The position numbers and the translations under genes were made by a program. This document shows positions 1 through 64,000 of a DNA stretch of 64,000 nucleotides, one piece after another; the first letter of the stretch is position 1, and each line of letters begins with the position of its first letter. This DNA is from Metallosphaera hakonensis JCM 8857 = DSM 7519 (GTDB taxonomy: Archaea; Thermoproteota; Thermoprotei_A; Sulfolobales; Sulfolobaceae). The stretch is from contig NZ_CP029287.2 in the NCBI RefSeq assembly GCF_003201675.2, positions 1,240,001 through 1,304,000 on the forward strand, in the 5' to 3' direction. A model generated the notes under the pieces. It did no database searches. It was not told the DNA's origin and was given only the letters and a program-made list of their open reading frames with translations.

Positions 1-25
1 TCGTAAATTGGATAGAGAGGCCTCA

Positions 26-1063
26 TCAGTGTTTGGAGCATAATTCTTCTAGCGCATAGACATAAGTTAGTGTAGCTATATATATTTCATCAAGAGTTAT
101 TCTTTCAAAGTCTGTATGCTCTAGTTTAGATTCGCCTGGACCATAAGTCGCTATACTAGTTGTTATGGACGATAGGAGATTCATATCGCTGGTGCCACCC
201 TTCCTAACAAGTGTGGGCTTCAATCCCTGACGAATCAGAGCACGCATTAGTGACTTAACTGAGTATGTTGAAGGTGATACCTTAACTGGAGCCATAGTTT
301 CTGTGACATCAACGCCGCACTCGGGGAAAGCCTCAGATATTTTTGATAATAATTCTCTCTCGGAAATGCCATATGGGTACCTAATGTCGAAATGAACGTA
401 AAAATCCCCTGGAGTCACATTTAATGAGTCTCCGCTCCTCACTATTGTAGGCACTATGCTGGGTGTGCCGTAGTCTGAAGGCAACCTTGAGACCTCGATC
501 ACCTTTGGAGCATATTGAAGAAACAGGTTTCTCGTAGAGGACGAAGAATGTTCCTGCTCTCCTCTACACTTAACGCCAATCCTCAGAAGCCCTCTATATT
601 CCACTGCTATATGCGTTGTATTAGTGGGCTCTCCAACTATTATATGGGAATATTTTCTTCCAGTTGAAATCAATTCTCTAGCTCCGGCGCTTTTGTTTTC
701 CTCATCAGATAAGGCACCTACTTGAACCTTGCACCCCATTTCGTTGATTATCCAAGTTGCCAATATCATGGAAGTGAGTGGACCCTTTGCATCCACGGCT
801 CCTCTTCCTAAAACTTCCTCTCCCCTAAATGATGGAGAGATGAAGCCCTGAATCGTGTCCAAATGAGAGGCTAGAAGTATGTCTCCCTCTCCAAGGAAGA
901 AGGAGTTAGTGCCCGTGACTTTCAACTCTAAATTCAAGTCTCTAGATATTTTTTCAAACGTGCTTAGAGCTCTTGCCTCTTCTCCAGATGGAGTGTAAAC
1001 GTTCAAAAGTTTCTCAAGTACTTCTCTTCCCTTCTGTTTCAGCAACTCCTTTTCTAGTTGCAT
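26..1063 (-). CDS. lysK: [LysW]-lysine/ornithine hydrolase LysK
   Basis: This is a zinc-dependent M20-type carboxypeptidase that releases lysine (and ornithine in the parallel arginine route) from the carrier protein LysW, the last step of carrier-bound lysine synthesis in the cytoplasm. The 345-aa protein has the metal-binding motif ASHLDT near residue 65, [10 protein letters not shown] near 88 and the catalytic SDEEN near 119. It is the last gene of the minus-strand lysW-X-J-K run, and its start overlaps the end of lysJ by 50 bp. The assignment rests on motifs plus the gene order known from Sulfolobus. Confidence 0.93.
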
Positions 1064-2174
1064 CTACTGCCAACTCCATGTCCTGATTGGTTATCATGTA
1101 CGGAGAAAGGAATCTTATCGCTGACAAGCCGGCCTTAAGCGACAGTACGCCGCTGTCCTGTAAAACCTTAATTGCAGGTCCAGGATTCAATCTTAGATCA
1201 ATTCCTATCATGAGACCCAGTCCTCTAACCTCTCTAACTGACCTGAAGTCCTCCAGTGCATCTCTCAACATTTTCATGAAAGTTTCACCCTTCACTCTAG
1301 CCTGTTCAGGAACACGATCCTCCTTGAGAACCTTCGATGACGCGGTCACTGCTGCAGCTGCCATTGGGTTTCCGCCATAGGTAGTCCCATGATCTCCCTC
1401 TCCCAAAGTATTCGCTATATGATCCGGTAGGAACACTGCACTTACAGGGAAACCTCCTCCTATGGCTTTGCCCGCGGTTAGAATGTCCGGCTTAATCCCG
1501 TAATGTTGATATGCCCATACCTTCCCAGTCCTGCCAAATCCGGCCTGAACTTCATCCGAAATTAGGAGTATGCCCTTATTTTCTGTCTCCTCTCTTAGAG
1601 CCTTAACGAATTCGGGCTTGGCCGGGATAACTCCACCTTCCCCTTGAACTGGTTCAAATATAACTGCAGCAGTCTCTTTATCAAGCTTCTTGAGCTCGTC
1701 CAGTTGATTGAACTCTATGAACTCTATGGGAGATATTAAAGGTTCGAACGGTTCCCTGTACTTCTTGTTCCAGGTTATCGAGAGCGACCCCATTGTCCTC
1801 CCGTGGAATGAGTTTCTGAAAGCTACGAACTTCTTTCTGCCAGTTACCTTTCTAGCTACCTTCATTGATAATTCTACTGCCTCTGTTCCGCTATTAAGAA
1901 GAAAGATGTTATCCATACCTTCAGGCTTAAGATCGTCGATTTCCTTCAACATCTCTTCCCTAATCTCCACATCGAAGGCAGTGGTAAGGGTAATTATCGT
2001 ATCCAGTTGCCTCTTTAGATAATCCACAACTTTAGGGTTTCTATGACCCAGGAAAGCAACTCCGTGTCCAGCATGCAGATCTAGATATCTTTTCCCCTGA
2101 TAGTCCCATACGTATTGATTTTCTCCCTTTACTACTTTCAATCCTCTACTTCCGTAAAACGTGATGAGTTTCAT
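1014..2174 (-). CDS. lysJ: [LysW]-aminoadipate/glutamate semialdehyde transaminase LysJ
   Basis: This PLP-dependent class III aminotransferase converts LysW-bound aminoadipate semialdehyde (or glutamate semialdehyde) to the amine. The 386-aa protein shows the GTEAVE cofactor loop near residue 96, the [12 protein letters not shown] block near 206 and the Schiff-base lysine in TAGKAIGGG near 236. Its start overlaps the lysX stop by 4 bp and its end overlaps lysK, so it sits in a translationally coupled operon. Length and motifs are typical of the ArgD/LysJ family. Confidence 0.94.
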
Positions 2175-3022
2175 TTCCTTATTACCTCGTTTAACTTATT
2201 TAAAAGGAAATTGCTAACGTTGAACTGATTCACTCTAACAGTGTTCTTGAACTCGGGGACACCGTTAACTTCACCTATTAAGTAGCCCCTCTCCTTATCT
2301 TCGAATACATCTACTCCAAGGAAGAAGCCTCCTATAATCTCCTTTACCTTAAGGGTGAGTTCCTTAAGCTCCTCGTCTATCTTGAGAGGTTTAGCCACGG
2401 CACCAAGGGCTGTATTGGTCTTCCAATTTTTGTCATTCTCCCTATAAATTCCCACCGGTACTTCATCCCCTATTGCAAAGATCCTGATATCCCTATTGGG
2501 CTTATTCACGTATTCCTGTAGATAGTAAATTGTCTTATATTGTAGAGAAGTGAATTCCTGATATTCAATTAAACTCCTCAATGAGTCTTCATCCTGGGCC
2601 CTGGCCACCATTCTTCCCCAACTACCCTCTATTGGCTTTATGACTACGGGATAGCCTAGCTTACTTGCCATCTCTATAGCCTTATCTCTAGAGAAAGCAA
2701 TTGCTGTATTGGGTACCGGTATTCCCCTACTTCTCAATAGAAAAGTGGTCTGCAACTTGTTTTCACACCTTGCTAAACTCAGAGAGTCGTTGAATACTTT
2801 GAATCCTGAAGTCTCAAATAGTATGGAAGTGGATAACGCTCTGCTATGGCTTGTATTCCTCTGAATTATGGCCTCAACGTCTTGATAAGCTACGTCCTCA
2901 CCAGATAAAAAGGATATATCTTTAGTGTATAGCGGAACCACCTTATAGTCGAGCTTTCTAGCTTCCTCGATTAGATTCCTCTCTTCCCATCGAAGGAGAT
3001 CGTAGGAAATCCCTAGTATCAC
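2171..3022 (-). CDS. lysX: LysW-alpha-aminoadipate ligase LysX
   Basis: This ATP-grasp ligase attaches the amino group of alpha-aminoadipate to the C-terminal glutamate of LysW. The 283-aa protein carries the [11 protein letters not shown] nucleotide loop near residue 126 and the C-terminal [11 protein letters not shown] segment near 250, the region that separates aminoadipate-specific LysX from glutamate-specific ArgX. The E-F-K-N form seen here fits LysX. The gene overlaps lysW and lysJ by 4 bp each. Confidence 0.93.
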
Positions 3023-3189
3023 TCTCCCCAGTCCTCACCAATTTGTTCCGCCAACCTTAACGATAATCTTCCGTGATCATTAAATACTTCCAACTGTGCT
3101 CCACATTCATGTTCCACTATTTCTCCAGGGAGAGCATTGTCATCTACTTGAACTTCTCCTCCACAAACGGGGCATTTTAGTGAGACCAT
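3019..3189 (-). CDS. lysW: Amino-group carrier protein LysW
   Basis: This small acidic carrier protein (56 aa from the chosen start) protects the amino group of lysine and arginine intermediates. It has the zinc-binding CPVCGG motif near residue 6, a second Cys region containing HECG near 29, and ends in EDWGE, whose final glutamate is the attachment site. A longer frame opens 12 codons upstream, but the internal ATG at 3189 gives the normal family N-terminus (MVSLKCP) and leaves room for the TATA-like region upstream, so it is preferred. Confidence 0.93.
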
Positions 3190-3257
3190 TGTAGATCGAA
3201 ATACCCTCTGTAGTTCAGTGTTCAAAAGCTTTTATGAAAATGAATGGTTCGAACTTA
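3190..3257 (-). promoter_or_regulatory. Probable lysW promoter with LysM operator
   Basis: The 65-bp gap upstream of lysW holds a TATA-like CATAAAAGCTTTT (complement of about 3225-3237) and a perfect 8-bp palindrome GTTCGAAC at 3247-3254, which reaches into the last codons of lysM. In Sulfolobus the lysine-responsive activator LysM binds just upstream of the lysW promoter, so the palindrome is a reasonable operator candidate. The assignment is by position and symmetry only. Confidence 0.5.
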
Positions 3258-3680
3258 GAACCAAGTCCTAAGGATTATAGTACTATTTGTTCCCATTACT
3301 CCTTGTATACTTCTGATCTCATCTATGGTCCTATTAATTGAGGAGATGTTTATCCCTCTAACAATAACAATAATGTCATAGTCCCCCGTTGTCTCATAAA
3401 CTGTCTCAACTCCAGGCGTCTTAGCTATTTTCTTGGATATCTCAGGTGTCGGGATTTGAGGAGTAGACTTAACCATAACTATGGCTTTAACTTCATTCTC
3501 CAACTCATAATCGATTGTGAACCTCTTTATAACACCCAACTTGGTAAGCTTCTCTATTCTTTTCCTTATTGCCGCTTCACTTACCTTAAGATCCTTAGCT
3601 ATCATGGTATAGGGAGTCCGCGCATTCTTCTTTAATACCTCCAAGATCTTTATGTCCTTTCCATCAATCTTCTCACTCAT
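3255..3680 (-). CDS. lysM: Lrp/AsnC-type regulator LysM
   Basis: This is a 141-aa feast/famine regulator with an N-terminal helix-turn-helix (KILEVLKKNARTPYTMIAKD and the following recognition helix, residues 10-50) and a C-terminal RAM ligand-binding domain (residues 65-141, with the TTGDYDIIV motif). In Sulfolobus LysM activates the lysWXJK operon when lysine is scarce. It overlaps lysZ by 4 bp and lies directly upstream of lysW, matching the known arrangement. Confidence 0.93.
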   Translation of the reverse strand: MSEKIDGKDIKILEVLKKNARTPYTMIAKDLKVSEAAIRKRIEKLTKLGVIKRFTIDYELENEVKAIVMVKSTPQIPTPEISKKIAKTPGVETVYETTGDYDIIVIVRGINISSINRTIDEIRSIQGVMGTNSTIILRTWF

Positions 3681-4465
3681 GAGATCTCAGTCCCCCTACC
3701 TGAAAGGGCCTCATTAATGGGGTTGGGTATAAGCCCAGATCCTATAATCACCTTACCTACTCCCGACTCGATACTCTCGGCTGCCATGAGGACTTTCCTG
3801 TTCATTCCAGGACCGATTTTAGTTGAAAGATCTTTTGCCTCTGCACTTGTCAATTTGTGAATAACTTGACCGTTCATTAATACACCGTCCACGTCAGAAA
3901 GGAGAAGAAGAGTCTCAGCTTTAACCGCCTTAGCCACATTGAATGCCATCTGGTCTCCATCAACGTTAAGGGGAACACTCTCTTCCGCGTCAAGGGCTAT
4001 AGGGGAAACTACTATTATATCAACCAATTTAGCTAAGGAGCTAATGAACGAGGAATTAACTGACGAGATTTTCCCCGTGTAACCTCCTTCAATTATCCTT
4101 TTCTTTCCCCTCTCATCCAAAATCATGATTTTCTTCTTTCTTGTGGCTATAACCGAGCTACCATCTACACCAGTAATCCCCAGGGAGGATTTCCCCTTAG
4201 TTACTAATCGTGTAACGATGTTCTTGTTAATCAGGCTCATTGTCATCACATAAACGTCCAGCTCCTCTCTTGTAGTATATCTGCTTCTTATACCTTCAGG
4301 GGATGTGACAAATGTTGGTTCCATTCCCATCTTTTTCGTCACCTCACTGACTATATCTCCACCTCCATGCACCAGAATGAGCTTCCCATTGTAATTGAGT
4401 ATACCCTCTATAATATTATCAAGGGCGTTTTTAACTACCCTACCACCGATTTTAACTACGATCAT
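3677..4465 (-). CDS. lysZ: [LysW]-aminoadipate/glutamate kinase LysZ
   Basis: This amino-acid-kinase family enzyme (262 aa) phosphorylates the side-chain carboxyl of LysW-bound aminoadipate or glutamate. Visible motifs are the N-terminal KIGGRVVKN, the VHGGGD loop near residue 33, and the LNVDGDQMAFNVA and LLLSDVDGV segments that bind substrate and ATP. It lies 2 bp from lysY and overlaps lysM, so lysY-Z-M form one transcription unit. Confidence 0.93.
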   Translation of the reverse strand: MIVVKIGGRVVKNALDNIIEGILNYNGKLILVHGGGDIVSEVTKKMGMEPTFVTSPEGIRSRYTTREELDVYVMTMSLINKNIVTRLVTKGKSSLGITGVDGSSVIATRKKKIMILDERGKKRIIEGGYTGKISSVNSSFISSLAKLVDIIVVSPIALDAEESVPLNVDGDQMAFNVAKAVKAETLLLLSDVDGVLMNGQVIHKLTSAEAKDLSTKIGPGMNRKVLMAAESIESGVGKVIIGSGLIPNPINEALSGRGTEIS

Positions 4466-4467
4466 AG

Positions 4468-5517
4468 CTACGCAGGCCTCAATGGGGGTGCTCTTATGCC
4501 CTCATCTTCATTGAATCCCCTAGATATATTAAAGCTCTGGACTGCCTGACCTGCAGCTCCTTTCATTAAATTATCTATAGCAGAAAACATAGTGAGCCTC
4601 ATGACTCTCTTTTCATTGGCAAAACCTATATCGGCAAAGTTACTGCCTATAATATATTTGGGATCTGGATAGGGGTGAATTCCTCCTCTTACTATTCTTA
4701 CAAATTTTCTTCCACGATAAAATTCCGCAACCTTCTTCCATATCTCCAGGTCCTCCATCACTTCACTTGACCACATATGTACAGATGCCATAGCACCTCT
4801 GACACTACTTATTGCGTGAGGAACTATACTAACCTTCACCGGTCTCCCGCTAAGTATTGATAGCTCTTGTTCCGCCTCCGCCGAATGTCTATGACCTTCT
4901 GCCTCGTAGGGCCTAATGGCATTCTGCCTCTCAGGATGATGACTTCCTTCAGAAGGTTTAGCTCCACCTTCACTACTTGATACCTTCACATCGCTTACAA
5001 ATCTTAGATCTGGAGTGAAACCCATTTTCACAGCGGGTGCTAAGGCTAGAATGGTGGCAGTGGCATTGCATCCAGGTGAGGCTATGAGTTTAGCTCCTTT
5101 CAATTCTCTGTCATGAAGCTCAGGAAGACCATACACTGCCTTGCTCAATAAATCGGGATAAGGATGCTCGATACCATACCAATATTTATATACTTGCGGA
5201 TCTTTGAGCCTGAAGTCTGCACTGAGATCCACTACCTGTAAACCTATTTCGAGTAACTTTGGGACGTAGTTCAGTGAGACACCGTGCGGAAGACCTAAAA
5301 ATACCGTATCAGCCCTATCTCCAATCTTGTCTATAGAAAAGTTTGTAAAGTTTATCGAATAAAATCCTCTTAAGTTAGGATGTATAAGGGATATTGGCTT
5401 GCCAGCATATTCCCTTGAAGTTACCATAGTTACCTCTACTTGAGGATGAGTTGCCAATATCCTCAGCAACTCTCCACCTGTATAACCCGAACCTCCGACA
5501 ATTACAGTTCGTATCAT
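4468..5517 (-). CDS. lysY: [LysW]-aminoadipyl/glutamyl phosphate reductase LysY
   Basis: This NADPH-dependent reductase turns the LysW-bound acyl phosphate into the semialdehyde. The 349-aa protein starts with the Rossmann motif VGGSGYTGGELLR and carries the catalytic cysteine in SPGCNATA near residue 149; HPERQNAIRPY near 193 is typical of the ArgC/LysY family. It is the first gene of the minus-strand lysYZM run and is divergent from the gene at 5573, with AT-rich promoter sequence in the 55 bp between them. Confidence 0.94.
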   Translation of the reverse strand: MIRTVIVGGSGYTGGELLRILATHPQVEVTMVTSREYAGKPISLIHPNLRGFYSINFTNFSIDKIGDRADTVFLGLPHGVSLNYVPKLLEIGLQVVDLSADFRLKDPQVYKYWYGIEHPYPDLLSKAVYGLPELHDRELKGAKLIASPGCNATATILALAPAVKMGFTPDLRFVSDVKVSSSEGGAKPSEGSHHPERQNAIRPYEAEGHRHSAEAEQELSILSGRPVKVSIVPHAISSVRGAMASVHMWSSEVMEDLEIWKKVAEFYRGRKFVRIVRGGIHPYPDPKYIIGSNFADIGFANEKRVMRLTMFSAIDNLMKGAAGQAVQSFNISRGFNEDEGIRAPPLRPA

Positions 5518-5572
5518 CTGCTAACTTAGAAAATACCTTGCTTATAAATAATACTGATACTTATTAGATGAT

Positions 5573-5998
5573 GTGGAGGCTAATACAGACGAACTAAGGA
5601 AATTTTTAGAAGGAAAAATTGCTTCGCTCAAGAAAGAACTAGAATACTACGAATATCTTCTAAGCATGATAGAGTCTGGGTACATCCCGAACTCTAGGGG
5701 GGGTAAGGTAAGCTTAGATTACATCAAGAGCAGAAAAGGAGAGATAATAGGTGAAATATACTTTAGCCCGCCATCCATGAGAGTTTTGATCAAGAAAAGA
5801 CTTGTCTTGCCAAAAAGTTATATGAACGCAATGAGTAAAATACTAGAAGATACAAAAAACACAGATAAAATAGAATATAATATAGTTCTAGATAAGGAGG
5901 AACTTAAGGAGATTTCGATCACTGGTGTGAAAGAGGAGTTACTCTACAACAGAGTAAAGGCGGCGTTACAGTCAATCCTTGAGAGAGCCTCTAGTTAA
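5573..5998 (+). CDS. Conserved hypothetical protein with N-terminal coiled coil
   Basis: This 141-aa protein of unknown function begins at a GTG codon (gtg gag gct), preceded by AT-rich sequence containing CTTATAAATA about 30 bases upstream, which suggests a leaderless transcript. The first 35 residues (EGKIASLKKELEYYEYLLSM) look like a coiled coil; the rest is mixed alpha/beta with no motif I recognise. The gene sits between lysY and cedB and overlaps the cedB end by 27 bp, convergently. Confidence 0.7.
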   Translation: MEANTDELRKFLEGKIASLKKELEYYEYLLSMIESGYIPNSRGGKVSLDYIKSRKGEIIGEIYFSPPSMRVLIKKRLVLPKSYMNAMSKILEDTKNTDKIEYNIVLDKEELKEISITGVKEELLYNRVKAALQSILERASS

Positions 5999-7828
5999 TG
6001 GTTCGTGAGAAACTATTAAAGGTCTAGGATCCCCTAAGAACCTTACAATCATTTCACCTCTACCCAGAAACGTCAATTTATTTTCTATATCCGACTCCAG
6101 TATATTTGAATATCTTTTCACTATTCCCCTCCAATAATCTTTATCACCATTATTCATAAAGCATATAACACCAAAATTTTCCATGAAAATATCGGCATTT
6201 TCTCCAAGATCCTGAACATTTTGAGTTGCCATAAGCAGTGCTATACCATGCCCCCTACCCCTCTTTATAATGTCCCCAACTATACCGTAGTCGTCTTCTC
6301 CCCTAAGAATCGTCCAGGCCTCGTCTATAACAACTCCAATTCTTAAACCCTTATCCACATCTAGAGAATATCTTGCGTAGAGCAAGGATATGAATGAGTA
6401 GATAATGAATCGTCTCAGTGTCTCGTCCTTTAACTGCGTCAGATCTATCACGTTAATCCCGTTCCCCAGGCTATCCAACATCCCCGGCCCGTCCCAATCA
6501 AAATCGCTAACTATTTCTAAAGATCTCTTTATAGAGTACCTGTCAGTAATCTCACTATCATCGATTATGGCTCCCCACGCCAACTTATTTTCCCTCTTCT
6601 GTTTAATAACCCGATTTAGGACGTCGAACAGGATAGCTCTCTCTTCCTTATTAAGCTGAAAGGAAGTTCCTATTATCTTCTCGAGGAACAAAGGTTTAAT
6701 TGTTGGAGGGATATGAGGAGAGGTCAGAAGGTTCAGAGAATAGTAGAAAGGATTCAGAACCCTTACATTGAATCCACTTTTCCTAAGTCTTTGCCCGATG
6801 TCTCCCTTGACATCGAAGAAAACTATAGGGATTGAATAATTGAACGTCATCATTGTTCCGGTTGTTAACAAGAGTTCGGTTTTACCAGATCCAGTTGGCC
6901 CTATTACCAAAAGATGCGGATTTTGCATTTTTTCTACGTTCCAAAACACAGGTATTCCTTTGGTTAACTCTCGACCTAAAAATATCCCATCTGCCCATTT
7001 TTCTATACTAGGAATCTTTTCTATAGCGAATGGGGTAAGGAACGGTATTTGGGATGGGAGACCATCCTTCTTACATTTACATCTTGCCAGTGCAATAAGA
7101 TCCTCTATTTCTCTTACAGTTGCAAGTCTCGCCTTCATATTAAGACTCTCAAGTCCCCTTATCACCACTTCACCCAAACTCTGAACTTCTTGCTTGCTTT
7201 TACCATACACAAGTAGAGTAACTTGATAATTGAAAGGCTTTTCTCCTTGTTCAAGCTTGGAGAGTATAGACTCTAGAAGTTCAATCTCTTTTTTAGCCTT
7301 GGAGTTAGATGGGTCGTTCTCCACTATTATCCTTAGATTTTGCAATTTTGTTAAAATCTTATTAGTAAAAGAAGCTTGGTCAACATATTTTTTTCTAAAG
7401 ATTATATCTATCTGAGATCCAATATTAGTAACCTTATGAAATGCATTTATAGACGATTTCAGAGATGATTCCGAGAGATCCCTGTAATCATAAGGGATGT
7501 CATCGACTACCACAAAAGCAATGTACTTGTTTCCAAATACTAAAACTCCCCTCTCGATAATGAAATCGCTGGTAGATATCTTCCTTTTAAAAATATTTGT
7601 CTCCCCAAGTTTTAGATTTCCAGTAACAAGCATCATAACTAATATTGCTGCTGAAATTCCTAGAAACAACGGATTCCTAAAGACTAATGCAAGTAGCACT
7701 GGAATTAGAGTCATTATATAAGGTGTATATCTATCAATAACATTCATGGTAATCAAAGATATATAATAAGACGTGCTCTGTGACCCGAAACTGACCTTAG
7801 AGAGTCTCTCTAGATATCGAAAATCCAA
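5972..7828 (-). CDS. cedB: DNA-import ATPase CedB (VirB4/HerA-like)
   Basis: This is a membrane-anchored hexameric-type ATPase. The 618-aa protein has two hydrophobic segments at about residues 33-70, a long linker domain, Walker A IGPTGSGKTE near 310, and Walker B VVIDEAW near 502 followed by an ATQNVQDL block. In Sulfolobus acidocaldarius CedB powers the Ced system, which imports chromosomal DNA between cells after UV damage and pilus-driven aggregation; its gene lies next to the lysine cluster there, as here. The membrane subunit CedA is not in this window. A different VirB4-like ATPase is possible but less likely. Confidence 0.85.
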   Translation of the reverse strand: MDFRYLERLSKVSFGSQSTSYYISLITMNVIDRYTPYIMTLIPVLLALVFRNPLFLGISAAILVMMLVTGNLKLGETNIFKRKISTSDFIIERGVLVFGNKYIAFVVVDDIPYDYRDLSESSLKSSINAFHKVTNIGSQIDIIFRKKYVDQASFTNKILTKLQNLRIIVENDPSNSKAKKEIELLESILSKLEQGEKPFNYQVTLLVYGKSKQEVQSLGEVVIRGLESLNMKARLATVREIEDLIALARCKCKKDGLPSQIPFLTPFAIEKIPSIEKWADGIFLGRELTKGIPVFWNVEKMQNPHLLVIGPTGSGKTELLLTTGTMMTFNYSIPIVFFDVKGDIGQRLRKSGFNVRVLNPFYYSLNLLTSPHIPPTIKPLFLEKIIGTSFQLNKEERAILFDVLNRVIKQKRENKLAWGAIIDDSEITDRYSIKRSLEIVSDFDWDGPGMLDSLGNGINVIDLTQLKDETLRRFIIYSFISLLYARYSLDVDKGLRIGVVIDEAWTILRGEDDYGIVGDIIKRGRGHGIALLMATQNVQDLGENADIFMENFGVICFMNNGDKDYWRGIVKRYSNILESDIENKLTFLGRGEMIVRFLGDPRPLIVSHEPLTRGSLKD

Positions 7829-7891
7829 ATTTACGTGGGTAATATGGCATAATGGCGTTTAAATGAGTTTATTCCCATAAAGGTATATTCG

Positions 7892-8197
7892 ATGAACGTC
7901 ATTAGAGTCATCTTTGGAACCAATGGTGATCAAGGTGTTCTACCCATACTTTATCAGGTCATTGGAGGCAATGAGAGTAGATTCGTTGTCCAAGTGGATA
8001 TAGATTTACTATATGATTATCTCTTTCCTACCATCGAATTCAACGGGGCTAGAATGACACTTGAATACCTAACAGAAGAAGAGATTAGAGATCAAATAAT
8101 CAGGCTACTTAACGGAGAGTTTTATCCACAAAGAGCATTGAAATACCCTATTCATAGGGATGATAGGGCTATAAGCGATGGTGCGTTAGCCTCATAA
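7892..8197 (+). CDS. Hypothetical protein (101 aa)
   Basis: This short soluble protein begins at ATG 7892 (MNVIRVIFGTNGDQG), divergent from cedB with 63 bp between them and TATA-like AT-rich sequence upstream. No transmembrane segment or known motif is visible; the C-terminal part is charged. It is followed after 24 bp by the FAD-type protein at 8222, so the two may be co-transcribed. Function unknown. Confidence 0.6.
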   Translation: MNVIRVIFGTNGDQGVLPILYQVIGGNESRFVVQVDIDLLYDYLFPTIEFNGARMTLEYLTEEEIRDQIIRLLNGEFYPQRALKYPIHRDDRAISDGALAS

Positions 8198-8221
8198 CTT
8201 TATTGTTAACTCTTGCAGAAA

Positions 8222-9094
8222 ATGCATGTGAGTGTTGTAATAGGAGGAGGAATAAGTGGCCTCCTGACTGCAAGAAAAACTGGAGGTTTAGTGATAGAGG
8301 AGCAGAGCGCTCTAGGAGGACTTTATTCAGCCGAGGATTTTCAAAGTCTGATTATTCCGGGTTTGCCACCATTTATCCACAAGGAGAAGGAATTAGTTGA
8401 AGTATTTCCTAAGGCGGACATAAAGGAACTCAATCCTAGGGTTAAGTTATTCGATGATAAACACCTTAAAAGTAAAATATGTCCCGAATGTGACCAAATA
8501 CCAAAATGGTTGATCCCAGATAAGTTTCTCTATGTTAGAAATTTCACAGAGTTCCTAGAGGATCTAAGTAACGGGATAAGAGTAGTTAGAGGATATCCTA
8601 TAAAAATAGGGAAAAACATAATATTTACAAACAGAGGATCTTTAGAGTTCAAAGAGATTATTAACACTGGATCTAGAGTGAGATTAAATGCTTTATTGGG
8701 AAGAGCAGAGACCCTTAAAAACATTGGATGCCTTATCCTTTCTCTTAGACTTAGAAAAAAAATTCAGGATTGGGATATTCTGATAAATGGAAAATCTGGA
8801 ACGACTTTCTCCCATGTGATAGGAATATATGAAGAACCACTATACTACGTTTATAGTTTTCATGTAAAGGGTAAGCTTCCAGACACTGAGAGAGTAATTT
8901 TAGACATGAAAAGGTCAGGCATAATAGAGTCAAAACAAGATATAATATCAATCAGAGCTAGATATATCCAAGAATGTATCTTATATGGGGATAAGGTAAA
9001 AGATAGTAATATCTCGATTAAAGAATGCGGTAGATTAGGAACCTGGGAGAATTTTAGCCTGAACGAGTCAATACGTTCTGCCCTAGAATGCTAA
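8222..9094 (+). CDS. FAD/NAD(P)-binding protein, amine oxidase-like
   Basis: The protein starts with a dinucleotide-binding fold, VVIGGGISGLLTARK at residues 5-19, followed by an acidic strand end (VIEEQSALGGLYS) as in flavin amine oxidases and protoporphyrinogen oxidase-like proteins. A CPEC pair lies near residue 88. At about 290 aa it is shorter than typical amine oxidases, so the substrate domain is reduced. ATG at 8222 is preferred over the TTG 9 bp upstream because it leads straight into the nucleotide-binding strand. The 3' end overlaps the kinase gene on the other strand by 41 bp. Substrate unknown. Confidence 0.72.
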   Translation: MHVSVVIGGGISGLLTARKTGGLVIEEQSALGGLYSAEDFQSLIIPGLPPFIHKEKELVEVFPKADIKELNPRVKLFDDKHLKSKICPECDQIPKWLIPDKFLYVRNFTEFLEDLSNGIRVVRGYPIKIGKNIIFTNRGSLEFKEIINTGSRVRLNALLGRAETLKNIGCLILSLRLRKKIQDWDILINGKSGTTFSHVIGIYEEPLYYVYSFHVKGKLPDTERVILDMKRSGIIESKQDIISIRARYIQECILYGDKVKDSNISIKECGRLGTWENFSLNESIRSALEC

Positions 9095-9851
9095 AACTCT
9101 CCGCAAGTTTGAGGGAATTTCTCGCCGCAGTGATGGTATCTTCACCATTAAGCCTCAATGTAAAGTAGCTGGCTAACAGAAAATCTCCATTTCCTACCTC
9201 ATTACCTCCCCTAACTGAGGGTGTATATACCGTTTTACCATCTTCCTTAGTATATAGGGTAAATCCGTTATATCCATTGGAGATAATAATCTCATTGAAG
9301 CCATAGTCTTTGAGCTCATCCACTGTGACTCCGCTAGCTGTGATCTCATCCGTATTAGCATGAAATATGGAGAGATCTGAAGATACTCTATAGTTAAATT
9401 TTCTATTAATCACAATCTCCTCTCCCTCAACGCAGTTCCTTACGAAACCCTGTATGTCCACTGCGACAGGCAAGGGAGATACGTCAATTGAGGGCGGAAT
9501 TTCTCCACATACCGGATTTAGAATTACACCATTCCATCCTTTCAATTTCTGCTCTACTATGGGAATAGGACCATGCCCATGCTTAAGCGTGAGCTTTCTG
9601 GTACCTTCTTTAAACTCCAACAGAAATCTCATGGTTTTCTTAAATATTACCTTCTCTATAATAGAGATATAATCAGGTAGATCAAAATTAAAATCCTCGC
9701 CTATGGAGACATAACCTCCAGCTATTCCACCTGCTTTAGTCACTCCGAGTCCTGAATATATTGGCGCCCCGCCAGGCCTCAAAACATACGAGACACCGTC
9801 CATTATCTCGTCTATGGTCAAGGCTCCAATTATTACGATCCTATTCCTCAT
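9054..9851 (-). CDS. PfkB-family carbohydrate/nucleoside kinase
   Basis: This 265-aa protein belongs to the ribokinase fold. It opens with IVIIGALTIDEI, has a PGGAPIYSGLG sugar-binding segment near residue 26 and the C-terminal anion-hole/catalytic-base motif GNEVGNGDFLLAS near 221. The motif is slightly divergent from the usual D-T-x-G-A-G-D, so the substrate cannot be predicted. Its start overlaps the end of the zinc-finger gene by 11 bp, indicating an operon. Confidence 0.78.
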   Translation of the reverse strand: MRNRIVIIGALTIDEIMDGVSYVLRPGGAPIYSGLGVTKAGGIAGGYVSIGEDFNFDLPDYISIIEKVIFKKTMRFLLEFKEGTRKLTLKHGHGPIPIVEQKLKGWNGVILNPVCGEIPPSIDVSPLPVAVDIQGFVRNCVEGEEIVINRKFNYRVSSDLSIFHANTDEITASGVTVDELKDYGFNEIIISNGYNGFTLYTKEDGKTVYTPSVRGGNEVGNGDFLLASYFTLRLNGEDTITAARNSLKLAESFSILGQNVLTRSG

Positions 9852-10125
9852 CTTCCTCCTCTTCTCCTTCTTCCTCTACTTCCTCTGTCACTTCTCTAGA
9901 TTTTTTCTTACTCCAAAGTGCGTATCTATGGGCATTCAAATGACTGATTAGATCTTCTCTATTGAAGAAATAGGAACTAGAACTGGGTATACCCCCCTTC
10001 ATACATTCTGGCCCACATCTCGGGCATGCGTAAAGCTTTGTCTCCTTATCGAAACATACAACTTCATCTCTTCCGTTCACCGTTACATTAAGCAACTCCC
10101 ATTTAGGGGCCCATCTGCTAGACAT
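9841..10125 (-). CDS. Small zinc-finger-like protein with acidic tail
   Basis: This 94-aa protein has CPRCGPEC near residue 34 and a HLNAH pair near 63, giving a plausible Cys/His metal site, followed by a C-terminal run that is almost entirely Glu and Asp. It lies directly upstream of, and overlaps, the PfkB kinase gene. The composition suggests a nucleic-acid- or protein-interaction role, but none can be assigned. Confidence 0.68.
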   Translation of the reverse strand: MSSRWAPKWELLNVTVNGRDEVVCFDKETKLYACPRCGPECMKGGIPSSSSYFFNREDLISHLNAHRYALWSKKKSREVTEEVEEEGEEEEDEE

Positions 10126-10183
10126 TAAATTAGTTTTGAAGTCTCAAGAATTAAGTTGATCGCTCTGCTTTTAGAAACTAAGG

Positions 10184-11947
10184 CTATATCGCATTATCCT
10201 GAGACTGATGTTCGCTTGTACTCTTGAGCTTAGACTTACCTGGTATCATTCTAATTATCTCGTCTTTAAGAACCTTTAAGGTATGCACTCCTATGGATCT
10301 CGCAAATATTTTGCTAATTCTATCGCTTAGCTTTTCTAGTTCAGTATCCCCAGGTACTAAGACAACATAGGGCCTACATCTTCTTGAAATCACATCTGGT
10401 GGCCCAACCTCTATCCTGACACCTTCCTCTGTATTAACTCCAAGACCCAGCTCAAGTTTCACGTTCTTGATATAGTTTTTTTTACCGTATATCATAAATG
10501 AACCCTTGGGCAAGTATTCCCCTGCAGGCGGTGACTTTGAGACTTGCTCTCCATATACCCAAAAAACATCAACGCTGCCTAGCCCGATTTTCCATGCCTT
10601 AGAATAAGAAGCAGCTATTAATGCAGCATCAATTATATCTTTCTCTTGAATTCCTTCTGGATTCTTTATTATAGTCGAAGGTGCCCCTTGGATATCTGCG
10701 TGAAGAAATATGTCCTTATCCTCAAGCATCTTTTTAACTAAACTTTCATTTTGGTCTATATCCCTACCAGCTATTACTAGATAACCGTTTGTCGTGAATG
10801 ACCAATGATATTTCTCGTACCACTCCTTTTTCCTTATTATTAGCTTACTCGCCTCAACCTCAGCTTTTGTCTTGGACAAAAGTTCATCTCTTCTCATCTC
10901 CAGTTCCTTGATAGCCTCCTGGGTTCTCTTAATTTTATTTTCTAGCTCCTTTGCTTTTTCGAAATATATTGTTGCATTCTTAGTAATAGAGATCTTTGGA
11001 TCTAGATCCAGTTTAACTCCGTTGATTTCAATTTCCTTCGAGTTTTCCTTTAATTTATTCTCTACCAGAGTATAGTTTTCCATTATAAGTCTACCCTTTT
11101 GCCTCAGTGTTTCTGCTTCCCTTCTGGTCTCATCCAATGTTTCCAAGAGTTTTGATATGGTCGCGTCTAACTTCTTCACCTCTCCTTCATCAACTGCATT
11201 AGATAGATCGGTCTTTTCCAGGTTTGTAAAATATTCATCCAAAACTTCGTCATAATTAGACCTCTGAACACATCCCGGGAATTGAACTGGCCAGAACGTT
11301 TGTTCTGGAATCAGACAAGGGTGGATCTTACCCTGTTCTATATTATTCATTATTTCTCTCAATTTCTCCTTAATAACGGTAAGTTGGTTCATACTATCAG
11401 CTCTCAAGCCTAGAACGTTTACAAATTCTTGTGGAATGCCTAAGATTCTTGAAAGGGATCCTTTCTTTAGTAACGAGGCGATTTCCTCGTCTTTAAGCGG
11501 AGTTTGAGTAGGAGGTAATACATAAACCTCTCCCGGTCTCATCGTCCTATCTTTAAATCTCCTCTCCTCAGTTACAAACTTTATTTTGCCCTCTTCATCT
11601 GTGACAACTAATATTCCCTTTGGGAGTAGTTCTACGTATAATAAGGAATTGCTAAGTTGAAATTTTAGAATTCTCTCTCCTTCAATAAGATTCACACTTT
11701 TTATTAATTGACCTCTGATCAACTCCCTCAACATTTTAGCCTTAGAATTAAGTTGCCGTTCTCGGTTAAACCTTGTAAAATGAACTCTTTTGCCTGGCTC
11801 TATAATTAATTGCTGATCTCCGTTTGCGCAATGTATCACGAAAATAAATAATCCAGTCTTGGCTGTGGAGAAGATATTATCTATTCTGCATCCTTCAAGC
11901 CTCTTCCTATTTTCAGCTAACCATGCAATCAAATCAACGTAGCTCAT
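10184..11947 (-). CDS. rqcH: Rqc2/NEMF homologue RqcH (NFACT protein)
   Basis: This large NFACT-family protein recognises 50S subunits blocked by peptidyl-tRNA and takes part in ribosome rescue. It has an N-terminal FbpA-like NFACT-N domain (residues 1-200), a long coiled coil at about 265-380, and the NFACT-R (DUF814) domain with DIFLHADIQGAPSTIIKN near 418. The frame opens 12 codons further upstream, but the internal ATG at 11947 gives the usual start (MSYVDLIAWL) and leaves a proper divergent promoter gap to the gene at 11998. Confidence 0.88.
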   Translation of the reverse strand: MSYVDLIAWLAENRKRLEGCRIDNIFSTAKTGLFIFVIHCANGDQQLIIEPGKRVHFTRFNRERQLNSKAKMLRELIRGQLIKSVNLIEGERILKFQLSNSLLYVELLPKGILVVTDEEGKIKFVTEERRFKDRTMRPGEVYVLPPTQTPLKDEEIASLLKKGSLSRILGIPQEFVNVLGLRADSMNQLTVIKEKLREIMNNIEQGKIHPCLIPEQTFWPVQFPGCVQRSNYDEVLDEYFTNLEKTDLSNAVDEGEVKKLDATISKLLETLDETRREAETLRQKGRLIMENYTLVENKLKENSKEIEINGVKLDLDPKISITKNATIYFEKAKELENKIKRTQEAIKELEMRRDELLSKTKAEVEASKLIIRKKEWYEKYHWSFTTNGYLVIAGRDIDQNESLVKKMLEDKDIFLHADIQGAPSTIIKNPEGIQEKDIIDAALIAASYSKAWKIGLGSVDVFWVYGEQVSKSPPAGEYLPKGSFMIYGKKNYIKNVKLELGLGVNTEEGVRIEVGPPDVISRRCRPYVVLVPGDTELEKLSDRISKIFARSIGVHTLKVLKDEIIRMIPGKSKLKSTSEHQSQDNAI

Positions 11948-11997
11948 CGAAAGTTTTCTTGACAACTTTAAAGACATTGTCACCTATAGATTGTAAT

Positions 11998-12246
11998 GTG
12001 GATAGGGAGGATAAATTATTGATTTTAAGGGGAATTATGGGCGGTATAGCCGGATTAATTTCCAATTTTTTACCTAGTTTTTTGATTTCCATAATTGTAA
12101 TGATTATCTTCTACGTGGCTAGCCTGCCTATAGCTATCTATGGTCTCAAGATAAATAATAAGAAGACCACATATACTAAAGGAGCTATCACGTTAATAGT
12201 CGCATGGTTTTTAATACTAATTATTGCATACAACATTCTAGCCTAG
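11998..12246 (+). CDS. EMC6/Rab5ip-like small membrane protein
   Basis: From the GTG at 11998 this is an 82-aa protein (start MDREDKLLILRG) with three hydrophobic segments, matching the size and layout of archaeal EMC6-like proteins, which relate to the eukaryotic ER membrane insertase subunit. A longer frame starting at 11923 would run into the rqcH coding sequence and is rejected. It ends 4 bp before the Mut7-C gene, so the two are probably co-transcribed. Confidence 0.7.
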   Translation: MDREDKLLILRGIMGGIAGLISNFLPSFLISIIVMIIFYVASLPIAIYGLKINNKKTTYTKGAITLIVAWFLILIIAYNILA

Positions 12247-12250
12247 TTCC

Positions 12251-12799
12251 ATGAAATATCGTAAGTTTATAGTTGACGCGATGTTGGGGAAGTTAGCGAG
12301 ATGGCTAAGAATTCTCGGCTATGATACGCTCTATTTCAGGGACATTGAGGATTGGAAAATTCTCAAGATGGCCAAAGACGAGAATAGGATAATTATTACC
12401 AGAGATAGGGCCTTGTGTAACAGGGCGAAAAAGGAGAATGTAGAATGTTTCATGGTAGTCCCTGGAGATGAAATACAAAATACTTTAGCCTTACTCTCAA
12501 AAAAATACGATTTAATCTTAGATGTAAACCCTGACGCATCTAGATGCTCAGAATGCAATAGCGTTCTCGATAAAAGGGATAAAAATTTATGGATCTGCAC
12601 TAAATGCAAAAAAGAGTATTGGAAAGGGAAACATTGGGAAACGATCACTGAGATCCTTATAAAGGCTCAAGCGTTAAAGGATTCATATGGAACTACTAAG
12701 CATAGACGATATAAATCCACAGATAGCAAGGGCGCTCCTCAAAATAGCCAGGAAGTCCATAGAGCAGAAGCTAAAGAAGGAACCCAAGGTAGCCAATAG
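12251..12799 (+). CDS. Mut7-C RNase-domain protein
   Basis: This PIN-like Mut7-C (DUF82) protein shows the N-terminal DAMLGKLARWLRILGYDT signature, an acidic ITRDRAL motif near residue 54, and a C-terminal zinc ribbon with CSECN and CTKCKKEYW near 97 and 115. Family members are about 150-160 aa. Here the last 37 or so residues are an out-of-frame reading of the start of the AMMECR1 gene, so either the genes truly overlap by 113 bp or the stop has been lost. Likely an RNA-processing nuclease. Confidence 0.82.
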   Translation: MKYRKFIVDAMLGKLARWLRILGYDTLYFRDIEDWKILKMAKDENRIIITRDRALCNRAKKENVECFMVVPGDEIQNTLALLSKKYDLILDVNPDASRCSECNSVLDKRDKNLWICTKCKKEYWKGKHWETITEILIKAQALKDSYGTTKHRRYKSTDSKGAPQNSQEVHRAEAKEGTQGSQ

Positions 12800-13355
12800 C
12801 GACCTAGATGATCCCACACTTAACAAATATGGTATGGCATTTGTTACGTTAGAAACCAAATATGGCGAGAATTTTGAACTCAGAGGATGTATTGGTTATG
12901 TAGATGCTGTGGCACCAATTAAGGAGACAGTATCCAAAGCAGCTATAGCTGCTGCTTTCTCAGATCCGAGATTCCCTCCATTGAAACAATACGAACTTGA
13001 TAGTGTAGTAATTGAGATAACAATTCTGACCAAGCCTCAAGTTATCAATGTAACTAATAGGGTTGAGATCCCGTCCAAAGTTAATGTAGGAGAGGACGGA
13101 CTCATTATAGAAAAGGGAATAATGTACTCTGGGCTATTATTACCCCAAGTCCCGATGGAATATTGCTGGGATTCCGAGACTTTTTTAGCAGAGACTTGTA
13201 TTAAAGCTGGATTGGAACCAGACTGCTGGTTGGACGATACTGTTACAGTGAAGAAATTTCAAGGTTTGATTATTCGCGAAAATATAAAAGATAATGATGA
13301 TATCATTATTATGAAGCCATCAGATGTTAAATGTAAGCTAACAAGCTCCACATAA
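12687..13355 (+). CDS. AMMECR1-domain protein
   Basis: This 222-aa protein has the AMMECR1 fold, with the invariant LRGCIGY motif near residue 65, AAFSDPRFPPL near 88 and PQVPMEY(C)W near 152. The family is conserved from archaea to humans and its biochemical role is unresolved. The start at 12687 lies inside the upstream Mut7-C frame; family alignments would be expected to begin here. Confidence 0.88.
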   Translation: MELLSIDDINPQIARALLKIARKSIEQKLKKEPKVANSDLDDPTLNKYGMAFVTLETKYGENFELRGCIGYVDAVAPIKETVSKAAIAAAFSDPRFPPLKQYELDSVVIEITILTKPQVINVTNRVEIPSKVNVGEDGLIIEKGIMYSGLLLPQVPMEYCWDSETFLAETCIKAGLEPDCWLDDTVTVKKFQGLIIRENIKDNDDIIIMKPSDVKCKLTSST

Positions 13356-13469
13356 TGGTAGTTACTTTACTTCCGAAATTTAATTTATTCTATAGTACTA
13401 TACCTCAATTTCTAACCTTTATGATAAACTTTTATTTCCCCTTAAACGAGGTATAAAGAGTGATAAAAC

Positions 13470-14162
13470 ATGGAAGAGGAATATGCTGAGTTATTCACGG
13501 ATGACGTGAAGAACGCTCTCGTGGATGCATTAAGGGATATGAAAGATAACGTTGAGGCACAGGTTTTCATTGATTCTGGAAATCCCAATTGCCAGTACTG
13601 CAACGTTACAGTAAAATTCATGGATTTCGTCAGGCAAGCTACACCAAAGGGACCAGACGGAGACCATCTATTAAAGGTTAAGGTATATGATTTGGCCAAA
13701 GATAAAGAATATTTCTCTAAATTTGAAGTTTCCAGAGTCCCAACTGTCGCCTTTCTCGACGGGAAAATAAGATGGACTGGAGCTCCACTGGGAGAGGAAA
13801 TTAGAGCTCTAGTTGAAACAATAGTTAGACTTTCTCAAGGAGAGAGCGGGTTAAGTCCAGAAACAATTGGCGCAATAAAGGAAAAACTGAACGGAAAAGT
13901 TAAGATAGAGGTTATGGTTACACCTTCATGCCCGTACTGCCCCTATGCTGCCTTACTAGCTCACATGGTAGCCTACGAAGCATGTAAGGTAGAAAAATGC
14001 AACGTTATATCTGACGTAGTTGAATCCTATGAAAATCCAGATATAGCGGAGAAATACCAAGTTATGTCAGTTCCCACAGTCGCCGTGAATGAATCGGTTG
14101 AGTTTATCGGCGTACCACAGGAAGAGAACCTTCTAAATACACTCCTAGAAAAGCAGACTTAG
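13470..14162 (+). CDS. Protein disulfide oxidoreductase (PDO, two thioredoxin folds)
   Basis: This 230-aa glutaredoxin-like protein contains two thioredoxin-fold units with active sites CQYC (residues 41-44) and CPYC (154-157). Hyperthermophilic archaea use PDO, usually with a thioredoxin reductase, to form and reshuffle disulfides in cytoplasmic proteins. A TATA-like TATAAAGAG stands about 20 bp before the ATG. The gene is monocistronic and follows the AMMECR1 gene. Confidence 0.92.
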   Translation: MEEEYAELFTDDVKNALVDALRDMKDNVEAQVFIDSGNPNCQYCNVTVKFMDFVRQATPKGPDGDHLLKVKVYDLAKDKEYFSKFEVSRVPTVAFLDGKIRWTGAPLGEEIRALVETIVRLSQGESGLSPETIGAIKEKLNGKVKIEVMVTPSCPYCPYAALLAHMVAYEACKVEKCNVISDVVESYENPDIAEKYQVMSVPTVAVNESVEFIGVPQEENLLNTLLEKQT

Positions 14163-14217
14163 GAAATTAGCTTTTTGCAAACAAATTTTTATGTTCATTA
14201 AGTAAGCTATTTCTTGA

Positions 14218-14871
14218 ATGAGGAGTTTTATAATAAGGCTATCGGATGAGGAGTATAAGAGATTGGAAGATGAGGCTAGAAATAATGGGTTTGTTCTATT
14301 ATCTGACTATATAAAGTTTAAATTACTGGGAAATACCTCTATCACATCCCTTCAACAAGGAAGTAAGGATCTAAACGAGAGCATGGATTCTATAACCAAT
14401 GAATTATTAAGTGTAAAGAAAAAACTTGGGGAACTGTCGGAAAGAGTAGAGACCATCGAGTCTGCTTTAATAAATAGGCAAACTATTCAACCAAGTGGAA
14501 CTGAACCTAAAAGAGAGAAGAAGGAAGAGAAGAGACCAGTACAGGAACAAAGGAGAAGTGCAATGGACTATCTTAGGGAACAGGGAGTTATGTACGAAAG
14601 CAAAATGTCTAACTTGAAGAATCCAGATGCACTCTTCGACAAGCTAGAGTCTCAGGGTGCTAAAATAATATGGACCGCGGAGGAAAGAATAGCCATGGAT
14701 CCTACTTTTTATAATAACTTCATTGCTAAACTCGCCCAGATCCACACGCCTGATGAGACGGAGGCTCAAAAACATCTTTCTAGACAGGAACATGAATTAT
14801 TCCAGAGATTAAGAAAAACTGGCAGTATATATTTTGATAACCAAGATAAATATTGGAAACTTACTTCGTAA
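14218..14871 (+). CDS. Conserved hypothetical protein with RHH-like N-terminus and coiled coil
   Basis: The first 38 residues ([20 protein letters not shown] and following) resemble a ribbon-helix-helix DNA-binding unit. Residues 50-85 form a coiled coil, followed by a charged linker rich in Lys and Glu (95-110) and a conserved-looking C-terminal domain of about 100 residues. This suggests a DNA-binding protein, but no function is known to me. It converges on dcd with an 11-bp overlap. Confidence 0.7.
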
Positions 14872-15379
14872 ATCTTGGCGTTGTAACTCCTCTCTGACCT
14901 TGATATTTACCGCTATATGGTTTCTCTACAGGAGTTAAGGTCTTAGCAAAGATTAAATGCAGAAACCTTGTCCCTCTTTTTATCTTTATAGGGAATCCAG
15001 ACCCCATAACCTCAATTGTAAGCTGACCTTCGAACCCAGCATCGACTATTGTGGGAGGGACTAATAGCCCCAACCTAGCGAAGCTTGATCTCATATTAAC
15101 AAATGCCATAATGTCTTGGGGAAGTCTAAGATACTCCTCAGTTACCAATAGGACATGCTCGTTTGGTCCAATGACGAATTCATTTCCCCTCTCTTTAATG
15201 AAGAACTCGTCTGGATTAAGACCTTCCTCGAAGGTAATACTTGTATTTTTAAATCGTGCTATCTCTTCGCCCACTCTCATATCTATTCCATTTTCCCTGA
15301 CGCTATCCTCAGTCAATGGGTCGATTAGTATCCATTTCTTTTCAAGATAATATCTGAGGTCTCTATCACCTAGGATCAT
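14861..15379 (-). CDS. dcd: dCTP deaminase
   Basis: This 172-aa trimeric dUTPase-fold enzyme makes dUTP from dCTP for thymidylate synthesis. Diagnostic segments are MILGDRDL at the start, NGIDMRVG near 30, RSSFARLGL near 97 and [12 protein letters not shown] near 112, which include the catalytic Glu of the deaminase. The C-terminus ends in a typical Tyr/Gln/Arg-rich stretch ([12 protein letters not shown]). Confidence 0.9.
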
Positions 15380-15641
15380 TCTCCATAAATTATTCTCACG
15401 GATCCTCTCATAAACAGATTGGTACAGTATTATTATACCTTCTCTAACTCTAGAGGATAAGAGACCATTTCATTAAATTCTCAGGTAGTTAGCTTCATTT
15501 CTTCTAAAATGGTTCAAAACCATGATTGACCTTACATGTACTACCACTTATGTTTGCTCAGAGTAACTCTGATACTTCATCAATCAGTTTAACGTGATCA
15601 TCACCAGTTGTATTTTAAATCAATTAATCTGTTATTGAATT

Positions 15642-17438
15642 ATGAAGTTTAAGCTTATCGCAGAGTACTTTGACAAACTTGAAAAAATTTCCTCTAGAAT
15701 ACAATTAACATCACTTTTGTCTGAACTCTTCAAGGATACAGATAAGGAGGTCCTGGATAAGGTAGTTTATCTGATTCAGGGAAGGCTTTGGCCGGACTTC
15801 AAAGGTTTACCGGAAATTGGAATGGGAGAGAAATTTCTGGTCAAGGCAATCGCTATGGCCTTTGGTCAAAAGGAAGACGAGATAGATAAATTATATAAAA
15901 ATATTGGTGATCTAGGGGAAGTTGTATTCACTATCAAGAATAAATCTAAGGCTGTCAACATCTTATCATTTATAGGGAATCCCAACGAAAGTGGAGAACT
16001 AGAAGTAAATGAAGTTTATAACGAACTGGTTAAAATTGCAACAAGTACTGGCGAAGGAAGCAGAGACGTAAAAATTCGTACCTTTACTGGCCTCATAAAG
16101 AAAGCCACTCCACTGGAAGCTAAATACCTTGTCAGGTTTGTGGAAGGTCGACTTAGGCTTGGAATAGGAGATGCGACTGTGCTTGATGCTCTTGCAATTA
16201 CCTTTGGAGGTTCAACTGATTATAGACCTATAATTGAAAGAGCCTATAATCTCAGAGCTGACCTGGGAGATATAGCGAAAATAATTTCCACTGAAGGGCC
16301 AGAGAAACTGAAGAATATCTCTCCTACTCCAGGCATTCCCATAAGACCAATGTTAGCTGAGAGACTCTCTGATCCCAATGAGATCATGGAGAAAATGAAA
16401 GGAAAAGCACTGGTTGATTATAAATACGATGGAGAAAGGGCCCAGATTCACAGAAAAGGAGACCAAGTGTATATCTTTTCGAGAAGAATGGAAAATATCA
16501 CAGATCAGTATATAGATATAATAGATTATGTTAAGCAAAATATTGTCGGTGATAACTTTATTATTGAAGGTGAAATTGTTCCTGTAGATCCACAAAGCAG
16601 CGAAATGAGGCCTTTCCAGGAGCTTATGCATAGAAGGCGTAAAAACGATATAAATGAGGCAATAAAGGAATATCCAGTTAACCTATTCCTGTTTGATTTA
16701 ATGCTATTTAATGACGAGGACTATACAATTAGACCTCTTCTAGAAAGGAGGGAAATCCTGGAGAAATCTCTTAAGGAAAACGACAAGGTACATATGGCGT
16801 CATATATTATAGCCGACAATGTTGATAAGTTGAGGGAGTATTTTTACCAAGCCATCTCTGACGGTGCGGAGGGCGTTATGGTAAAATCCATTGGTCCTGA
16901 TTCTATTTACCAGGCAGGATCTAGAGGTTGGCTTTGGATCAAATTGAAGAAGGACTACCAGAGCGAAATGGCTGACACTGTTGATCTGGTCGTGGTTGGG
17001 GCTTTTTACGGTAAAGGTAAAAGAGGAGGTAAATTTAGCTCGTTGCTGATGGCTGCATATAATCCAGAGAGAGACATATTCGAAACTGTTTGCAAAGTAG
17101 CATCAGGTTTCAGCGATCAGGAACTTGACGACCTTCAGAAAAAAATAGAAAGTATTAAAAGAGAAGAAAGACATCCTAGGGTTTCATCGGAGATGGTACC
17201 TGATGTATGGGTGACGCCATCTCTAGTGGCAGAAATAATAGGTGCAGAAATTACAATATCCCCCTTACACACCTGTTGCAAAGGAGATAGAGGAGGTCTA
17301 TCCATAAGGTTCCCTAGGTTTATAAGGTGGAGAGACGACAAAGGTCCAGAGGACGCCACAACTAACCAAGAAATAATGGAAATGTACTCTAAGCAATTAA
17401 AGAGAGTTGAGGAAAAACCAGTAGATGAAAATATCTAA
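15642..17438 (+). CDS. lig: ATP-dependent DNA ligase
   Basis: This 598-aa replicative DNA ligase seals nicks using ATP. Its layout is an N-terminal DNA-binding domain (1-230), a nucleotidyltransferase domain with adenylated lysine in [12 protein letters not shown] near residue 260, and a C-terminal OB fold containing WIKLKKDY near 433. A TATA-like TTTTAAAT lies about 25 bp before the ATG. It is followed 22 bp later by the beta-CASP nuclease gene, suggesting a repair-related operon. Confidence 0.95.
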
Positions 17439-17460
17439 AGCTAAAGATTATTGGATATAG

Positions 17461-18444
17461 ATGAAGGTAGGCATAGAGCCAAACGGAGCTATCTTAGTTG
17501 GAGAATACTTTACAATAGACGGACATTGGAAGAGGAATTACAGAATAGTTACTCATTTTCACTCAGATCACACGCTTCAACTTCAAAAGAGTGTTTTAGA
17601 ATGCGTGGGAATTATAGCCACGCCTCCAACCATGGAGGTCCTGGAAACTTTGGGATATAAGGTACCGCAAAATAAGAAAATTAACCTTAACTACAGAATT
17701 CCTATTCAAGTGCAGGAAGAGGAATTGACGCTCTACCCATCAGATCACGTGTTCGGATCGGCCCAAGTTGAGATATCTATGCCGTCCGGAACAGTAGCCT
17801 ACACTGGAGATTTCAAGAACCCAGAAAAGAAAACGCCCATATTGCACCCAGATATTCTTGTAATAGAGTCAACCTACGGTAAGCCGGAATTCGTAAGACC
17901 GTTTAAGGGCGAAGTAGAACAATTAATGGCTGACTACGTCAACGACGCAGTGACACACATGCCCGTGAGAATATATGGATATCACGGAAAACTACAGGAA
18001 GCTATGAGAGTTCTCCGAGAGAGAGGGGTAATAGCTCCATTCATTGTGAACGGCAAAATAAGAGACATTACTAAAATCGCCATCTCTTACGGCCTCGAAA
18101 TACAAGACGTTTTTACAACTGAAGAGGCAAGGGATCAAGGTATACTTAAGGATGGGTGGTATATAGAGTTCATGCACTTCAACCAATTTAAAAACAGAAG
18201 TCCAGATCATACGAACTTTATACTATCTGGTTGGGAATTCAATGAAGCCCTAAAAAGGATAGACAAGTACTCCTTTAGTATTGCTTTCAGCGATCACGCC
18301 GACTTTGAGGACCTCATTTATTATGTAGATTCTTCGAAGGCCAAGAAAATAATAGCTGAAGGTGGCAGAAGAGGACATTCCAGGGAACTGGCGACTTACA
18401 TTAGAAAAAGATTGGGTAGAGATGCCATAAGCTTACCCAGTTAA
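17461..18444 (+). CDS. MBL/beta-CASP nuclease (SNM1-like exonuclease)
   Basis: This 327-aa metallo-beta-lactamase-fold protein has the metal motif THFHSDH near residue 31, AYTGDFKNP near 119 and a C-terminal SDHADFEDLIYYV near 281. Proteins of this group are often annotated as mRNA 3'-end processing factor or ligase-associated exonuclease. Its position directly behind the DNA ligase favours a DNA end-processing role, but RNA processing cannot be excluded. Confidence 0.82.
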   Translation: MKVGIEPNGAILVGEYFTIDGHWKRNYRIVTHFHSDHTLQLQKSVLECVGIIATPPTMEVLETLGYKVPQNKKINLNYRIPIQVQEEELTLYPSDHVFGSAQVEISMPSGTVAYTGDFKNPEKKTPILHPDILVIESTYGKPEFVRPFKGEVEQLMADYVNDAVTHMPVRIYGYHGKLQEAMRVLRERGVIAPFIVNGKIRDITKIAISYGLEIQDVFTTEEARDQGILKDGWYIEFMHFNQFKNRSPDHTNFILSGWEFNEALKRIDKYSFSIAFSDHADFEDLIYYVDSSKAKKIIAEGGRRGHSRELATYIRKRLGRDAISLPS

Positions 18445-18509
18445 AGTGACTTAGCACTTAAAGGCCAAGTTCTTTGAAAATCATGATAAAAACTGAAGTA
18501 AAATACAGA

Positions 18510-19019
18510 TCACTTTATTATAATAAGGATATCTCCCTTCTTAACTCCCTGGCCTCCCTTTACTAAGACTTTCTCTACCAATCCGCTAATGGGAGCTGAT
18601 ATTATGGTTTCAGACTTCATTGCCTCTATGGACAGAAGAGGCTGACCCTTATTTACAGCATCCCCTTCTTTTACCCTTACTTGCACTACCCTTCCCTGTA
18701 ACGGGGACATTACTTCACCTTCTTTCCCCTTTATCATTTCATCAAGTGATTGACCTTCCTGAGTCGGCAACTCCGCAATCCTCTCTGCCCTAAATATCCT
18801 CGCATTATCTAGTATGATCCACCCGTTCTCTACTACCACAGAGTGTTCTTCACCGTTAATTCTAAGGAGTAATTCGCCCTCCCGCCGTCCTTGACCGACA
18901 TATTCGATCTCGAACTCATTATTCTCCGTCTTTAGTTTATCCTTATTCTGCTTCTGATCCTGCGCTACGATAAATGTATCGCCACTTTCTGACTGTACCC
19001 TATAGAGTTTCATCACCAC
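18510..19019 (-). CDS. accB: Biotin carboxyl carrier protein of acetyl/propionyl-CoA carboxylase
   Basis: This 169-aa carrier subunit has a C-terminal biotinyl domain with the biotinylated lysine in EAMKSE near residue 135. In Sulfolobales the enzyme carboxylates acetyl-CoA and propionyl-CoA and is the CO2-fixing step of the 3-hydroxypropionate/4-hydroxybutyrate cycle. It overlaps the end of accC by 7 bp. The carboxyltransferase subunit is not in this window, as expected because it lies elsewhere in related genomes. Confidence 0.92.
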   Translation of the reverse strand: MVMKLYRVQSESGDTFIVAQDQKQNKDKLKTENNEFEIEYVGQGRREGELLLRINGEEHSVVVENGWIILDNARIFRAERIAELPTQEGQSLDEMIKGKEGEVMSPLQGRVVQVRVKEGDAVNKGQPLLSIEAMKSETIISAPISGLVEKVLVKGGQGVKKGDILIIIK

Positions 19020-20539
19020 ATCACCCTAGGAGAACTCTGCATTGCTATACCATAACTCTTCCAGCCTGAGCCATTCCTAGTTTGTTCCTGGCTTGTTACT
19101 TTCTTTCTGAGCAATCCCCTACTTTGCAGAAGCACCGCTATGGAAGCCATCATTTCTTCTTCCGCTCTTAATTTCTGGACCATGGAGTCCATTTTCTGAG
19201 AAATATACGCAGTGCTGAACTTCCCTTCTTGGAAATCTGGATCTCTCATTATGAGCTTATAGAGAGGTATAGTGGTTTTGACTCCGCCTATCTTGTAGTC
19301 ATTAAGTGCCCTTATGGCTGTTTGGATAGTGTACGCTCTATTTTCACCATACACAATTAGCTTTGATACCAGTGAATCGTAAAAAGGTGGAACCCAACTT
19401 CCTTCAACCACACCACTATCCACCCTCACGCCAGGCCCACTCGGTTCCTTATAATATGTTATAAATCCAGAACTTCCGCTGAAGTTGTTTATAGGATCTT
19501 CAGAATTAATTCTGAACTCTATAGCAGCCCCTCTAGCTCTCTTATTAAGCTCCTCTTGGGTAAAAGGTAAGTGCTCCCCTGCTGCTAATCTTATCTGGAG
19601 CTTAACCAGATCGATCCTGAAAATTAACTCGGTAATTGGATGTTCCACCTGTAGCCTCTTATTCAGTTCAAGGAAGTAAAATTCCCTGGTAGCATCCGAG
19701 AAAACTGTCTCGAATGTTCCCAATGTGAAATAGTTAATTAATTGTCCATACTTCATTATAGGCTCGAACATTCTCGATCTTTCTTCCATAGTTATTGCCG
19801 GGGAAGGAGCCTCTTCTATTAGTTTCTGGTTTCTTCTCTGAATTGTGCATTCCCTTTCCCAGGCTACCACATAACTTCCGTACTTATCTCCAATGAGCTG
19901 AAACTCTATGTGTCTAGGGTTAACGGCCGCTTTCTCTATATATAGATCTGACTTTCCAAATGCTTGGGAAGCCAACCTCTTATTTCTCTCCCATACGTCT
20001 ATTAACTGGTCAGGAGAGTCAACTTTAGTAATACCTACTCCTCCACCCCCGCTTGCAGCCTTAACCATGATTGGATAGCCTATCCTTTCAGCTATTTTCA
20101 GAGCCTCATCGATAGATCCCACTGGACCATCGGAACCCGGTGCTATCGGTACTCCCGATAGTTGAGCTATTCTCTTCCCATCTAATTTGTCTTTTATTTT
20201 TCTCATTACTTCTGCAGAAGGCCCGATATATGTCATACCTGCCTTCTCTACAGCCTCCACGAAATCTGCATTTTCGGATAGAAACCCATATCCTGGATGT
20301 ACCGCATCTGCGTGAGCCTTCTCCGCTGCATCTATAATATGAGGTATATTGAGATAACTTTCAAGGGCCGGAGACGGACCAACATAATACGCTTCGTCTG
20401 CGTATTTCACATGAACAGCGTACTTGTCAGCCTCTGAATATATAGCAATGGCCTTCATCCCCATCTCTTTAATAGCCTTCATTACTCTGACGGCTATTTC
20501 TCCTCTGTTTGCTACCAGAACACGTGAAAAGGGCGGCAT
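19013..20539 (-). CDS. accC: Biotin carboxylase subunit of acetyl/propionyl-CoA carboxylase
   Basis: This 508-aa ATP-grasp enzyme carboxylates the biotin of AccB. Visible motifs are the start VLVANRGEIAVRVMKA, HPGYGFLSENADF near residue 80, the glycine-rich ATP loop KAASGGGGVGI near 160 and FLELNKRLQVEHPITE near 288. It is the promoter-proximal gene of the accC-accB pair. The last 60 residues beyond the usual end are Arg/Gln-rich and less conserved. Confidence 0.94.
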   Translation of the reverse strand: MPPFSRVLVANRGEIAVRVMKAIKEMGMKAIAIYSEADKYAVHVKYADEAYYVGPSPALESYLNIPHIIDAAEKAHADAVHPGYGFLSENADFVEAVEKAGMTYIGPSAEVMRKIKDKLDGKRIAQLSGVPIAPGSDGPVGSIDEALKIAERIGYPIMVKAASGGGGVGITKVDSPDQLIDVWERNKRLASQAFGKSDLYIEKAAVNPRHIEFQLIGDKYGSYVVAWERECTIQRRNQKLIEEAPSPAITMEERSRMFEPIMKYGQLINYFTLGTFETVFSDATREFYFLELNKRLQVEHPITELIFRIDLVKLQIRLAAGEHLPFTQEELNKRARGAAIEFRINSEDPINNFSGSSGFITYYKEPSGPGVRVDSGVVEGSWVPPFYDSLVSKLIVYGENRAYTIQTAIRALNDYKIGGVKTTIPLYKLIMRDPDFQEGKFSTAYISQKMDSMVQKLRAEEEMMASIAVLLQSRGLLRKKVTSQEQTRNGSGWKSYGIAMQSSPRVMW

Positions 20540-21428
20540 AAGAATCGACTAAATATTACTTCTGCGGTTTAAAAAGTTTTTACCTTAGGATTTTTCTAAA
20601 TATATTTCTCTTTTTTTCTTTGAAACAAGTCTATTGTTTCGGACTAAGTAGATCACTTGGTTAAAAGGATACTAGGTATACCCATAGATTTTTGATAGTA
20701 ATCATGGCATCAAGAGTGTTTTTCAGCGAGATCGTTTGTCCAAACGTTATATTAGTTACACCTCTACTGCTTCAGGACTAGAAACCATAACTTGGCCATA
20801 CTAAAGATAAACATCGTATTGAATTTCTGAGAAAAATTAAATATAGATTAATTTAAAGACTTTGAAGATCTTTAAACCTATCAGCGAACCACGATCTAAT
20901 ATTTCCCTCTGCTTAACATGGCAAACTTATGATACGTTGAGAGATTATATTGTAGCTGATTTTCATAATTTAGATATTTTAATTGATCATCCATTTTATA
21001 TTCTGTACGTATAAATTTTATAAATCAACATCACCGATGCCAAAAGTTAGATAATATACCGTGTTTCTCACCGATCTACTTGTTACAAATTTAGTTCAGA
21101 TTTTCCAGCGCAAATCACTTCTCATTCGACCCTCTTATCATCATCTTTTCTTTATTGCTTAAGGCAGAATTATACGGTTATCTAAAATAATAGTTCCTAA
21201 CTATCCTTGATAGTGTAAAGCCATTAGGCTATAGATTATTCAAGGTAATATCTATGGGGAGAATTAATATGAAATAAGTATTGAATGAGCTTTCCATGGA
21301 AAATGAACCTTGCAGTTCAATAGTGACGTTATGGCTTTCCTTCATTAGTAATCCTTAACATTACATGGAAATTGGTCTGGAAAGATTTAAATGACCCATG
21401 CACCACTTATCTGTTGGTAGGGTCGAAC
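20540..21428. other. Intergenic region with no recognised gene
   Basis: About 890 bp between accC and the initiator tRNA. The sequence is AT-rich with stops in all frames. The only coherent short frames are under 30 codons and have no supporting signals. A TATA-like TTTAAATG at about 21387 is the likely tRNA promoter. I see no repeat, IS end or tRNA remnant that explains the rest. Confidence 0.5.
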
Positions 21429-21525
<97 letters not shown>

Positions 21526-21616
21526 CTACCCCTACCTCCATTGCAGAGAATAAGATTCAGAATTGGGAGGATGAATAATTTTAGTCCTCTTAAGGCTCAT
21601 AGATACTTTGGGCATA

Positions 21617-22117
21617 TTAAAGAGGGGCCGCCATCAAATAGGCGTCCTCTCCATCGGCGTAATAATGTTTCAGTAACTTTACCTTCTTATAGCCTAATTT
21701 CTCATATAAAGAGATTGCCGCATAATTGCTCACTCTCACCTCCAAATAGACCTCTTCCGCACCATAGACATCCTTCATCTTTTTCATGGATGAGGAGAGT
21801 AACTGTTTTCCTATTCCCCTTCTCCTATATTCTTCTAGGACTGCTATAGAAACCACATGTCCCTTCCTAACCAAAGGGACGAAGGACTTGATATTACTAA
21901 ACCCAGTCTCTATTCTAGGCATAATATACCCTACTACCTCTCCATCTACTGCAGCAACAAAGAACGCTTCGCCCCAGTCTCTCATATGCTCCACGAAGAA
22001 ATAATAGGGGTAGTTCTCAGGTAAGGCAAATCTGTTTATCTTTATAATGGCATCAATATCGTCAGCTCTAACGTTTCTAATTATGAACTCTCTTTTCTCC
22101 TCTACTGACTCAACCAT
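21617..22117 (-). CDS. GNAT N-terminal acetyltransferase (Ard1/RimI-like)
   Basis: This GNAT-fold protein is similar in size (166 aa from ATG 22117) and motifs to Sulfolobus Ard1, which acetylates N-termini such as that of Alba. The acetyl-CoA loop is RRRGIGKQLL near residue 97, followed by LEVRVSNYAAISLYEKLGY near 125. The frame extends 11 codons upstream, but the internal ATG matches the family length and leaves 48 bp to the divergent coaBC gene. Confidence 0.85.
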   Translation of the reverse strand: MVESVEEKREFIIRNVRADDIDAIIKINRFALPENYPYYFFVEHMRDWGEAFFVAAVDGEVVGYIMPRIETGFSNIKSFVPLVRKGHVVSIAVLEEYRRRGIGKQLLSSSMKKMKDVYGAEEVYLEVRVSNYAAISLYEKLGYKKVKLLKHYYADGEDAYLMAAPL

Positions 22118-22165
22118 GATATAATCCTTAATATTGAGGAATATATACATGCGTGAAGATATCTA

Positions 22166-23395
22166 ATGCATCCCTCTAAGAAAATTATGGGAACATCTAC
22201 CAACGAATTGACGGGAAAATCTATTCTACTGGGCGTGACTGGTAGCGTGTCCTTGTATAAGTCCATAGATTTGGCTAGGACTTTAATGAGAAAAGGAAGC
22301 GAAGTTAATGTAATAATGAGCCAGGAAGCATCGAGACTGATATCCCCTGAGATGTTCAATTGGGCCACTGGAAATCCTGTTATCACGGAGCTTTCTGGAG
22401 AGCTGGAACATGTTACCTTGGCTGAAGAGAACGACGGTTTCTTGATTGCACCAGCCACTGCGAACACCATAGTAAAATTGGCTAATGGGATTGCGGACTC
22501 TCCATTAATTTCAACGGCCCTCAATTTCATGGGTCTAGATAAACCTGTTTCCATAGTTCCTGCGATGCATCTGCCAATGTATCTTTCACCACAAATCAAG
22601 AAGGCAATAGACGCACTCAAGGGCATGTCAGTGAACGTAATTGAACCCGACATAGTTAACGATCTAGCTCATTATCCCGATATAGATCTAATAGCTTGGG
22701 ACTTCACCACGCAGTTATTGCGTGGAGAGGACCTCAAGGGAATTAAGATCACCGTAACGGCTGGTCCCACAAGGGAACACATGGACCCAGTCAGGTTCAT
22801 TAGTAATCCAAGCAGTGGTACAATGGGGGTAGCTATTGCCAACGAAGCCCAATTTAGAGGCGCAGACGTATATTTAGTCCACGGTCCCCTCAGTTCTAAA
22901 GTTAAGAACTTCGTCAAGAAGTCCGTAGAAGTTGAAAGCGTTACTGAAATGGGGAAAACTGTTGAGTCACTAGTGGAAAAAGGGTATAAAGTTGTCGTGA
23001 TGGCTGCCGCACCGGCAGATTTTAGATTTAAGGATATTCGCGAGAAAAAAATAGATAGTCATAATGAAGTGCCATTAATGGAATTAGAGAGAACACCGAA
23101 AATATCCTCTACCATAAGGGGAAAGGCATATTTGATCGGCTTTTCAGCGGAAACTGCTAGTACAGAGGAGGAACTTATTGAGAAAGCTAAGATCAAGAAG
23201 GAAAGACACGGATTCAACATTATTGTAGCTAACAACGTTGCAAGAAAAGACATAGGATTTTCCTCTGAGTATAATGAAGTGATTATTATAACTGATAGAT
23301 ATGTCAAGAAAATAGATAAGGCTTCTAAGATAGTGATAGCTAGGGAAATTTTAGATACAGTTAAGGAAGAGCTTAAAAATAGGGACTTAATATAA
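22166..23395 (+). CDS. coaBC: Bifunctional phosphopantothenoylcysteine decarboxylase / synthetase CoaBC
   Basis: This 409-aa protein carries two steps of coenzyme A synthesis. The N-terminal FMN-binding CoaC part (residues 18-180) has LLGVTGSVSLYKS, APATANTIVKLANG near 92 and the PAMHLPMY motif near 132. The C-terminal CoaB part (190-409) has TAGPTREHMDPVRFISNPSSG near 200. An alternative in-frame ATG at codon 8 exists. Confidence 0.92.
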   Translation: MHPSKKIMGTSTNELTGKSILLGVTGSVSLYKSIDLARTLMRKGSEVNVIMSQEASRLISPEMFNWATGNPVITELSGELEHVTLAEENDGFLIAPATANTIVKLANGIADSPLISTALNFMGLDKPVSIVPAMHLPMYLSPQIKKAIDALKGMSVNVIEPDIVNDLAHYPDIDLIAWDFTTQLLRGEDLKGIKITVTAGPTREHMDPVRFISNPSSGTMGVAIANEAQFRGADVYLVHGPLSSKVKNFVKKSVEVESVTEMGKTVESLVEKGYKVVVMAAAPADFRFKDIREKKIDSHNEVPLMELERTPKISSTIRGKAYLIGFSAETASTEEELIEKAKIKKERHGFNIIVANNVARKDIGFSSEYNEVIIITDRYVKKIDKASKIVIAREILDTVKEELKNRDLI

Positions 23396-23410
23396 CTTTT
23401 ACTGCCCAGT

Positions 23411-23486
<76 letters not shown>

Positions 23487-23611
23487 CTTCTTTATGTGAT
23501 TTTGAAAGATATTTCTTCATATAGAGGAATTACGGAGAAATCTAGCGTAACGGTTTTTGTTATATGACTTGTTATATGAGTTTCAAGGACGTTAGGATAA
23601 AAGTGTTCAAC

Positions 23612-25057
23612 CAGCGGTGTTTTACCAATTAAGTTCATCCAGATGATATATAATTTGTACTTTTAATCATTGATTGATATAGGGTAAATATTGATTAAAT
23701 GCAATGAAACATAACATGTTTAAGTATTTTTGGACATATTTAGCCAGTATATTCGATAACGGCGGGTGGATTCTGAATTTTTCTCACGTAGTTGGGAGGG
23801 CGTGCATGGCCCATCCTGCACGCCCCGGTTTTTAGAGAAGTCTGATGAAGGAGTCGAAGGAGATGAACTTCTTGCCTGGAGTGATGTAGCCGAAGACGAC
23901 ACGGTTGAACAGGTTCCACGCGTTGTCCAGTATCGTGTAGTAGAGGAGGAGGAAGACCTTGTTCCTGAGCTTCCTCACCAGCTCTATCCTGGCCTTCTTG
24001 ACCTTGAAGCCCTCCTCGATCTGCCACCTTAGCCTGTAGAGTTCAGCTATGGTGTAGGGGTCGCCCTTGAAGTTGGTGACGAAGGTGAAGTGCCTGGGCC
24101 TCTCCTTGTCCTTCACGTAGACCACGTCGTAGTATTAGAGGCCGTCGAGCTCCAGCTCCCTGTACGCAACGTAAGTCCTGTCTTCCGCCCTCCGTGTGCT
24201 CTCCTGGAGACTAAGGGAGGAGAGTTGGAAGCCCTTCAAACCGGACTTCCCCCTCACCACGACCTTCACGGGCATCTCCCTCAGTACCTGGAAGTTGAGG
24301 AAACCCGCGTCAGCACGTAATCTACCTCCACGCGTTTCGTGATCTCCTGCACCGAGTGGAGGAGGAAGAGAGAAGGGCTCTCTCCTCTCAGGTCGGCGAA
24401 CTGGAGCATGAGGGAACACCTCACTGGGTGGACCAGATCCACGCTCCCGGCCTTCACTCCCTTCCTCCACGGGATGAGCCCAACTCCATCCCTCAAGGCC
24501 TCCAACTCCCCCTTCTCCCCCACCGTGAGCCCGCTCTCGTCCGCCAGCACGGTCCCGAACTTCCCCTTGCCCACCTTCCCGCACTGGTCCCAGAACGTGA
24601 AGGTCTTGCCCACAAGCGAGCCCAACCCCTCTCCCGACCTCGTGAGGTACACGTAGTCCTTCCCCCTGTTCCCCTGAAGTAGGGAAGGAGCTGCCTGGAC
24701 CAGCTTCTCAGGTTCAGGGGAGATAAGTTTAAACTGCTCCAATATACCTTGAACGAGGGACTCCAACCTCTCTTGGGAGTACACGGGAACTTGTACTCCG
24801 CTTAACATGGTTTGCATAGTGGGGCTCTGGGGTCCCTCGCTTAAATCTTTTCTCCCTCAACTCCACACCGCTTGATAATACTAAACATTTAGTATTACAG
24901 CACGCGGGAAAACACGTCTCCTCTCTCCTTCTTCGCGCTTAATTCAATCTGTCTCGTCCATCACAAGGAAATTAAACGTATTTCTCCAACTTAACGAGAG
25001 ATATACCCGTGTTTAAGAAATTTCCTCTTAATGAGTAAAATTGGTGTAACACCACTG
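23612..25057 (-). mobile_element. IS4-type insertion sequence, copy 1 (decayed)
   Basis: The left terminus CAGCGGTGTTTTACCAATT (23612) and the complement of the right terminus (CAGTGGTGTTACACCAATT, ending 25057) form an imperfect inverted repeat of about 19 bp and bound 1446 bp, close to the size of the Sulfolobus IS4-family element ISC1439. The transposase inside is broken. A second, truncated copy with the same left end is at 39853. No clear target duplication is visible; the element seems to have landed in an older MITE whose right part survives at 25065-25122. Confidence 0.75.
23832..24817 (-). pseudogene. IS4-family DDE transposase, frameshifted and with internal stop
   Basis: The N-terminal part (24817 down to about 24300) contains GTVLADESGLTVGEKG, carrying the first catalytic Asp, and ends in VDYVLTR before the frame is lost. 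The coding sequence resumes in another frame at ADAGFLNFQVLREMP and hits an in-frame TAA at 24135, followed by the C-terminal piece with the IS4 signature AELYRLRWQIEEGFKVKK. One frameshift plus one nonsense codon make it inactive. The sequence is much more G+C-rich than its surroundings. Confidence 0.8.
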
Positions 25058-25064
25058 CACCACT

Positions 25065-25122
25065 GACTAGAATTTAACAGTAAATCAATAGATAAAGGCT
25101 ATAAACTTTCTGAAAGTACTAG
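25065..25122 (+). repeat. Truncated CTAG-ended MITE (right part)
   Basis: About 58 bp that match the right three quarters of the 81-bp MITE at 37147 (shared GACTAG, AGATAA and CTATAAACTTTCTGAAAG blocks), ending with CTAG at 25119. The missing left 20 bp would lie where the IS4 element ends. The left flank of that IS (AAAGTGTTCAAC before 23612) resembles the MITE's CTAGTGTTCC end, so the IS may have split it. Confidence 0.6.
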
Positions 25123-25260
25123 TTATTCCCATAGGTCTGTTAGAGGCGTAATATGTAGCGCCTCTCTAAAATAAAAAACCTTAAGCTTCCTAATCAGCAT
25201 CTTAGTATTCCCTTAATAACTGTGAGATCTTAGCATACTATTGAAGACGAGATTTCCATT

Positions 25261-25677
25261 TCATACGATATCTTTAGGGTCGATTCTCTTAATCCCTGGA
25301 ATCTTATCATAAATATGATCTGTTGATATAATTGCTTTCTCCTTATCGTAGATTAAACAAGTTGCAGCATGATAGGCATCAAAGATCGATGTTATATTAT
25401 ATTGGCTCATTAATGCTAAGGCTAAAAGATCAATATCGATAGTGGTAGGAATCCATTCAATATTAGGTATGCTCTTTAATGCACCTATCTTATCTAATAT
25501 TTCTTGAACTGAAAGGTTCATATTGCGTAAAACGTAATATATCTCGTGTATTGCTTCCCTACTAACTATTACGCTTAGTTCTCCTTTAGCAATCTTTAAA
25601 AGGAGTTTTTCTGATTCTTCCTTTAACCTATCTTCAGTTTTAAGATGAGCTATTAGAACGTCACTTTCGATCAGCAT
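25261..25677 (-). CDS. vapC: VapC-type PIN-domain toxin
   Basis: This 138-aa PIN-domain protein has acidic residues in MLIESDVLIAHL (Asp near 6), SREAIHEIY near 40, FDAYHAA near 99 and the C-terminal ISTDHIYDKI near 117, consistent with a metal-dependent RNase. It overlaps the 3' end of the antitoxin gene by 17 bp, the usual vapBC arrangement. The pair lies among mobile elements. Confidence 0.85.
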   Translation of the reverse strand: MLIESDVLIAHLKTEDRLKEESEKLLLKIAKGELSVIVSREAIHEIYYVLRNMNLSVQEILDKIGALKSIPNIEWIPTTIDIDLLALALMSQYNITSIFDAYHAATCLIYDKEKAIISTDHIYDKIPGIKRIDPKDIV

Positions 25678-25918
25678 GCTGTCTCCTCTGATATCTTTCT
25701 AACGCATCTTTTTCTGCTTCCTTTTCTGCCAACTCCTTTAGTTCTCTCACATTTAAGTCAGTCTTTATAATTCCAGAGGTTTTAGCTAAAGGATCTTTAG
25801 GAACTGGAATCCCAACGAAAAACGTTCCAGCATCAATAATTATAACTGAGCTAGCCTCATCTAATCCTTTTGGTAACTTAATTCTACCTTTATTATCAAC
25901 CTTTACTACATATCCCAT
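25661..25918 (-). CDS. vapB: VapB-type antitoxin (AbrB-like)
   Basis: This 85-aa protein has an N-terminal swapped-hairpin AbrB/SpoVT domain (VVKVDNKGRIKLPKGLDEA) and a charged C-terminal helix (LKELAEKEAEKDALERYQRR) that would wrap the toxin. It is the upstream gene of a vapBC pair, and AT-rich promoter sequence lies above 25918. Confidence 0.85.
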   Translation of the reverse strand: MGYVVKVDNKGRIKLPKGLDEASSVIIIDAGTFFVGIPVPKDPLAKTSGIIKTDLNVRELKELAEKEAEKDALERYQRRQHADRK

Positions 25919-26020
25919 ATTACCATGTTATATCCCACTAACTATAAATATTTCCCACATTTAGTTCATCTCTAGTCTATTAATCTTCTTATTGGCTATG
26001 ATTAATATGAGCCCTCTTCG

Positions 26021-26099
26021 TTAGTATTTCATAAAATTCTTATACTATAATTCAATAAAATCCCTAAATAAAGATCTAGAAACTTTTTGAAGATACTAA
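26021..26099 (+). repeat. CTAG-type MITE, 79 bp
   Basis: Left end TTAGTATTTCATAAAATTCT and right end complement TTAGTATCTTCAAAAAGTTT form an imperfect terminal inverted repeat matching the ends of the IS630-type element at 38044 (CTAGTATTTCCGGAAAGT). It has no coding capacity. It lies 16 bp from the end of IS256-like copy A. Confidence 0.65.
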
Positions 26100-26115
26100 C
26101 GTTGCACTTGAATGT

Positions 26116-27365
26116 GGGCGGCTCAGGAGTCCATTGCGAATTGTATTTTCTAGCTCTGAATTAGGCTTATCCAATGTACAAATTATTGGGTACATTTCGG
26201 ATAAAGTGAGAGGAATGAAGAAGACTGTAATATTATTACAGTGATGAGAAAACAGGTGAATAGGTTGTAGTAGAGCGCTATGGCCCGCGCGAGCTGTAGT
26301 ATCCTCCAGGGAGAGTGAAACAACCCGAACCTCCTCCTCTCCAGGAGGGAGTTGAAGGACTCGACCAGGTTGTTGGACTTAAGCCACTTCCAGAGCTTCT
26401 TGTCGGCGATGAGGTAGCTTAGAAGAGTCGGGTTGGTCTCGGGCTTGATCTTGCCGAGCTCGGCTGACGAGGTGATCGCGTCCAGGGCCTCCCTTTCCTC
26501 CTTGGTCGTACGCTTGAGGTGGACCAGGCAGCCCTGCCTCCCCACGTGAAGTTCAAGGGAGATCGCCCTGTCCAAGGCCTTAATCCCATCAGCCACGACC
26601 AGGACGAAGCTCGTCTTCTTCCAAACCCTGACCAGGAGACTCCAATAGATGGCGTCCTCAGCCTCGCTTATGATGACCTCGAGGACCGCCCTCTTTCCCT
26701 CCCGGGTCACGCCCATAGCCACGAGGAGGACCGCCCTTCGTCCCTTGAGCTTCACGTACTTCCCGTCAACTATCACGTACTTGAAGTCGTTGCCCGTTTC
26801 AATCTCAGGCATCCAGAGCTTGGCGTTCAACTTGCCTCCCTTCACTGAGTAGACCAACATTAGGGACGCGAAGACCTTCCTTTCCTCCCTCAGTAGAGTC
26901 TCCTCGACCTGGGTCCTCACCCTCCCTTCACCGTAAAGCACGGGCAGCTTCACCGATATCCACTCCAACTCGTACTTCGTCTCCCTCTCCTCCATCACGA
27001 TCTTGAACCCCTTCAGGAACCTGTAGCTCGCGTAACCCTTCCTCTTGACCTCCTTACCTCTCTGGTAGTTGGGACTAATCCTCTCAGCTTCCTCCAAGGC
27101 CATCCTCTCGATCTCCTGGACCGGTTTGTTTAATAAGGCGTCATCGGGTAATATCTTGGGGACGAGCGTGAGGGATATCTTCCCAGGTCCCTCTACGAGC
27201 TCCATAATCCGGACCCCGTAGAGGGTTACCTCGTTCACAGTTGACAGTTCCATGATATTACCTCATGCTCGTCCCCTATTAGTGTTACCGAAAATGTAGA
27301 ATCAATTTCTACTATCTAATTCTATAGAAATAAATTGAAATCGCAATGGACTCCTGAGCCGCCCC
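26116..27365 (-). mobile_element. IS256/Mutator-like insertion sequence, copy A
   Basis: The element starts with GGGCGGCTCAGGAGTCCATT at 26116 and ends with the exact complement at 27365, a perfect inverted repeat of about 24 bp. It contains one intact transposase. Copies B (37551, opposite orientation) and C (63375) share the same ends. Its 5' flank (complement of 27366-27374) is the reverse complement of the 3' flank of copy B, which points to recombination between the two copies. It truncates the gene at 27366-27619. Confidence 0.9.
26183..27253 (-). CDS. IS256/Mutator-like transposase (intact)
   Basis: This 356-aa DDE transposase has a first catalytic Asp in YVIVDGKYVKLKG near residue 165, a second in VLVVADGIKALDRA near 220 and the catalytic Glu in SNNLVESFNSLLERRR near 302; the GCLVHLKR block near 240 is the Mutator-type C/H motif. 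The frame is complete, so this copy could be active and could mobilise the others. The base composition is G+C-rich compared with its flanks. Confidence 0.88.
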   Translation of the reverse strand: MELSTVNEVTLYGVRIMELVEGPGKISLTLVPKILPDDALLNKPVQEIERMALEEAERISPNYQRGKEVKRKGYASYRFLKGFKIVMEERETKYELEWISVKLPVLYGEGRVRTQVEETLLREERKVFASLMLVYSVKGGKLNAKLWMPEIETGNDFKYVIVDGKYVKLKGRRAVLLVAMGVTREGKRAVLEVIISEAEDAIYWSLLVRVWKKTSFVLVVADGIKALDRAISLELHVGRQGCLVHLKRTTKEEREALDAITSSAELGKIKPETNPTLLSYLIADKKLWKWLKSNNLVESFNSLLERRRFGLFHSPWRILQLARAIALYYNLFTCFLITVIILQSSSFLSLYPKCTQ

Positions 27366-27619
27366 ACTGTACTAAAATAAGGAATTTTTTCTTCTTCCCT
27401 CTTATAATACTCCAAAGAAAACATTTTCGCATTATTTAATTCTATTTTCTCTTCATCGGTAACTATTATAACGCTTTTTAACATTTTTCTCTCCTTAAGC
27501 ATGTTAGAATATTCTATAGGAAAAGTTATAACGTAATAAGGATACTTTACTCTTTCCCCTTTACTGTTAATCTTAATATTGTACTTTACCCTGACCTTTA
27601 ACTCCTCCTTAATTATCAT
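27366..27619 (-). pseudogene. Unknown gene truncated by mobile elements
   Basis: The N-terminal 85 codons (start MIIKEELKVRV, last native residues near KIPYFSTV) run into the end of IS copy A, which adds an artefactual tail. The fragment is a beta-rich soluble protein I do not recognise. The native sequence stops at TTTTAGTA, immediately followed in the reconstructed ancestor by the left end of the IS4-type element now at 39853, so that IS probably broke the gene first. Confidence 0.6.
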
Positions 27620-27662
27620 AAGTAAATATTCTTTATCTTCCTTTATAAATTCTTTTTCATTT

Positions 27663-27740
27663 TAAGAGAGATTCTCTTCTAACTTATAGAAGAATCTAAG
27701 AGAGAAATATTTAAATACTAGAAAGTAATAACTATACTTG
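27663..27740 (+). promoter_or_regulatory. Promoter of small gene 1 with palindrome
   Basis: A perfect interrupted palindrome AAGAGA-GAT-TCTCTT at about 27664-27678 is followed by the block GAGAGAAATATTTAAATAC at 27699-27717, an archaeal BRE/TATA-like element about 45 bp ahead of the ATG at 27751. Nearly the same block precedes small gene 2 (GGAGAGAAATATTTATATAT), so the two promoters look co-regulated. Confidence 0.5.
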
Positions 27741-27750
27741 TGAAAGAAAA

Positions 27751-27888
27751 ATGGCAAAAAGAACAAACAAAACAAGAAAAAGCAAAAAAGAAGACGATGA
27801 AATGATAGATGAGGTTGAAGAAAAATTTGGGGAATATTGTAGTGATCCAGAGAATTTCACTGATGAGGCTTGTGAAAAGCTATTTTAA
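27751..27888 (+). CDS. Small acidic/basic protein 1 (45 aa)
   Basis: The ORF ATG 27751 to TAA 27888 encodes a basic N-terminus (KRTNKTRKSKK) followed by an acidic helix (EDDEMIDEVEEKFGEYC) and a second Cys near the end. It has its own strong TATA-like promoter and no Shine-Dalgarno-like site. Nothing similar is known to me. It lies convergent to the defence operon and may be a regulator or accessory protein; that is inference only. Confidence 0.5.
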   Translation: MAKRTNKTRKSKKEDDEMIDEVEEKFGEYCSDPENFTDEACEKLF

Positions 27889-28016
27889 TTTTTTCATATC
27901 CTTAAAAGGAACTTAAGAACTTACAATAATTTTTCTTATTGATATAATTCTCTCTTAGAATACAATTTTATTAAGGAGAGAAATATTTATATATTAGTTT
28001 GAAGAAAGTATAATTG

Positions 28017-28172
28017 ATGACAGAAAACGAAAAGGACAAAAAACAAGCAAACGTCACATTCATATCGTTTCCTAGTAAAGAAATTTTTGATGAAATATAT
28101 AATGAACTAAATGAAGATGGTAAAAAGGAATTAGATAGTATGATGAAAGAAGGTAGGGTAAAAATATACTAA
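28017..28172 (+). CDS. Small protein 2 (51 aa)
   Basis: The ORF ATG 28017 to TAA 28172 encodes a hydrophilic protein (start MTENEKDKKQANVTFISFPS) with an amphipathic acidic helix in the second half. The upstream block GGAGAGAAATATTTATATAT repeats the promoter of small gene 1. It ends 17 bp from the stop codon of the EVE-like gene on the other strand. Function unknown. Confidence 0.5.
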   Translation: MTENEKDKKQANVTFISFPSKEIFDEIYNELNEDGKKELDSMMKEGRVKIY

Positions 28173-28188
28173 TTTTTCATTTAATATC

Positions 28189-28596
28189 CTAGACTTTTTC
28201 TATATTTGCTAGCATTTTCTCTATTTCTTCTCCTATCTTATCATCTAATTTCTGAATTCCTGGCAGAGGTCTAAAATTAAACTTCTTAAGCTCTTCTCTG
28301 GTAACGCACTTCCACCTTTTAGGATCCTTATTTTCAAGTACAGACTTTGGTATTTCGGAAACCTTAATTACCATATAATGAGGCCATTCACCCTCAGGCC
28401 AATATTTCTCCTTAAGCTCACCAGTCTCCTTAATTACACCTGAAAGCACTATGCAACCATCAAAATCCCTTTCCTTATCTCTACTTAAATAAAGAAAGAC
28501 CCTACTCCCTGGTCCTTCTACAGAATAAAGCCTACTTGTACCCCAAATGAATATACCTTCATCAAACCTCCTTATGAAAGAACTTTTCCTATTCAA
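28189..28596 (-). CDS. EVE/PUA-like domain protein of defence operon
   Basis: The pattern of this 135-aa protein (GSRVFLYLSRDKERDFDG, then WPHYMVIKVSEIP near 75 and RPLPGIQKLDDKIGEEI near 110) resembles EVE/PUA-like folds that bind modified bases. It is the last gene of the minus-strand operon with a methyltransferase and a helicase, so it could read the methylation state of DNA. The domain call is by eye and moderately uncertain. Confidence 0.55.
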   Translation of the reverse strand: MNRKSSFIRRFDEGIFIWGTSRLYSVEGPGSRVFLYLSRDKERDFDGCIVLSGVIKETGELKEKYWPEGEWPHYMVIKVSEIPKSVLENKDPKRWKCVTREELKKFNFRPLPGIQKLDDKIGEEIEKMLANIEKV

Positions 28597-28657
28597 ATAA
28601 TCATCTAAAGAATATAGAGGTGTTTAGAATAGCTATGAGAAGTCAGTTCTTATCTAT

Positions 28658-31456
28658 CTAGGACTTCTGTACTAATTTGTATTGTATGACTTGGATCTCC
28701 TTTAGTTCAAATGGTGGCTTCAATATAGCCAATCTAGGATTGTTATTCGGGTTTACTACTACATAGAGATAGAAAGTATCATTGAAGAACTCAGAAGCTT
28801 TTTTCTCGTTAGGAGTTAATATGATATCCTCATCTTCTTTGGAGATACCTTTAACCTCTATTCTTTTAGTTTGGTTTTCACATTGAGATTCTATATCATA
28901 GCCCAGATTCTCGTCGTGAATATCCTTAGGATAACAGCCCTTTTCTCTCTCGTAATCCATAACATATTCCATTGCAGCTCTCTCTACTTCCTTCTTATGT
29001 CTCAATAAATCAAGATTGTACCCAGCGTTAGTATTGTAGTCAATAAGTGTGATATTGCCTATTTCATCAGCTATACGTACGCTGACTCCTTTGAGTTTCT
29101 CTGAGAGTTTCTTTTTAAGGTCATTCACAGTGGCCATATCAACTTTATAGAGTGGAGATCTACTATCAAGTTCTGGATTAAGGATAGCTAGAATATAATT
29201 CACTCTCTCCGAAAGGCTCTGGTAGAGAGAGGCCTTCCTTTTCTCTATGTACTCGTCCTTAAGCGATGGTGAGGAGATAGTTCCTTGGACTATGTGCTCT
29301 CTGCACTCAGTTGGTATCGCTCTATCCAGTATTTTATAGGGTTTAAATCCCTCTGGAGTCCATATAGCGAGTTCACTATAAATTGGCTCTCCTGTTCCAT
29401 CTTGATACTCCAGCTCATATATTACACCTTCAGTTGTCTTACCACCCCACAAAAAGCACGAACGTTCAGCCTTAGCTTGTGATGCTTTCTCCAATGCTTT
29501 CTTTATTGCCTTATCGTTAACGCTCAGATTTTTCACAGGAATAGCACCTACATAATACGATACAGGATTTCTGGAGGGATCTCCGGTTCCCACTCCAAGT
29601 TCAGTGGCAAGTGTCAGAAACCTAGACAAGTCATCCTTGGTTACTAATTCACTTGGATCCTTAAGTAAAATAGAGGCATTAACGTGAATGGCTGATGCTT
29701 CAGATATCTCTATTGCTTTTTTCACTGTTTCTATGGCCTCGTCAACCTTACCCATTTCACTCCGTAACTTTTCCTCAGCTTCTTTAACCCCTTTGGTATA
29801 AGCCTCAAAAACGAGTTTAGATACTTCCTCTTCGCTCACTTCTGTTCCTATGACACTTACGCTACCTTCGTCAAAGTCCTTCACTAAATTATCTACCTTC
29901 TGGTAAATTATCTCTAGCACTCTTTGCTCAACTGGTAAGTTGCTTGTGAAGTTATATACAAATATGGGTTTCTTCTGAGGATACCTGTATACCCTTCCTA
30001 CTCTTTGGATATAAGTTATAGGACTCCATGGCATCTCATAGTTAACCACTACATTTGCTATCTGCAGGTTAAGGGACTCTCCTATCACCTCAGTACCTAT
30101 TAAGACTTTTCCTCTCTCCAAAAAGTTTCTTACGTTATAGTTCCTAGTCTGCTCATCTATTCGCCCAGTGGCTATATAAACTCCATCACCTAATATCTTC
30201 TTCAGTTCATGACAAAGATATTCTGCAGTATCAACGAAGGAAGTGAAAATTATAATTTTGTCTCCTTTCTTTAGATGATCATCAATTACATCCTTTAAGT
30301 TATTCAGTTTAGAATCTTTACTCACTTTTTCCCCGAGTTTTATTATTCTATCGAGTTCGCGTAACTCCATCTCCACGAGATCTCTATTCTCTGGAAGTAC
30401 TGAGTTCAGTATCTCTCGATAAATTTCGTCCAATTCTTTCTCTTCCTCTTCAGCCTCTTTAAGACGCTTGATAAGCTCATTTACGTCTCTCCTTATTTCT
30501 TTTGTCAGAATTCTTTCTCTTCTTCTCCTCATAGCTTCAATTCCAGCTCTGACACTACTAGACGCTATTCTACCTAGTATTGTAGCCACGAGACCTACTG
30601 GAGTATTGGGGCCTTTTGACATCTTGTACATCTCTCTGACGTAATATTCAACAGCATTGTAGAAGTCTCTCTCTTCTTGAGTGACGTTGTTAGGTAAGGT
30701 CATTACAGTGACTGGATATGGAAAGAGTAGCTTACCTTCAGTATCCACAACATTCTTCTTTAATCTCCTGAAAGTCCACTTCTTAAGGAATTCCTGGTAA
30801 TTGTATTGATTAACAGAAGCATTTATCAGTTTTAGTCTTCCTAAAAAATGATCTTCCTTCCCGTCATGTGGAGTAGCAGTCAGACCTAGGAAATGCTCAG
30901 TCCTGTCCCTGAGGACTTCAAGCAATTTGTATCTCCTATTCCCTGGAGTTGCCTTATGTAGTTCGTCTACTACCACAAGATCCCATTGAGAACCTCTTTC
31001 CTCTATTCTCTTTACCTTCCTCTTAAGTGTATCTACGCTGGCTATAAGGAGTTGTTTGCTAAGGTCCTCCTCACGCTGAAATTCATGAAACTCCAATTCA
31101 AACTTACTTCCCATCTCTTGAATCCATTGTTTGATAACTGGAGGAGGAGTAACTATTAGAATCCTAGCTCTTTCATTCCTTAGAAGAAGTTCCTTAATGA
31201 ACAACCCAGCAACTATGGTCTTTCCTAATCCAGTCTCGTAAGCTAATAGAGCTCTCACACCAGGATATCTCCTTTCAAGTATGTCGTGAAGTTCGAGCCA
31301 TTGAACAAGTTTCAAGTAATCTTCTAATTGGTATGGAAGAGGGTCTATTTTGGATGTAGCGAAAACTGTCACTGGATCGTAGTTCACCTTATCTAGGATT
31401 CTCTTTGCCTCACACTTAGCCAGGAGCTTGAAGCCCACAAGATCAGACATGCTCAC
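28658..31456 (-). CDS. SNF2-type helicase with C-terminal DUF3883-like domain
   Basis: This 932-aa superfamily 2 helicase has Walker A LAYETGLGKTIVAG near residue 75, a DEAH-like VVVDELHKA near 160, SAT-type GLTATPHDGK near 190 and motif VI YIQRVGRVYRY near 485. The C-terminal region (about 835-920) has ENLGYDIES and RIEVKGISKED followed by LTPNE, the pattern of DUF3883, a restriction-endonuclease-like fold. This combination is known in helicase subunits of methylation-linked antiviral systems. It lies 2 bp from the methyltransferase gene. Confidence 0.85.
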   Translation of the reverse strand: MSMSDLVGFKLLAKCEAKRILDKVNYDPVTVFATSKIDPLPYQLEDYLKLVQWLELHDILERRYPGVRALLAYETGLGKTIVAGLFIKELLLRNERARILIVTPPPVIKQWIQEMGSKFELEFHEFQREEDLSKQLLIASVDTLKRKVKRIEERGSQWDLVVVDELHKATPGNRRYKLLEVLRDRTEHFLGLTATPHDGKEDHFLGRLKLINASVNQYNYQEFLKKWTFRRLKKNVVDTEGKLLFPYPVTVMTLPNNVTQEERDFYNAVEYYVREMYKMSKGPNTPVGLVATILGRIASSSVRAGIEAMRRRRERILTKEIRRDVNELIKRLKEAEEEEKELDEIYREILNSVLPENRDLVEMELRELDRIIKLGEKVSKDSKLNNLKDVIDDHLKKGDKIIIFTSFVDTAEYLCHELKKILGDGVYIATGRIDEQTRNYNVRNFLERGKVLIGTEVIGESLNLQIANVVVNYEMPWSPITYIQRVGRVYRYPQKKPIFVYNFTSNLPVEQRVLEIIYQKVDNLVKDFDEGSVSVIGTEVSEEEVSKLVFEAYTKGVKEAEEKLRSEMGKVDEAIETVKKAIEISEASAIHVNASILLKDPSELVTKDDLSRFLTLATELGVGTGDPSRNPVSYYVGAIPVKNLSVNDKAIKKALEKASQAKAERSCFLWGGKTTEGVIYELEYQDGTGEPIYSELAIWTPEGFKPYKILDRAIPTECREHIVQGTISSPSLKDEYIEKRKASLYQSLSERVNYILAILNPELDSRSPLYKVDMATVNDLKKKLSEKLKGVSVRIADEIGNITLIDYNTNAGYNLDLLRHKKEVERAAMEYVMDYEREKGCYPKDIHDENLGYDIESQCENQTKRIEVKGISKEDEDIILTPNEKKASEFFNDTFYLYVVVNPNNNPRLAILKPPFELKEIQVIQYKLVQKS

Positions 31457-31458
31457 AC

Positions 31459-33984
31459 CTAGGATTGCTTGAAAAAGTGATCTATCCTCCCATCCCTCCT
31501 ATCTTGGAGCTTGTGGATATAGTCTAGAATATTCCCTATGGTATTGTACTCTTTCCCTCTCTCCTGTTCTTTCATTTTACTTTCATAGAAGTGAATTATC
31601 TTAAGGAGATCTTGAAAATCCTCAATGGACATTCCAGCTCCCTTAGCGTGCTCTTCTACAACACTCATGCTTGGTCTAGCATTGAACTGAATTACACATC
31701 GATGTACCCAGTCTACGGCAGAATTACCCATTATATTCGTTATACCCTCCCTCTCCACTAGTTCACTCCTAGAGTAGGCATCGTTCACAATTATGGACGT
31801 CTTCTTTCCCGAAGTCTTCCTTATTAGTCTCTTTCTCTCCAACGAGTTTTGATCAATATTCTTTGAAGCTTTGAGAAGTTGATTAAAGGTGTCAGTATCG
31901 AGCTCTCTCTTTCCTCCACTTAACACGGACAGATAGAATAGAGTCTCTTCATCTAAATTAAGTCTCCTTCCTATAACCTTGTCCATATCTTTCTCTAGGA
32001 AGATGCTTGACGTTACTGTCTGAGCGTAATTTAAGGCGGTCTCAGATATTCTTTTAGTACTGAATGACCTTATCTTAGAGTACTTAGTGACAACGCTTAA
32101 GGCTACTCCTACTGCCCAGAGGTAAAGTTCTCCACGCTCATAATTCAGTTTAGATATACTCTCGTAATTTCTCTCTATTTCCTCCCTTATTTCATCTAGG
32201 ATTTGTCCTTCTTCAGTCTCTAAATTATTTAGTCTCTTCCTAGCTGTAAGGACAAGACTGTAATATACGCTTCTTTTTCCACGTGCAAGAACATTGTTTT
32301 CATTTTCTGTAGCGAGTGGAATGGCACTAGTTATGTGAAACCCTACTCTATATAGGCTATCGAGTACGTGTTCCCAAACTTGTAGGTTACTATGAGCAAA
32401 GAAGAGGACTAAGAGACCATTATCATCAAGTGAATTATAAAGGTTACGTAATGCTGATTCTAACCTTGAGTAAAAGATTTCCGGCGTCCTATCACCTAGG
32501 GCATCTATAGATTCTGATACATCGACCTTCGAGGCTGAAAATTCCGGAAAAAGATCTTCGAGGATGTATCTCTCCCATACGTAGAAGAACTCTGAGATCT
32601 CGCCATAAGCTTTATCATCATAGTATGGAGGATCTGTGACTATGAGTTTATACTTCTTATTTGAAGAGGAAAGAGCTGAGGTTAGTCTAATCTCCACTTT
32701 GCCCTTAGTGTCAGAGAGTTTTTCTGCACTAAACTTCAGTGCATCTACGACGTCTTTGAGCATACCAGAGAGTGAACCAGAGAACTTAGCGAAGGGGTTG
32801 GTCTCTGCATGCTTCCACATTATGCTGATTTGATTAGCCAAGGCGTGGCCAATTCCAAATCTGCTACTGTCCCAGATTGTAGCCCTGCAGTTACGACTTA
32901 CGATTTTCCCTACCCACATGGCAAAAGCCACTGCCATAGCCCTAGCGTACTCCTCCCCCTTCTCCCTCCTGTACCTCTCGACCGTCTCCTTTATCTTCTT
33001 TACGAGGGATGTTAAGACCAGTAGTTGTCTATCGTTGAATAAGTCTCCCCACGACGTGAGGTAGTTCGAGGATCTTATCTCTGATGGTATCTCCTGACTC
33101 GGGATAAATTGAGCCAATTCTTCCTTTTTCTTTTCTAGTATCTCATGGGCCTTTCTCACCATCTCCTCATGTTTTTTGATATCTGTAGAGAACGTCCTTC
33201 CCTCTAAGGCTACTGCAAGTAGGATTTCCCTTTTATTGGTCCTGATGTCTTCACGGATATATTCGTTGGATATCTCTCTACCGCAATGAAGACATAGGGC
33301 TTTTCCCCTGTCGACATTGCCCTTTATATCAATTTTCTCGCTTTCATAACATCTAAAATTAAGCCCGTCCTCTGGCCTTATATAGGTAATTGTTCCTTTA
33401 TCTTTGAGCAATGTCCAGTCATTAACCAATGGAGTTATCTTCTTACACCATTTACATTCTACAACCCATGCCCAAATGTAAGCCTTAACTTCTTTCCCCT
33501 CGTGATCTGGATAAAGTTCAGCTAATTCTCTCCTGAGCTCATCTATTATTCTCTCTCCCTCTTCTTTTACATCCTCAGCTAATTTCTTTCCATACTTCTT
33601 GGGGTATTCTAGTGTAGCCTTCATTATTGCATAAGCTACTGGATTATAGTCCGATAACTCCACGTTAAAACCAAGTCTAAGTGCCTCAAACCCTATCATC
33701 CCAGAGCCAGCAAATGGATCGTAAATAGTTAAGTCGCCATAAATTTCTTCTCCCCTCCTTCTAGCATCTTCATAGATCTTCTTGTAAAGTCCGCTTTTCC
33801 AAGGTTCAGACTTAAATGTGGGAACCTTGCCATCGTTGGAGATTAATTTTATGAAGTCCTCTATCTGCAATCTGTCTGAGATAGACGCTAGCAGTACTGC
33901 TCTAGATACTATCAAGGGTTTCCTAGTGGGCCAATAATGTATCTCACTAATAGGTGGCCTCCCATTTTTCTCCTTCTTAGCCAT
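31459..33984 (-). CDS. DUF1156-type DNA methyltransferase
   Basis: This 841-aa protein has an N-terminal DUF1156-type segment (ISEIHYWPTRKPLIVSRAV), the SAM-binding DPFAGSGMIGFEA near residue 90, two CxxC pairs (CKWCKK near 168 and CLHCGRE near 225) that may bind zinc, and the catalytic TDPPYYDD motif near 452, typical of amino-methyltransferases. It should modify host DNA so that the helicase/ATPase machinery spares it. A 67-bp gap separates it from the 135-aa gene upstream. Confidence 0.86.
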   Translation of the reverse strand: MAKKEKNGRPPISEIHYWPTRKPLIVSRAVLLASISDRLQIEDFIKLISNDGKVPTFKSEPWKSGLYKKIYEDARRRGEEIYGDLTIYDPFAGSGMIGFEALRLGFNVELSDYNPVAYAIMKATLEYPKKYGKKLAEDVKEEGERIIDELRRELAELYPDHEGKEVKAYIWAWVVECKWCKKITPLVNDWTLLKDKGTITYIRPEDGLNFRCYESEKIDIKGNVDRGKALCLHCGREISNEYIREDIRTNKREILLAVALEGRTFSTDIKKHEEMVRKAHEILEKKKEELAQFIPSQEIPSEIRSSNYLTSWGDLFNDRQLLVLTSLVKKIKETVERYRREKGEEYARAMAVAFAMWVGKIVSRNCRATIWDSSRFGIGHALANQISIMWKHAETNPFAKFSGSLSGMLKDVVDALKFSAEKLSDTKGKVEIRLTSALSSSNKKYKLIVTDPPYYDDKAYGEISEFFYVWERYILEDLFPEFSASKVDVSESIDALGDRTPEIFYSRLESALRNLYNSLDDNGLLVLFFAHSNLQVWEHVLDSLYRVGFHITSAIPLATENENNVLARGKRSVYYSLVLTARKRLNNLETEEGQILDEIREEIERNYESISKLNYERGELYLWAVGVALSVVTKYSKIRSFSTKRISETALNYAQTVTSSIFLEKDMDKVIGRRLNLDEETLFYLSVLSGGKRELDTDTFNQLLKASKNIDQNSLERKRLIRKTSGKKTSIIVNDAYSRSELVEREGITNIMGNSAVDWVHRCVIQFNARPSMSVVEEHAKGAGMSIEDFQDLLKIIHFYESKMKEQERGKEYNTIGNILDYIHKLQDRRDGRIDHFFKQS

Positions 33985-34051
33985 ATCATTAATCTCATGT
34001 GTTGGTATGCCTTGCTCAAGGAGTACCTTAACGTCTCGTTCTTGATCCGTC

Positions 34052-34459
34052 TTACTTCACCTTATACATTCTCTTAAATGCCATTACAGCGTCTAACTTC
34101 AATTGATTTAACTTCCACCTCCAAAATGCCACTTCCTCTATACCCATATCTTTCAGGACTTCCCCAGTCCTCTTAGCTCCATTCACAGTATAGATATATG
34201 GTAATATGGACATGAATGCAGATATTCTGCCTCCATTATTAAAATCGTAAATAGGTTTATCTTTCTCTACACCTATCTCGGAAAGGAACCATAATACAAC
34301 GCTCTTCTTCCATCCCGAAGCTCTGGCGCGAATTAATCTCAATTGTACTTTACCATCAGTCTTGTATTCATATATTAGTTTCAATACGCCATTGCTGGAT
34401 TCTTTTATCACATAAACCTCGTTTTGATAAGCTGAGAGTGACATATCATCACTTCTCAT
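34052..34459 (-). CDS. Hypothetical component of defence operon (135 aa)
   Basis: This soluble protein has no motif I can name; it is mixed beta then alpha, with a basic C-terminal half (FWRWKLNQLKLDAVMAFKR). It overlaps the end of the ATPase gene by 11 bp, or begins at an internal ATG 15 bp later, so it belongs to the operon. A small protein at this position is also found in DUF499/DUF1156 loci, but identity to those (for example DUF3780) is not established. Confidence 0.65.
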   Translation of the reverse strand: MRSDDMSLSAYQNEVYVIKESSNGVLKLIYEYKTDGKVQLRLIRARASGWKKSVVLWFLSEIGVEKDKPIYDFNNGGRISAFMSILPYIYTVNGAKRTGEVLKDMGIEEVAFWRWKLNQLKLDAVMAFKRMYKVK

Positions 34460-37082
34460 TCCATTTTATTCCTGCCTTAGTGAGTCTATCCTCTAGGCTA
34501 GAGAGATCTTGTTGGTTTATTTTAACGCTAATCTCAGCTTTCCAATCGTCAAATGTCTTAGCTAGGTTCTCAAGAGCTATCTTTAGTTGACTTGCCTTAG
34601 CTATTGTGGTTCTTAGAACAATCTTCCCATCTGCTTCTAACGTTAGAGACAAACTATTCTCTTTTATTAAGTTATTTAAGCTATATGTTAGTTCTACTTG
34701 AGTTAGAAAATTTTTCAATATTTCCAGGTCTGTTTTAGAACCATTAACGTAAATCGTCTTAAGCACAGGCTGAACGGAAGGAATAGTAGTATGTATTACA
34801 CCATTAGGCGTTAATGTGGGTGATAAGACAGGTGATTGAGATCCTTGTATCTGGGCTTGTGACTTGGGTTCTTTTTGTTCATTTTTTTTCTTGAGCTCTT
34901 CCAACATTTCTCCCCTTATAATATAGTAGTTATTACTTAGAGAGGGAATAGAATCTACTAGCTTATTCTCATTATCAGTTATTCCTATAATACCATTTTT
35001 GACACCGTCTTTGACCACTTCCTCAAAGACACTCTTAGGGAGAAAAGGTATTGCGTCAGATCTTAGGATATTATTATAACATTCCTTTAGGCTAGCCATA
35101 GGATTTCGCCCCATGAGTGCCTCAAAGAAGGAGTCTACATTCACCAGTTCAGGATCTAAGAAAGCCTTACTCACCTGTGTTAATCTGTCTATAAGTGAAT
35201 CCACGAATGCCTCATTAGTCATCTCTCGAGGACTAACTACATCGTTTTTCATATTACCTCTCTGCTGATATAACATGCTACTGTAAGTCCTTAGAAATGC
35301 AGAGATTAGTTCGTTTTCTATCTTTTTCTTTTCTACAGAAATACTCTTCCTTAATGAATTGTCGTTTGTAGATTTCATGAGCTCTTCGGCAGCTATTGAT
35401 TGCTTAGCTAGCTCCTCTAAATTAGCTATTGGTTCATCTTTCCTAGGGTAGATAAGTATCACAGAGTTCCTGAACTCAGAGTCAATATTGAAGAGGTGTT
35501 TCTCTTGTGCGTAATTTCTAGCCCACTTATCCATGTCTGGTTCATAGCGAAGTGGTACGAAAATAATGTTAAGCTTACCCTCGACTAGATCCTTTTCAGA
35601 TTTCACATCAAAGATTACGTTACATTTTCCATTATACTTATTTTCAAATTCCTTACTTATGTTCATAATAAGAGAGCGTAATTCCTTTTCTATGTCATTA
35701 ACGTCCTTGGCTCTATTCTTTATTAGGGCTATCACGCTGAGGGTCTCCCTAAAATAGTACTTCTGATTCTCGTAATTGAAGTCCATATAATAAGATTTAC
35801 CATGAATATAGTTGTCAGCTAGTTTACTGAAATCATCTGGAGGAAGAGTAAGTAGAGCTCTAGACAGTTCTGTCTTAGTTAAGCCTCTAGCCTCTGGCTT
35901 TGGATGTAGTGAATACAGGAATACTGCGGTAGCTAATCTCTTATCTTCACGTGAAAGCTTTTCAGACGTAATTTCCTCTAGTATTTGCTCCATATTCTTA
36001 ATATTATATATAGAATAACTTGTAAGTCTTTCCTTCACCAGACCGTTTAGCTTAACTTCTCCCAAGGTTATGAATGGAGTAGGCATGTCCTCCAAATCTG
36101 TAACTATTCCAGCAAGTATCTTTAATGCATCTCTTGTCCTCTGAAAGTTAGGAAACTCCAAGAGCCTCTTACTTACCAAATCTATTAACATAGGATGAAA
36201 GGGATAGGAATTATTGTACAGATTTTCGTCATCTTGGTTGAAGGTTAGGCCGTATTTTTGGAAGCAATCTCTCACATAATTGGTAGCCTCCTTTGCTTTC
36301 TTTATATCGATCGATTGAAAGAGCTGTTTCTTGGCTATCCTAACGAAGTCAGCCTCTCCTTGTGGGTAAATTATCTTGGCCTTTCTAGCTAGAGGCTTAA
36401 AGAAGTCTGATATTTCTCTATATCCAGCCTTATTGGGATCATCTTCTGGGACAGAGATGACTATCACGGAATTCTGACTATCCACTATAGCCTCTAGTAA
36501 AGTGCGTATATGTGCCATATCTGTCCCAGCCCTATCTGCTCTTCTACTCAAGTACTGGAGTATTTCATCTATAAAGATCACTACTGGTTTCCCTATAGAA
36601 TCCAAGCTCTCCTTTACCTTCTCCTTACTATCTCCTTTATTAAAGAAACTCTTCACTTGAGGTTGATCTATGAAGGATAGAGAGGAATCCATGTTTAGTC
36701 CATCTAAGACACAAAGTTCGACCTCTGGAACCATCTTAACCTCCGCTTGAGCTAGAATATCCTTTACTTCGTCTCTCACTGACAATCCTTTATATTTAAG
36801 TAAAAGGTAAATATATGCCATAGCATGTGACTTTCCACCTCCCATTCTAGTGTCGAGGAGATATGCTGGATAACTTTCCTTACCTGATACTCTAGCCAAT
36901 ATCAGTTTAGCCATTTCCTTAAGTGACTCTACAAGTTCTGTCCTATCGAAGAACTCTCTGGCTTCGTCATATGAGAGCTTCTGGACCTTAGTTAAATCCA
37001 CAGCAAAAAGATTATCGTCAAGTCTACCCGTAGATCTTGCTTGAATTAGATATTCTCTCAGGGGAGGTATATTTTCATTCAT
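34449..37082 (-). CDS. DUF499-family AAA+ ATPase of defence operon
   Basis: This 877-aa ATPase is the promoter-proximal gene of the operon. It has an unusual Walker A, LDTRMGGGKSHAM near residue 78, and Walker B VVIFIDEILQYLSRR near 170, both typical of DUF499 proteins that accompany DUF1156 methyltransferases and helicases. A low-complexity linker rich in Gln, Pro and Ser lies near 735-765, followed by a C-terminal domain of about 110 residues. The promoter (TTTTTAAAC, complement of about 37115-37123) lies between the ATG and a MITE at 37147. Confidence 0.85.
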   Translation of the reverse strand: MNENIPPLREYLIQARSTGRLDDNLFAVDLTKVQKLSYDEAREFFDRTELVESLKEMAKLILARVSGKESYPAYLLDTRMGGGKSHAMAYIYLLLKYKGLSVRDEVKDILAQAEVKMVPEVELCVLDGLNMDSSLSFIDQPQVKSFFNKGDSKEKVKESLDSIGKPVVIFIDEILQYLSRRADRAGTDMAHIRTLLEAIVDSQNSVIVISVPEDDPNKAGYREISDFFKPLARKAKIIYPQGEADFVRIAKKQLFQSIDIKKAKEATNYVRDCFQKYGLTFNQDDENLYNNSYPFHPMLIDLVSKRLLEFPNFQRTRDALKILAGIVTDLEDMPTPFITLGEVKLNGLVKERLTSYSIYNIKNMEQILEEITSEKLSREDKRLATAVFLYSLHPKPEARGLTKTELSRALLTLPPDDFSKLADNYIHGKSYYMDFNYENQKYYFRETLSVIALIKNRAKDVNDIEKELRSLIMNISKEFENKYNGKCNVIFDVKSEKDLVEGKLNIIFVPLRYEPDMDKWARNYAQEKHLFNIDSEFRNSVILIYPRKDEPIANLEELAKQSIAAEELMKSTNDNSLRKSISVEKKKIENELISAFLRTYSSMLYQQRGNMKNDVVSPREMTNEAFVDSLIDRLTQVSKAFLDPELVNVDSFFEALMGRNPMASLKECYNNILRSDAIPFLPKSVFEEVVKDGVKNGIIGITDNENKLVDSIPSLSNNYYIIRGEMLEELKKKNEQKEPKSQAQIQGSQSPVLSPTLTPNGVIHTTIPSVQPVLKTIYVNGSKTDLEILKNFLTQVELTYSLNNLIKENSLSLTLEADGKIVLRTTIAKASQLKIALENLAKTFDDWKAEISVKINQQDLSSLEDRLTKAGIKWNEK

Positions 37083-37146
37083 ATAACTGTCAAATGTAAT
37101 ATAGGTTTCTAGTTTAAAAACGAATTGTTATTTATGCTCTTTTCAC

Positions 37147-37227
37147 TAGTGTTCCAGGAAAGTTCTTAGACTAGGATTTACTAATACATCCTTAGATAAG
37201 AGCTATAAACTTTCTGAAAGCACTAAC
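37147..37227 (+). repeat. CTAG-type MITE, 81 bp, upstream of defence operon
   Basis: Left end CTAGTGTTCCAGGAAAGTTC and right-end complement TTAGTGCTTTCAGAAAGTTT form an imperfect inverted repeat related to the IS630-type element ends. It lies 65 bp upstream of the ATPase start, just outside the TATA-like region, so it could alter expression of the operon. Confidence 0.7.
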
Positions 37228-37442
37228 GGAGAAGTAGCAAGGCTCCATCTTAGGAATGGACTTAAGAGACCTGAAAGATCGGTTTAACGAGAAAATTTGA
37301 GTAACGTTTTATGAATTTTTCCTAAAATAATTATGATATTTTACTGTTTAATAAATGATTTTAGTCAAAATACATATTTTTGCTACTTTCTATTCGCTCA
37401 TTTTCATTCACTATTCAGATTTTCAATTAAATGCCCCACAAG

Positions 37443-37532
37443 TCATGCCGCGATTTTGCCTTTTTCAGTTAGTGCTACTTTCCTTCTAACCTTATTTACT
37501 ATTATTGTATCAGCTAATCCTAACTCTTTCAT
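37443..37532 (-). pseudogene. Possible winged-helix regulator remnant
   Basis: A 29-codon frame reads MKELGLADTIIVNK and then VRRKVALTEKGKIAA, the wing and end of a winged-helix DNA-binding domain. Its upstream part would run into IS copy B, but the frame is closed by a TGA 6 bp upstream of the ATG. It is probably a leftover C-terminus; it could be chance. The remaining 37083-37550 sequence outside this and the MITE holds nothing recognisable. Confidence 0.3.
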
Positions 37533-38043
37533 CTCTCATGTTATAATATAGGGCGGCTCAGGAGTCCATTGCGATTTCAATTTATTTCTATAGAATTAGA
37601 TAGTAGAAATTGATTCTACATTTTCGGTAACACTAATAGGGGACGAGCATGAGGTAATATCATGGAACTGTCAACTGTGAACGAGGTAACCCTCTACGGG
37701 GTCCGGATTATGGAGCTCGTAGAGGGACCTGGGAAGATATCCCTCACGCTCGTCCCCAAGATATTACCCGATGACGCCTTATTAAACAAACCGGTCCAGG
37801 AGATCGAGAGGATGGCGAGGGAGGAAGCTGAGAGGATTAGTCCCAACTACCAGAGAGGTAAGGAGGTCAAGAGGAAGGGTTACGCGAGCTACAGGTTCCT
37901 GAAGTGGTTCAAGATCGTGATGGTGGGGAGGGAGACGAAGTACGAGTTGGAGTGGATATCGGTGAAGCTGCCCGTGCTTTACGGTGAAGGGAGGGTGAGG
38001 ACCCAGGTCGAGGAGACTTTGAGGGAGGAAAGGAAGGTCTTCG

Positions 38044-39094
38044 CTAGTATTTCCGGAAAGTTATGAACGCTCAATTTTATCAAGTCCCAAGTATTTTACT
38101 GCATTAAGGTTGAACTTGTAGTTATTTTCCGCGAAGAACTTCAGGATGCAGTCCCTCAGCTCGTCAAGCGAGCTGAAGAGCCTGTTGGACAGGTAAGCCT
38201 TGAGCTGTTTGAAGACGGCTTCCGCCAAGTTGAGCTCAGGGGAGTACTTGGGGATGTACTCCAGGTGTATCCCCTTCTTGGAGGAGACCTCCTGGACTCC
38301 CTGGGTCTTGTGGGGAGACGCGTTGTCCATGAAGAGGTAACTCCTACCCTTCCCGACCCTCCTCTTGAAGTAGCGCAGGAAGTACTTCACGGACTCGGAG
38401 TTGGGCCTGTCAGCAACTGTGAACACGACCTCCCCTGTCCACGCATTAACAGCGAGGAGGACGTAGGTCGAGGAGAAGCCCGTGTTGACCCTGAGGACTG
38501 GTTTACTCCCTCGTCTCGCCAGGACTCTTTTCACCAGGGTGCTGATCACGGCCCTGCACTCGTCGAAGAAGTACACCGCTTCGTCTGCCAACTCCTTCAC
38601 TTTTTTTAAAATCGTCCCACTTCTCCCTTTCAGCCTTCACGTTGGTGGGCCTGGGCGTCACCAGCTCGTACCCGAGCTCGTGGACCAGCTCGTACAGCCT
38701 GGACTTCCTGTACTCCACTCCCCTCTTCAGGAGTACAACCTTGAGCGCCTTGACCGTCCAGAAGTCCTGCTCGATCCCGTAGTTCCTGGGCCCATCCTCC
38801 AGGACCCTCTTCACATCCTCCTTCCCGGCCTTTCTGGGCCTCCCGGACCTGGGCCTATCCCTGAGGGCCTCTACCCCTCCCTTCCTGAACTTCCTCACCC
38901 ACGTCCTCACCGTGGAGTAACCCTTGTTGAGGACCTTCGCGACCTCCACCTCCTTCATCCCGTCCACTACGTGCATCTTGACTGCTAGTATCCTCTCCCT
39001 CACCTTGACGTCCTTCTCCCTCTCGTAAGCCTCTACTAAATTTTCCATTCTTCTAAATCATTACAGAACGTTTTAAACTTTTCGGAAATACTAG
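38044..39094 (-). mobile_element. IS630-type insertion sequence with CTAG ends
   Basis: Left end CTAGTATTTCCGGAAAGTT and right-end complement CTAGTATTTCCGAAAAGTTT form an inverted repeat of about 20 bp. The length is 1051 bp, close to that of the Sulfolobus IS630-family element ISC1048. Comparison with copies A and C of the host element shows that the insertion added exactly these 1051 bp, without the TA duplication usual for the family. Several MITEs in the window share its ends. Confidence 0.85.
38061..39048 (-). CDS. IS630-type DDE transposase in two frames (A7 shift site)
   Basis: The upstream frame (from 39048, MENLVEAYEREKDVKV) encodes the helix-turn-helix part (KVLNKGYSTVRTWVRKFRKGG). 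The downstream frame to 38061 encodes the DDE catalytic core: YFFDECRAVIS, YLFMDNASPHKT and PKYSPELNLAEAVFK. The frames meet at TTTAAAAAAAGTGAAGG near 38601, a run of seven A where +1 slippage joins WDDFKK to VKELADEAVYFFDE. IS630 elements often use such shifts, so the gene may be functional; a simple indel is the alternative. Confidence 0.78.
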
Positions 39095-39852
39095 CGTCCT
39101 TAATGTTGGTCTACTCGGTGAAGGGAGGCAAGTTGAACGCCAAGCTCTGGATGCCTGAGATTGAAACGGGCAACGACTTCAAGTACGTGATAGTTGACGG
39201 GAAGTACGTGAAGCTCAAGGGACGAAAGGCGGTCCTCTTGGTTATGGGCGTGACCCAGGAGGGAAAGAGGGCGGTCCTCGAGGTCATCATAAGCGAGGCT
39301 GAGGACGCCATCTATTGGAGTCTCCTGGTCAGGGTTTGGAAGAAGACGAGCTTCGTCCTGGTCGTGGCTGATGGGATTAAGGCCTTGGACAGGGCGATCT
39401 CCCTTGAACTTCACGTGGGGAGGCAGGGCTGCCTGGTCCACCTCAAGCGTCGCGCGACCAAGGAGGAAAGGGAGGCCCTGGACGCGATCACCTCGTCAGC
39501 CGAGCTCGGCAAGATCAAGCCCGAGACCAACCCGACTCTTCTAAGCTACCTCATCGCCGACAAGAAGCTCTGGAAGTGGCTTAAGTCCAACAACCTGGTC
39601 GAGTCCTTCAACTCCCTCCTGGAGAGGAGGAGGTTCGGGTTGTTTCACTCTCCCTGGAGGATACTACAGCTCGCGCGGGCCATAGCGCTCTACTACAACC
39701 TATTCACCTGTTTTCTCATCACTGTAATAATATTACAGTCTTCTTCATTCCTCTCACTTTATCCGAAATATACCCAATAATTTGTACATTGGATAAGCCT
39801 AATTCAGAGCTAGAAAATACAATTCGCAATGGACTCCTGAGCCGCCCCAGTA

Positions 39853-40271
39853 CAGTGGTGTTTCACCAATTAAGTTCATCCAGATGATATATAGTTTGTA
39901 CTTTTAATCATTGATTGATATAGAGTAAATGTTGATTAAATACAATGAAACATAACATGTTTAAGTATTTTTGGACATATTTAGCCAGTATATTCGATAA
40001 CGGTCAGTGGATTCTGAATTTTTCTCACGTGGTTGGGAGGGCGTGCATAGCCCACCCTGCACGTCCCGGTTTTTAGAGAAGTTTGATGAAGGAGTCGAAG
40101 GAGATGAACTTCTTGCCTGGAGTGATGTAGCCGAAGACGACACGGTTGAACAGGTTCCACGCGTTGTCCAGTATCGTGTAGTAGAGGAAGAGGAGAACCT
40201 TGTTCCTGAGCTTCCTCACCAGCTCTATCCTGGCCTTCCTTACCTTGAAGCCCTCCTCGATCTGCCACCTT
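39853..40271 (-). mobile_element. IS4-type insertion sequence, copy 2 (419-bp remnant)
   Basis: The sequence from CAGTGGTGTTTCACCAATT (39853) closely follows the left end of copy 1 at 23612, including the C-terminal end of the transposase (complement of 40073-40271, with the IEEGFKV(R)K signature), then stops abruptly at CCACCTT where a second IS256-type element begins. The rest of the element is missing from the window. Confidence 0.82.
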
Positions 40272-41593
40272 GGGGCTACCAGTTATAGTTGTGGTAGCCA
40301 AAGGTGAAAAATAATGGCGAAAAGTAAAAATAACCCCGGAAGGGGTAATATAAGGGAGGGTAATACCATGAAGGTAAGGGAGGAAGTGAGGGAGACCATA
40401 AGGAAGGCAGTCAACGAAGGAGTCAGCCTAAGGGAGATCGAGGAGATGATACTACAGGAGGCCATGATGGAGGAGAGGGAAGCGTATCTTGAAGTTGAGG
40501 ACGACGAGAAGAACGGGACGTACTTCAGGTATCTGGGCACTGGAAACGGGGTGTTGAGGCTCAGGGTTCCGAGGACCAGGAAGGGTGGATTCAGGCCGAA
40601 GATCCTACCGGAGAAGTACGAGAGGATGGACCAGGGCTACGAGGAGTTCCTCCTGGGACTTGTCCTTTCTGGGATGACTCCAGGTCAGGTAAAGGCTGTT
40701 CTCGCAAAGGGCATACCGTACAGTGAAGTGGTGATGGACCGCGTCGCGGAGAGGATATCCAACAAGCTCAGGGAGTTCAAGAGCCGCGAACTGCCTCACG
40801 ACCTCCTCTCTACGTGGACGTGAAGTTCGTTAAGGTCAGGATCAACGAGACCATTGTGGAGAGAGCGGTTTACATTGCCATAGGAGTTGACCTTGATGGC
40901 AACAAGTCCGTCCTGGACTACGATGTCAGGGATAGGGAGGACCTGGACGGTTGGAAGTCCTTCTTGGGAGGTCTAGTGAGCAGGGGAGTCAGCAGAGTAG
41001 ACGTAATCGTAAGCGACGACTTCTCGGGTCTGGATCGCGTCGTGTCCACTCTCTTTCCCTCCTCAGAACACCAGCTCTGCATAACCCACTTGATCAGGAA
41101 CCTCATGAGGGTCCTTCCTGACAAGGAGAAGGACGAGCTGATGGCTAGGGTTAGGGGCCTCAAGTCCTCGAGGAACGTTGAGGAGGGAAAGAAGGCAATC
41201 TCGTCCCTCAGTCAACTCGTTGAACCCTTCTCTCCAGCTCGCGCCAAGAGGCTTCTAGACGCTGGTGATAGGTACTGCGCCTTCCTCAACTTCCCCAGGG
41301 AAGTCAGGCACTACCTATACACCAACAACACGTCGGAGAGCTTCAACTCAACCTTAGCCAGGTTCGAGGAGGAGCTCGGAGGTTACTTCCCCTCCCTTCG
41401 CTACCTGCAGGTCTACCTCTACGTCTCCATCGAGGAGAGCAACTCCCGTTGGAAGTCGAGGCCCATGTCGGTGATAAGGCATCACTCCTATCACCTGAAA
41501 CAGCTCCACGCCTCCAGGTTCCAGGTGAGCTTTGATGAAGACTTTTAAGCTAGTGCTTATATATTTTCTTACACAACTATACCCGGTAGCCCC
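40272..41593 (+). mobile_element. Second IS256-type insertion sequence (1322 bp)
   Basis: Left end GGGGCTACCAGTTATAGTTG (40272) and right-end complement GGGGCTACCGGGTATAGTTG (from 41593) form an inverted repeat of 22 bp with three mismatches. The size is close to the Sulfolobus IS256-family element ISC1332. The flanking octamers (GCCACCTT and ACTGGTTC) do not match, and two different truncated sequences abut the two ends, so a deletion or rearrangement occurred at this IS. Two 71-bp MITEs at 61545 and 61961 share its ends. Confidence 0.85.
40314..41548 (+). pseudogene. IS256-type transposase with frameshift
   Basis: The first frame (40314-40823) carries the DNA-binding part (RETIRKAVNEGVSLREIEEM and MTPGQVKAVL); the second (to 41548) begins with PLYVDVKFVKVR, containing the first catalytic Asp, then VIVSDDFSGLDR, QLCITHLIRN and TNNTSESFNSTL. 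The join at about 40795-40811 needs a one-base shift, with no obvious slippery run (GACCTCCTCTCTACG). It is either a decayed gene or an unusual recoding site. Confidence 0.75.
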
Positions 41594-42393
41594 ACTGGTT
41601 CGCCCACGAGACTGTATTCTACGGCCTGTGTTACGTTAGCTCCCAGTGGTCGGTCTTCATCCCCACCAACAACCTGAGCTACGACCTCCAGGACGTCAAC
41701 AACCTGGAGGAGTTCGCCAACATAGAGCTCAACAGCAATAAGAACTCCACCTACGGATCGTTCTTCCTCCCTTCGGTAGTCTTCAACGTCTCTGGTCCCT
41801 CAGACAACATCACTATCAACAGCTGGAGCAACTCCACGGATCCAGCTTACTTGATCATATTGTACTCCCCACAGACAAACCAGATACTTTCTTATATAGT
41901 GGACGCAAACGTACTCAAGGGAACATACACCCCAGGCTATGGTTGGCAAGTCGAAGTGTACGGGGCTGGGGAAGTCACTGTATTCAATGTGGGTTCTGGG
42001 GTAAACTACAATCAGGTTTTAGCAGGACTAAAGAACGCATTAGCTAGGCTTGACGGCTCAATCGATCCCATAGAGGCGTACGGAATTGCCAACTCTATTT
42101 TAGAGAATACCCCAGGCGTAAGTTATGCTGGTTACAGTGTGGTAAAAGTCCCCCCATCCAACGAAGAAACGATCTACGTACCCCCTTATGTAGATAACGC
42201 CCAAAAATATGCCACGACCAAGTTAGAGGCTGAACTTGGAAACCAACTATCGGAGCAGGTAGATATGACGGATGTAGAGTGGTCAGCTATAGATGGCGAA
42301 ATAGAAGTTTATAACCCTTCGGGAGGCTATGTAGCCCGGCTAGATTTTCACAGTGCAGGGGATACGGTGATAGAGCCCATCTTTCAAGACTGA
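41594..42393 (+). pseudogene. 5'-truncated secreted surface protein
   Basis: An open frame runs straight out of the IS end (HWFAHETVFYGLCYVS) to a stop at 42393, about 266 codons, without a start or signal peptide. It is rich in Asn, Ser, Thr and Tyr with many N-glycosylation sequons (NKNST, NVSGPSDNIT), as in crenarchaeal surface proteins. The missing N-terminus was removed by the adjacent IS256-type element. An internal start at TTG 41851 is possible but would leave an incomplete protein. Confidence 0.65.
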
Positions 42394-42439
42394 CAGTTAT
42401 ACTGATGTATACGACTCCTTTAAAGTCAAGAACTCTTTT

Positions 42440-43300
42440 TTGACAGTTGTGAAGAGGCTCTATTGTACTGAAGACCGTGTTGAGGAGGAAGCTCCTCTGT
42501 GCGACAAGATCTTAGTGCTCAATGGTTTTGACACCAAGATTCCTGAACTATACGGGGTTAAACGCAGGGGAAATTTTCTGGAAGAGGCTTTTTGGATCCA
42601 CCCTGCCGGAAATAAGGACGGTAAGTGGTGGTTTTTCGTTAGTTGGAACAATACCGTAATCCAAATGGTTTGCAACCTCTTCTACACCAAGGACGTAGAA
42701 TGGGCCAGAAATTTGTGGGCTGAGATGAATGAGGTGAACGACATGCACCAAAACATACAGTATTACGTACATGAAGCCCTAGCATCTGGTGACCTGGAAA
42801 ACGCAGAAAAGATACTACTGAAATATGATAAGATGCGATCTTGGAATGAAATATGGAAAGAGTTGCGTGATAATTACGTAGTCCAATGTGAAGATAAGGG
42901 GAGGATAAACGTTATCTATACGTTTAAGGATCATAGTGGTTACCCCATGATAGGGCCTTATCCCGTGATGGATCAGATAGCTAGCTATCTAGCCCGCCTG
43001 AAGAGGACGTTATATCGCGACCATGAAGAGGTACCACTGAGGGAACTCTTCGGTGAATCAACAACGGATGAGGATCTACTGAGGAAGATAGAAAGTACAG
43101 TGATGTCCAGTGAGGAGTTTACCCTAGCCTACGGAACCAAGGTGGATAAGGAGGAAATCATAAAACATGATCGAGCAAAGATTACAATACTCCATCATTG
43201 GGACTTCAAGGACTGTAAGAGGGAGGAGTGCCCAAACCTGCTGGAGTCCTTGAAACAGGGGAATCCCTTGTGGGTAAAGCCGGTCTCTGAGTTCCACTAG
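42440..43300 (+). CDS. Hypothetical soluble protein (about 283-286 aa)
   Basis: This protein has no signal peptide or membrane segment. It starts at TTG 42440 or, more likely, GTG 42449 (MKRLYCTEDRVEE). It contains several Cys (CTED, APLCDK, VVQCED, DCKREECPN) and Trp/Tyr-rich stretches (KDGKWWFFVSWNN), which might form a metal site or disulfides. It is the only soluble protein in the surface-protein array and its stop is followed by the conserved array repeat. Function unknown. Confidence 0.65.
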   Translation: MTVVKRLYCTEDRVEEEAPLCDKILVLNGFDTKIPELYGVKRRGNFLEEAFWIHPAGNKDGKWWFFVSWNNTVIQMVCNLFYTKDVEWARNLWAEMNEVNDMHQNIQYYVHEALASGDLENAEKILLKYDKMRSWNEIWKELRDNYVVQCEDKGRINVIYTFKDHSGYPMIGPYPVMDQIASYLARLKRTLYRDHEEVPLRELFGESTTDEDLLRKIESTVMSSEEFTLAYGTKVDKEEIIKHDRAKITILHHWDFKDCKREECPNLLESLKQGNPLWVKPVSEFH

Positions 43301-43328
43301 TCTGAAAGGCCTTTAGGGAGTCCCTTTA

Positions 43329-43398
43329 GAGGCACAACATAGCGTTGCCTGGTTGATCCCCCCCCCTTCTTTAAAACCCTTTTGACTTCGGCCCGCTA
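43329..43398 (+). promoter_or_regulatory. Array repeat, C9 tract and promoter of gene 43399
   Basis: The core repeat GAGGCACAACATAGCGTTGCC (43329-43349) is followed by TGGTTGA and a run of nine C (43358-43366), then TTCTTTAAAACCCTTTTGAC, whose TATA-like box lies about 28 bp upstream of the ATG. The same promoter precedes 46704 and 49113 with C tracts of 5 and 6 bases, always 32 bp from the end of the tract to the ATG. Confidence 0.55.
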
Positions 43399-43941
43399 AT
43401 GAAGAGACTACCTATCCTAATGGCGACGTTAAGGATCCTGGGAATCTTGGCAATATTCATAGCACCATTCAGCGTACACGGAATGATCCCTGCACCTCCT
43501 GGAGGAGGAGGTCCAGGTACCACATGGTATGCGTACGAAGTGGTCAATAAAAATACGGGCGTAGATGAGATGATAGTCAATGTTACTATCACGGTTACTC
43601 AAATATCTTCTACGGAGTATCAAGTTAGCAACGTAGTGATCACCTTAACCTATAAGGATAGTGCAGAGGTGGTGAATACTGCAAAATCTTACAAGATACT
43701 ATACCAGGACACGGCCAACCCTGAAGTTCTAGTAATAGCTAATGTCACTTATATAGTTCCTTACGTATCTACTGACATCTACAACTCCACTGCACTTATC
43801 CAACCCCTTCTGGTCAATGGGAACCTAAACGCGAGCCATATTAGTACAGTTTATGTGAACGGAGTGCCAGAAACTACGACTCATGAAGTGAATGGAGTGA
43901 CTTTACCTGCTGGTTCCCTTGTTGTAGTACAAATACAATAA
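43399..43941 (+). CDS. Secreted protein with MKRLP-type signal peptide
   Basis: The N-terminus MKRLPILMATLRILGILAIF is a signal peptide with a basic start and hydrophobic core. The mature part opens with a Pro/Gly stretch (PAPPGGGGPGTT) and continues as a Thr/Val/Asn-rich beta domain with sequons (NVTIT, NVTY, NST, NAS). The mature protein ends in VVQIQ with no anchor. The N-terminus is shared with the proteins at 46704 and 49113. Confidence 0.7.
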   Translation: MKRLPILMATLRILGILAIFIAPFSVHGMIPAPPGGGGPGTTWYAYEVVNKNTGVDEMIVNVTITVTQISSTEYQVSNVVITLTYKDSAEVVNTAKSYKILYQDTANPEVLVIANVTYIVPYVSTDIYNSTALIQPLLVNGNLNASHISTVYVNGVPETTTHEVNGVTLPAGSLVVVQIQ

Positions 43942-45285
43942 AGTCAATCCTTTTTTTACTATTGTTCTCATGTGGCCGTTCAGTCCCAGTTGGACCAGGA
44001 GTATGAGAGTTGTAGCCAGAGGGACTGCCACGATCGAGGGAAGCGGTAAAAGAATACAAGAGCCGATCAGTAGGACCACAACGTTAATCAGTAATTCCCT
44101 AGGGCCTATTGATATAGAGAGCTCTCTTCCCACAATCCTCGTCAAAAGGATGGACATAATCACTGAACTTACGAGGAAAGTTAGCGGTACGATTATCAAT
44201 ATCGTGGGTGTGGACAAAGAACGTGGCAGGAGGAAGGGAATACTTAGGGAGCTCGTACTTAGAACAAGGTAGAATAGCTCTACCCTCACGGTTATGGAGT
44301 TGAGGCTCCCGCTTTCGTAGCTGAGGGAGGGATCGGTACCTAGCATCGCGTTGAAAAGGATACCGTAAATTCCCCTCACGTAATTCGCTACACTCAATAT
44401 CAAAAGGGGATAGACCGCGATGAGGTAGTCCTGCCTAAAGAGGCTCAGGAAAGCGAAGCCGAACACGACGGACAGAGAAGTGATGGTGGAGCCTATGGTG
44501 AGGTAGGACCTCAGGATGGGGTTGACGTGGTGAGTCCCCTCCTTCACAGCCGAGAAGGTAGCTACGTTAAGGGAGGAGGGCCACGTAGAAGGGATAGAAA
44601 GTTGTTGAGCCATCCCGTAAAGAGCCTCTGCGTTGGCGTGTAGGGACTCCATAATGACGTTGGAAAGACCCTCAAAGAAGACCCTCACGTTCCTGACGGA
44701 TAGCATAAGAGATTTAACTATAAGGGAAGCTGGATTTCCTGTCAGTGCTAAGTTCAACTTTACGTATCTCAGAAGATAAACGCACTGAAGCAAGTAGGCA
44801 AGGATGTAAGTCATGAAGATGCCGTCCAGGTAGAAGAACTTGATTAGGAGGATCCCTAGTCCAACCTTTCCCACATTGAATATCAACTGGGATAGCCCGG
44901 ACCTAGCCGGTCTCTTCCCAATCGCAACATTATTCACGAGAGCGTAGATCGAGAAGACCACCAAGTAGATGGAGGAAAGAAGCCTCAATTCCAAACTCAA
45001 GTCAAGTAGCCAGAGTAAGGGAAGCTCCAAAGACAATAGGACGGTTTCCAGGATCACCGCGTACCCCACCGGTTTCCCCTCTGCAGAGTACCTCGAAATT
45101 AGCCCAGAGACCGAACCCAGGGGTATACTCATTAACCCTAAGATCCCTGCAGAGAGGAAAGTCCAACGTGCGTAGTCTTCCTGCGGGACAGATGATACTA
45201 AGTAGAGGAAAGTCAGGGACAGAGGTAGGGACAGTATCCTGGCGGAAAGGTTCACCAGGCCCACTAGTACGGGCCTCATGGCCAC
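43903..45285 (-). CDS. Polysaccharide-flippase-like multi-pass membrane protein
   Basis: This 460-aa protein has roughly twelve hydrophobic segments spaced as in the oligosaccharide/polysaccharide transporter group of the MOP superfamily (Wzx-like). The start MAMRPVLVGLVNLSARILS fits that family. In archaea such proteins may flip lipid-linked glycans used for N-glycosylation, which would suit the sequon-rich neighbours. It is convergent with 43399, overlapping by 39 bp. The family call is by topology. Confidence 0.6.
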   Translation of the reverse strand: MAMRPVLVGLVNLSARILSLPLSLTFLYLVSSVPQEDYARWTFLSAGILGLMSIPLGSVSGLISRYSAEGKPVGYAVILETVLLSLELPLLWLLDLSLELRLLSSIYLVVFSIYALVNNVAIGKRPARSGLSQLIFNVGKVGLGILLIKFFYLDGIFMTYILAYLLQCVYLLRYVKLNLALTGNPASLIVKSLMLSVRNVRVFFEGLSNVIMESLHANAEALYGMAQQLSIPSTWPSSLNVATFSAVKEGTHHVNPILRSYLTIGSTITSLSVVFGFAFLSLFRQDYLIAVYPLLILSVANYVRGIYGILFNAMLGTDPSLSYESGSLNSITVRVELFYLVLSTSSLSIPFLLPRSLSTPTILIIVPLTFLVSSVIMSILLTRIVGRELSISIGPRELLINVVVLLIGSCILLPLPSIVAVPLATTLILLVQLGLNGHMRTIVKKGLTLLYLYYNKGTSR

Positions 45286-45351
45286 TAGATATATCTTTTC
45301 GGTTATTATTCGTTTTCGTCACGATAGACAGGCTATCCTTATACACCATAA

Positions 45352-45522
45352 CCCCCTATCCTCCATAGTCCAATATCTACCACTTACGATTCCGTAACTG
45401 GCTACTACTTCCAATGGAGGCAGGGGAGCGTGGGAACATATACCGATTCGCTGAGTACTGAGTTGTACGCAAACTTATACTTCTACTTCTCTGCAACAGG
45501 TCTGTACTACGACACCATCTAG
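45352..45522 (+). pseudogene. C-terminal fragment of a secreted protein
   Basis: A 56-codon open frame without a start (SPISTTYDSVTGYYFQWRQG and onward to GLYYDTI) reads as the end of a Tyr/Ser/Thr-rich secreted beta protein like others in the array. It ends at TAG 45520-45522. The upstream part is missing. It is probably a remnant left by recombination. Confidence 0.45.
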
Positions 45523-45569
45523 TCGAGTTAGGATAAAAGTTAATTTAGTTTTTTTCTTGTTCTCTTCCC

Positions 45570-46295
45570 ATGAGATTGGATAGGCTCACCGCCTTGGCCT
45601 TGATATGGACTGGGATAGTAGAGGCTTTACTATACGTAGAGTGGTTAAGAGGGGAGTGGATGTCGACACATTGCTTTTATGGCGTCGACCCAGCGGCGCC
45701 TCCAATATACATTAACCAAACTACGGGAAAATTCATCTTTCCCCACATATCCCCGCCTCCTCTTTACGTCACTCACTACTCTGATATAGTGATATTATTC
45801 GTCATAGTAGGGATGGTCCTATCTACCCTAGTCACTTGGAGGTTGAAGTCCTGGGTGAACCTTTCCCTAACCTCGTTCCTCCCCTCCCTCTTCACCCTCT
45901 CTCTGACCTACCTCTTCCTCCCCTACACTTGGAGTGCTGTGCTTGTGCCAGTCTCGTCCCTCCTCCTATCACGCGTGAGGTCGAGGTACTCCCCATTGGT
46001 CATGCTGGAGGGGGCCGACCTCCTAGAGAGCTCCTACCTCTGGATCAGGGAGGGGCCCAGGGTGGAGGCGAACCCCATCCTCTACCCCATCCTAGACCAC
46101 TATTCCCTGGCCCTCCCCCTAGCCGTCACGATCAAGCTGGTCATAGTTGTAACCGTGATCCTGGGGTTGGAGTACCTGAGGAAGTTCAACCCCAGGGGCT
46201 CAACCTATATCCTGGTGGGAGTGACGCTCTTTCAGGCCTTCGTTAATGTGAACAACCTCCTGGCCCTCCTTTCCTACTCAGGGTGGAGGGTGTAG
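45570..46295 (+). CDS. Multi-pass membrane protein, DUF5658-like C-terminus
   Basis: This 241-aa protein has about six membrane segments. The second half contains ADLLESSYLW then RVEANPILYPILDHY near 165-180 and ends with LFQAFVNVNNLLALLSYSGW, the pattern of DUF5658-type proteins and of the smaller proteins at 47947 and 51301 (GNPIL, VNDLLALFSSGW). Residues 40-75 are a Pro-rich loop. It ends 65 bp before the next small gene, with the array repeat between. Confidence 0.65.
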   Translation: MRLDRLTALALIWTGIVEALLYVEWLRGEWMSTHCFYGVDPAAPPIYINQTTGKFIFPHISPPPLYVTHYSDIVILFVIVGMVLSTLVTWRLKSWVNLSLTSFLPSLFTLSLTYLFLPYTWSAVLVPVSSLLLSRVRSRYSPLVMLEGADLLESSYLWIREGPRVEANPILYPILDHYSLALPLAVTIKLVIVVTVILGLEYLRKFNPRGSTYILVGVTLFQAFVNVNNLLALLSYSGWRV

Positions 46296-46359
46296 TTTAG
46301 GGAGTCCCTTTAGAAGCACAACATAGCGTTTTTTTACTTCCTTATACCTAATTGTCCAT

Positions 46360-46569
46360 ATGGTTGTAATCATAAACTCTACTAACGTCTCGCTCCCTGC
46401 GTTTGGTCCTGATCCAGAGGTAAGTGTAGGGGCGACAAGTTACACCCCTTGGTGGGCGATCCTAGCTCCTACCCTGATCTTTCTAGCCGGGGTAATAGCG
46501 ATAGGCGTAACGCTCTACTTCTCACCCTACAGGAAAACCCTGTCCAGGCTCTTCAGGTTCAGGAAGTGA
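46360..46569 (+). CDS. Small C-terminally anchored membrane protein
   Basis: This 69-aa protein has a short sequon-bearing N-terminal ectodomain, one membrane helix (ILAPTLIFLAGVIAIGVTLY) and a basic cytoplasmic tail SPYRKTLSRLFRFRK. The same tail, nearly identical in DNA, ends the proteins at 50064 and 53076. It may be a membrane anchor module for array proteins. Confidence 0.62.
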   Translation: MVVIINSTNVSLPAFGPDPEVSVGATSYTPWWAILAPTLIFLAGVIAIGVTLYFSPYRKTLSRLFRFRK

Positions 46570-46602
46570 CCTTTTAAAAACCCTACCTTCGCCAGGCCCT
46601 TA

Positions 46603-46665
46603 ATGAGTAAGGATGAAATATTTCAACACCTCATGAAGAAGCACAAAATAGCGTTGCCCAGTTAA
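46603..46665 (+). CDS. 20-codon micro-ORF in array repeat
   Basis: ATG 46603 to TAA 46665 encodes MSKDEIFQHLMKKHKIALPS, preceded by TTTTAAAAAC about 30 bp upstream. The second half (KHNIALPG or a close variant, then a stop) recurs at the same place in most copies of the array repeat, though upstream frames are often broken. It may be a leader peptide or the preserved end of a lost gene. Translation is unproven. Confidence 0.35.
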   Translation: MSKDEIFQHLMKKHKIALPS

Positions 46666-46703
46666 ACCCCCTTCTTTAAAACCCTTTTGGCTTCGGCCCG
46701 CTA

Positions 46704-47675
46704 ATGAAGAGACTTCCAATCTCAATAACGACGGGCCTAATGTTGCTGTTCCTATTAAGTGCCGTAAGTCCTGCACTAATGACCTCAGCCCAAACTACAA
46801 ATACTTGGGTAGTCGCATTCTACCCAGCGTCCTATCCTTCAGGAACCTCTTCATCTAGCTATAACAGGATCTTCGTAAACTTCACACTACCGTGGGAATA
46901 CGTCTACTCATCTTCGGGATACGCAGGATTCGTGCTAACTGTAACTGTCCCAGCGTTATACTATAATGCATTTACTAACACATGGACAAATACAAGCGTA
47001 GCGTTACAAGTAACAGTAGATCCTATAGACCAGGGTTATGGACAGGTCATTACTTATCAAGTATGGCTACCGAACCAATTAGTTTACTATACCACTAATT
47101 CATCTTATCCTGGTTCAACGCCTATACCTGCAGGTGCAGAAGTTGAAATGATTGGAGTGAGTCCTGCCTCTAATACATATAATCATCAAGCTAGCTTAGC
47201 AGTCTATTACATATACAACGGCCAGCTCTATTTTGCATCAGACATGTACTTTCCCTCCACATACACCGACAGCTACGGTGATAAACTCGTCATTCCTTCA
47301 TATGTATCCTTCTCTTCTAACAATGGAGGTACTAATCCATCCTTCGCTTTTGAAGGTACTACCAATAGTCTACCCAGCGGGACCTGGAGTATCCAATGGA
47401 CTGGTATGCAGATAAACGGAAAGAATGTTTTATCCTTCAATGCTGTTGCAGGTGATTCACAGGCAACTGGTGTAGGTGGAACTGCTTCTGTTCCGTCAGG
47501 GTTAGTAGAGAGCGGAATGACCCTTTATCAAGGTGCAAGCACATTCGCTTATTTCAGTATGGGATCGACTTCAGCTTTCAATGGGCTCAGCTACACTCAA
47601 CTATCCGAAGGTCAATCCTATCAGAATATTCAGTTCCTGAACCAAGAGACCAGCTTCGTCAATATCCCGTATTAG
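46704..47675 (+). CDS. Secreted beta-rich protein (323 aa)
   Basis: The signal peptide MKRLPISITTGLMLLFLLS is followed by a Ser/Thr/Tyr/Asn-rich mature domain with few charged residues, ending ETSFVNIPY. Composition and predicted strands resemble crenarchaeal secreted or filament-forming proteins, but no family is recognised. Part of its 3' end is repeated as a fragment at 50946. Its promoter is the common array promoter with a C5 tract. Confidence 0.7.
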   Translation: MKRLPISITTGLMLLFLLSAVSPALMTSAQTTNTWVVAFYPASYPSGTSSSSYNRIFVNFTLPWEYVYSSSGYAGFVLTVTVPALYYNAFTNTWTNTSVALQVTVDPIDQGYGQVITYQVWLPNQLVYYTTNSSYPGSTPIPAGAEVEMIGVSPASNTYNHQASLAVYYIYNGQLYFASDMYFPSTYTDSYGDKLVIPSYVSFSSNNGGTNPSFAFEGTTNSLPSGTWSIQWTGMQINGKNVLSFNAVAGDSQATGVGGTASVPSGLVESGMTLYQGASTFAYFSMGSTSAFNGLSYTQLSEGQSYQNIQFLNQETSFVNIPY

Positions 47676-47725
47676 GCCCGTCTATGGAAAATCTTTTTTA
47701 ATAATCATATTAATAGTGAGCTAAT

Positions 47726-47950
47726 ATGTTTCCCATGAATACGACAACCTACTCCAATCAATGGGTTAATGTTACAGGACCGTTTTTGTCCTCAGGAGGA
47801 TACAATCCCATTCCGCCACCACCCTGGTACGTTACCCATTGGCCAGAACTGGTCGTCCTGGCCCTCACTGCGGTTACTGTATTGGCTTCGCTCACGATCC
47901 CTGAGGTTAGATACCTGGCCTTCAAGTTCTTGAAGAGGGAAAGGGCTTGA
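47726..47950 (+). CDS. Small membrane protein, WPELVVL type, copy 1
   Basis: This 74-aa protein has a variable Asn/Thr-rich N-terminus, a Pro stretch (PIPPPPWYVTHWPE), one membrane helix (LVVLALTAVTVLASLTI) and a basic tail FKFLKRERA. It overlaps the DUF5658-like gene by 4 bp. A second copy at 51077 has an unrelated N-terminus but an identical helix and tail. Confidence 0.65.
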   Translation: MFPMNTTTYSNQWVNVTGPFLSSGGYNPIPPPPWYVTHWPELVVLALTAVTVLASLTIPEVRYLAFKFLKRERA

Positions 47951-48285
47951 ACTCAAGGTGGCTCTGGGTAACCCTGGTCCTGCTCAACGCCCTAGACCTC
48001 TTCTTCAGCTCTGCGGGCTGGTTGAACTTTTACGGTGAGGGTAATCCGATCTTGGGCCCCCTCTACCAGGCCTTCCTCTACCAGGGAATGCCCTTCCCAT
48101 TCCTGTTGTTGGGAACCACTGACGTGAAGGTACTGACTCTCGTGGGGGCCTACTGGTTCAAGAGGTACGTCGAGAGGTGGGAGCCTAAGGCTGGGAACCT
48201 ACTCCTATTCCTCCTCAACCTGGGTTACCTCCTCGTCATAGTGAACGACCTCCTGGCCCTCTTTTCTTCAGGGTGGAGCCTGTAG
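47947..48285 (+). CDS. DUF5658-like membrane protein, copy 1
   Basis: This 112-aa protein has three membrane segments with LLNALDLFFSSAGW at the N-terminus, the YGEGNPILGPLYQ motif and a C-terminal VIVNDLLALFSSGW. The start at 47947 (TTG, four-base overlap with the previous stop) is set by translational coupling. The copy at 51301 lacks five residues of the loop. Confidence 0.65.
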   Translation: MNSRWLWVTLVLLNALDLFFSSAGWLNFYGEGNPILGPLYQAFLYQGMPFPFLLLGTTDVKVLTLVGAYWFKRYVERWEPKAGNLLLFLLNLGYLLVIVNDLLALFSSGWSL

Positions 48286-48302
48286 TTTAGGGAGTCCCTT
48301 TA

Positions 48303-48323
48303 GAAGCACAACATAGCGTTGCC
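48303..48323 (+). repeat. Array repeat core (representative of seven copies)
   Basis: The core GAAGCACAACATAGCGTTGC plus C occurs at about 43329, 46313 (cut after GCGTT), 46638, 48303, 49038, 50914 and 51642. It lies between genes, usually directly after a stop codon, and comes in two contexts: behind TTTAGGGAGTCCCTTTA, or behind GATATTTCAACACCTCATGA. The conserved frame KHNIALPG-stop runs through the core. Confidence 0.8.
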
Positions 48324-48326
48324 GGG

Positions 48327-48731
48327 GTGAAAAAGACGTCGATGAGGATCTTCGAGGCACTGTGGAGGGCGTTATGGGTCCTCCTCATCCTAGCTAACGT
48401 TTACGACCTGGTCTTTTCCGCGGTGGCATGGAAGATGGGTCACGGGTTGATCGAGGAAAATTTCTTTGTGTCGATTTTTCAATATTACGGCGGAATAAAC
48501 ATTCCGTTCGATTTGGAGCTGATGACCATGATAGGAGTTAAACTCCTCTTCTTCACTGGAATCTACTGGTATACAAAACTATTCGACCTATTGAAGGCAA
48601 GCAAATACAAGTGGACCGCGTTGATACCGTTCATAGCCATATCGATTTTTGTGGACGTGGCGGATACCTTCATCTTCTTCCATATCCCCCTCCCTGGCCC
48701 GACGACACCCGCCACCGGGCCCTCCTTTTAA
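48327..48731 (+). CDS. DUF5658-like membrane protein
   Basis: This 134-aa protein starts at GTG 48327 inside the end of the array repeat (GCCGGGGTGAAA). It has three to four membrane segments, a LANVYDLVFSAVAW N-terminal helix and a VDVADTFIFFHIPL C-terminal helix; the middle contains GLIEENFFVSIF. It corresponds in position and pattern to the 117-aa protein at 51677 but is much more diverged than the preceding pair. Confidence 0.6.
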   Translation: MKKTSMRIFEALWRALWVLLILANVYDLVFSAVAWKMGHGLIEENFFVSIFQYYGGINIPFDLELMTMIGVKLLFFTGIYWYTKLFDLLKASKYKWTALIPFIAISIFVDVADTFIFFHIPLPGPTTPATGPSF

Positions 48732-48745
48732 AAGATGTGGGTTGA

Positions 48746-48970
48746 ATGATACCCTTTAACGTGACCAACGAGACGCTTCCGGTATACGTCAATGTCACGA
48801 ACCTAAATGCCACCACAATCCCGCCCCCAATCCCTCCCACGCCCTGGTACATCTACATAATTCCGGAGCTAGTCCTAACCGCTGGGATAGTAGCCACTGC
48901 ACTGACCTTCTACTTTTCCCCGGGACTGAGAAACAGCTTCAGAACTTTCTTCAATAGGCTCCGCAAGTGA
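48746..48970 (+). CDS. Small C-terminally anchored membrane protein
   Basis: This 74-aa protein has a sequon-rich N-terminus (NVTNETLPVYVNVTNLNATT), Pro-rich linker PPPIPPTPWYIY, one helix (ELVLTAGIVATALTFYF) and basic tail SPGLRNSFRTFFNRLRK. It resembles the anchor modules at 46360 and 53076 with a diverged tail. Confidence 0.6.
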   Translation: MIPFNVTNETLPVYVNVTNLNATTIPPPIPPTPWYIYIIPELVLTAGIVATALTFYFSPGLRNSFRTFFNRLRK

Positions 48971-49112
48971 CCTTTTAAAAACTCCTTCTTCCTCCACGCC
49001 TTGATGAGAGGGGCGAGATATTTCAACACCTCATGAAGAAGCACAACATAGCGTTGCCTGGTTAAACCTCGGATCCCCCCTTCTTTAAAACCCTTTTGAC
49101 TTCGGCCCGCTA

Positions 49113-49967
49113 ATGAAGAGACTTCCAATCTCAATAACGACGGGCCTAATGTTGCTGTTCCTTTTATCTCAGGTAACAGGAACGCTAGGAGCACAGATAT
49201 ACAATCCGCCTGGAGGTAGTGGGGGAGGAATAGTAGCCTATTCTACCATATATAGTAACGATGCAGGATACGCATATAACCTTTCTAGCGTCACGTGGTT
49301 TAGTGCAATACTTAATCTAACTGGGATATTCAAGTACAACTCCTCTGAAGGTGGTTTTCAAGAGGCGGCATTCTACACTGCTCTAGGTCAATACTTCAGT
49401 AACGGTACAGTTTCTTACGTTCAACCAGTGATAGTATTCTTTAGTAATGGGGCGGATACCGGACTTGCCTGGTTTGTCCAAGAGATCCAAGACGGGCATT
49501 TGAAGTATAGCGAAAATGAAACCTTCTTGTCAGCACCGAGTTACTTCCTGGAGTTAGGGAATTATCTCATCAACTTGACCATCTCGGCAACACTGAATAG
49601 TGAAAACGAGATAACTCAGGTTCATGTCGTCATCATAGGTCTCTTTAGTGACCACACACATGTTGATCAAACGATAAATCTACCAGTCCCTATACCTGAT
49701 CAACACGTCTTCATGGAGGTCGAAGATCCTCTCAATTCACAATATAAGCCGTTCCCCTTCCCCCTGATACCTAGTAATAATTACCTCTTCATAAATGGCA
49801 CGGCAATTCAATACGGGGTTCCCATATCCGTTCCCTACGGTTACGCTGAGGAGTTCGTGATGAGTACTGCTCACGCTTATGCTTACCCTACTGTCACTCA
49901 ACTACCCGATTACCAACTAGTACAGGGCTTCCAGTACGTTAGTATTTCCAGTAAGTATTCGACCTAG
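49113..49967 (+). CDS. Secreted protein with C-terminus altered by MITE
   Basis: The signal peptide is nearly identical to that at 46704 (MKRLPISITTGLMLLFLLS), then an IYNPPGGSGGG stretch like that of 43399 and a beta-rich, sequon-containing mature domain. A 70-bp MITE begins at 49939 and supplies the last nine codons (VSISSKYST). Removing it gives the ending GFQYVW followed by TAG. The promoter is the common array promoter with a C6 tract. Confidence 0.68.
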   Translation: MKRLPISITTGLMLLFLLSQVTGTLGAQIYNPPGGSGGGIVAYSTIYSNDAGYAYNLSSVTWFSAILNLTGIFKYNSSEGGFQEAAFYTALGQYFSNGTVSYVQPVIVFFSNGADTGLAWFVQEIQDGHLKYSENETFLSAPSYFLELGNYLINLTISATLNSENEITQVHVVIIGLFSDHTHVDQTINLPVPIPDQHVFMEVEDPLNSQYKPFPFPLIPSNNYLFINGTAIQYGVPISVPYGYAEEFVMSTAHAYAYPTVTQLPDYQLVQGFQYVSISSKYST

Positions 49968-50008
49968 ACATCTCTTGTTCCAAGCTGAGAACTTGTCGGA
50001 AACACTAG
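49939..50008 (+). repeat. CTAG-type MITE, 70 bp
   Basis: Left TTAGTATTTCCAGTAAGTAT and right-end complement CTAGTGTTTCCGACAAGTTC are imperfect inverted repeats with the same ends as the IS630-type element. It is nearly identical to the 70-bp copy at 52173. It is inserted in the last codons of the secreted protein gene at 49113. Confidence 0.8.
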
Positions 50009-50063
50009 TCTGGTAGACGGATGTAGCCAAAAACTTGATTTAGACAAGACATTTTTTCTACCC

Positions 50064-50846
50064 ATGAGAAGAGCTGTCTTTCTCGGGATACTCGTGGGTG
50101 TGCTCGTGTTAGCCGGAGCGCTCCTGAACGTCAATTACCTGTTACCTTCTCGCGCATCAACGGGAACCTTCCTGACAGTCTACAACGGTTCCGCACTTGT
50201 CCTGAGGGAATCCGAGTCCCTGGGGAACATAACGGTCTACATGAGAGTGGTCAATGAGTCGGGTCCCAACGCGTCCGTGTTTGCCGTTGCTCGTTGGACC
50301 AACGGCTCGCTCATGTTCTATGGTGACGTTTACCCGGTTCTATTACGATTCCTTGACAACATATCGGAATATCAGCCTGGGATGACATTTCACTATGTGG
50401 TACTGAACATATCCGGCGTACCCGTCTATCAAGGGACGGACGAATTTCTGTTGAGCTGGATTGGAAGTTCTGAATCCGACCATTTGGTGTACTATATCTC
50501 TATTAATAAATGTGTACACGCCCCTGATCCCGCACTTGAGGTCATCTTCGCCATAATCAATGTGACCTTTAATCAACTCGGGTTCCGAGGTAACGTGGTC
50601 CAGCACGTGGTTCACTATCCAGGCGTCGGTATTGTCGCCGATTCCGCAGTTCAATTATGTTTTAATGGTACTAGTCCTTTCCATAACGTATCCGTAAACG
50701 ATCCTGTTCCTTCCCATGACGTCTTCCTTGAAGGAGCCTTACCCTTGATAGTCCTCAGTGCAATCTCGCTGACCTCCTTGGCCCTAACGCTCTACTTCTC
50801 ACCCTACAGGAAAACCCTGTCCAGGCTCTTCAGGTTCAGGAAGTGA
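50064..50846 (+). CDS. Secreted ectodomain with C-terminal membrane anchor
   Basis: This 260-aa protein has an N-terminal signal/anchor (RRAVFLGILVGVLVLAGALL), an extracellular domain with at least eight sequons and two Cys (CVHAPD, LCFNG), then an anchor helix LPLIVLSAISLTSLALTLYF and tail SPYRKTLSRLFRFRK. The last 110 bp are almost identical to the end of the gene at 53076, evidence of recent recombination. Confidence 0.68.
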   Translation: MRRAVFLGILVGVLVLAGALLNVNYLLPSRASTGTFLTVYNGSALVLRESESLGNITVYMRVVNESGPNASVFAVARWTNGSLMFYGDVYPVLLRFLDNISEYQPGMTFHYVVLNISGVPVYQGTDEFLLSWIGSSESDHLVYYISINKCVHAPDPALEVIFAIINVTFNQLGFRGNVVQHVVHYPGVGIVADSAVQLCFNGTSPFHNVSVNDPVPSHDVFLEGALPLIVLSAISLTSLALTLYFSPYRKTLSRLFRFRK

Positions 50847-50945
50847 CCTTTTAAAAACCCCTTCTTCCTCCACGCCTTAATGAGAGGGGCGAGATATTTC
50901 AACACCTCATGAAGAAGCACAACATAGCGTTGCCCGGTTAAGCCT

Positions 50946-51024
50946 CTGGATCCCACTCCTTTCAGACTGCTCAGAACGTTCGGTTCCTGAACCAAGAGAC
51001 CAGCTTCATCAACATCCCGTACTA
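50946..51024 (+). pseudogene. 3' fragment of the 46704-type secreted gene
   Basis: The segment reads QNVRFLNQETSFINIPY followed by TAG and then GGCCCGTCTATGGAAAATC, matching the end and downstream sequence of the gene at 46704 (47625-47690). Everything upstream of it is lost. It sits between an array repeat and the next small membrane gene, exactly where a full secreted gene would be expected. Confidence 0.6.
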
Positions 51025-51076
51025 GGCCCGTCTATGGAAAATCTTTTTTAATTCTTTCTTTATCAATTTTTCTCAT

Positions 51077-51304
51077 ATGACCTTTCAGAACATTACCAAT
51101 TTCAATTCGACGTCGACTACAAACTCGTGTCTTAAGATTGGTTTCTTTTGTACCCAATGTTCTTTTCCTCAATCGCCCTGGTACGTTACCCATTGGCCAG
51201 AACTGGTGGTCCTGGCCCTCACTGCGGTTACTGTATTGGCTTCGCTCACGATCCCTGAGGTTAGATACCTGGCCTTCAAGTTCTTGAAGAGGGAAAGGGC
51301 TTGA
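51077..51304 (+). CDS. Small membrane protein, WPELVVL type, copy 2
   Basis: This 75-aa protein is identical to the copy at 47726 from SPWYVTHWPE onward, but has a different N-terminus with two Cys close together (FFCTQC) and another earlier (NSCLK). The DNA is nearly identical from 51176 on. The 4-bp overlap with the next gene is kept. Confidence 0.65.
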   Translation: MTFQNITNFNSTSTTNSCLKIGFFCTQCSFPQSPWYVTHWPELVVLALTAVTVLASLTIPEVRYLAFKFLKRERA

Positions 51305-51669
51305 ACTCAAGGTGGCTCTGGGTAACCCTGGTCCTGCTCAACGCCCTAGACCTCTTCTTCAGCTCTGTGGGCTGGTTGAACTTTTACGGTGAGGGTAATC
51401 CGATCTTGGCCCCCCTCTACCAGGGAATGCCCTTCCCATTCCTGTTGTTGGGAACCACTGACGTGAAGGTACTGACTCTCGTGGGGGCCTACTGGTTCAA
51501 GAGGTACGTCGAGAGGTGGGAGCCTAAGGCTGGGAACCTACTCCTATTCCTCCTCAACCTGGGTTACCTCCTCGTCATAGTGAACGACCTCCTGGCCCTC
51601 TTTTCTTCAGGGTGGAGCCTGTAGTTTAGGGAGTCCCTTTAGAAGCACAACATAGCTTTGCCGGGGTGA
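51176..51669 (+). repeat. Duplicated cassette segment, unit 2
   Basis: Near-identical to 47822-48330 except for a 15-bp deletion in the DUF5658-like gene and a few point changes (including GCGTT to GCTTT in the array repeat). Homology begins abruptly at CCCTGGTACG inside the small membrane gene, the mark of a recombination breakpoint. Confidence 0.85.
51301..51624 (+). CDS. DUF5658-like membrane protein, copy 2
   Basis: This 107-aa near-identical copy of 47947 differs by one Ala-to-Val change in the first helix, one Gly-to-Ala change in the GNPIL loop and loss of a five-residue repeat before QGMPFPF. Such recent duplication implies active recombination of the cassette. Function unknown. Confidence 0.65.
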   Translation: MNSRWLWVTLVLLNALDLFFSSVGWLNFYGEGNPILAPLYQGMPFPFLLLGTTDVKVLTLVGAYWFKRYVERWEPKAGNLLLFLLNLGYLLVIVNDLLALFSSGWSL

Positions 51670-51676
51670 ACCAGGT

Positions 51677-52030
51677 ATGGACAAGGAAAAACTACTCTGG
51701 ATCATCTTCCTGGGAGGTAACGTATACGATTTGATCTTCTCTTTCATCGTTTGGTATCTCTTCCCAGGCTACATCATTGAGCAAAACCATATCCTAGGAT
51801 TTCTCTGGAACGTGAACTTACCGCAGTGGCTTAACTACCTCTATAGCGTGGTAGGGTTGATCATGATTAAGATACTCCTTTTTGTGGGGGTATATTGGTG
51901 GACTAGGCTCTTCATAAGGGTGGGCACGAAAGGGTGGATAGGCCTCCTCCCCTTCGTAGGGATCACCCTCTTTGTCGATGTATACGACGTCTGGGTTTTG
52001 CTTTCTTCCCTAGGGTACACCTTCTTTTAA
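51677..52030 (+). CDS. DUF5658-like membrane protein
   Basis: This 117-aa protein has a first helix IIFLGGNVYDLIFSFIVWY, a loop IEQNHILGFLWNV and a last helix FVDVYDVWVLLSSLGY. It follows the array repeat by 14 bp and ends 26 bp before the G1-protease gene. It is the positional counterpart of 48327. Confidence 0.6.
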   Translation: MDKEKLLWIIFLGGNVYDLIFSFIVWYLFPGYIIEQNHILGFLWNVNLPQWLNYLYSVVGLIMIKILLFVGVYWWTRLFIRVGTKGWIGLLPFVGITLFVDVYDVWVLLSSLGYTFF

Positions 52031-52056
52031 AAACCCCTTTGGCTTCGGGCCCGATA

Positions 52057-53044
52057 ATGAAGGAAATTAAAAGAGAACTACTAGGGCTTCTGTTCCTGGT
52101 CCCTCTAGCAATTGTACTGATATCGAATGGATACAGCGGATCTGTTGGAGGTACGGTAGAGTGGACTGCTGGCTAGTGTTTCCAGTAAGTATTTGACCTA
52201 GACATCTCTTGTCCCTAGCTGAGAACTTGTCAGAAACACTAGCGTAAATAACTGGGCTGGCGTGGTATACAGTGACGAATGGTTTGGAGCATTAGGTACA
52301 TACGGTTGGAATCCAGTTAATAATGTTCAGGAGGCAATTAATACGACAAACCTGAAAATAGGTTATTTACCAGCCTCAAATAACCTTGATGCTATAGGCA
52401 TATGGGTAGGCCTAGGTCCAGACGGGATAGGTACAGGACCTGGAGCCTCAGGATCCACGGCGGTAGGTTCCCACTTCGTCCAGGCTGGATATAACATCTT
52501 GATTATCAGCTCTGATCAAATAATAATTAAATGGTTTTTAGAATCTGCTGGGAGTACTTCGCCCTACTATTATACAGATTACATTCCAACAGGTACACCC
52601 GTTCTCTTAAAAGTATCATTATCGAATTTAGAGAACGGAACTGTAGAGGCACAATATCTCATAAAATATAGCAATGGTACACTTTACTCGTTCAAAGAGT
52701 ATGGTGCATGGAGTTTCAGCGGTAATAACGGAAATTCATATACTGCTTACTCTATGATAGAGGCTCCTACGGTACCTTCAGAGCAAGCAGAACTTCCCTA
52801 TCTGACTGGCGGTCTCATTGAGCAATTCTCATTCAACTATATCTCTAGTGGAAATGAGTATTTAGGGCCTGGGACTCCAGCTAGCGGAACAACGTTTTTC
52901 GCCGGGATTTATACGCTAGATATCTCTGCAGGATATAACGTTGCTACCGCTTCATTATATCAGGCAAGTGGAAGCACAGGAAATTGGCAATACGTCTATC
53001 AGTTCACCTATCCACAGATATCTGTAACAACAGAAGCCCTATGA
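52057..53044 (+). pseudogene. G1 (eqolisin)-type secreted protease split by a MITE
   Basis: The first exon-like part (52057-52172) encodes a signal peptide (LLGLLFLVPLAIVLIS). After a 70-bp MITE the frame resumes with NNWAGVVYSDEWFG. Joining 52172 to 52243 gives one frame of 305 residues. The mature part has the eqolisin layout: NWAG start, WVGLGPDG, a Gln in HFVQAGYN and a Glu in YSMIEAP, the likely catalytic Gln/Glu pair of acid proteases, a suitable activity for an acidophile. As it stands the protein would stop in the MITE. Confidence 0.65.
52173..52242 (+). repeat. CTAG-type MITE, 70 bp, inside the G1-protease gene
   Basis: Left CTAGTGTTTCCAGTAAGTAT and right-end complement CTAGTGTTTCTGACAAGTTC are inverted repeats; the interior is nearly the same as the copy at 49939. 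Removing exactly these 70 bp restores the reading frame across the site (TAG codon lost, TAGVNNWAG read through). Confidence 0.85.
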
Positions 53045-53075
53045 AAAAACATTTTTTTCTCTGAAAGAGCTATAT

Positions 53076-53303
53076 GTGGGTATAATGACTCTAACCTTAC
53101 TTCCTATAAACGTGAGTAACTCTTCTCTTAACGTATCCCCAAACGACGCTGTCCCTCCCCAGGGCATCACTCCTCACGTCTTCCTTGACGGAGCCTTACC
53201 CTTGATAGTCCTCAGTGCAATCTCGCTGACCTCCTTGGCCCTAACGCTCTACTTCTCACCCTACAGGAAAACCCTGTCCAGGCTCTTCAGGTTCAGGAAG
53301 TGA
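53076..53303 (+). CDS. Small C-terminally anchored membrane protein
   Basis: This 75-aa protein (start MGIMTLTLLPINVSNSS) has a short sequon-bearing ectodomain, Pro-rich linker, anchor helix LPLIVLSAISLTSLALTLYF and tail SPYRKTLSRLFRFRK. From about 53180 its DNA matches the end of the gene at 50064 almost base for base. Confidence 0.62.
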   Translation: MGIMTLTLLPINVSNSSLNVSPNDAVPPQGITPHVFLDGALPLIVLSAISLTSLALTLYFSPYRKTLSRLFRFRK

Positions 53304-53336
53304 CCTTTTAAAAACCCTACCTTCGCCAGGCCCTCA

Positions 53337-53751
53337 ATGAGAAGACTTTCCCTACTCTTAGCTGTCCTACTGCTACTCCCCCCTAGTACCGCTCATGACC
53401 CACGCCTCAACTATACCGGTACTTTCGCCTTCGACAATTACCATAAGTAACGACGGATACTACACCGTCAAGCTGTACGGCCAATCCCTCACATACTGGA
53501 ACTCCTCCTCTTCCGTGCTCGACATTTCCGGGGCCAATTACAACGAACCCTACCCATCCTACTTCTCTACCCCCAATGGAATAGAGATGGTGGACGAGAC
53601 TAACTTCGTGTGTTCTGGTGGGTCCTGGTGGGCCACCACAGTCACATATCCCGTATCTTATTTGTTCGGTAACTCCGCAAACTGGTACGTCAATTCCACC
53701 TGGATAGTCGAGGGATCCTCCGGCTCCGGGGCACAGCTCTTCATCACGTGA
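53337..53751 (+). pseudogene. Secreted protein out of frame at a C6 tract
   Basis: ATG 53337 opens a signal peptide (MRRLSLLLAVLLLL) in one frame, while the mature part (MTHASTIPVLSP and on to SGAQLFIT) is in another frame ending at 53751. The two join smoothly if the run of six C at 53378-53383 loses one base, giving LLLLPLVPLMTHAS. The tract may be a switch or a recent mutation. The promoter is the TTTTAAAAAC type used in the array. Confidence 0.6.
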
Positions 53752-54151
53752 CAGGCTCCACGGCTGCGCCTCTAAGGGGATGGGGTGATGGCCTGTAGAG
53801 CCGAGGACAGGAGCTGGTCGAGGTTTACGTGACAGTATGCGGAATGCAAATATTTCGGCGAAAATATTGATATATGAACTAGTATTATTCTAGGTATAAG
53901 GTTATATCTGGATAACCTGTAAACAGTGTATCGTGAGACTCCGTTCCCCAAGATAGATGATTCGAACTATCAGTGGAAAAATGATAAAAACATGAATATT
54001 CCCCACAATATAAATTGAATTTTTTACATTCCGGACATTCTCACGTCGCCGCTTTAACGACTAGAACCAACCTGGATTCTTCAACAGTTTATCAAAATTC
54101 AATGAAAGAAATCAGCATTCCCTTCTTAATGCCCTCAACAAACATATACTA
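53752..54151. other. Intergenic region after the surface array
   Basis: About 400 bp with no gene. A palindromic AATATTTCGGCGAAAATATT lies near 53850. The complement of 54000-54050 reads a short ECPECKKFNLYC stretch, possibly the zinc-finger end of a lost gene. Nothing firm can be annotated. Confidence 0.35.
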
Positions 54152-54292
54152 ATGAAGAGTGGAAAAGACGGGGAATATTACTACGTAACAATTGAGAGCG
54201 ACGAGGAATTGGAGAAGTTAAAGGACTTGACACTCAAGAAAGTTAGGGCTAGAAGCGGTAAGCCTTCTTATGCTTTCCAATCCTCCAAATAA
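54152..54292 (+). CDS. Small hypothetical protein (46 aa)
   Basis: The ORF starts MKSGKDGEYYYVTIES and continues through a charged helix (DEELEKLKDLTLKKVRAR) to SYAFQSSK. Codon use looks like that of neighbouring genes, and a TATA-like AACATATAC lies a few bases upstream. There is no known family. The 250 bp after it, to treT, hold no further gene. Confidence 0.45.
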   Translation: MKSGKDGEYYYVTIESDEELEKLKDLTLKKVRARSGKPSYAFQSSK

Positions 54293-54544
54293 AGATGATG
54301 CAATTTTTGAATCGAGACTATAAATTATCCTTATATCTCCATTACTTTTATTGAGTTGGACATTTGATGCTTACTCTTTCAAAAGAAGATTGATGTAGAT
54401 CCATGCTAAAAATTTTTAGATAATCCTAATCGAAATGGCCTAATTTTTACACTTTTCTCTATACTTTTTCACAGAAATTATATCATTTATAGTAAAATTA
54501 GTAAAACATTCTGATTAGTATCGATGAACTTGTATTATTCTAGC

Positions 54545-55753
54545 CTAAGTCCTTCCCATCGCTCCTTGTAAAGTTAGTAAAATAACCATTAGGTAATCTC
54601 TTAATTCACGTGTCATGAGAAAGTTGTTCCTTACGTGCTCCCTTGCAACCTGCCCAATCCTCTCTCTTATTTCTTTGTTTCTCAAAAGGTATATTAAGTA
54701 ATGCGTAGCCTCTTCTGGAGTATTCACGAGAAAACCAGTATATCCGTGAATTATTTGTAATGGTATACCTCCAGTATTTCCCCCTATTACTGCCTTTCTC
54801 TTCCACATGGCCTCGCTTACAGTCAATCCGAATCCTTCCTTAACAGACTTCTGCATAACCACTGTAGCTCCTCTCTGAAAGGCATTAACCTCAAGATCGC
54901 TATCTGGGGGTAAGAGGAGTAGATGAACGTCTTTCACCCCCTCAGCGGCCTTAATAGTTTCACGATATACTAGTTCGCCCTCTGGATCATCCGACGCTGG
55001 GCTACCTAGATAAACAAGTTGGGCATCAACATGCTTCTTTAAGCCCTTAAATGATTGTATGACTCCCACCGGATCTTTGGCCCTGTCGAATCTACTAATC
55101 TGGGTTATAAGTGGTCTCTCAGTATCTATTTCAAATTTCCTAAGTATCCTCTCTACTGTAAAACTGGATATTTCCCTGTTCTTCACGCTTAACGGATCGA
55201 TGGACGGTGGTATAACGAATTGGGGTACGTTGAGGTCTTCCCTACCAAATACCGATGATGATATGATCATAGAATCGTATAGTTGAACGTATTTTCTCAA
55301 GAAATTCCAAACGGGCGGATAAGGATTCGAAATGTCAATATGACATCTCCATACCCATTTTCCCTTTTTCTTCCCCTTGATTAGGCCAGCCGGCTGAGGA
55401 TCATGGATGAACACCACATCATAGTCCAGAGGAATCTCAGAGAGATTGATGCCCTGCCATTTCTCATAAATTTTGAAGCTATCATCGAGCAACTCTCCAA
55501 CGCCATTTTGAAGAGAATTATGGAAAGTTTTTGTTACATTAAAGAAACTATTGTCACCTCTAATGACTTTCCATTGTGTATTTATTCCCAACTCGTTCAT
55601 CATTGGTACTAATTTACTGAGAATTTCTGCGACTCCGCCACCTTTTGGGGTTGAATTAATGTGAAGAACTGAAATGCCCTTGAGTTCCTCGGCTATTCTA
55701 AAAATAGCATCCAACTCGTTTTCTCCTATAATCTCTGCGTATTTTTCTATCAT
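54545..55753 (-). CDS. treT: Trehalose glycosyltransferring synthase TreT
   Basis: This 402-aa GT4-family retaining glycosyltransferase joins NDP-glucose and glucose to make trehalose, a compatible solute. Typical features are INSTPKGGGVAEIL near residue 33, VFIHDPQPAGL near 114, HIDISNP near 137, QISRFDRAKDP near 220 and VKEGFGLTVSEAMW near 308 followed by GGNTGGIPLQI. It overlaps the DUF5752 gene by 4 bp. Confidence 0.88.
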   Translation of the reverse strand: MIEKYAEIIGENELDAIFRIAEELKGISVLHINSTPKGGGVAEILSKLVPMMNELGINTQWKVIRGDNSFFNVTKTFHNSLQNGVGELLDDSFKIYEKWQGINLSEIPLDYDVVFIHDPQPAGLIKGKKKGKWVWRCHIDISNPYPPVWNFLRKYVQLYDSMIISSSVFGREDLNVPQFVIPPSIDPLSVKNREISSFTVERILRKFEIDTERPLITQISRFDRAKDPVGVIQSFKGLKKHVDAQLVYLGSPASDDPEGELVYRETIKAAEGVKDVHLLLLPPDSDLEVNAFQRGATVVMQKSVKEGFGLTVSEAMWKRKAVIGGNTGGIPLQIIHGYTGFLVNTPEEATHYLIYLLRNKEIRERIGQVAREHVRNNFLMTRELRDYLMVILLTLQGAMGRT

Positions 55754-56409
55754 TGGTATATCACCTTATTAACGATCAATAGAATGTCCTGCCTCAGGGT
55801 CTCTTCGTCAACATAGGTCTGAGGATCTATCTTTGAAAGTTTATCAGCTAGATTTGAAACATGAAATTCCTCGTCCAACCATGCCGAGAAGTCGTTTCTT
55901 TGACTGTAGCCCATAGCTCTACGAAAAACGAAGTGATATACTACAGATCTCATTGTAATGTTTGAAATAATATCTATAAACTCTCCAATGGAGTTAGCCT
56001 TTTTACCAGTATCAAAGACCACTGGCCTACACGTTATGAAATGGAAGGGTTTCTGTGCCCTAGTCTTATTCGTGGAGGACTCTAGGATCTTGAGAATTTC
56101 ATCCCTTACCTGTTCAACCGTTTTTGGTTCTGCTCCCTCCACATCAGATACCTTATATGCCAAGGAATCATCGTGAAGTTCATTTCTTAGCCAAAAGGCG
56201 AAATCGTTATGTAAATCGTAAGGTACCACATGACTAGAAAATACTGGATGAAAGACGTGATAGAACAAAGAGAAACCGTCCACTTTTCGTATTCCATCGA
56301 TTAGCTCCTCAATTGTATAAGCTTTTCTTCCAGCATAAATTGGGGGATAATAAGCTGCGTGAAATTCGAATGATTTCTTTGCTTTCAAGTCCAATATTTG
56401 AGATGCCAT
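55750..56409 (-). CDS. DUF5752 family protein
   Basis: This 219-aa protein contains two similar halves, each with an FxxHxxxF-type motif: DGFSLFYHVFHPVF with HNDFAFWLRNELHDD, and RSVVYHFVFRRAMG with RNDFSAWLDEEFHVS. It is the upstream gene of treT and translationally coupled to it, the usual neighbourhood for this family in Sulfolobales. A regulatory or accessory role in trehalose synthesis is inferred from position only. Confidence 0.72.
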   Translation of the reverse strand: MASQILDLKAKKSFEFHAAYYPPIYAGRKAYTIEELIDGIRKVDGFSLFYHVFHPVFSSHVVPYDLHNDFAFWLRNELHDDSLAYKVSDVEGAEPKTVEQVRDEILKILESSTNKTRAQKPFHFITCRPVVFDTGKKANSIGEFIDIISNITMRSVVYHFVFRRAMGYSQRNDFSAWLDEEFHVSNLADKLSKIDPQTYVDEETLRQDILLIVNKVIYQ

Positions 56410-56623
56410 GCCTACTTTTTGTATCTTATATCTAATAAAAGGAACTGAAGTATTTTTGGTTAAAAAACGAGTTTCATAGTTATATACTCTAAAAACTCAA
56501 GAATTAGTAGGTTAATATTCCGTGGAAATAAATCTTATGATTTCAGGAGTTAAGGGAGATCTACATTTTTATAGTTAAAGAAAGAACGACCATTTTATCT
56601 TTTTATAGTCAATGGCGTTTAAT

Positions 56624-57133
56624 CTATCTAACAAGCTCATCCAATGAGATGAAGGAATATTTACCCTCGCCTCTATATTCTACCAATTGCTTATTGGAAC
56701 CTAAGCCTATGGATACAATCTTCACGCCGTGAAAATTTACCTCTATCTGAATCTCAGAGTGCCCATGAAATAAAGTATTTATCCTAAACAGGTTAGATAA
56801 AACCTTCGCTCTCAATCCCCTGGAGCCTATACTTATATCGAGTATGTAACCTGTTCCGACACCGAATGGAGGTTCATGGGCGATTACAAAGGGAGTTGAG
56901 AAGTCAACGGATAGATCCAGCTCCCTATTAACTAGCAAGCCATTCCTTTCCATGTACTTCATGGCCGTCACACTATCTATTTCTCCCAGTATCCCTTTGA
57001 AGTTCTTGATCCTCTGGGGGCACTCTACGTCGCCCAAGCCCAATATCTTCTTTCCGCTTCTATTAAGTAACTCTATCGCATCCTCTTTGCAAGGGAGACC
57101 TGAAATCATGAGTATAGAGCTCATGGAGCTCAT
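56624..57133 (-). CDS. Metallophosphoesterase-like protein
   Basis: This 169-aa protein has late calcineurin-type motifs FVIAHEPPFGVGTG near residue 84 and LFHGHSEIQIE near 120, plus SIGLGSN; the early D-x-H motif is not obvious (ISGLPCKEDA), so the fold may be trimmed. It is the last gene of a four-gene operon and its start lies 71 bp inside the CitG-like gene. Substrate unknown. Confidence 0.68.
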   Translation of the reverse strand: MSSMSSILMISGLPCKEDAIELLNRSGKKILGLGDVECPQRIKNFKGILGEIDSVTAMKYMERNGLLVNRELDLSVDFSTPFVIAHEPPFGVGTGYILDISIGSRGLRAKVLSNLFRINTLFHGHSEIQIEVNFHGVKIVSIGLGSNKQLVEYRGEGKYSFISLDELVR

Positions 57134-57950
57134 ATAGAGCTATACCTGAAGCTATTAAATCAGCAGTGGAACCTGGGTTTAGTTTTCTTCGAACTAAAAA
57201 TTCATTGAAAAACTCTAACTCGTGTTCCAATGGACAGTGCAGTATTCTTCGTGCCATTGACGAAACATTAATGGCCACTCTATGCCCCCATTTCCTAGAG
57301 ATAAGACCGTCAGGTATCCTCGAAAGCAGATGAAGAAAGGCAAATTGAGCTGAGCTGACGAAGGTTTCACATGGCCTTGCTGAAAGAATTTGGAATACAT
57401 CAAGGGAATTGGGATACCCACTCACCATTTCTCTGGGAACAGGGTCAAACATGGTTGACCAATTGAGTACTTGCCATAGAGATAGGTCTTCTTGTCTATA
57501 ATCCATCTTTTCTGTCTTTCCAAGATAGCTTGGCGATATGATTTCCAAAGACTTCTTGAACCATTTCCAATCTTCATTACCCAAAGAGCGTATCACCTGG
57601 GATGAAGTGGTTAGAAGTGCCTTCAGATCTCTCGAGGTTGGAGATGAATAGGCCAAAGGAAGCAGTAACATGGCCGTTCCCAATAGCGCGAATCTCTTGT
57701 CTGTGACTCTATACAGTAAGTCCATCAAGGGTAGCTCACGGTTATATCCTCGCACACACGCCTCGGTATATGATTCTCTTAATTTCATTGCTGATAAAAT
57801 TATATCCCTGAATGCGACTGTCTCTAAGTCCTGAAAGGGACTTGCATTTCCCGGTTTAGGTATGGAGGCCTCAACTATAGAGGCCACAGATAGACTCAAA
57901 CCTACTCTGCTACAAAACCTGTACAAATCCACGAGTTCTTCTGTCCCCAA
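57063..57950 (-). CDS. CitG-like triphosphoribosyl-dephospho-CoA synthase family protein
   Basis: This 295-aa all-helical protein has the family hallmark EASIPKPGNAS near residue 28 and NPGSTADLIASG near 265. In bacteria CitG makes the prosthetic-group precursor of citrate lyase, but no citrate or malonate lyase genes are seen here, so a different nucleotide-type substrate is likely. It is coupled to the nucleotidyltransferase gene by a 41-bp overlap. Confidence 0.75.
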   Translation of the reverse strand: MGTEELVDLYRFCSRVGLSLSVASIVEASIPKPGNASPFQDLETVAFRDIILSAMKLRESYTEACVRGYNRELPLMDLLYRVTDKRFALLGTAMLLLPLAYSSPTSRDLKALLTTSSQVIRSLGNEDWKWFKKSLEIISPSYLGKTEKMDYRQEDLSLWQVLNWSTMFDPVPREMVSGYPNSLDVFQILSARPCETFVSSAQFAFLHLLSRIPDGLISRKWGHRVAINVSSMARRILHCPLEHELEFFNEFLVRRKLNPGSTADLIASGIALYELHELYTHDFRSPLQRGCDRVT

Positions 57951-58803
57951 TCAGTATCACTTGCCTCTTTGAACATTCCATTCTAACTCCCTTAATCCTT
58001 ACTCTTTTGGACTTATACAGAGCGGTCGAGAATATACCTTCCCATGAGACTATTTCATAAAAGTCGCGGGCATAAAGATAAGCTATGGACGGATAGAAAA
58101 GGGAATTACAATCCCCCTCTAGCTCACCCTCTACCTCAACTTCTTCCTTAACTTCACAAACATCTCTGCAGTACGGGTGAGGTCGATCATCTACGAATGA
58201 GAAAGAATACTTGATACTCCTATATACCCCTCTTGTTCTAATATCGTAGAGCCCTTTTACAACACTTACATCTAAAGAATAGTTCTTTGAAGTTTCTGCT
58301 ATCCAATCTGGATCTGGTTGTCCACCTTTGAAGGAGCCCATGAAATCCTCTGCCGCTTTACATCCGTAGATTACGAGGTCTATGTCGGATCTTTCATGCT
58401 GTATTCCCAGTAAAATAGAACCCGTTACACCTAACCTGGAATTTGGGACCTTGTCTAAAAGTGAAAATAATGTATCAGACTGATTGATTTTCTTTTCATT
58501 TGTTATTACCTTTTCAAAGACATCTTCAGGCAAAATATGTCTTCTTATTTGTGATCTATAGATCACTGGAAATTCTACGCCGTAACAAGGCTCCATTGAA
58601 AAAGTTTGAGGAGATCTCATCAAGTTATGAACTCCATAATACTTCAAGATCCTGTCGTATCCTTTCCATAGGCCGGTTCCAGTGAATGTGTATTTGATGT
58701 AACCAAAGAGGTATCCAGGTGGGTTCTGATTAGTAATCACGAATCCGAAGTTTCCGTCTTTGTCTGAAAACGCGTCTTTATCCAAGTAATAACTTCTCCC
58801 CAT
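57910..58803 (-). CDS. Nucleotidyltransferase-fold protein
   Basis: The central segment of this 297-aa protein, TGSILLGIQHERSDIDLVIYG near residue 126, is the Pol-beta-type nucleotidyltransferase motif (G-S plus D-x-D), with a third Asp in LDVSVVKG near 175. A Cys pair with His (HPYCRDVCEV) lies near 209. It overlaps both neighbours (67 bp with the DUF1464 gene), indicating tight coupling. Confidence 0.74.
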   Translation of the reverse strand: MGRSYYLDKDAFSDKDGNFGFVITNQNPPGYLFGYIKYTFTGTGLWKGYDRILKYYGVHNLMRSPQTFSMEPCYGVEFPVIYRSQIRRHILPEDVFEKVITNEKKINQSDTLFSLLDKVPNSRLGVTGSILLGIQHERSDIDLVIYGCKAAEDFMGSFKGGQPDPDWIAETSKNYSLDVSVVKGLYDIRTRGVYRSIKYSFSFVDDRPHPYCRDVCEVKEEVEVEGELEGDCNSLFYPSIAYLYARDFYEIVSWEGIFSTALYKSKRVRIKGVRMECSKRQVILIGDRRTRGFVQVL

Positions 58804-59657
58804 TCCTCGATTTCCACGTAATCTATGGCCGTTCCTGAGCTATAAAGCATTTCAATATATTCCTTAAATCTGAAGCCAGAGATGGCCGATGCTATATAAG
58901 CCGCCCCCACAGACGCTTCCTTAAATCTAAAATGGAATTTCTTCCCGAAAGGAACTTCGTCCTTTCTTTTCCCTGAAACTATTATTGGGATATTATATAG
59001 CCTGGAGTAATAAGTGGAAAATATCTCTACTATTTCTAGAGCCCTCTTGAATTCTCCACTAGAATAAATTGTCCTCTTGGTAAGATTTTTATGCTGAGAC
59101 ATAATGTAAGCCAGTTCTCCGTCCATGAAGCCTGCAGATCCAGGTAATGTAGAACCCCCAAGTCCATCAACAATAACACCTCCAAAAACTACTAAAACGG
59201 AAATGAATTTAGATCCAGCCTCTACTAGAACGAAACTATCAAACATTGATCTGTAGAAGAAAGCCGAAGCGACCTTATCTGCTGTCCCTAGGTCTATCAT
59301 GTTCTTCTTTCTATGGCTTGGAACGCTAGTTAGCTCTATGACTGAAGGTATTGTAACGCCATTCATCAACCTAGAAGCTCTTAAAAAACTATGGAGTGGA
59401 CCCTTGTCAGTAAGGGATAAGGTCATAAGAAATATCTTGAACTCGTCTATGTCCTTAGATCTGATAAACGGAAGACCGTGACCTGAAGGTAAAGCAACTA
59501 GACTCGGCTTATATTTAAGAATGAAGTTTATTATAGAAGAGGAGTCCTTCTCCACCAGGTCTGTGAGATATTCTTCATAGCGAACCAGTCTACCTGTTTG
59601 ATCAATCAAAGCTACTCCATATGTGGTAGATCCAGGATCGATGCCTGCGAAAATCAT
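58737..59657 (-). CDS. DUF1464 family ASKHA-type protein
   Basis: This 306-aa protein begins with the actin/hexokinase-type phosphate loop MIFAGIDPGSTTYGVAL and has GGSTLPGSAGFMDGELAY near residue 167 and EASVGAAYIASA near 262, fitting the DUF1464 sugar/acetate-kinase-like family. It is the first gene of the DUF1464, nucleotidyltransferase, CitG-like and phosphoesterase operon. Substrate unknown. Confidence 0.8.
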   Translation of the reverse strand: MIFAGIDPGSTTYGVALIDQTGRLVRYEEYLTDLVEKDSSSIINFILKYKPSLVALPSGHGLPFIRSKDIDEFKIFLMTLSLTDKGPLHSFLRASRLMNGVTIPSVIELTSVPSHRKKNMIDLGTADKVASAFFYRSMFDSFVLVEAGSKFISVLVVFGGVIVDGLGGSTLPGSAGFMDGELAYIMSQHKNLTKRTIYSSGEFKRALEIVEIFSTYYSRLYNIPIIVSGKRKDEVPFGKKFHFRFKEASVGAAYIASAISGFRFKEYIEMLYSSGTAIDYVEIEEWGEVITWIKTRFQTKTETSDS

Positions 59658-59784
59658 AAAGTAAAACGATCATAGATTCTTAAGAAAGTTAGTGATGAGA
59701 TTTAATTTACCTTGAGAGATGAAAGAAGCGGGCAGCCACTGACTAGGATTGAAGTTTATATACTAATGTATACTAAGTTAAGGT

Positions 59785-60321
59785 ATGGCGCAAACCAAAA
59801 AGTCCGCTAGGCGGCCATGTTTCATGGATCAAGAGGTTCATAGAAAATTACAAGAATTAGCTGATAAAAAAAAGATGAGTCTCTATGACTATACTAATTA
59901 TCTTCTAGAATCTGCCCTTGAAATAGAGAACAGTGGCGTTGGGTTAGAAAACCTGAAGGAACTAATGATCGTTCTAGGGAGAATCGCCCAAAACTACAAG
60001 GGTATCATAGTAATAGCGCCTTTTTCAACCCTGAGTACTCCTAGTGAATGGAGAGATTTGGGGAAAAGATTAGGAATTATTGCCAAAGAGAGCTTTAGTA
60101 ATGAAAGAGATAGCGTTATAAAAATGTGTAAAAGCCTCCTCCAAGTCTTTGGATATGTCCAGGAAGCGAGCAACTACGTTAGAGTGGTATCACCATCCCT
60201 AATGTCTGATAATACGCTCAACAACCTAAAGGAACTATTGGAAGGGATTTTGGAAAGTTCGTCCTTAAAAGGTTCAGTATTCTGGGATAAGGGTATTATT
60301 GGGATTAAATTTGAGAGCTAA
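59785..60321 (+). CDS. Conserved hypothetical protein with RHH-like N-terminus
   Basis: The N-terminal 45 residues of this 178-aa protein (CFMDQEVHRKLQELADKKKM and LYDYTNYLLESAL) look like a ribbon-helix-helix DNA-binding unit; the remainder is a helical domain. It is divergent from the DUF1464 gene, with a TATA-like TTTATATAC about 30 bp upstream of the ATG. Regulator of the divergent operon is one reading, not proven. Confidence 0.68.
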   Translation: MAQTKKSARRPCFMDQEVHRKLQELADKKKMSLYDYTNYLLESALEIENSGVGLENLKELMIVLGRIAQNYKGIIVIAPFSTLSTPSEWRDLGKRLGIIAKESFSNERDSVIKMCKSLLQVFGYVQEASNYVRVVSPSLMSDNTLNNLKELLEGILESSSLKGSVFWDKGIIGIKFES

Positions 60322-60371
60322 TAAAAAATGATACGTCTTCGCGTTAAATATAAATGCACCAGCAAAGATAA

Positions 60372-60704
60372 TTATTTAGGGGGTATGTAACCAGGGATCC
60401 GATCACATGATGCGATATTCTGTGCGGCCGTAGTCCAGCCTGGATTAGGACGCTGGCCTCCCAAGCCAGAGATCCCGGGTTCAAATCCCGGCGGTCGCAT
60501 TGTGGGGAGATCCCCCATACCCCCCGCGGGGCGTATCCCCGCACCCCTAATCTTGATATAAGTTTCGACTACATCAGTTAAGGGACCGACGTAAGTTTCC
60601 CTCGCCTTACCGTTCTCATACTCTAGCTTGTAAACGTAATACCTCCCTTTTCTTTCACGTAAAATGTAGTCGCCGTATTTATAACGCGTCTTATCTCTCG
60701 TCAT
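60372..60704 (-). pseudogene. SSV-type (fusellovirus) integrase N-terminal fragment int(N)
   Basis: From ATG 60704 the frame reads [20 protein letters not shown], then [11 protein letters not shown] and [15 protein letters not shown], the characteristic start of SSV integrases. It then runs through the tRNA-Gly gene ([15 protein letters not shown] is the tRNA read in this frame) and stops at 60372. SSV integration splits the integrase gene at the tRNA, leaving int(N) beside the intact tRNA. No int(C) half is visible in the window, so this is a leftover of a decayed provirus. Confidence 0.82.
60424..60499 (+). tRNA. tRNA-Gly (CCC), provirus attachment site
   Basis: Acceptor stem GCGGCCG pairs with CGGTCGC (one G-U), anticodon stem CTGGC/GCCAG encloses loop CTCCCAA with anticodon CCC, and the T arm is CCCGGGTTCAAATCCCGG. 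No intron. The 3' half overlaps, on the other strand, an SSV-type integrase N-terminal fragment, marking it as a viral integration target. Confidence 0.93.
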
Positions 60705-61544
60705 TTTTACGTTCAGTATTATGATTGCCAAAATGAACTTATAAGCAAGGCAAAACGTAAAATTTTGCCGTCAAAAAACGTGATATTGAAAGAAGATAGC
60801 AAGAGTCTTATTAAAAACATCTTCTCTTTTTTATCTTATATGAGGAAGGCAGTTTTATCTACTCTAGAATTAGGACTCGTTCTTCTCGACTTGTCCCTCT
60901 AACTTCACTCCATAGACCACCCTACAAATACTACGATTACAAATTGTATTAGTCCCTCACAATCTACAATTCCTATTGTTTACGGAAACGCGTCCGCTTA
61001 TAAAAATCACAGACATCTGCGCCACTCCATACGCTAACTTACGACCTTTCCTTTTAAGAGGTGGATTTGCCCTCTTAGGCCCTGAGCTGTAATGGATAGC
61101 GATTCATAAATTTATTGCGAATTGTAATTCTGGCAAAAATAGATCTAATAAAGGAAATTGTTAAGCGGTAATCCTTACTTAGTCCATACGGAAGCGCTCG
61201 ATAAAATTCATTCTATTTCGAAAAATAAACTGAGTTTGCAAAGACGCTTGAATCGCCTGTACTGGATATATAAGGACTATCAACTGAGAAGAATCTGGAA
61301 AAGGTCTTATACATATAAAAGGACTATCTTTCAGGCTCGATAAAGCAGATATTGCTACTCATGATATCTCTACTCCCCATATATCTAACTACTCGTGATA
61401 AGTAGGTGTCCATGCTTTTACTTTCCCATATTCATCCATGATGGTGTAAATTGTGTCATTGGACTATCTAGTTATACTTAATCATAATCTAAAGCGTTCT
61501 ATAGCGTCCAAAGCCACTCGATGTATCAGAGAAGGTCATATTGC

Positions 61545-61615
61545 GGGGATACCAGCTATAGTTGTGTATTCCGCCTGAAAATTAAGTTTCTTACACATCT
61601 ATCCAGGTAAGCCGC
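61545..61615 (+). repeat. IS256-type MITE, 71 bp, older copy
   Basis: It starts GGGGATACCAGCTATAGTTG and ends ACACATCTATCCAGGTAAGC, the same layout as the 71-bp MITE at 61961 and the ends of the IS256-type element at 40272. The flanking octamers CATATTGC and CGATTTGC agree at five of eight positions, consistent with an eroded target duplication. Confidence 0.65.
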
Positions 61616-61960
61616 CGATTTGCCCCTTAAAAAGGCTATCTTCTTCCACACCCCAGTGAGGATTTCCCTACTTTTAGATCTCTTGTTACTGCTTCCCCAT
61701 GATTCCGTTGTTTTAAACAAACCAAGGTACAACTATCGTGTAACCATCCACTACAGGATAGATGGTTTCCAGAACTAGACTAGCGACCCTGAGGGGTACG
61801 GGTATCTCCCTTTGGAATCCCTCCTCATACTTTGCGGACCTCTTTGGATCGTTTATAAGCCGGTCCTATCCTGTAGTAACTAGCCTTGTTTACGAAAGCC
61901 AGCGGACTCCAATACTTTCAGTTGCTCTGAGGCATCGTCTTCGTATACGAGTGTAATTAG

Positions 61961-62031
61961 GGGGCTACCAGTTATAGTTGTGTATTTCGCCTAAAAATGA
62001 CGCCTCTTACACATCTATACGGGAAAGCCTC
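61961..62031 (+). repeat. IS256-type MITE, 71 bp, with 8-bp target duplication
   Basis: Left GGGGCTACCAGTTATAGTTG is identical to the left end of the IS256-type element at 40272, and the right end (CTTACACATCTATACGGGAA then AGCCTC) resembles its right end. Perfect direct repeats GTAATTAG flank it at 61953-61960 and 62032-62039, the 8-bp duplication expected for IS256 transposases. Confidence 0.85.
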
Positions 62032-62162
62032 GTAATTAGCATCTATCGGAAAACTCTCTTCAAGGGAGTAATATTCCGATAAACAGTAGTATGAATCTCC
62101 TCAAGGCAACAGTCCTGGAGTATAAAGCATTAGTCTCAGGGATTCGTAGTATGATTACAAGA

Positions 62163-62567
62163 CTATGGAAAATTGGAGCAAACATCTCCTTTTTTAGTAT
62201 AATCTAAAATTCTATCTCTGACTTCATCTATAAAATTTAGACCATCATACCTCTTTCTTATGTTTCCCAAAGAGAACAACACTATGTTATCTCGCTTTAT
62301 GCACTCAGGATAGTATCCGTTATATTCCATGGTAGGCGAGAAAAGAACAATTATCATAGAAACAGGAAAATTTGAAAGCTTGTTAGTCAACTTCTCCATT
62401 ATGAATGATGCGTTAAATGCGTTCTTGCTCCAATTATATGCGAATAAACTGATATGGATTATTTCAGTCATGGTGATAGTACTAATACCGGTAGACTCAA
62501 GCTCTTCTTTTATTTGCTCCAGTATTAATCTATCTATCCTGTTAGCGCTCACAATGAGTGATTCCAC
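62163..62567 (-). CDS. Hypothetical protein (134 aa)
   Basis: This mostly helical protein (start MESLIVSANRIDRLILEQIK) has a central hydrophobic strand (PVSMIIVLFSP) and a Cys/Tyr-rich turn (YNGYYPECIKRDN). No family is recognised. Its start lies 4 bp from the structured element at 62572, which would be its 5' leader or upstream region. Viral or host origin cannot be decided. Confidence 0.5.
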   Translation of the reverse strand: MESLIVSANRIDRLILEQIKEELESTGISTITMTEIIHISLFAYNWSKNAFNASFIMEKLTNKLSNFPVSMIIVLFSPTMEYNGYYPECIKRDNIVLFSLGNIRKRYDGLNFIDEVRDRILDYTKKGDVCSNFP

Positions 62568-62571
62568 TGTA

Positions 62572-62638
62572 GGGGTCCCTGGAGACCCTAATTCACAGAC
62601 ACCCTAATAAGGGTACTCCTAGGGTGTCGCCGGACCCC
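62572..62638. other. Structured element of 67 bp (possible ncRNA or leader)
   Basis: An outer stem GGGGTCC/GGACCCC (62572-62578 with 62632-62638) encloses an inner perfect 8-bp stem GACACCCT/AGGGTGTC (62598-62605 with 62621-62628). An alternative hairpin GGGTC/GACCC can form in the left part. Both strands fold, so the direction is unknown: it may be an RNA upstream of tRNA-Phe or the leader of the 62163 gene. Confidence 0.45.
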
Positions 62639-62692
62639 TCAAAATCTCTGGGACAAAAGTTTTAAGTTTAGGCATTGCAATGTTTGTTACGT

Positions 62693-62778
62693 GCCGCCGT
62701 AGCTCAGCCCGGGAGAGCACCCGGCTGAAGACTTCCACAGAAACCGGGTTGTCCGGGGTTCAAGTCCCCGCGGCGGCA
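62693..62778 (+). tRNA. tRNA-Phe (GAA) with 12-nt intron
   Basis: Acceptor stem GCCGCCG pairs with CGGCGGC, anticodon stem CCCGG/CCGGG encloses loop CTGAAGA with anticodon GAA at 62727-62729, and the T arm is CCGGGGTTCAAGTCCCCG. A 12-nt intron (62731-62742) sits after position 37. A TATA-like TTTTAAGTTTA lies about 30 bp upstream. No CCA is encoded. Confidence 0.92.
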
Positions 62779-63374
62779 TATACTACATGATAATTAGGGG
62801 AAAGTGGGAGAAATTCACGTCATTGTCTAGAGATTGTTTGTGAACGTTCACGGAAGAAAACGGAGACGAATATGTTGCGTTTACATGTCTAACACTTTTA
62901 TCAGAAAAATTAAGCGTAATAATTCTAAAGTATCCCAAGGACTCATCTTCAGAACGATCGAGATAGCTAAAAACCACTAATATGAGGTGTATCAAGGGGA
63001 AGGGATAGGTAAACGGGAATTGCGTCAGGTAGATAGGCTCTGATAGTCTCAGGCAATCGAAGGTAAGGAGAACATATACGGGCTTAGTGATTAAGGTAAG
63101 CTTTCTTGTGTTGTATTAATAATCAGAAGAAATAAAGTAGAGAGGAGTTTCAGAGGCTGAAAGGTTCAGGGAACAGAGCACACCTAGCTCTTTGCTCCAT
63201 TGATGTAGGTAAGTTTGACGTAAAGCTTTTTGATCTCCCTCTGAAATTGATAGTATACCAACTCTTCTTGAGGGATCAAGAGTTACGTGAAAATGGGAGA
63301 TCTGTTTGAAGATACGGGCTTGGCCCAGGTTATCTCTTATCTTCAATCGTCTAAGCTCGAGAATACACTTGTTT
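62779..63374. other. Intergenic region with no recognised gene
   Basis: About 600 bp between tRNA-Phe and IS copy C. Two minus-strand frames of 70 and 76 codons (62783-62995 and 63116-63346) have no motif, promoter or compositional support. No int(C) half, tRNA repeat or other provirus boundary was found. Confidence 0.4.
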
Positions 63375-64000
63375 GGGCGGCTCAGGAGTCCATTGCGATT
63401 TCAATTTATTTCTATAGAATTAGATAGTAGAAATTGATTCTACATTTTCGGTAACACTAATAGGGGACGAGCATGAGGTAATATCATGGAACTATCAACT
63501 GTGAACCAGGTAACCCTCTACGGGGTCCGGATTATGGAGCTCGTAGAGGGACCTGGGAAGATATCCCTCACGCTCGTCCCCAAGATATTACCCGATGACG
63601 CCTTATTAAACAAACCGGCCCAGGAGATCGAGAGGATGGCCTTGGAGGAAGCTGAGAGGATTAGTCCCAACTACCAGAGAGGTAAGGATGTAAAGAGGAA
63701 GGGTTACGCGAGCTACAGGTTCCTGAAGGGGTTCAAGATCGTGATGGACGAGAGGGAGACGAAGTACGAGTTGGAGTGGATATCGGTGAAGCTGCCGGTG
63801 CTTTACGGGAAAGAGGGGAGGGTGAGGACCCAGGTCGAGGAGACTCTGTTAAGGGAGGAGAGGAAGGTCTTCGCGTCCCTAATGTTGGTCTACTCAGTGA
63901 AGGGAGGTAAGTTGAACGCCAAGCTCTGGATGCCCGAGATTGAAACGGGCAACGACTTCAAGTACGTTATAGTTGACGGGAAGTACGTGAAGCTCAAGGG
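63375..64000 (+). mobile_element. IS256/Mutator-like insertion sequence, copy C (runs off window)
   Basis: It begins with GGGCGGCTCAGGAGTCCATT at 63375, the same left end as copies A and B, and is cut by the window end. It lies in the same orientation as copy B. Its sequence at the IS630 insertion point of copy B (CTTCGCGTCC) is uninterrupted and so documents the target before insertion. Confidence 0.88.
63486..64000 (+). CDS. IS256/Mutator-like transposase, 3' end outside window
   Basis: The first 171 codons are visible (start MELSTVNQVTLYGVRIMEL) without stop or frameshift, reaching the first catalytic Asp in VDGKYVKLKG. It differs from copy A by a handful of residues (for example an extra Lys in LPVLYGKEGRV), so the copies are not from a single very recent burst. 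Probably intact. Confidence 0.82.
   Translation, partial: MELSTVNQVTLYGVRIMELVEGPGKISLTLVPKILPDDALLNKPAQEIERMALEEAERISPNYQRGKDVKRKGYASYRFLKGFKIVMDERETKYELEWISVKLPVLYGKEGRVRTQVEETLLREERKVFASLMLVYSVKGGKLNAKLWMPEIETGNDFKYVIVDGKYVKLK

Follow-up and report, generated by a model that had tools for sequence, protein, structure and literature searches.

A four-gene Hma/DUF499-type operon with a conserved small gene, a candidate antiviral system of Metallosphaera hakonensis

Gene layout, mobile elements and the EVE-like gene

The window, a stretch of 64,000 nucleotides, comprises bases 1,240,001-1,304,000 of the genome, which is a single contig of 2,544,115 bases. The locus under study contains the following features, with the evidence for each assignment in brackets.

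26116-27364, minus strand: left IS copy, 1249 bp, with 33-bp terminal inverted repeats
27370-28618, minus strand: putative transplanted block, with 87% identity to DNA adjoining a type I restriction locus in another genome of the taxonomic family (L136, genome G175) (blastn)
28189-28596, minus strand: EVE/YTH-like gene remnant, 135 aa, TTG start, 5'-truncated (homologues start earlier)
28658-31456, minus strand: SNF2 helicase with C-terminal NOV_C nuclease (HmaA-like), 932 aa (HmaA, NOV_C, motif comparison)
31459-33984, minus strand: DUF1156 amino-methyltransferase (HmaB-like), 841 aa (Pfam DUF1156, HmaB, alignment of relatives)
34052-34459, minus strand: small fourth component, 135 aa, putative divergent DUF7680 relative (homologues in the slot, hhalign, AlphaFold)
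34449-37082, minus strand: DUF499/HmaC-like AAA+ ATPase, 877 aa (PADLOC HmaC, NCBIfam DUF499_antiphage, motifs in translation)
37551-39847, plus strand: right IS copy, inverted relative to the left and interrupted by another IS at about 38042-39096

The first-pass annotation described five coupled minus-strand genes. All five reading frames are present at these positions and the first four are coupled. The ATPase and small-protein genes overlap (spacing -11 nt), the small-protein and methyltransferase genes are separated by +67 nt and the methyltransferase and helicase genes by +2 nt. These four genes are one tight operon. The EVE-like gene follows the helicase gene at +61 nt and does not appear to belong to the operon proper. 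The annotation thus held for four of its five genes and failed for the EVE-like gene as an operon member. A promoter and terminator scan upstream of the operon found no signal above chance.

Mobile elements lie on both sides of the operon, in agreement with its earlier placement in a mobile-element island. Genome-wide, the IS occurs about 13 times at full length, with many additional fragments. The sequences outside the two copies beside the operon differ from each other. The left copy has CACTGTACT on its inner side, and the reverse complement of this sequence, AGTACAGTG, lies on the outer side of the right copy, after one intervening C. This arrangement fits IS-mediated inversion of the enclosed segment. 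A composite transposon carrying the operon was rejected on these grounds. The flanks thus suggest that the island was inverted through its IS copies, rather than having entered as a composite transposon.

The EVE-like gene had been put forward as a possible modified-base reader. Its protein had no match in Pfam (including PF01878), PADLOC or NCBIfam, and its structural model (pLDDT 77) gave only weak YTH structure matches (TM about 0.46, E above 0.1). The gene lacks about 19 N-terminal codons of its homologues. DNA homology to relatives ends at 28618; the homologous block starts at the IS edge and ends 40 nt short of the helicase stop, and a second gene in it (27302-27619) is cut by the IS. 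Within the same taxonomic family, a handful of genomes were found to carry members of the EVE-like family, of about 150 aa. The gene lies beside the putative type I restriction locus and a further methylase in G175, adjoins a lone methylase in G155 and has a methylase nearby in G042. Among the genomes found, G136 is the only other one in which it adjoins an Hma operon; in G125 some 13 kb separate the two. These contexts point to a general companion of DNA modification genes. On its truncation and block homology, the gene was rejected as a fifth operon member. Together with the interrupted gene beyond, it looks like a transplanted, broken remnant of another, unrelated restriction-modification (RM) cassette. 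Of the supposedly recurrent five-gene neighbourhood, four genes recur, with DUF499 and DUF1156 matches, and the fifth does not.

Bell et al. (2020) found archaeal COG1743-DUF499-SWI2/SNF2 loci with a standalone EVE gene (PMC7641849), and the window could likewise hold a system of five parts, with the EVE-like protein recognising modified bases of viral DNA, a role that those authors proposed for such loci. Such a system would be in keeping with the published neighbourhoods, with the weak YTH fold matches and with locus L047, on a contig filed under a bacterial MAG, where a true EVE gene (Pfam 1.2e-27) stands just before the ATPase gene. The window gene, however, has lost its 5' end and sits in a block derived from a type I restriction locus. 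Elsewhere, members of its family neighbour other methylases, and the window protein has no Pfam EVE match. We give a five-part system a very slim chance.

Core proteins

Homologues of HmaA, HmaB and HmaC are adjacent on one strand, each identified by a match to its individual PADLOC model. This supports the earlier assignment of a helicase-methylase-ATPase plan of the Hma/DUF499-DUF1156 type. The ATPase matched HmaC at 5e-33 and NCBIfam DUF499_antiphage at 7.5e-22, far under the equivalog cut-off. These matches uphold its identification as a DUF499 ATPase, though it had no Pfam DUF499 match at E<=1. Its Walker A (GGGKS) and Walker B (VIFIDE) motifs, read in translation, are intact. The methyltransferase matched HmaB (1e-56), N6_N4_Mtase (3.7e-7) and, above the cut-off, Pfam DUF1156 (1.1e-6), as expected of the DUF1156 amino-methyltransferase that had been proposed. 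It carries the motifs DPFAGSG and DPPYYD, and an alignment of relatives places CxxC pairs within an inserted region.

The helicase matched HmaA at 6.5e-81 and, at its C-terminus, NOV_C at 4.5e-19, indicating an intact PD-(D/E)XK-like nuclease in which the motif GYDIES..RIEVKG is kept. The helicase domain starts near residue 38 and includes a DELH box. Its Walker A motif (GLGKT) lies at residue 75, compared with about 124-178 in full-length bacterial HmaA, indicating that an N-terminal TUDOR-sized segment is missing. In a Pfam scan no domain matched N-terminal to this Walker A motif and no PLD match was found. The helicase of locus L034 retains a longer N-terminus with a weak SH3-like match. 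Scans of the five proteins and a neighbouring ORF with Pfam, PADLOC and NCBIfam gave no match to PglZ.

In five Sulfolobaceae loci (L042, L045, L046, L139 and L192) the nuclease motif of the helicase is absent. The same five carry a gene of 422-427 aa overlapping the helicase end (cut by the end of the stretch in L045), and the one such protein scanned matched metallo-beta-lactamase and RMMBL domains. This gene may replace the nuclease motif in an effector swap.

With IS copies on both sides and truncated genes as neighbours, the operon could be part of a decaying island and no longer functional, and a locus of the same genus (L043, genome G072) does have a broken ATPase. In the window, however, all four core reading frames are uninterrupted and their catalytic motifs intact. 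Loss of function by decay seems quite improbable.

The small fourth gene and its relatives

The 135-aa protein, previously described as an extra small protein of unknown fold, had no match in Pfam, PADLOC or NCBIfam. Used alone as a phmmer query against ORFs of neighbourhoods fetched around related methyltransferases, it matched only in L047 and in a single HS-7 locus (entered as both L036 and L049), each time downstream of the ATPase gene. A profile of these first members also recognised an ORF in L034, between ATPase and methylase. Across the class, in a capped sample of one genome per species, small-protein matches were found in 26 of 229 genomes, nearly all within a few kilobases of the methylase.

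The small gene is directly 3' of the DUF499 ATPase gene in 25 of 25 loci for which gaps were tabulated (the window and 24 others, nearly all Thermoproteia), a figure that measures position and not prevalence because the loci were gathered partly via the small protein itself. The median gap is -4 nt, with a single outlier of +468. A follow-up on loci chosen via the methylase only gave six further cases (L256, L257, L260, L261, L266 and, weakly, L270). With L180, where the class-wide search also placed a match in the slot, the follow-up includes seven more loci. In L252, L262, L263 and L265 the slot holds an ORF of 146-184 aa that was not recognised by the small-protein profiles, which overlook diverged members. 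A second locus in the same genome (L191) encodes a relative of the small protein; this locus was rejected as a conserved kind of system, as searching for relatives of its ATPase found none accompanied by the small gene. AlphaFold gave the window protein a model of three strands and five long helices (pLDDT 90.6, pTM 0.84). Despite this pLDDT, the model had no PDB or viral-model match under E=0.1. On these sequence comparisons, the 135-aa protein is a conserved fourth component of the archaeal operon and not a local extra.

Its closest kinship appears to be with Pfam DUF7680 (PF24728). The window protein itself has no match to this family, and three of 24 single family members match it weakly (best 0.0017). 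In hhalign, the Thermoproteia small-protein set aligned with true DUF7680 proteins from the same slot at P=94.9% and E=4.6e-8 (E-values here are for single comparisons), whereas the EVE control reached P<=2.2%. Both sets share a C-terminal [FY]W-x-x-K motif and a [KR]A-x-R-x-L tail. True DUF7680 proteins follow DUF499 on a Halobacterium plasmid, of which Halobellus has a near-identical copy. Searching by tblastn found relatives in the slot on plasmids of Nostoc, Picosynechococcus, Pseudanabaena and Allocoleopsis. Two Chloroflexi MAGs encode a fusion of DUF7680 with an ASCH domain, likewise downstream of the ATPase. Among 50 genomes, mostly bacterial loci picked by methylase similarity, DUF7680 was found only in the two Chloroflexi. 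The plasmid proteins are annotated publicly as 'hypothetical protein', and our literature search found no paper mentioning DUF7680. By profile-profile and slot evidence, the window small protein is a divergent relative of DUF7680, and the earlier 'extra' protein has become a putative member of a family conserved in the slot after the ATPase.

We also checked the small protein against DUF3780, which had been suggested for profile searching. DUF3780 has a four-stranded sheet and five helices and is at times fused to ASCH or RAMA readers (PMC12839542). Seven plasmid loci have the order DUF499, DUF3780, DUF1156, with extra genes in between in two, and in three of these loci, fetched whole, a phospholipase-D-like (HKD) protein comes next. 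The small protein had no Pfam match to DUF3780, and hhalign against ten DUF3780 sequences gave E-values of 0.09-0.3. Identity with DUF3780 was rejected: the slot is the same and the described fold similar, but the best E-value (0.09) was no better than that of the EVE control. DUF3780 is a different Pfam family that fills the slot in the Type-2 form. As hhalign showed no homology, we treat the likeness as analogous positioning, perhaps with an analogous function. Some of the DUF3780-ASCH fusions described in the 2026 paper (PMC12839542) might be DUF7680.

The methylase tree contained five groups, which did not mix. One holds the DUF3780 loci and another the DUF7680 loci of haloarchaea, cyanobacteria and Chloroflexi. 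A third consists of loci without the small gene, and a fourth of Thermoproteia loci in which a helicase was not found in the neighbourhood. The last comprises 22 Thermoproteia-type methyltransferases with the small gene (support 98). Here the window methyltransferase pairs with that of L047 (support 99) on a long branch. The tree is a quick version built on sequences of variable composition, and its deeper branching is unreliable. The Thermoproteia-type group, sharing a small gene lacking in published Hma, supports the earlier suggestion that the archaeal version may be a distinct subtype.

The locus might still be an ordinary three-gene Hma/Type-1 system, with the small protein as a passenger in loose linkage, for example an inhibitor or a protein resembling an antitoxin. 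The published definitions do name three genes, and most bacterial Type-1 loci do without the small gene, so that the core chemistry can proceed in its absence. Against a passenger, the slot is constant and the gene overlaps that of the ATPase across dozens of divergent loci of Thermoproteia, haloarchaea and bacteria. Passengers of these loci, such as PIN and HigB genes, vary. We regard a passenger as unlikely and return to the small protein as a working part of a four-gene system.

Proposed mechanism and comparison with known systems

The locus is probably a four-gene, RM-like antiviral operon of the Hma/DUF499 BREX-related kind in its Thermoproteia form. In the proposed mechanism, the DUF1156 methyltransferase would mark the cell's own DNA. 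The DUF499 ORC-like ATPase would assemble on DNA with the small DUF7680-like protein bound, and the two would scan it. Where the mark is absent, the SNF2 helicase would translocate and its C-terminal NOV_C nuclease would cut the invading DNA. The likeliest role of the small protein is that of an adaptor bound to the ATPase, through which modification status or target recognition would reach the methylase and the helicase. Links to reader domains, namely the Chloroflexi ASCH fusion and the reader fusions of DUF3780, suggest that modification status is what it conveys. The gene content, intact motifs, conserved order and overlap, and clade grouping are direct observations; from them we infer the defence function, the methylation target, complex formation and the adaptor role.

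A broader proposal is that DUF7680-like proteins, and perhaps DUF3780, form one adaptor family linking ORC-like BREX/Hma ATPases to modification readers and nucleases, and that the Thermoproteia loci are a separate four-gene Hma subtype missing from classifications. We offer this tentatively, at somewhat less than an even chance. If the small gene is required in archaea and cyanobacteria, clones of the three named genes alone would fail, and current detectors miss a component, as no PADLOC or NCBIfam model matches it. DUF7680 also gains a working context and a testable parallel with DUF3780 in the same slot, and a misleading lead, the EVE-like 'reader' at this locus, is removed.

Hma was defined in PADLOC by Payne et al. 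(2021) as three genes, encoding helicase HmaA, methylase HmaB and ATPase HmaC (PMC8565338). The window has the same operon but adds the conserved small gene between ATPase and methylase. Its helicase N-terminus is about 50 residues shorter, and NCBIfam equivalog cut-offs are not reached. Rakesh and Krishnan (2026) regrouped these systems as DUF499-centred BREX-related systems, present in 408 archaeal taxa, and proposed an RM-like role for this kind (PMC12839542); antiphage activity of an Hma helicase has been reported, as cited in that paper.

Type-1 BREX-related systems have three genes and an N-terminal TUDOR domain in the helicase (PMC12839542). They share with the operon of the window the DUF499 ATPase, the DUF1156 methyltransferase and an SNF2 helicase that ends in a PD-(D/E)XK-type nuclease, whereas that operon has four genes and its helicase no space for a TUDOR segment. 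Type-2 systems combine DUF3780 with an HKD-helicase, and Type-3 systems PglZ with iSTAND (PMC12839542). The Type-2 gene order (DUF499, small gene, DUF1156, helicase) is that of the operon in the window, which has neither DUF3780 as its small gene nor an N-terminal HKD/PLD nuclease on its helicase. PglZ belongs to the Type-3 core locus and had no match in the window proteins scanned. The neighbourhood of Bell et al. (PMC7641849) has the same archaeal core genes with an EVE-like gene adjoining, but the gene in the window is a truncated member of a separate family that lacks a Pfam EVE match. DUF7680 shares with the small protein its slot after DUF499, its motifs and the profile-profile match, though the window member has diverged too far for Pfam to match it directly. 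Full DUF7680 loci form a separate methylase group and have longer helicase N-termini than the window form. The core system is thus already known, as PADLOC Hma, as BREX-related and in the archaeal form of Bell et al. (2020). What is new is the small gene as a conserved fourth component, absent from the published three-gene descriptions of Hma and Type-1 systems.

Loci with an altered helicase or none found nearby

Where the Hma helicase of Sulfolobaceae loci lacks the motif of NOV_C, its C-terminal nuclease domain, a gene of about 425 aa overlaps the helicase end.

~425-aa gene at the helicase end, by fetched locus
L042: 231-1511
L045: 3-1103
L046: 18412-19683
L139: 172-1440
L192: 16955-18238

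In a domain scan of one of these loci, one such protein matched metallo-beta-lactamase and RMMBL domains. The gene is perhaps a replacement nuclease in the Sulfolobaceae loci without the NOV_C motif.

A Thermoproteia group (L035, L037, L038, L039, L040 and L041) carries the methylase and a DUF499-type ATPase, and no helicase was found near these genes. In L035, a scan of the adjacent genes recognised a PD-(D/E)XK protein as well as an MkoA-like one.

Borders of the island

The right side of the island, listed here by window position, carries nested insertions, for which the element family names are putative.

38042-39096: putative IS630-like element, split into two ORFs, within the right IS copy
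40314-41548: transposase in two pieces, after the IS630-like element

On the left side, again by window position, lie:

27302-27619: 105-aa ORF whose end is IS sequence
25261-25918: overlapping genes for a PIN-domain protein and an 85-aa partner, just beyond the IS

An intact homologue of the ORF (106 aa) was found in a block beside a type I restriction locus of another genome (L136:10851-11171). Together with the IS-derived end, this indicates that the gene was cut by the IS. The PIN-domain pair is probably a VapBC-type toxin-antitoxin pair.

Relatives of the system and of its small protein

Nearest to the window system is L047 (JALSOD010000190.1), whose contig is assigned to the MAG of a WOR-3 bacterium. 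Judged by its gene content, which includes DUF365 and PIN pairs, this contig could come from an archaeon and may thus have been misbinned. In the same genus as the window, the Hma locus of G072 (L043) has its ATPase in fragments and adjoins a related IS.

The window's own genome encodes a second relative of the 135-aa small protein, within a different set of overlapping genes (L191:5020-11645, about 60.0-66.6 kb).

Gene set of L191
STAND-like ATPase, 1015 aa
coiled-coil-like protein, 358 aa
small-protein relative, 9137-9529, 130 aa
DEAD-box helicase, 707 aa

This set is possibly another defence operon with the same small component. At L197:976-3812, BrxL and a PglZ-like fragment precede a DUF7680 gene that scores above the Pfam cut-off, and the DUF7680 family is thus also present in a BREX-like locus.
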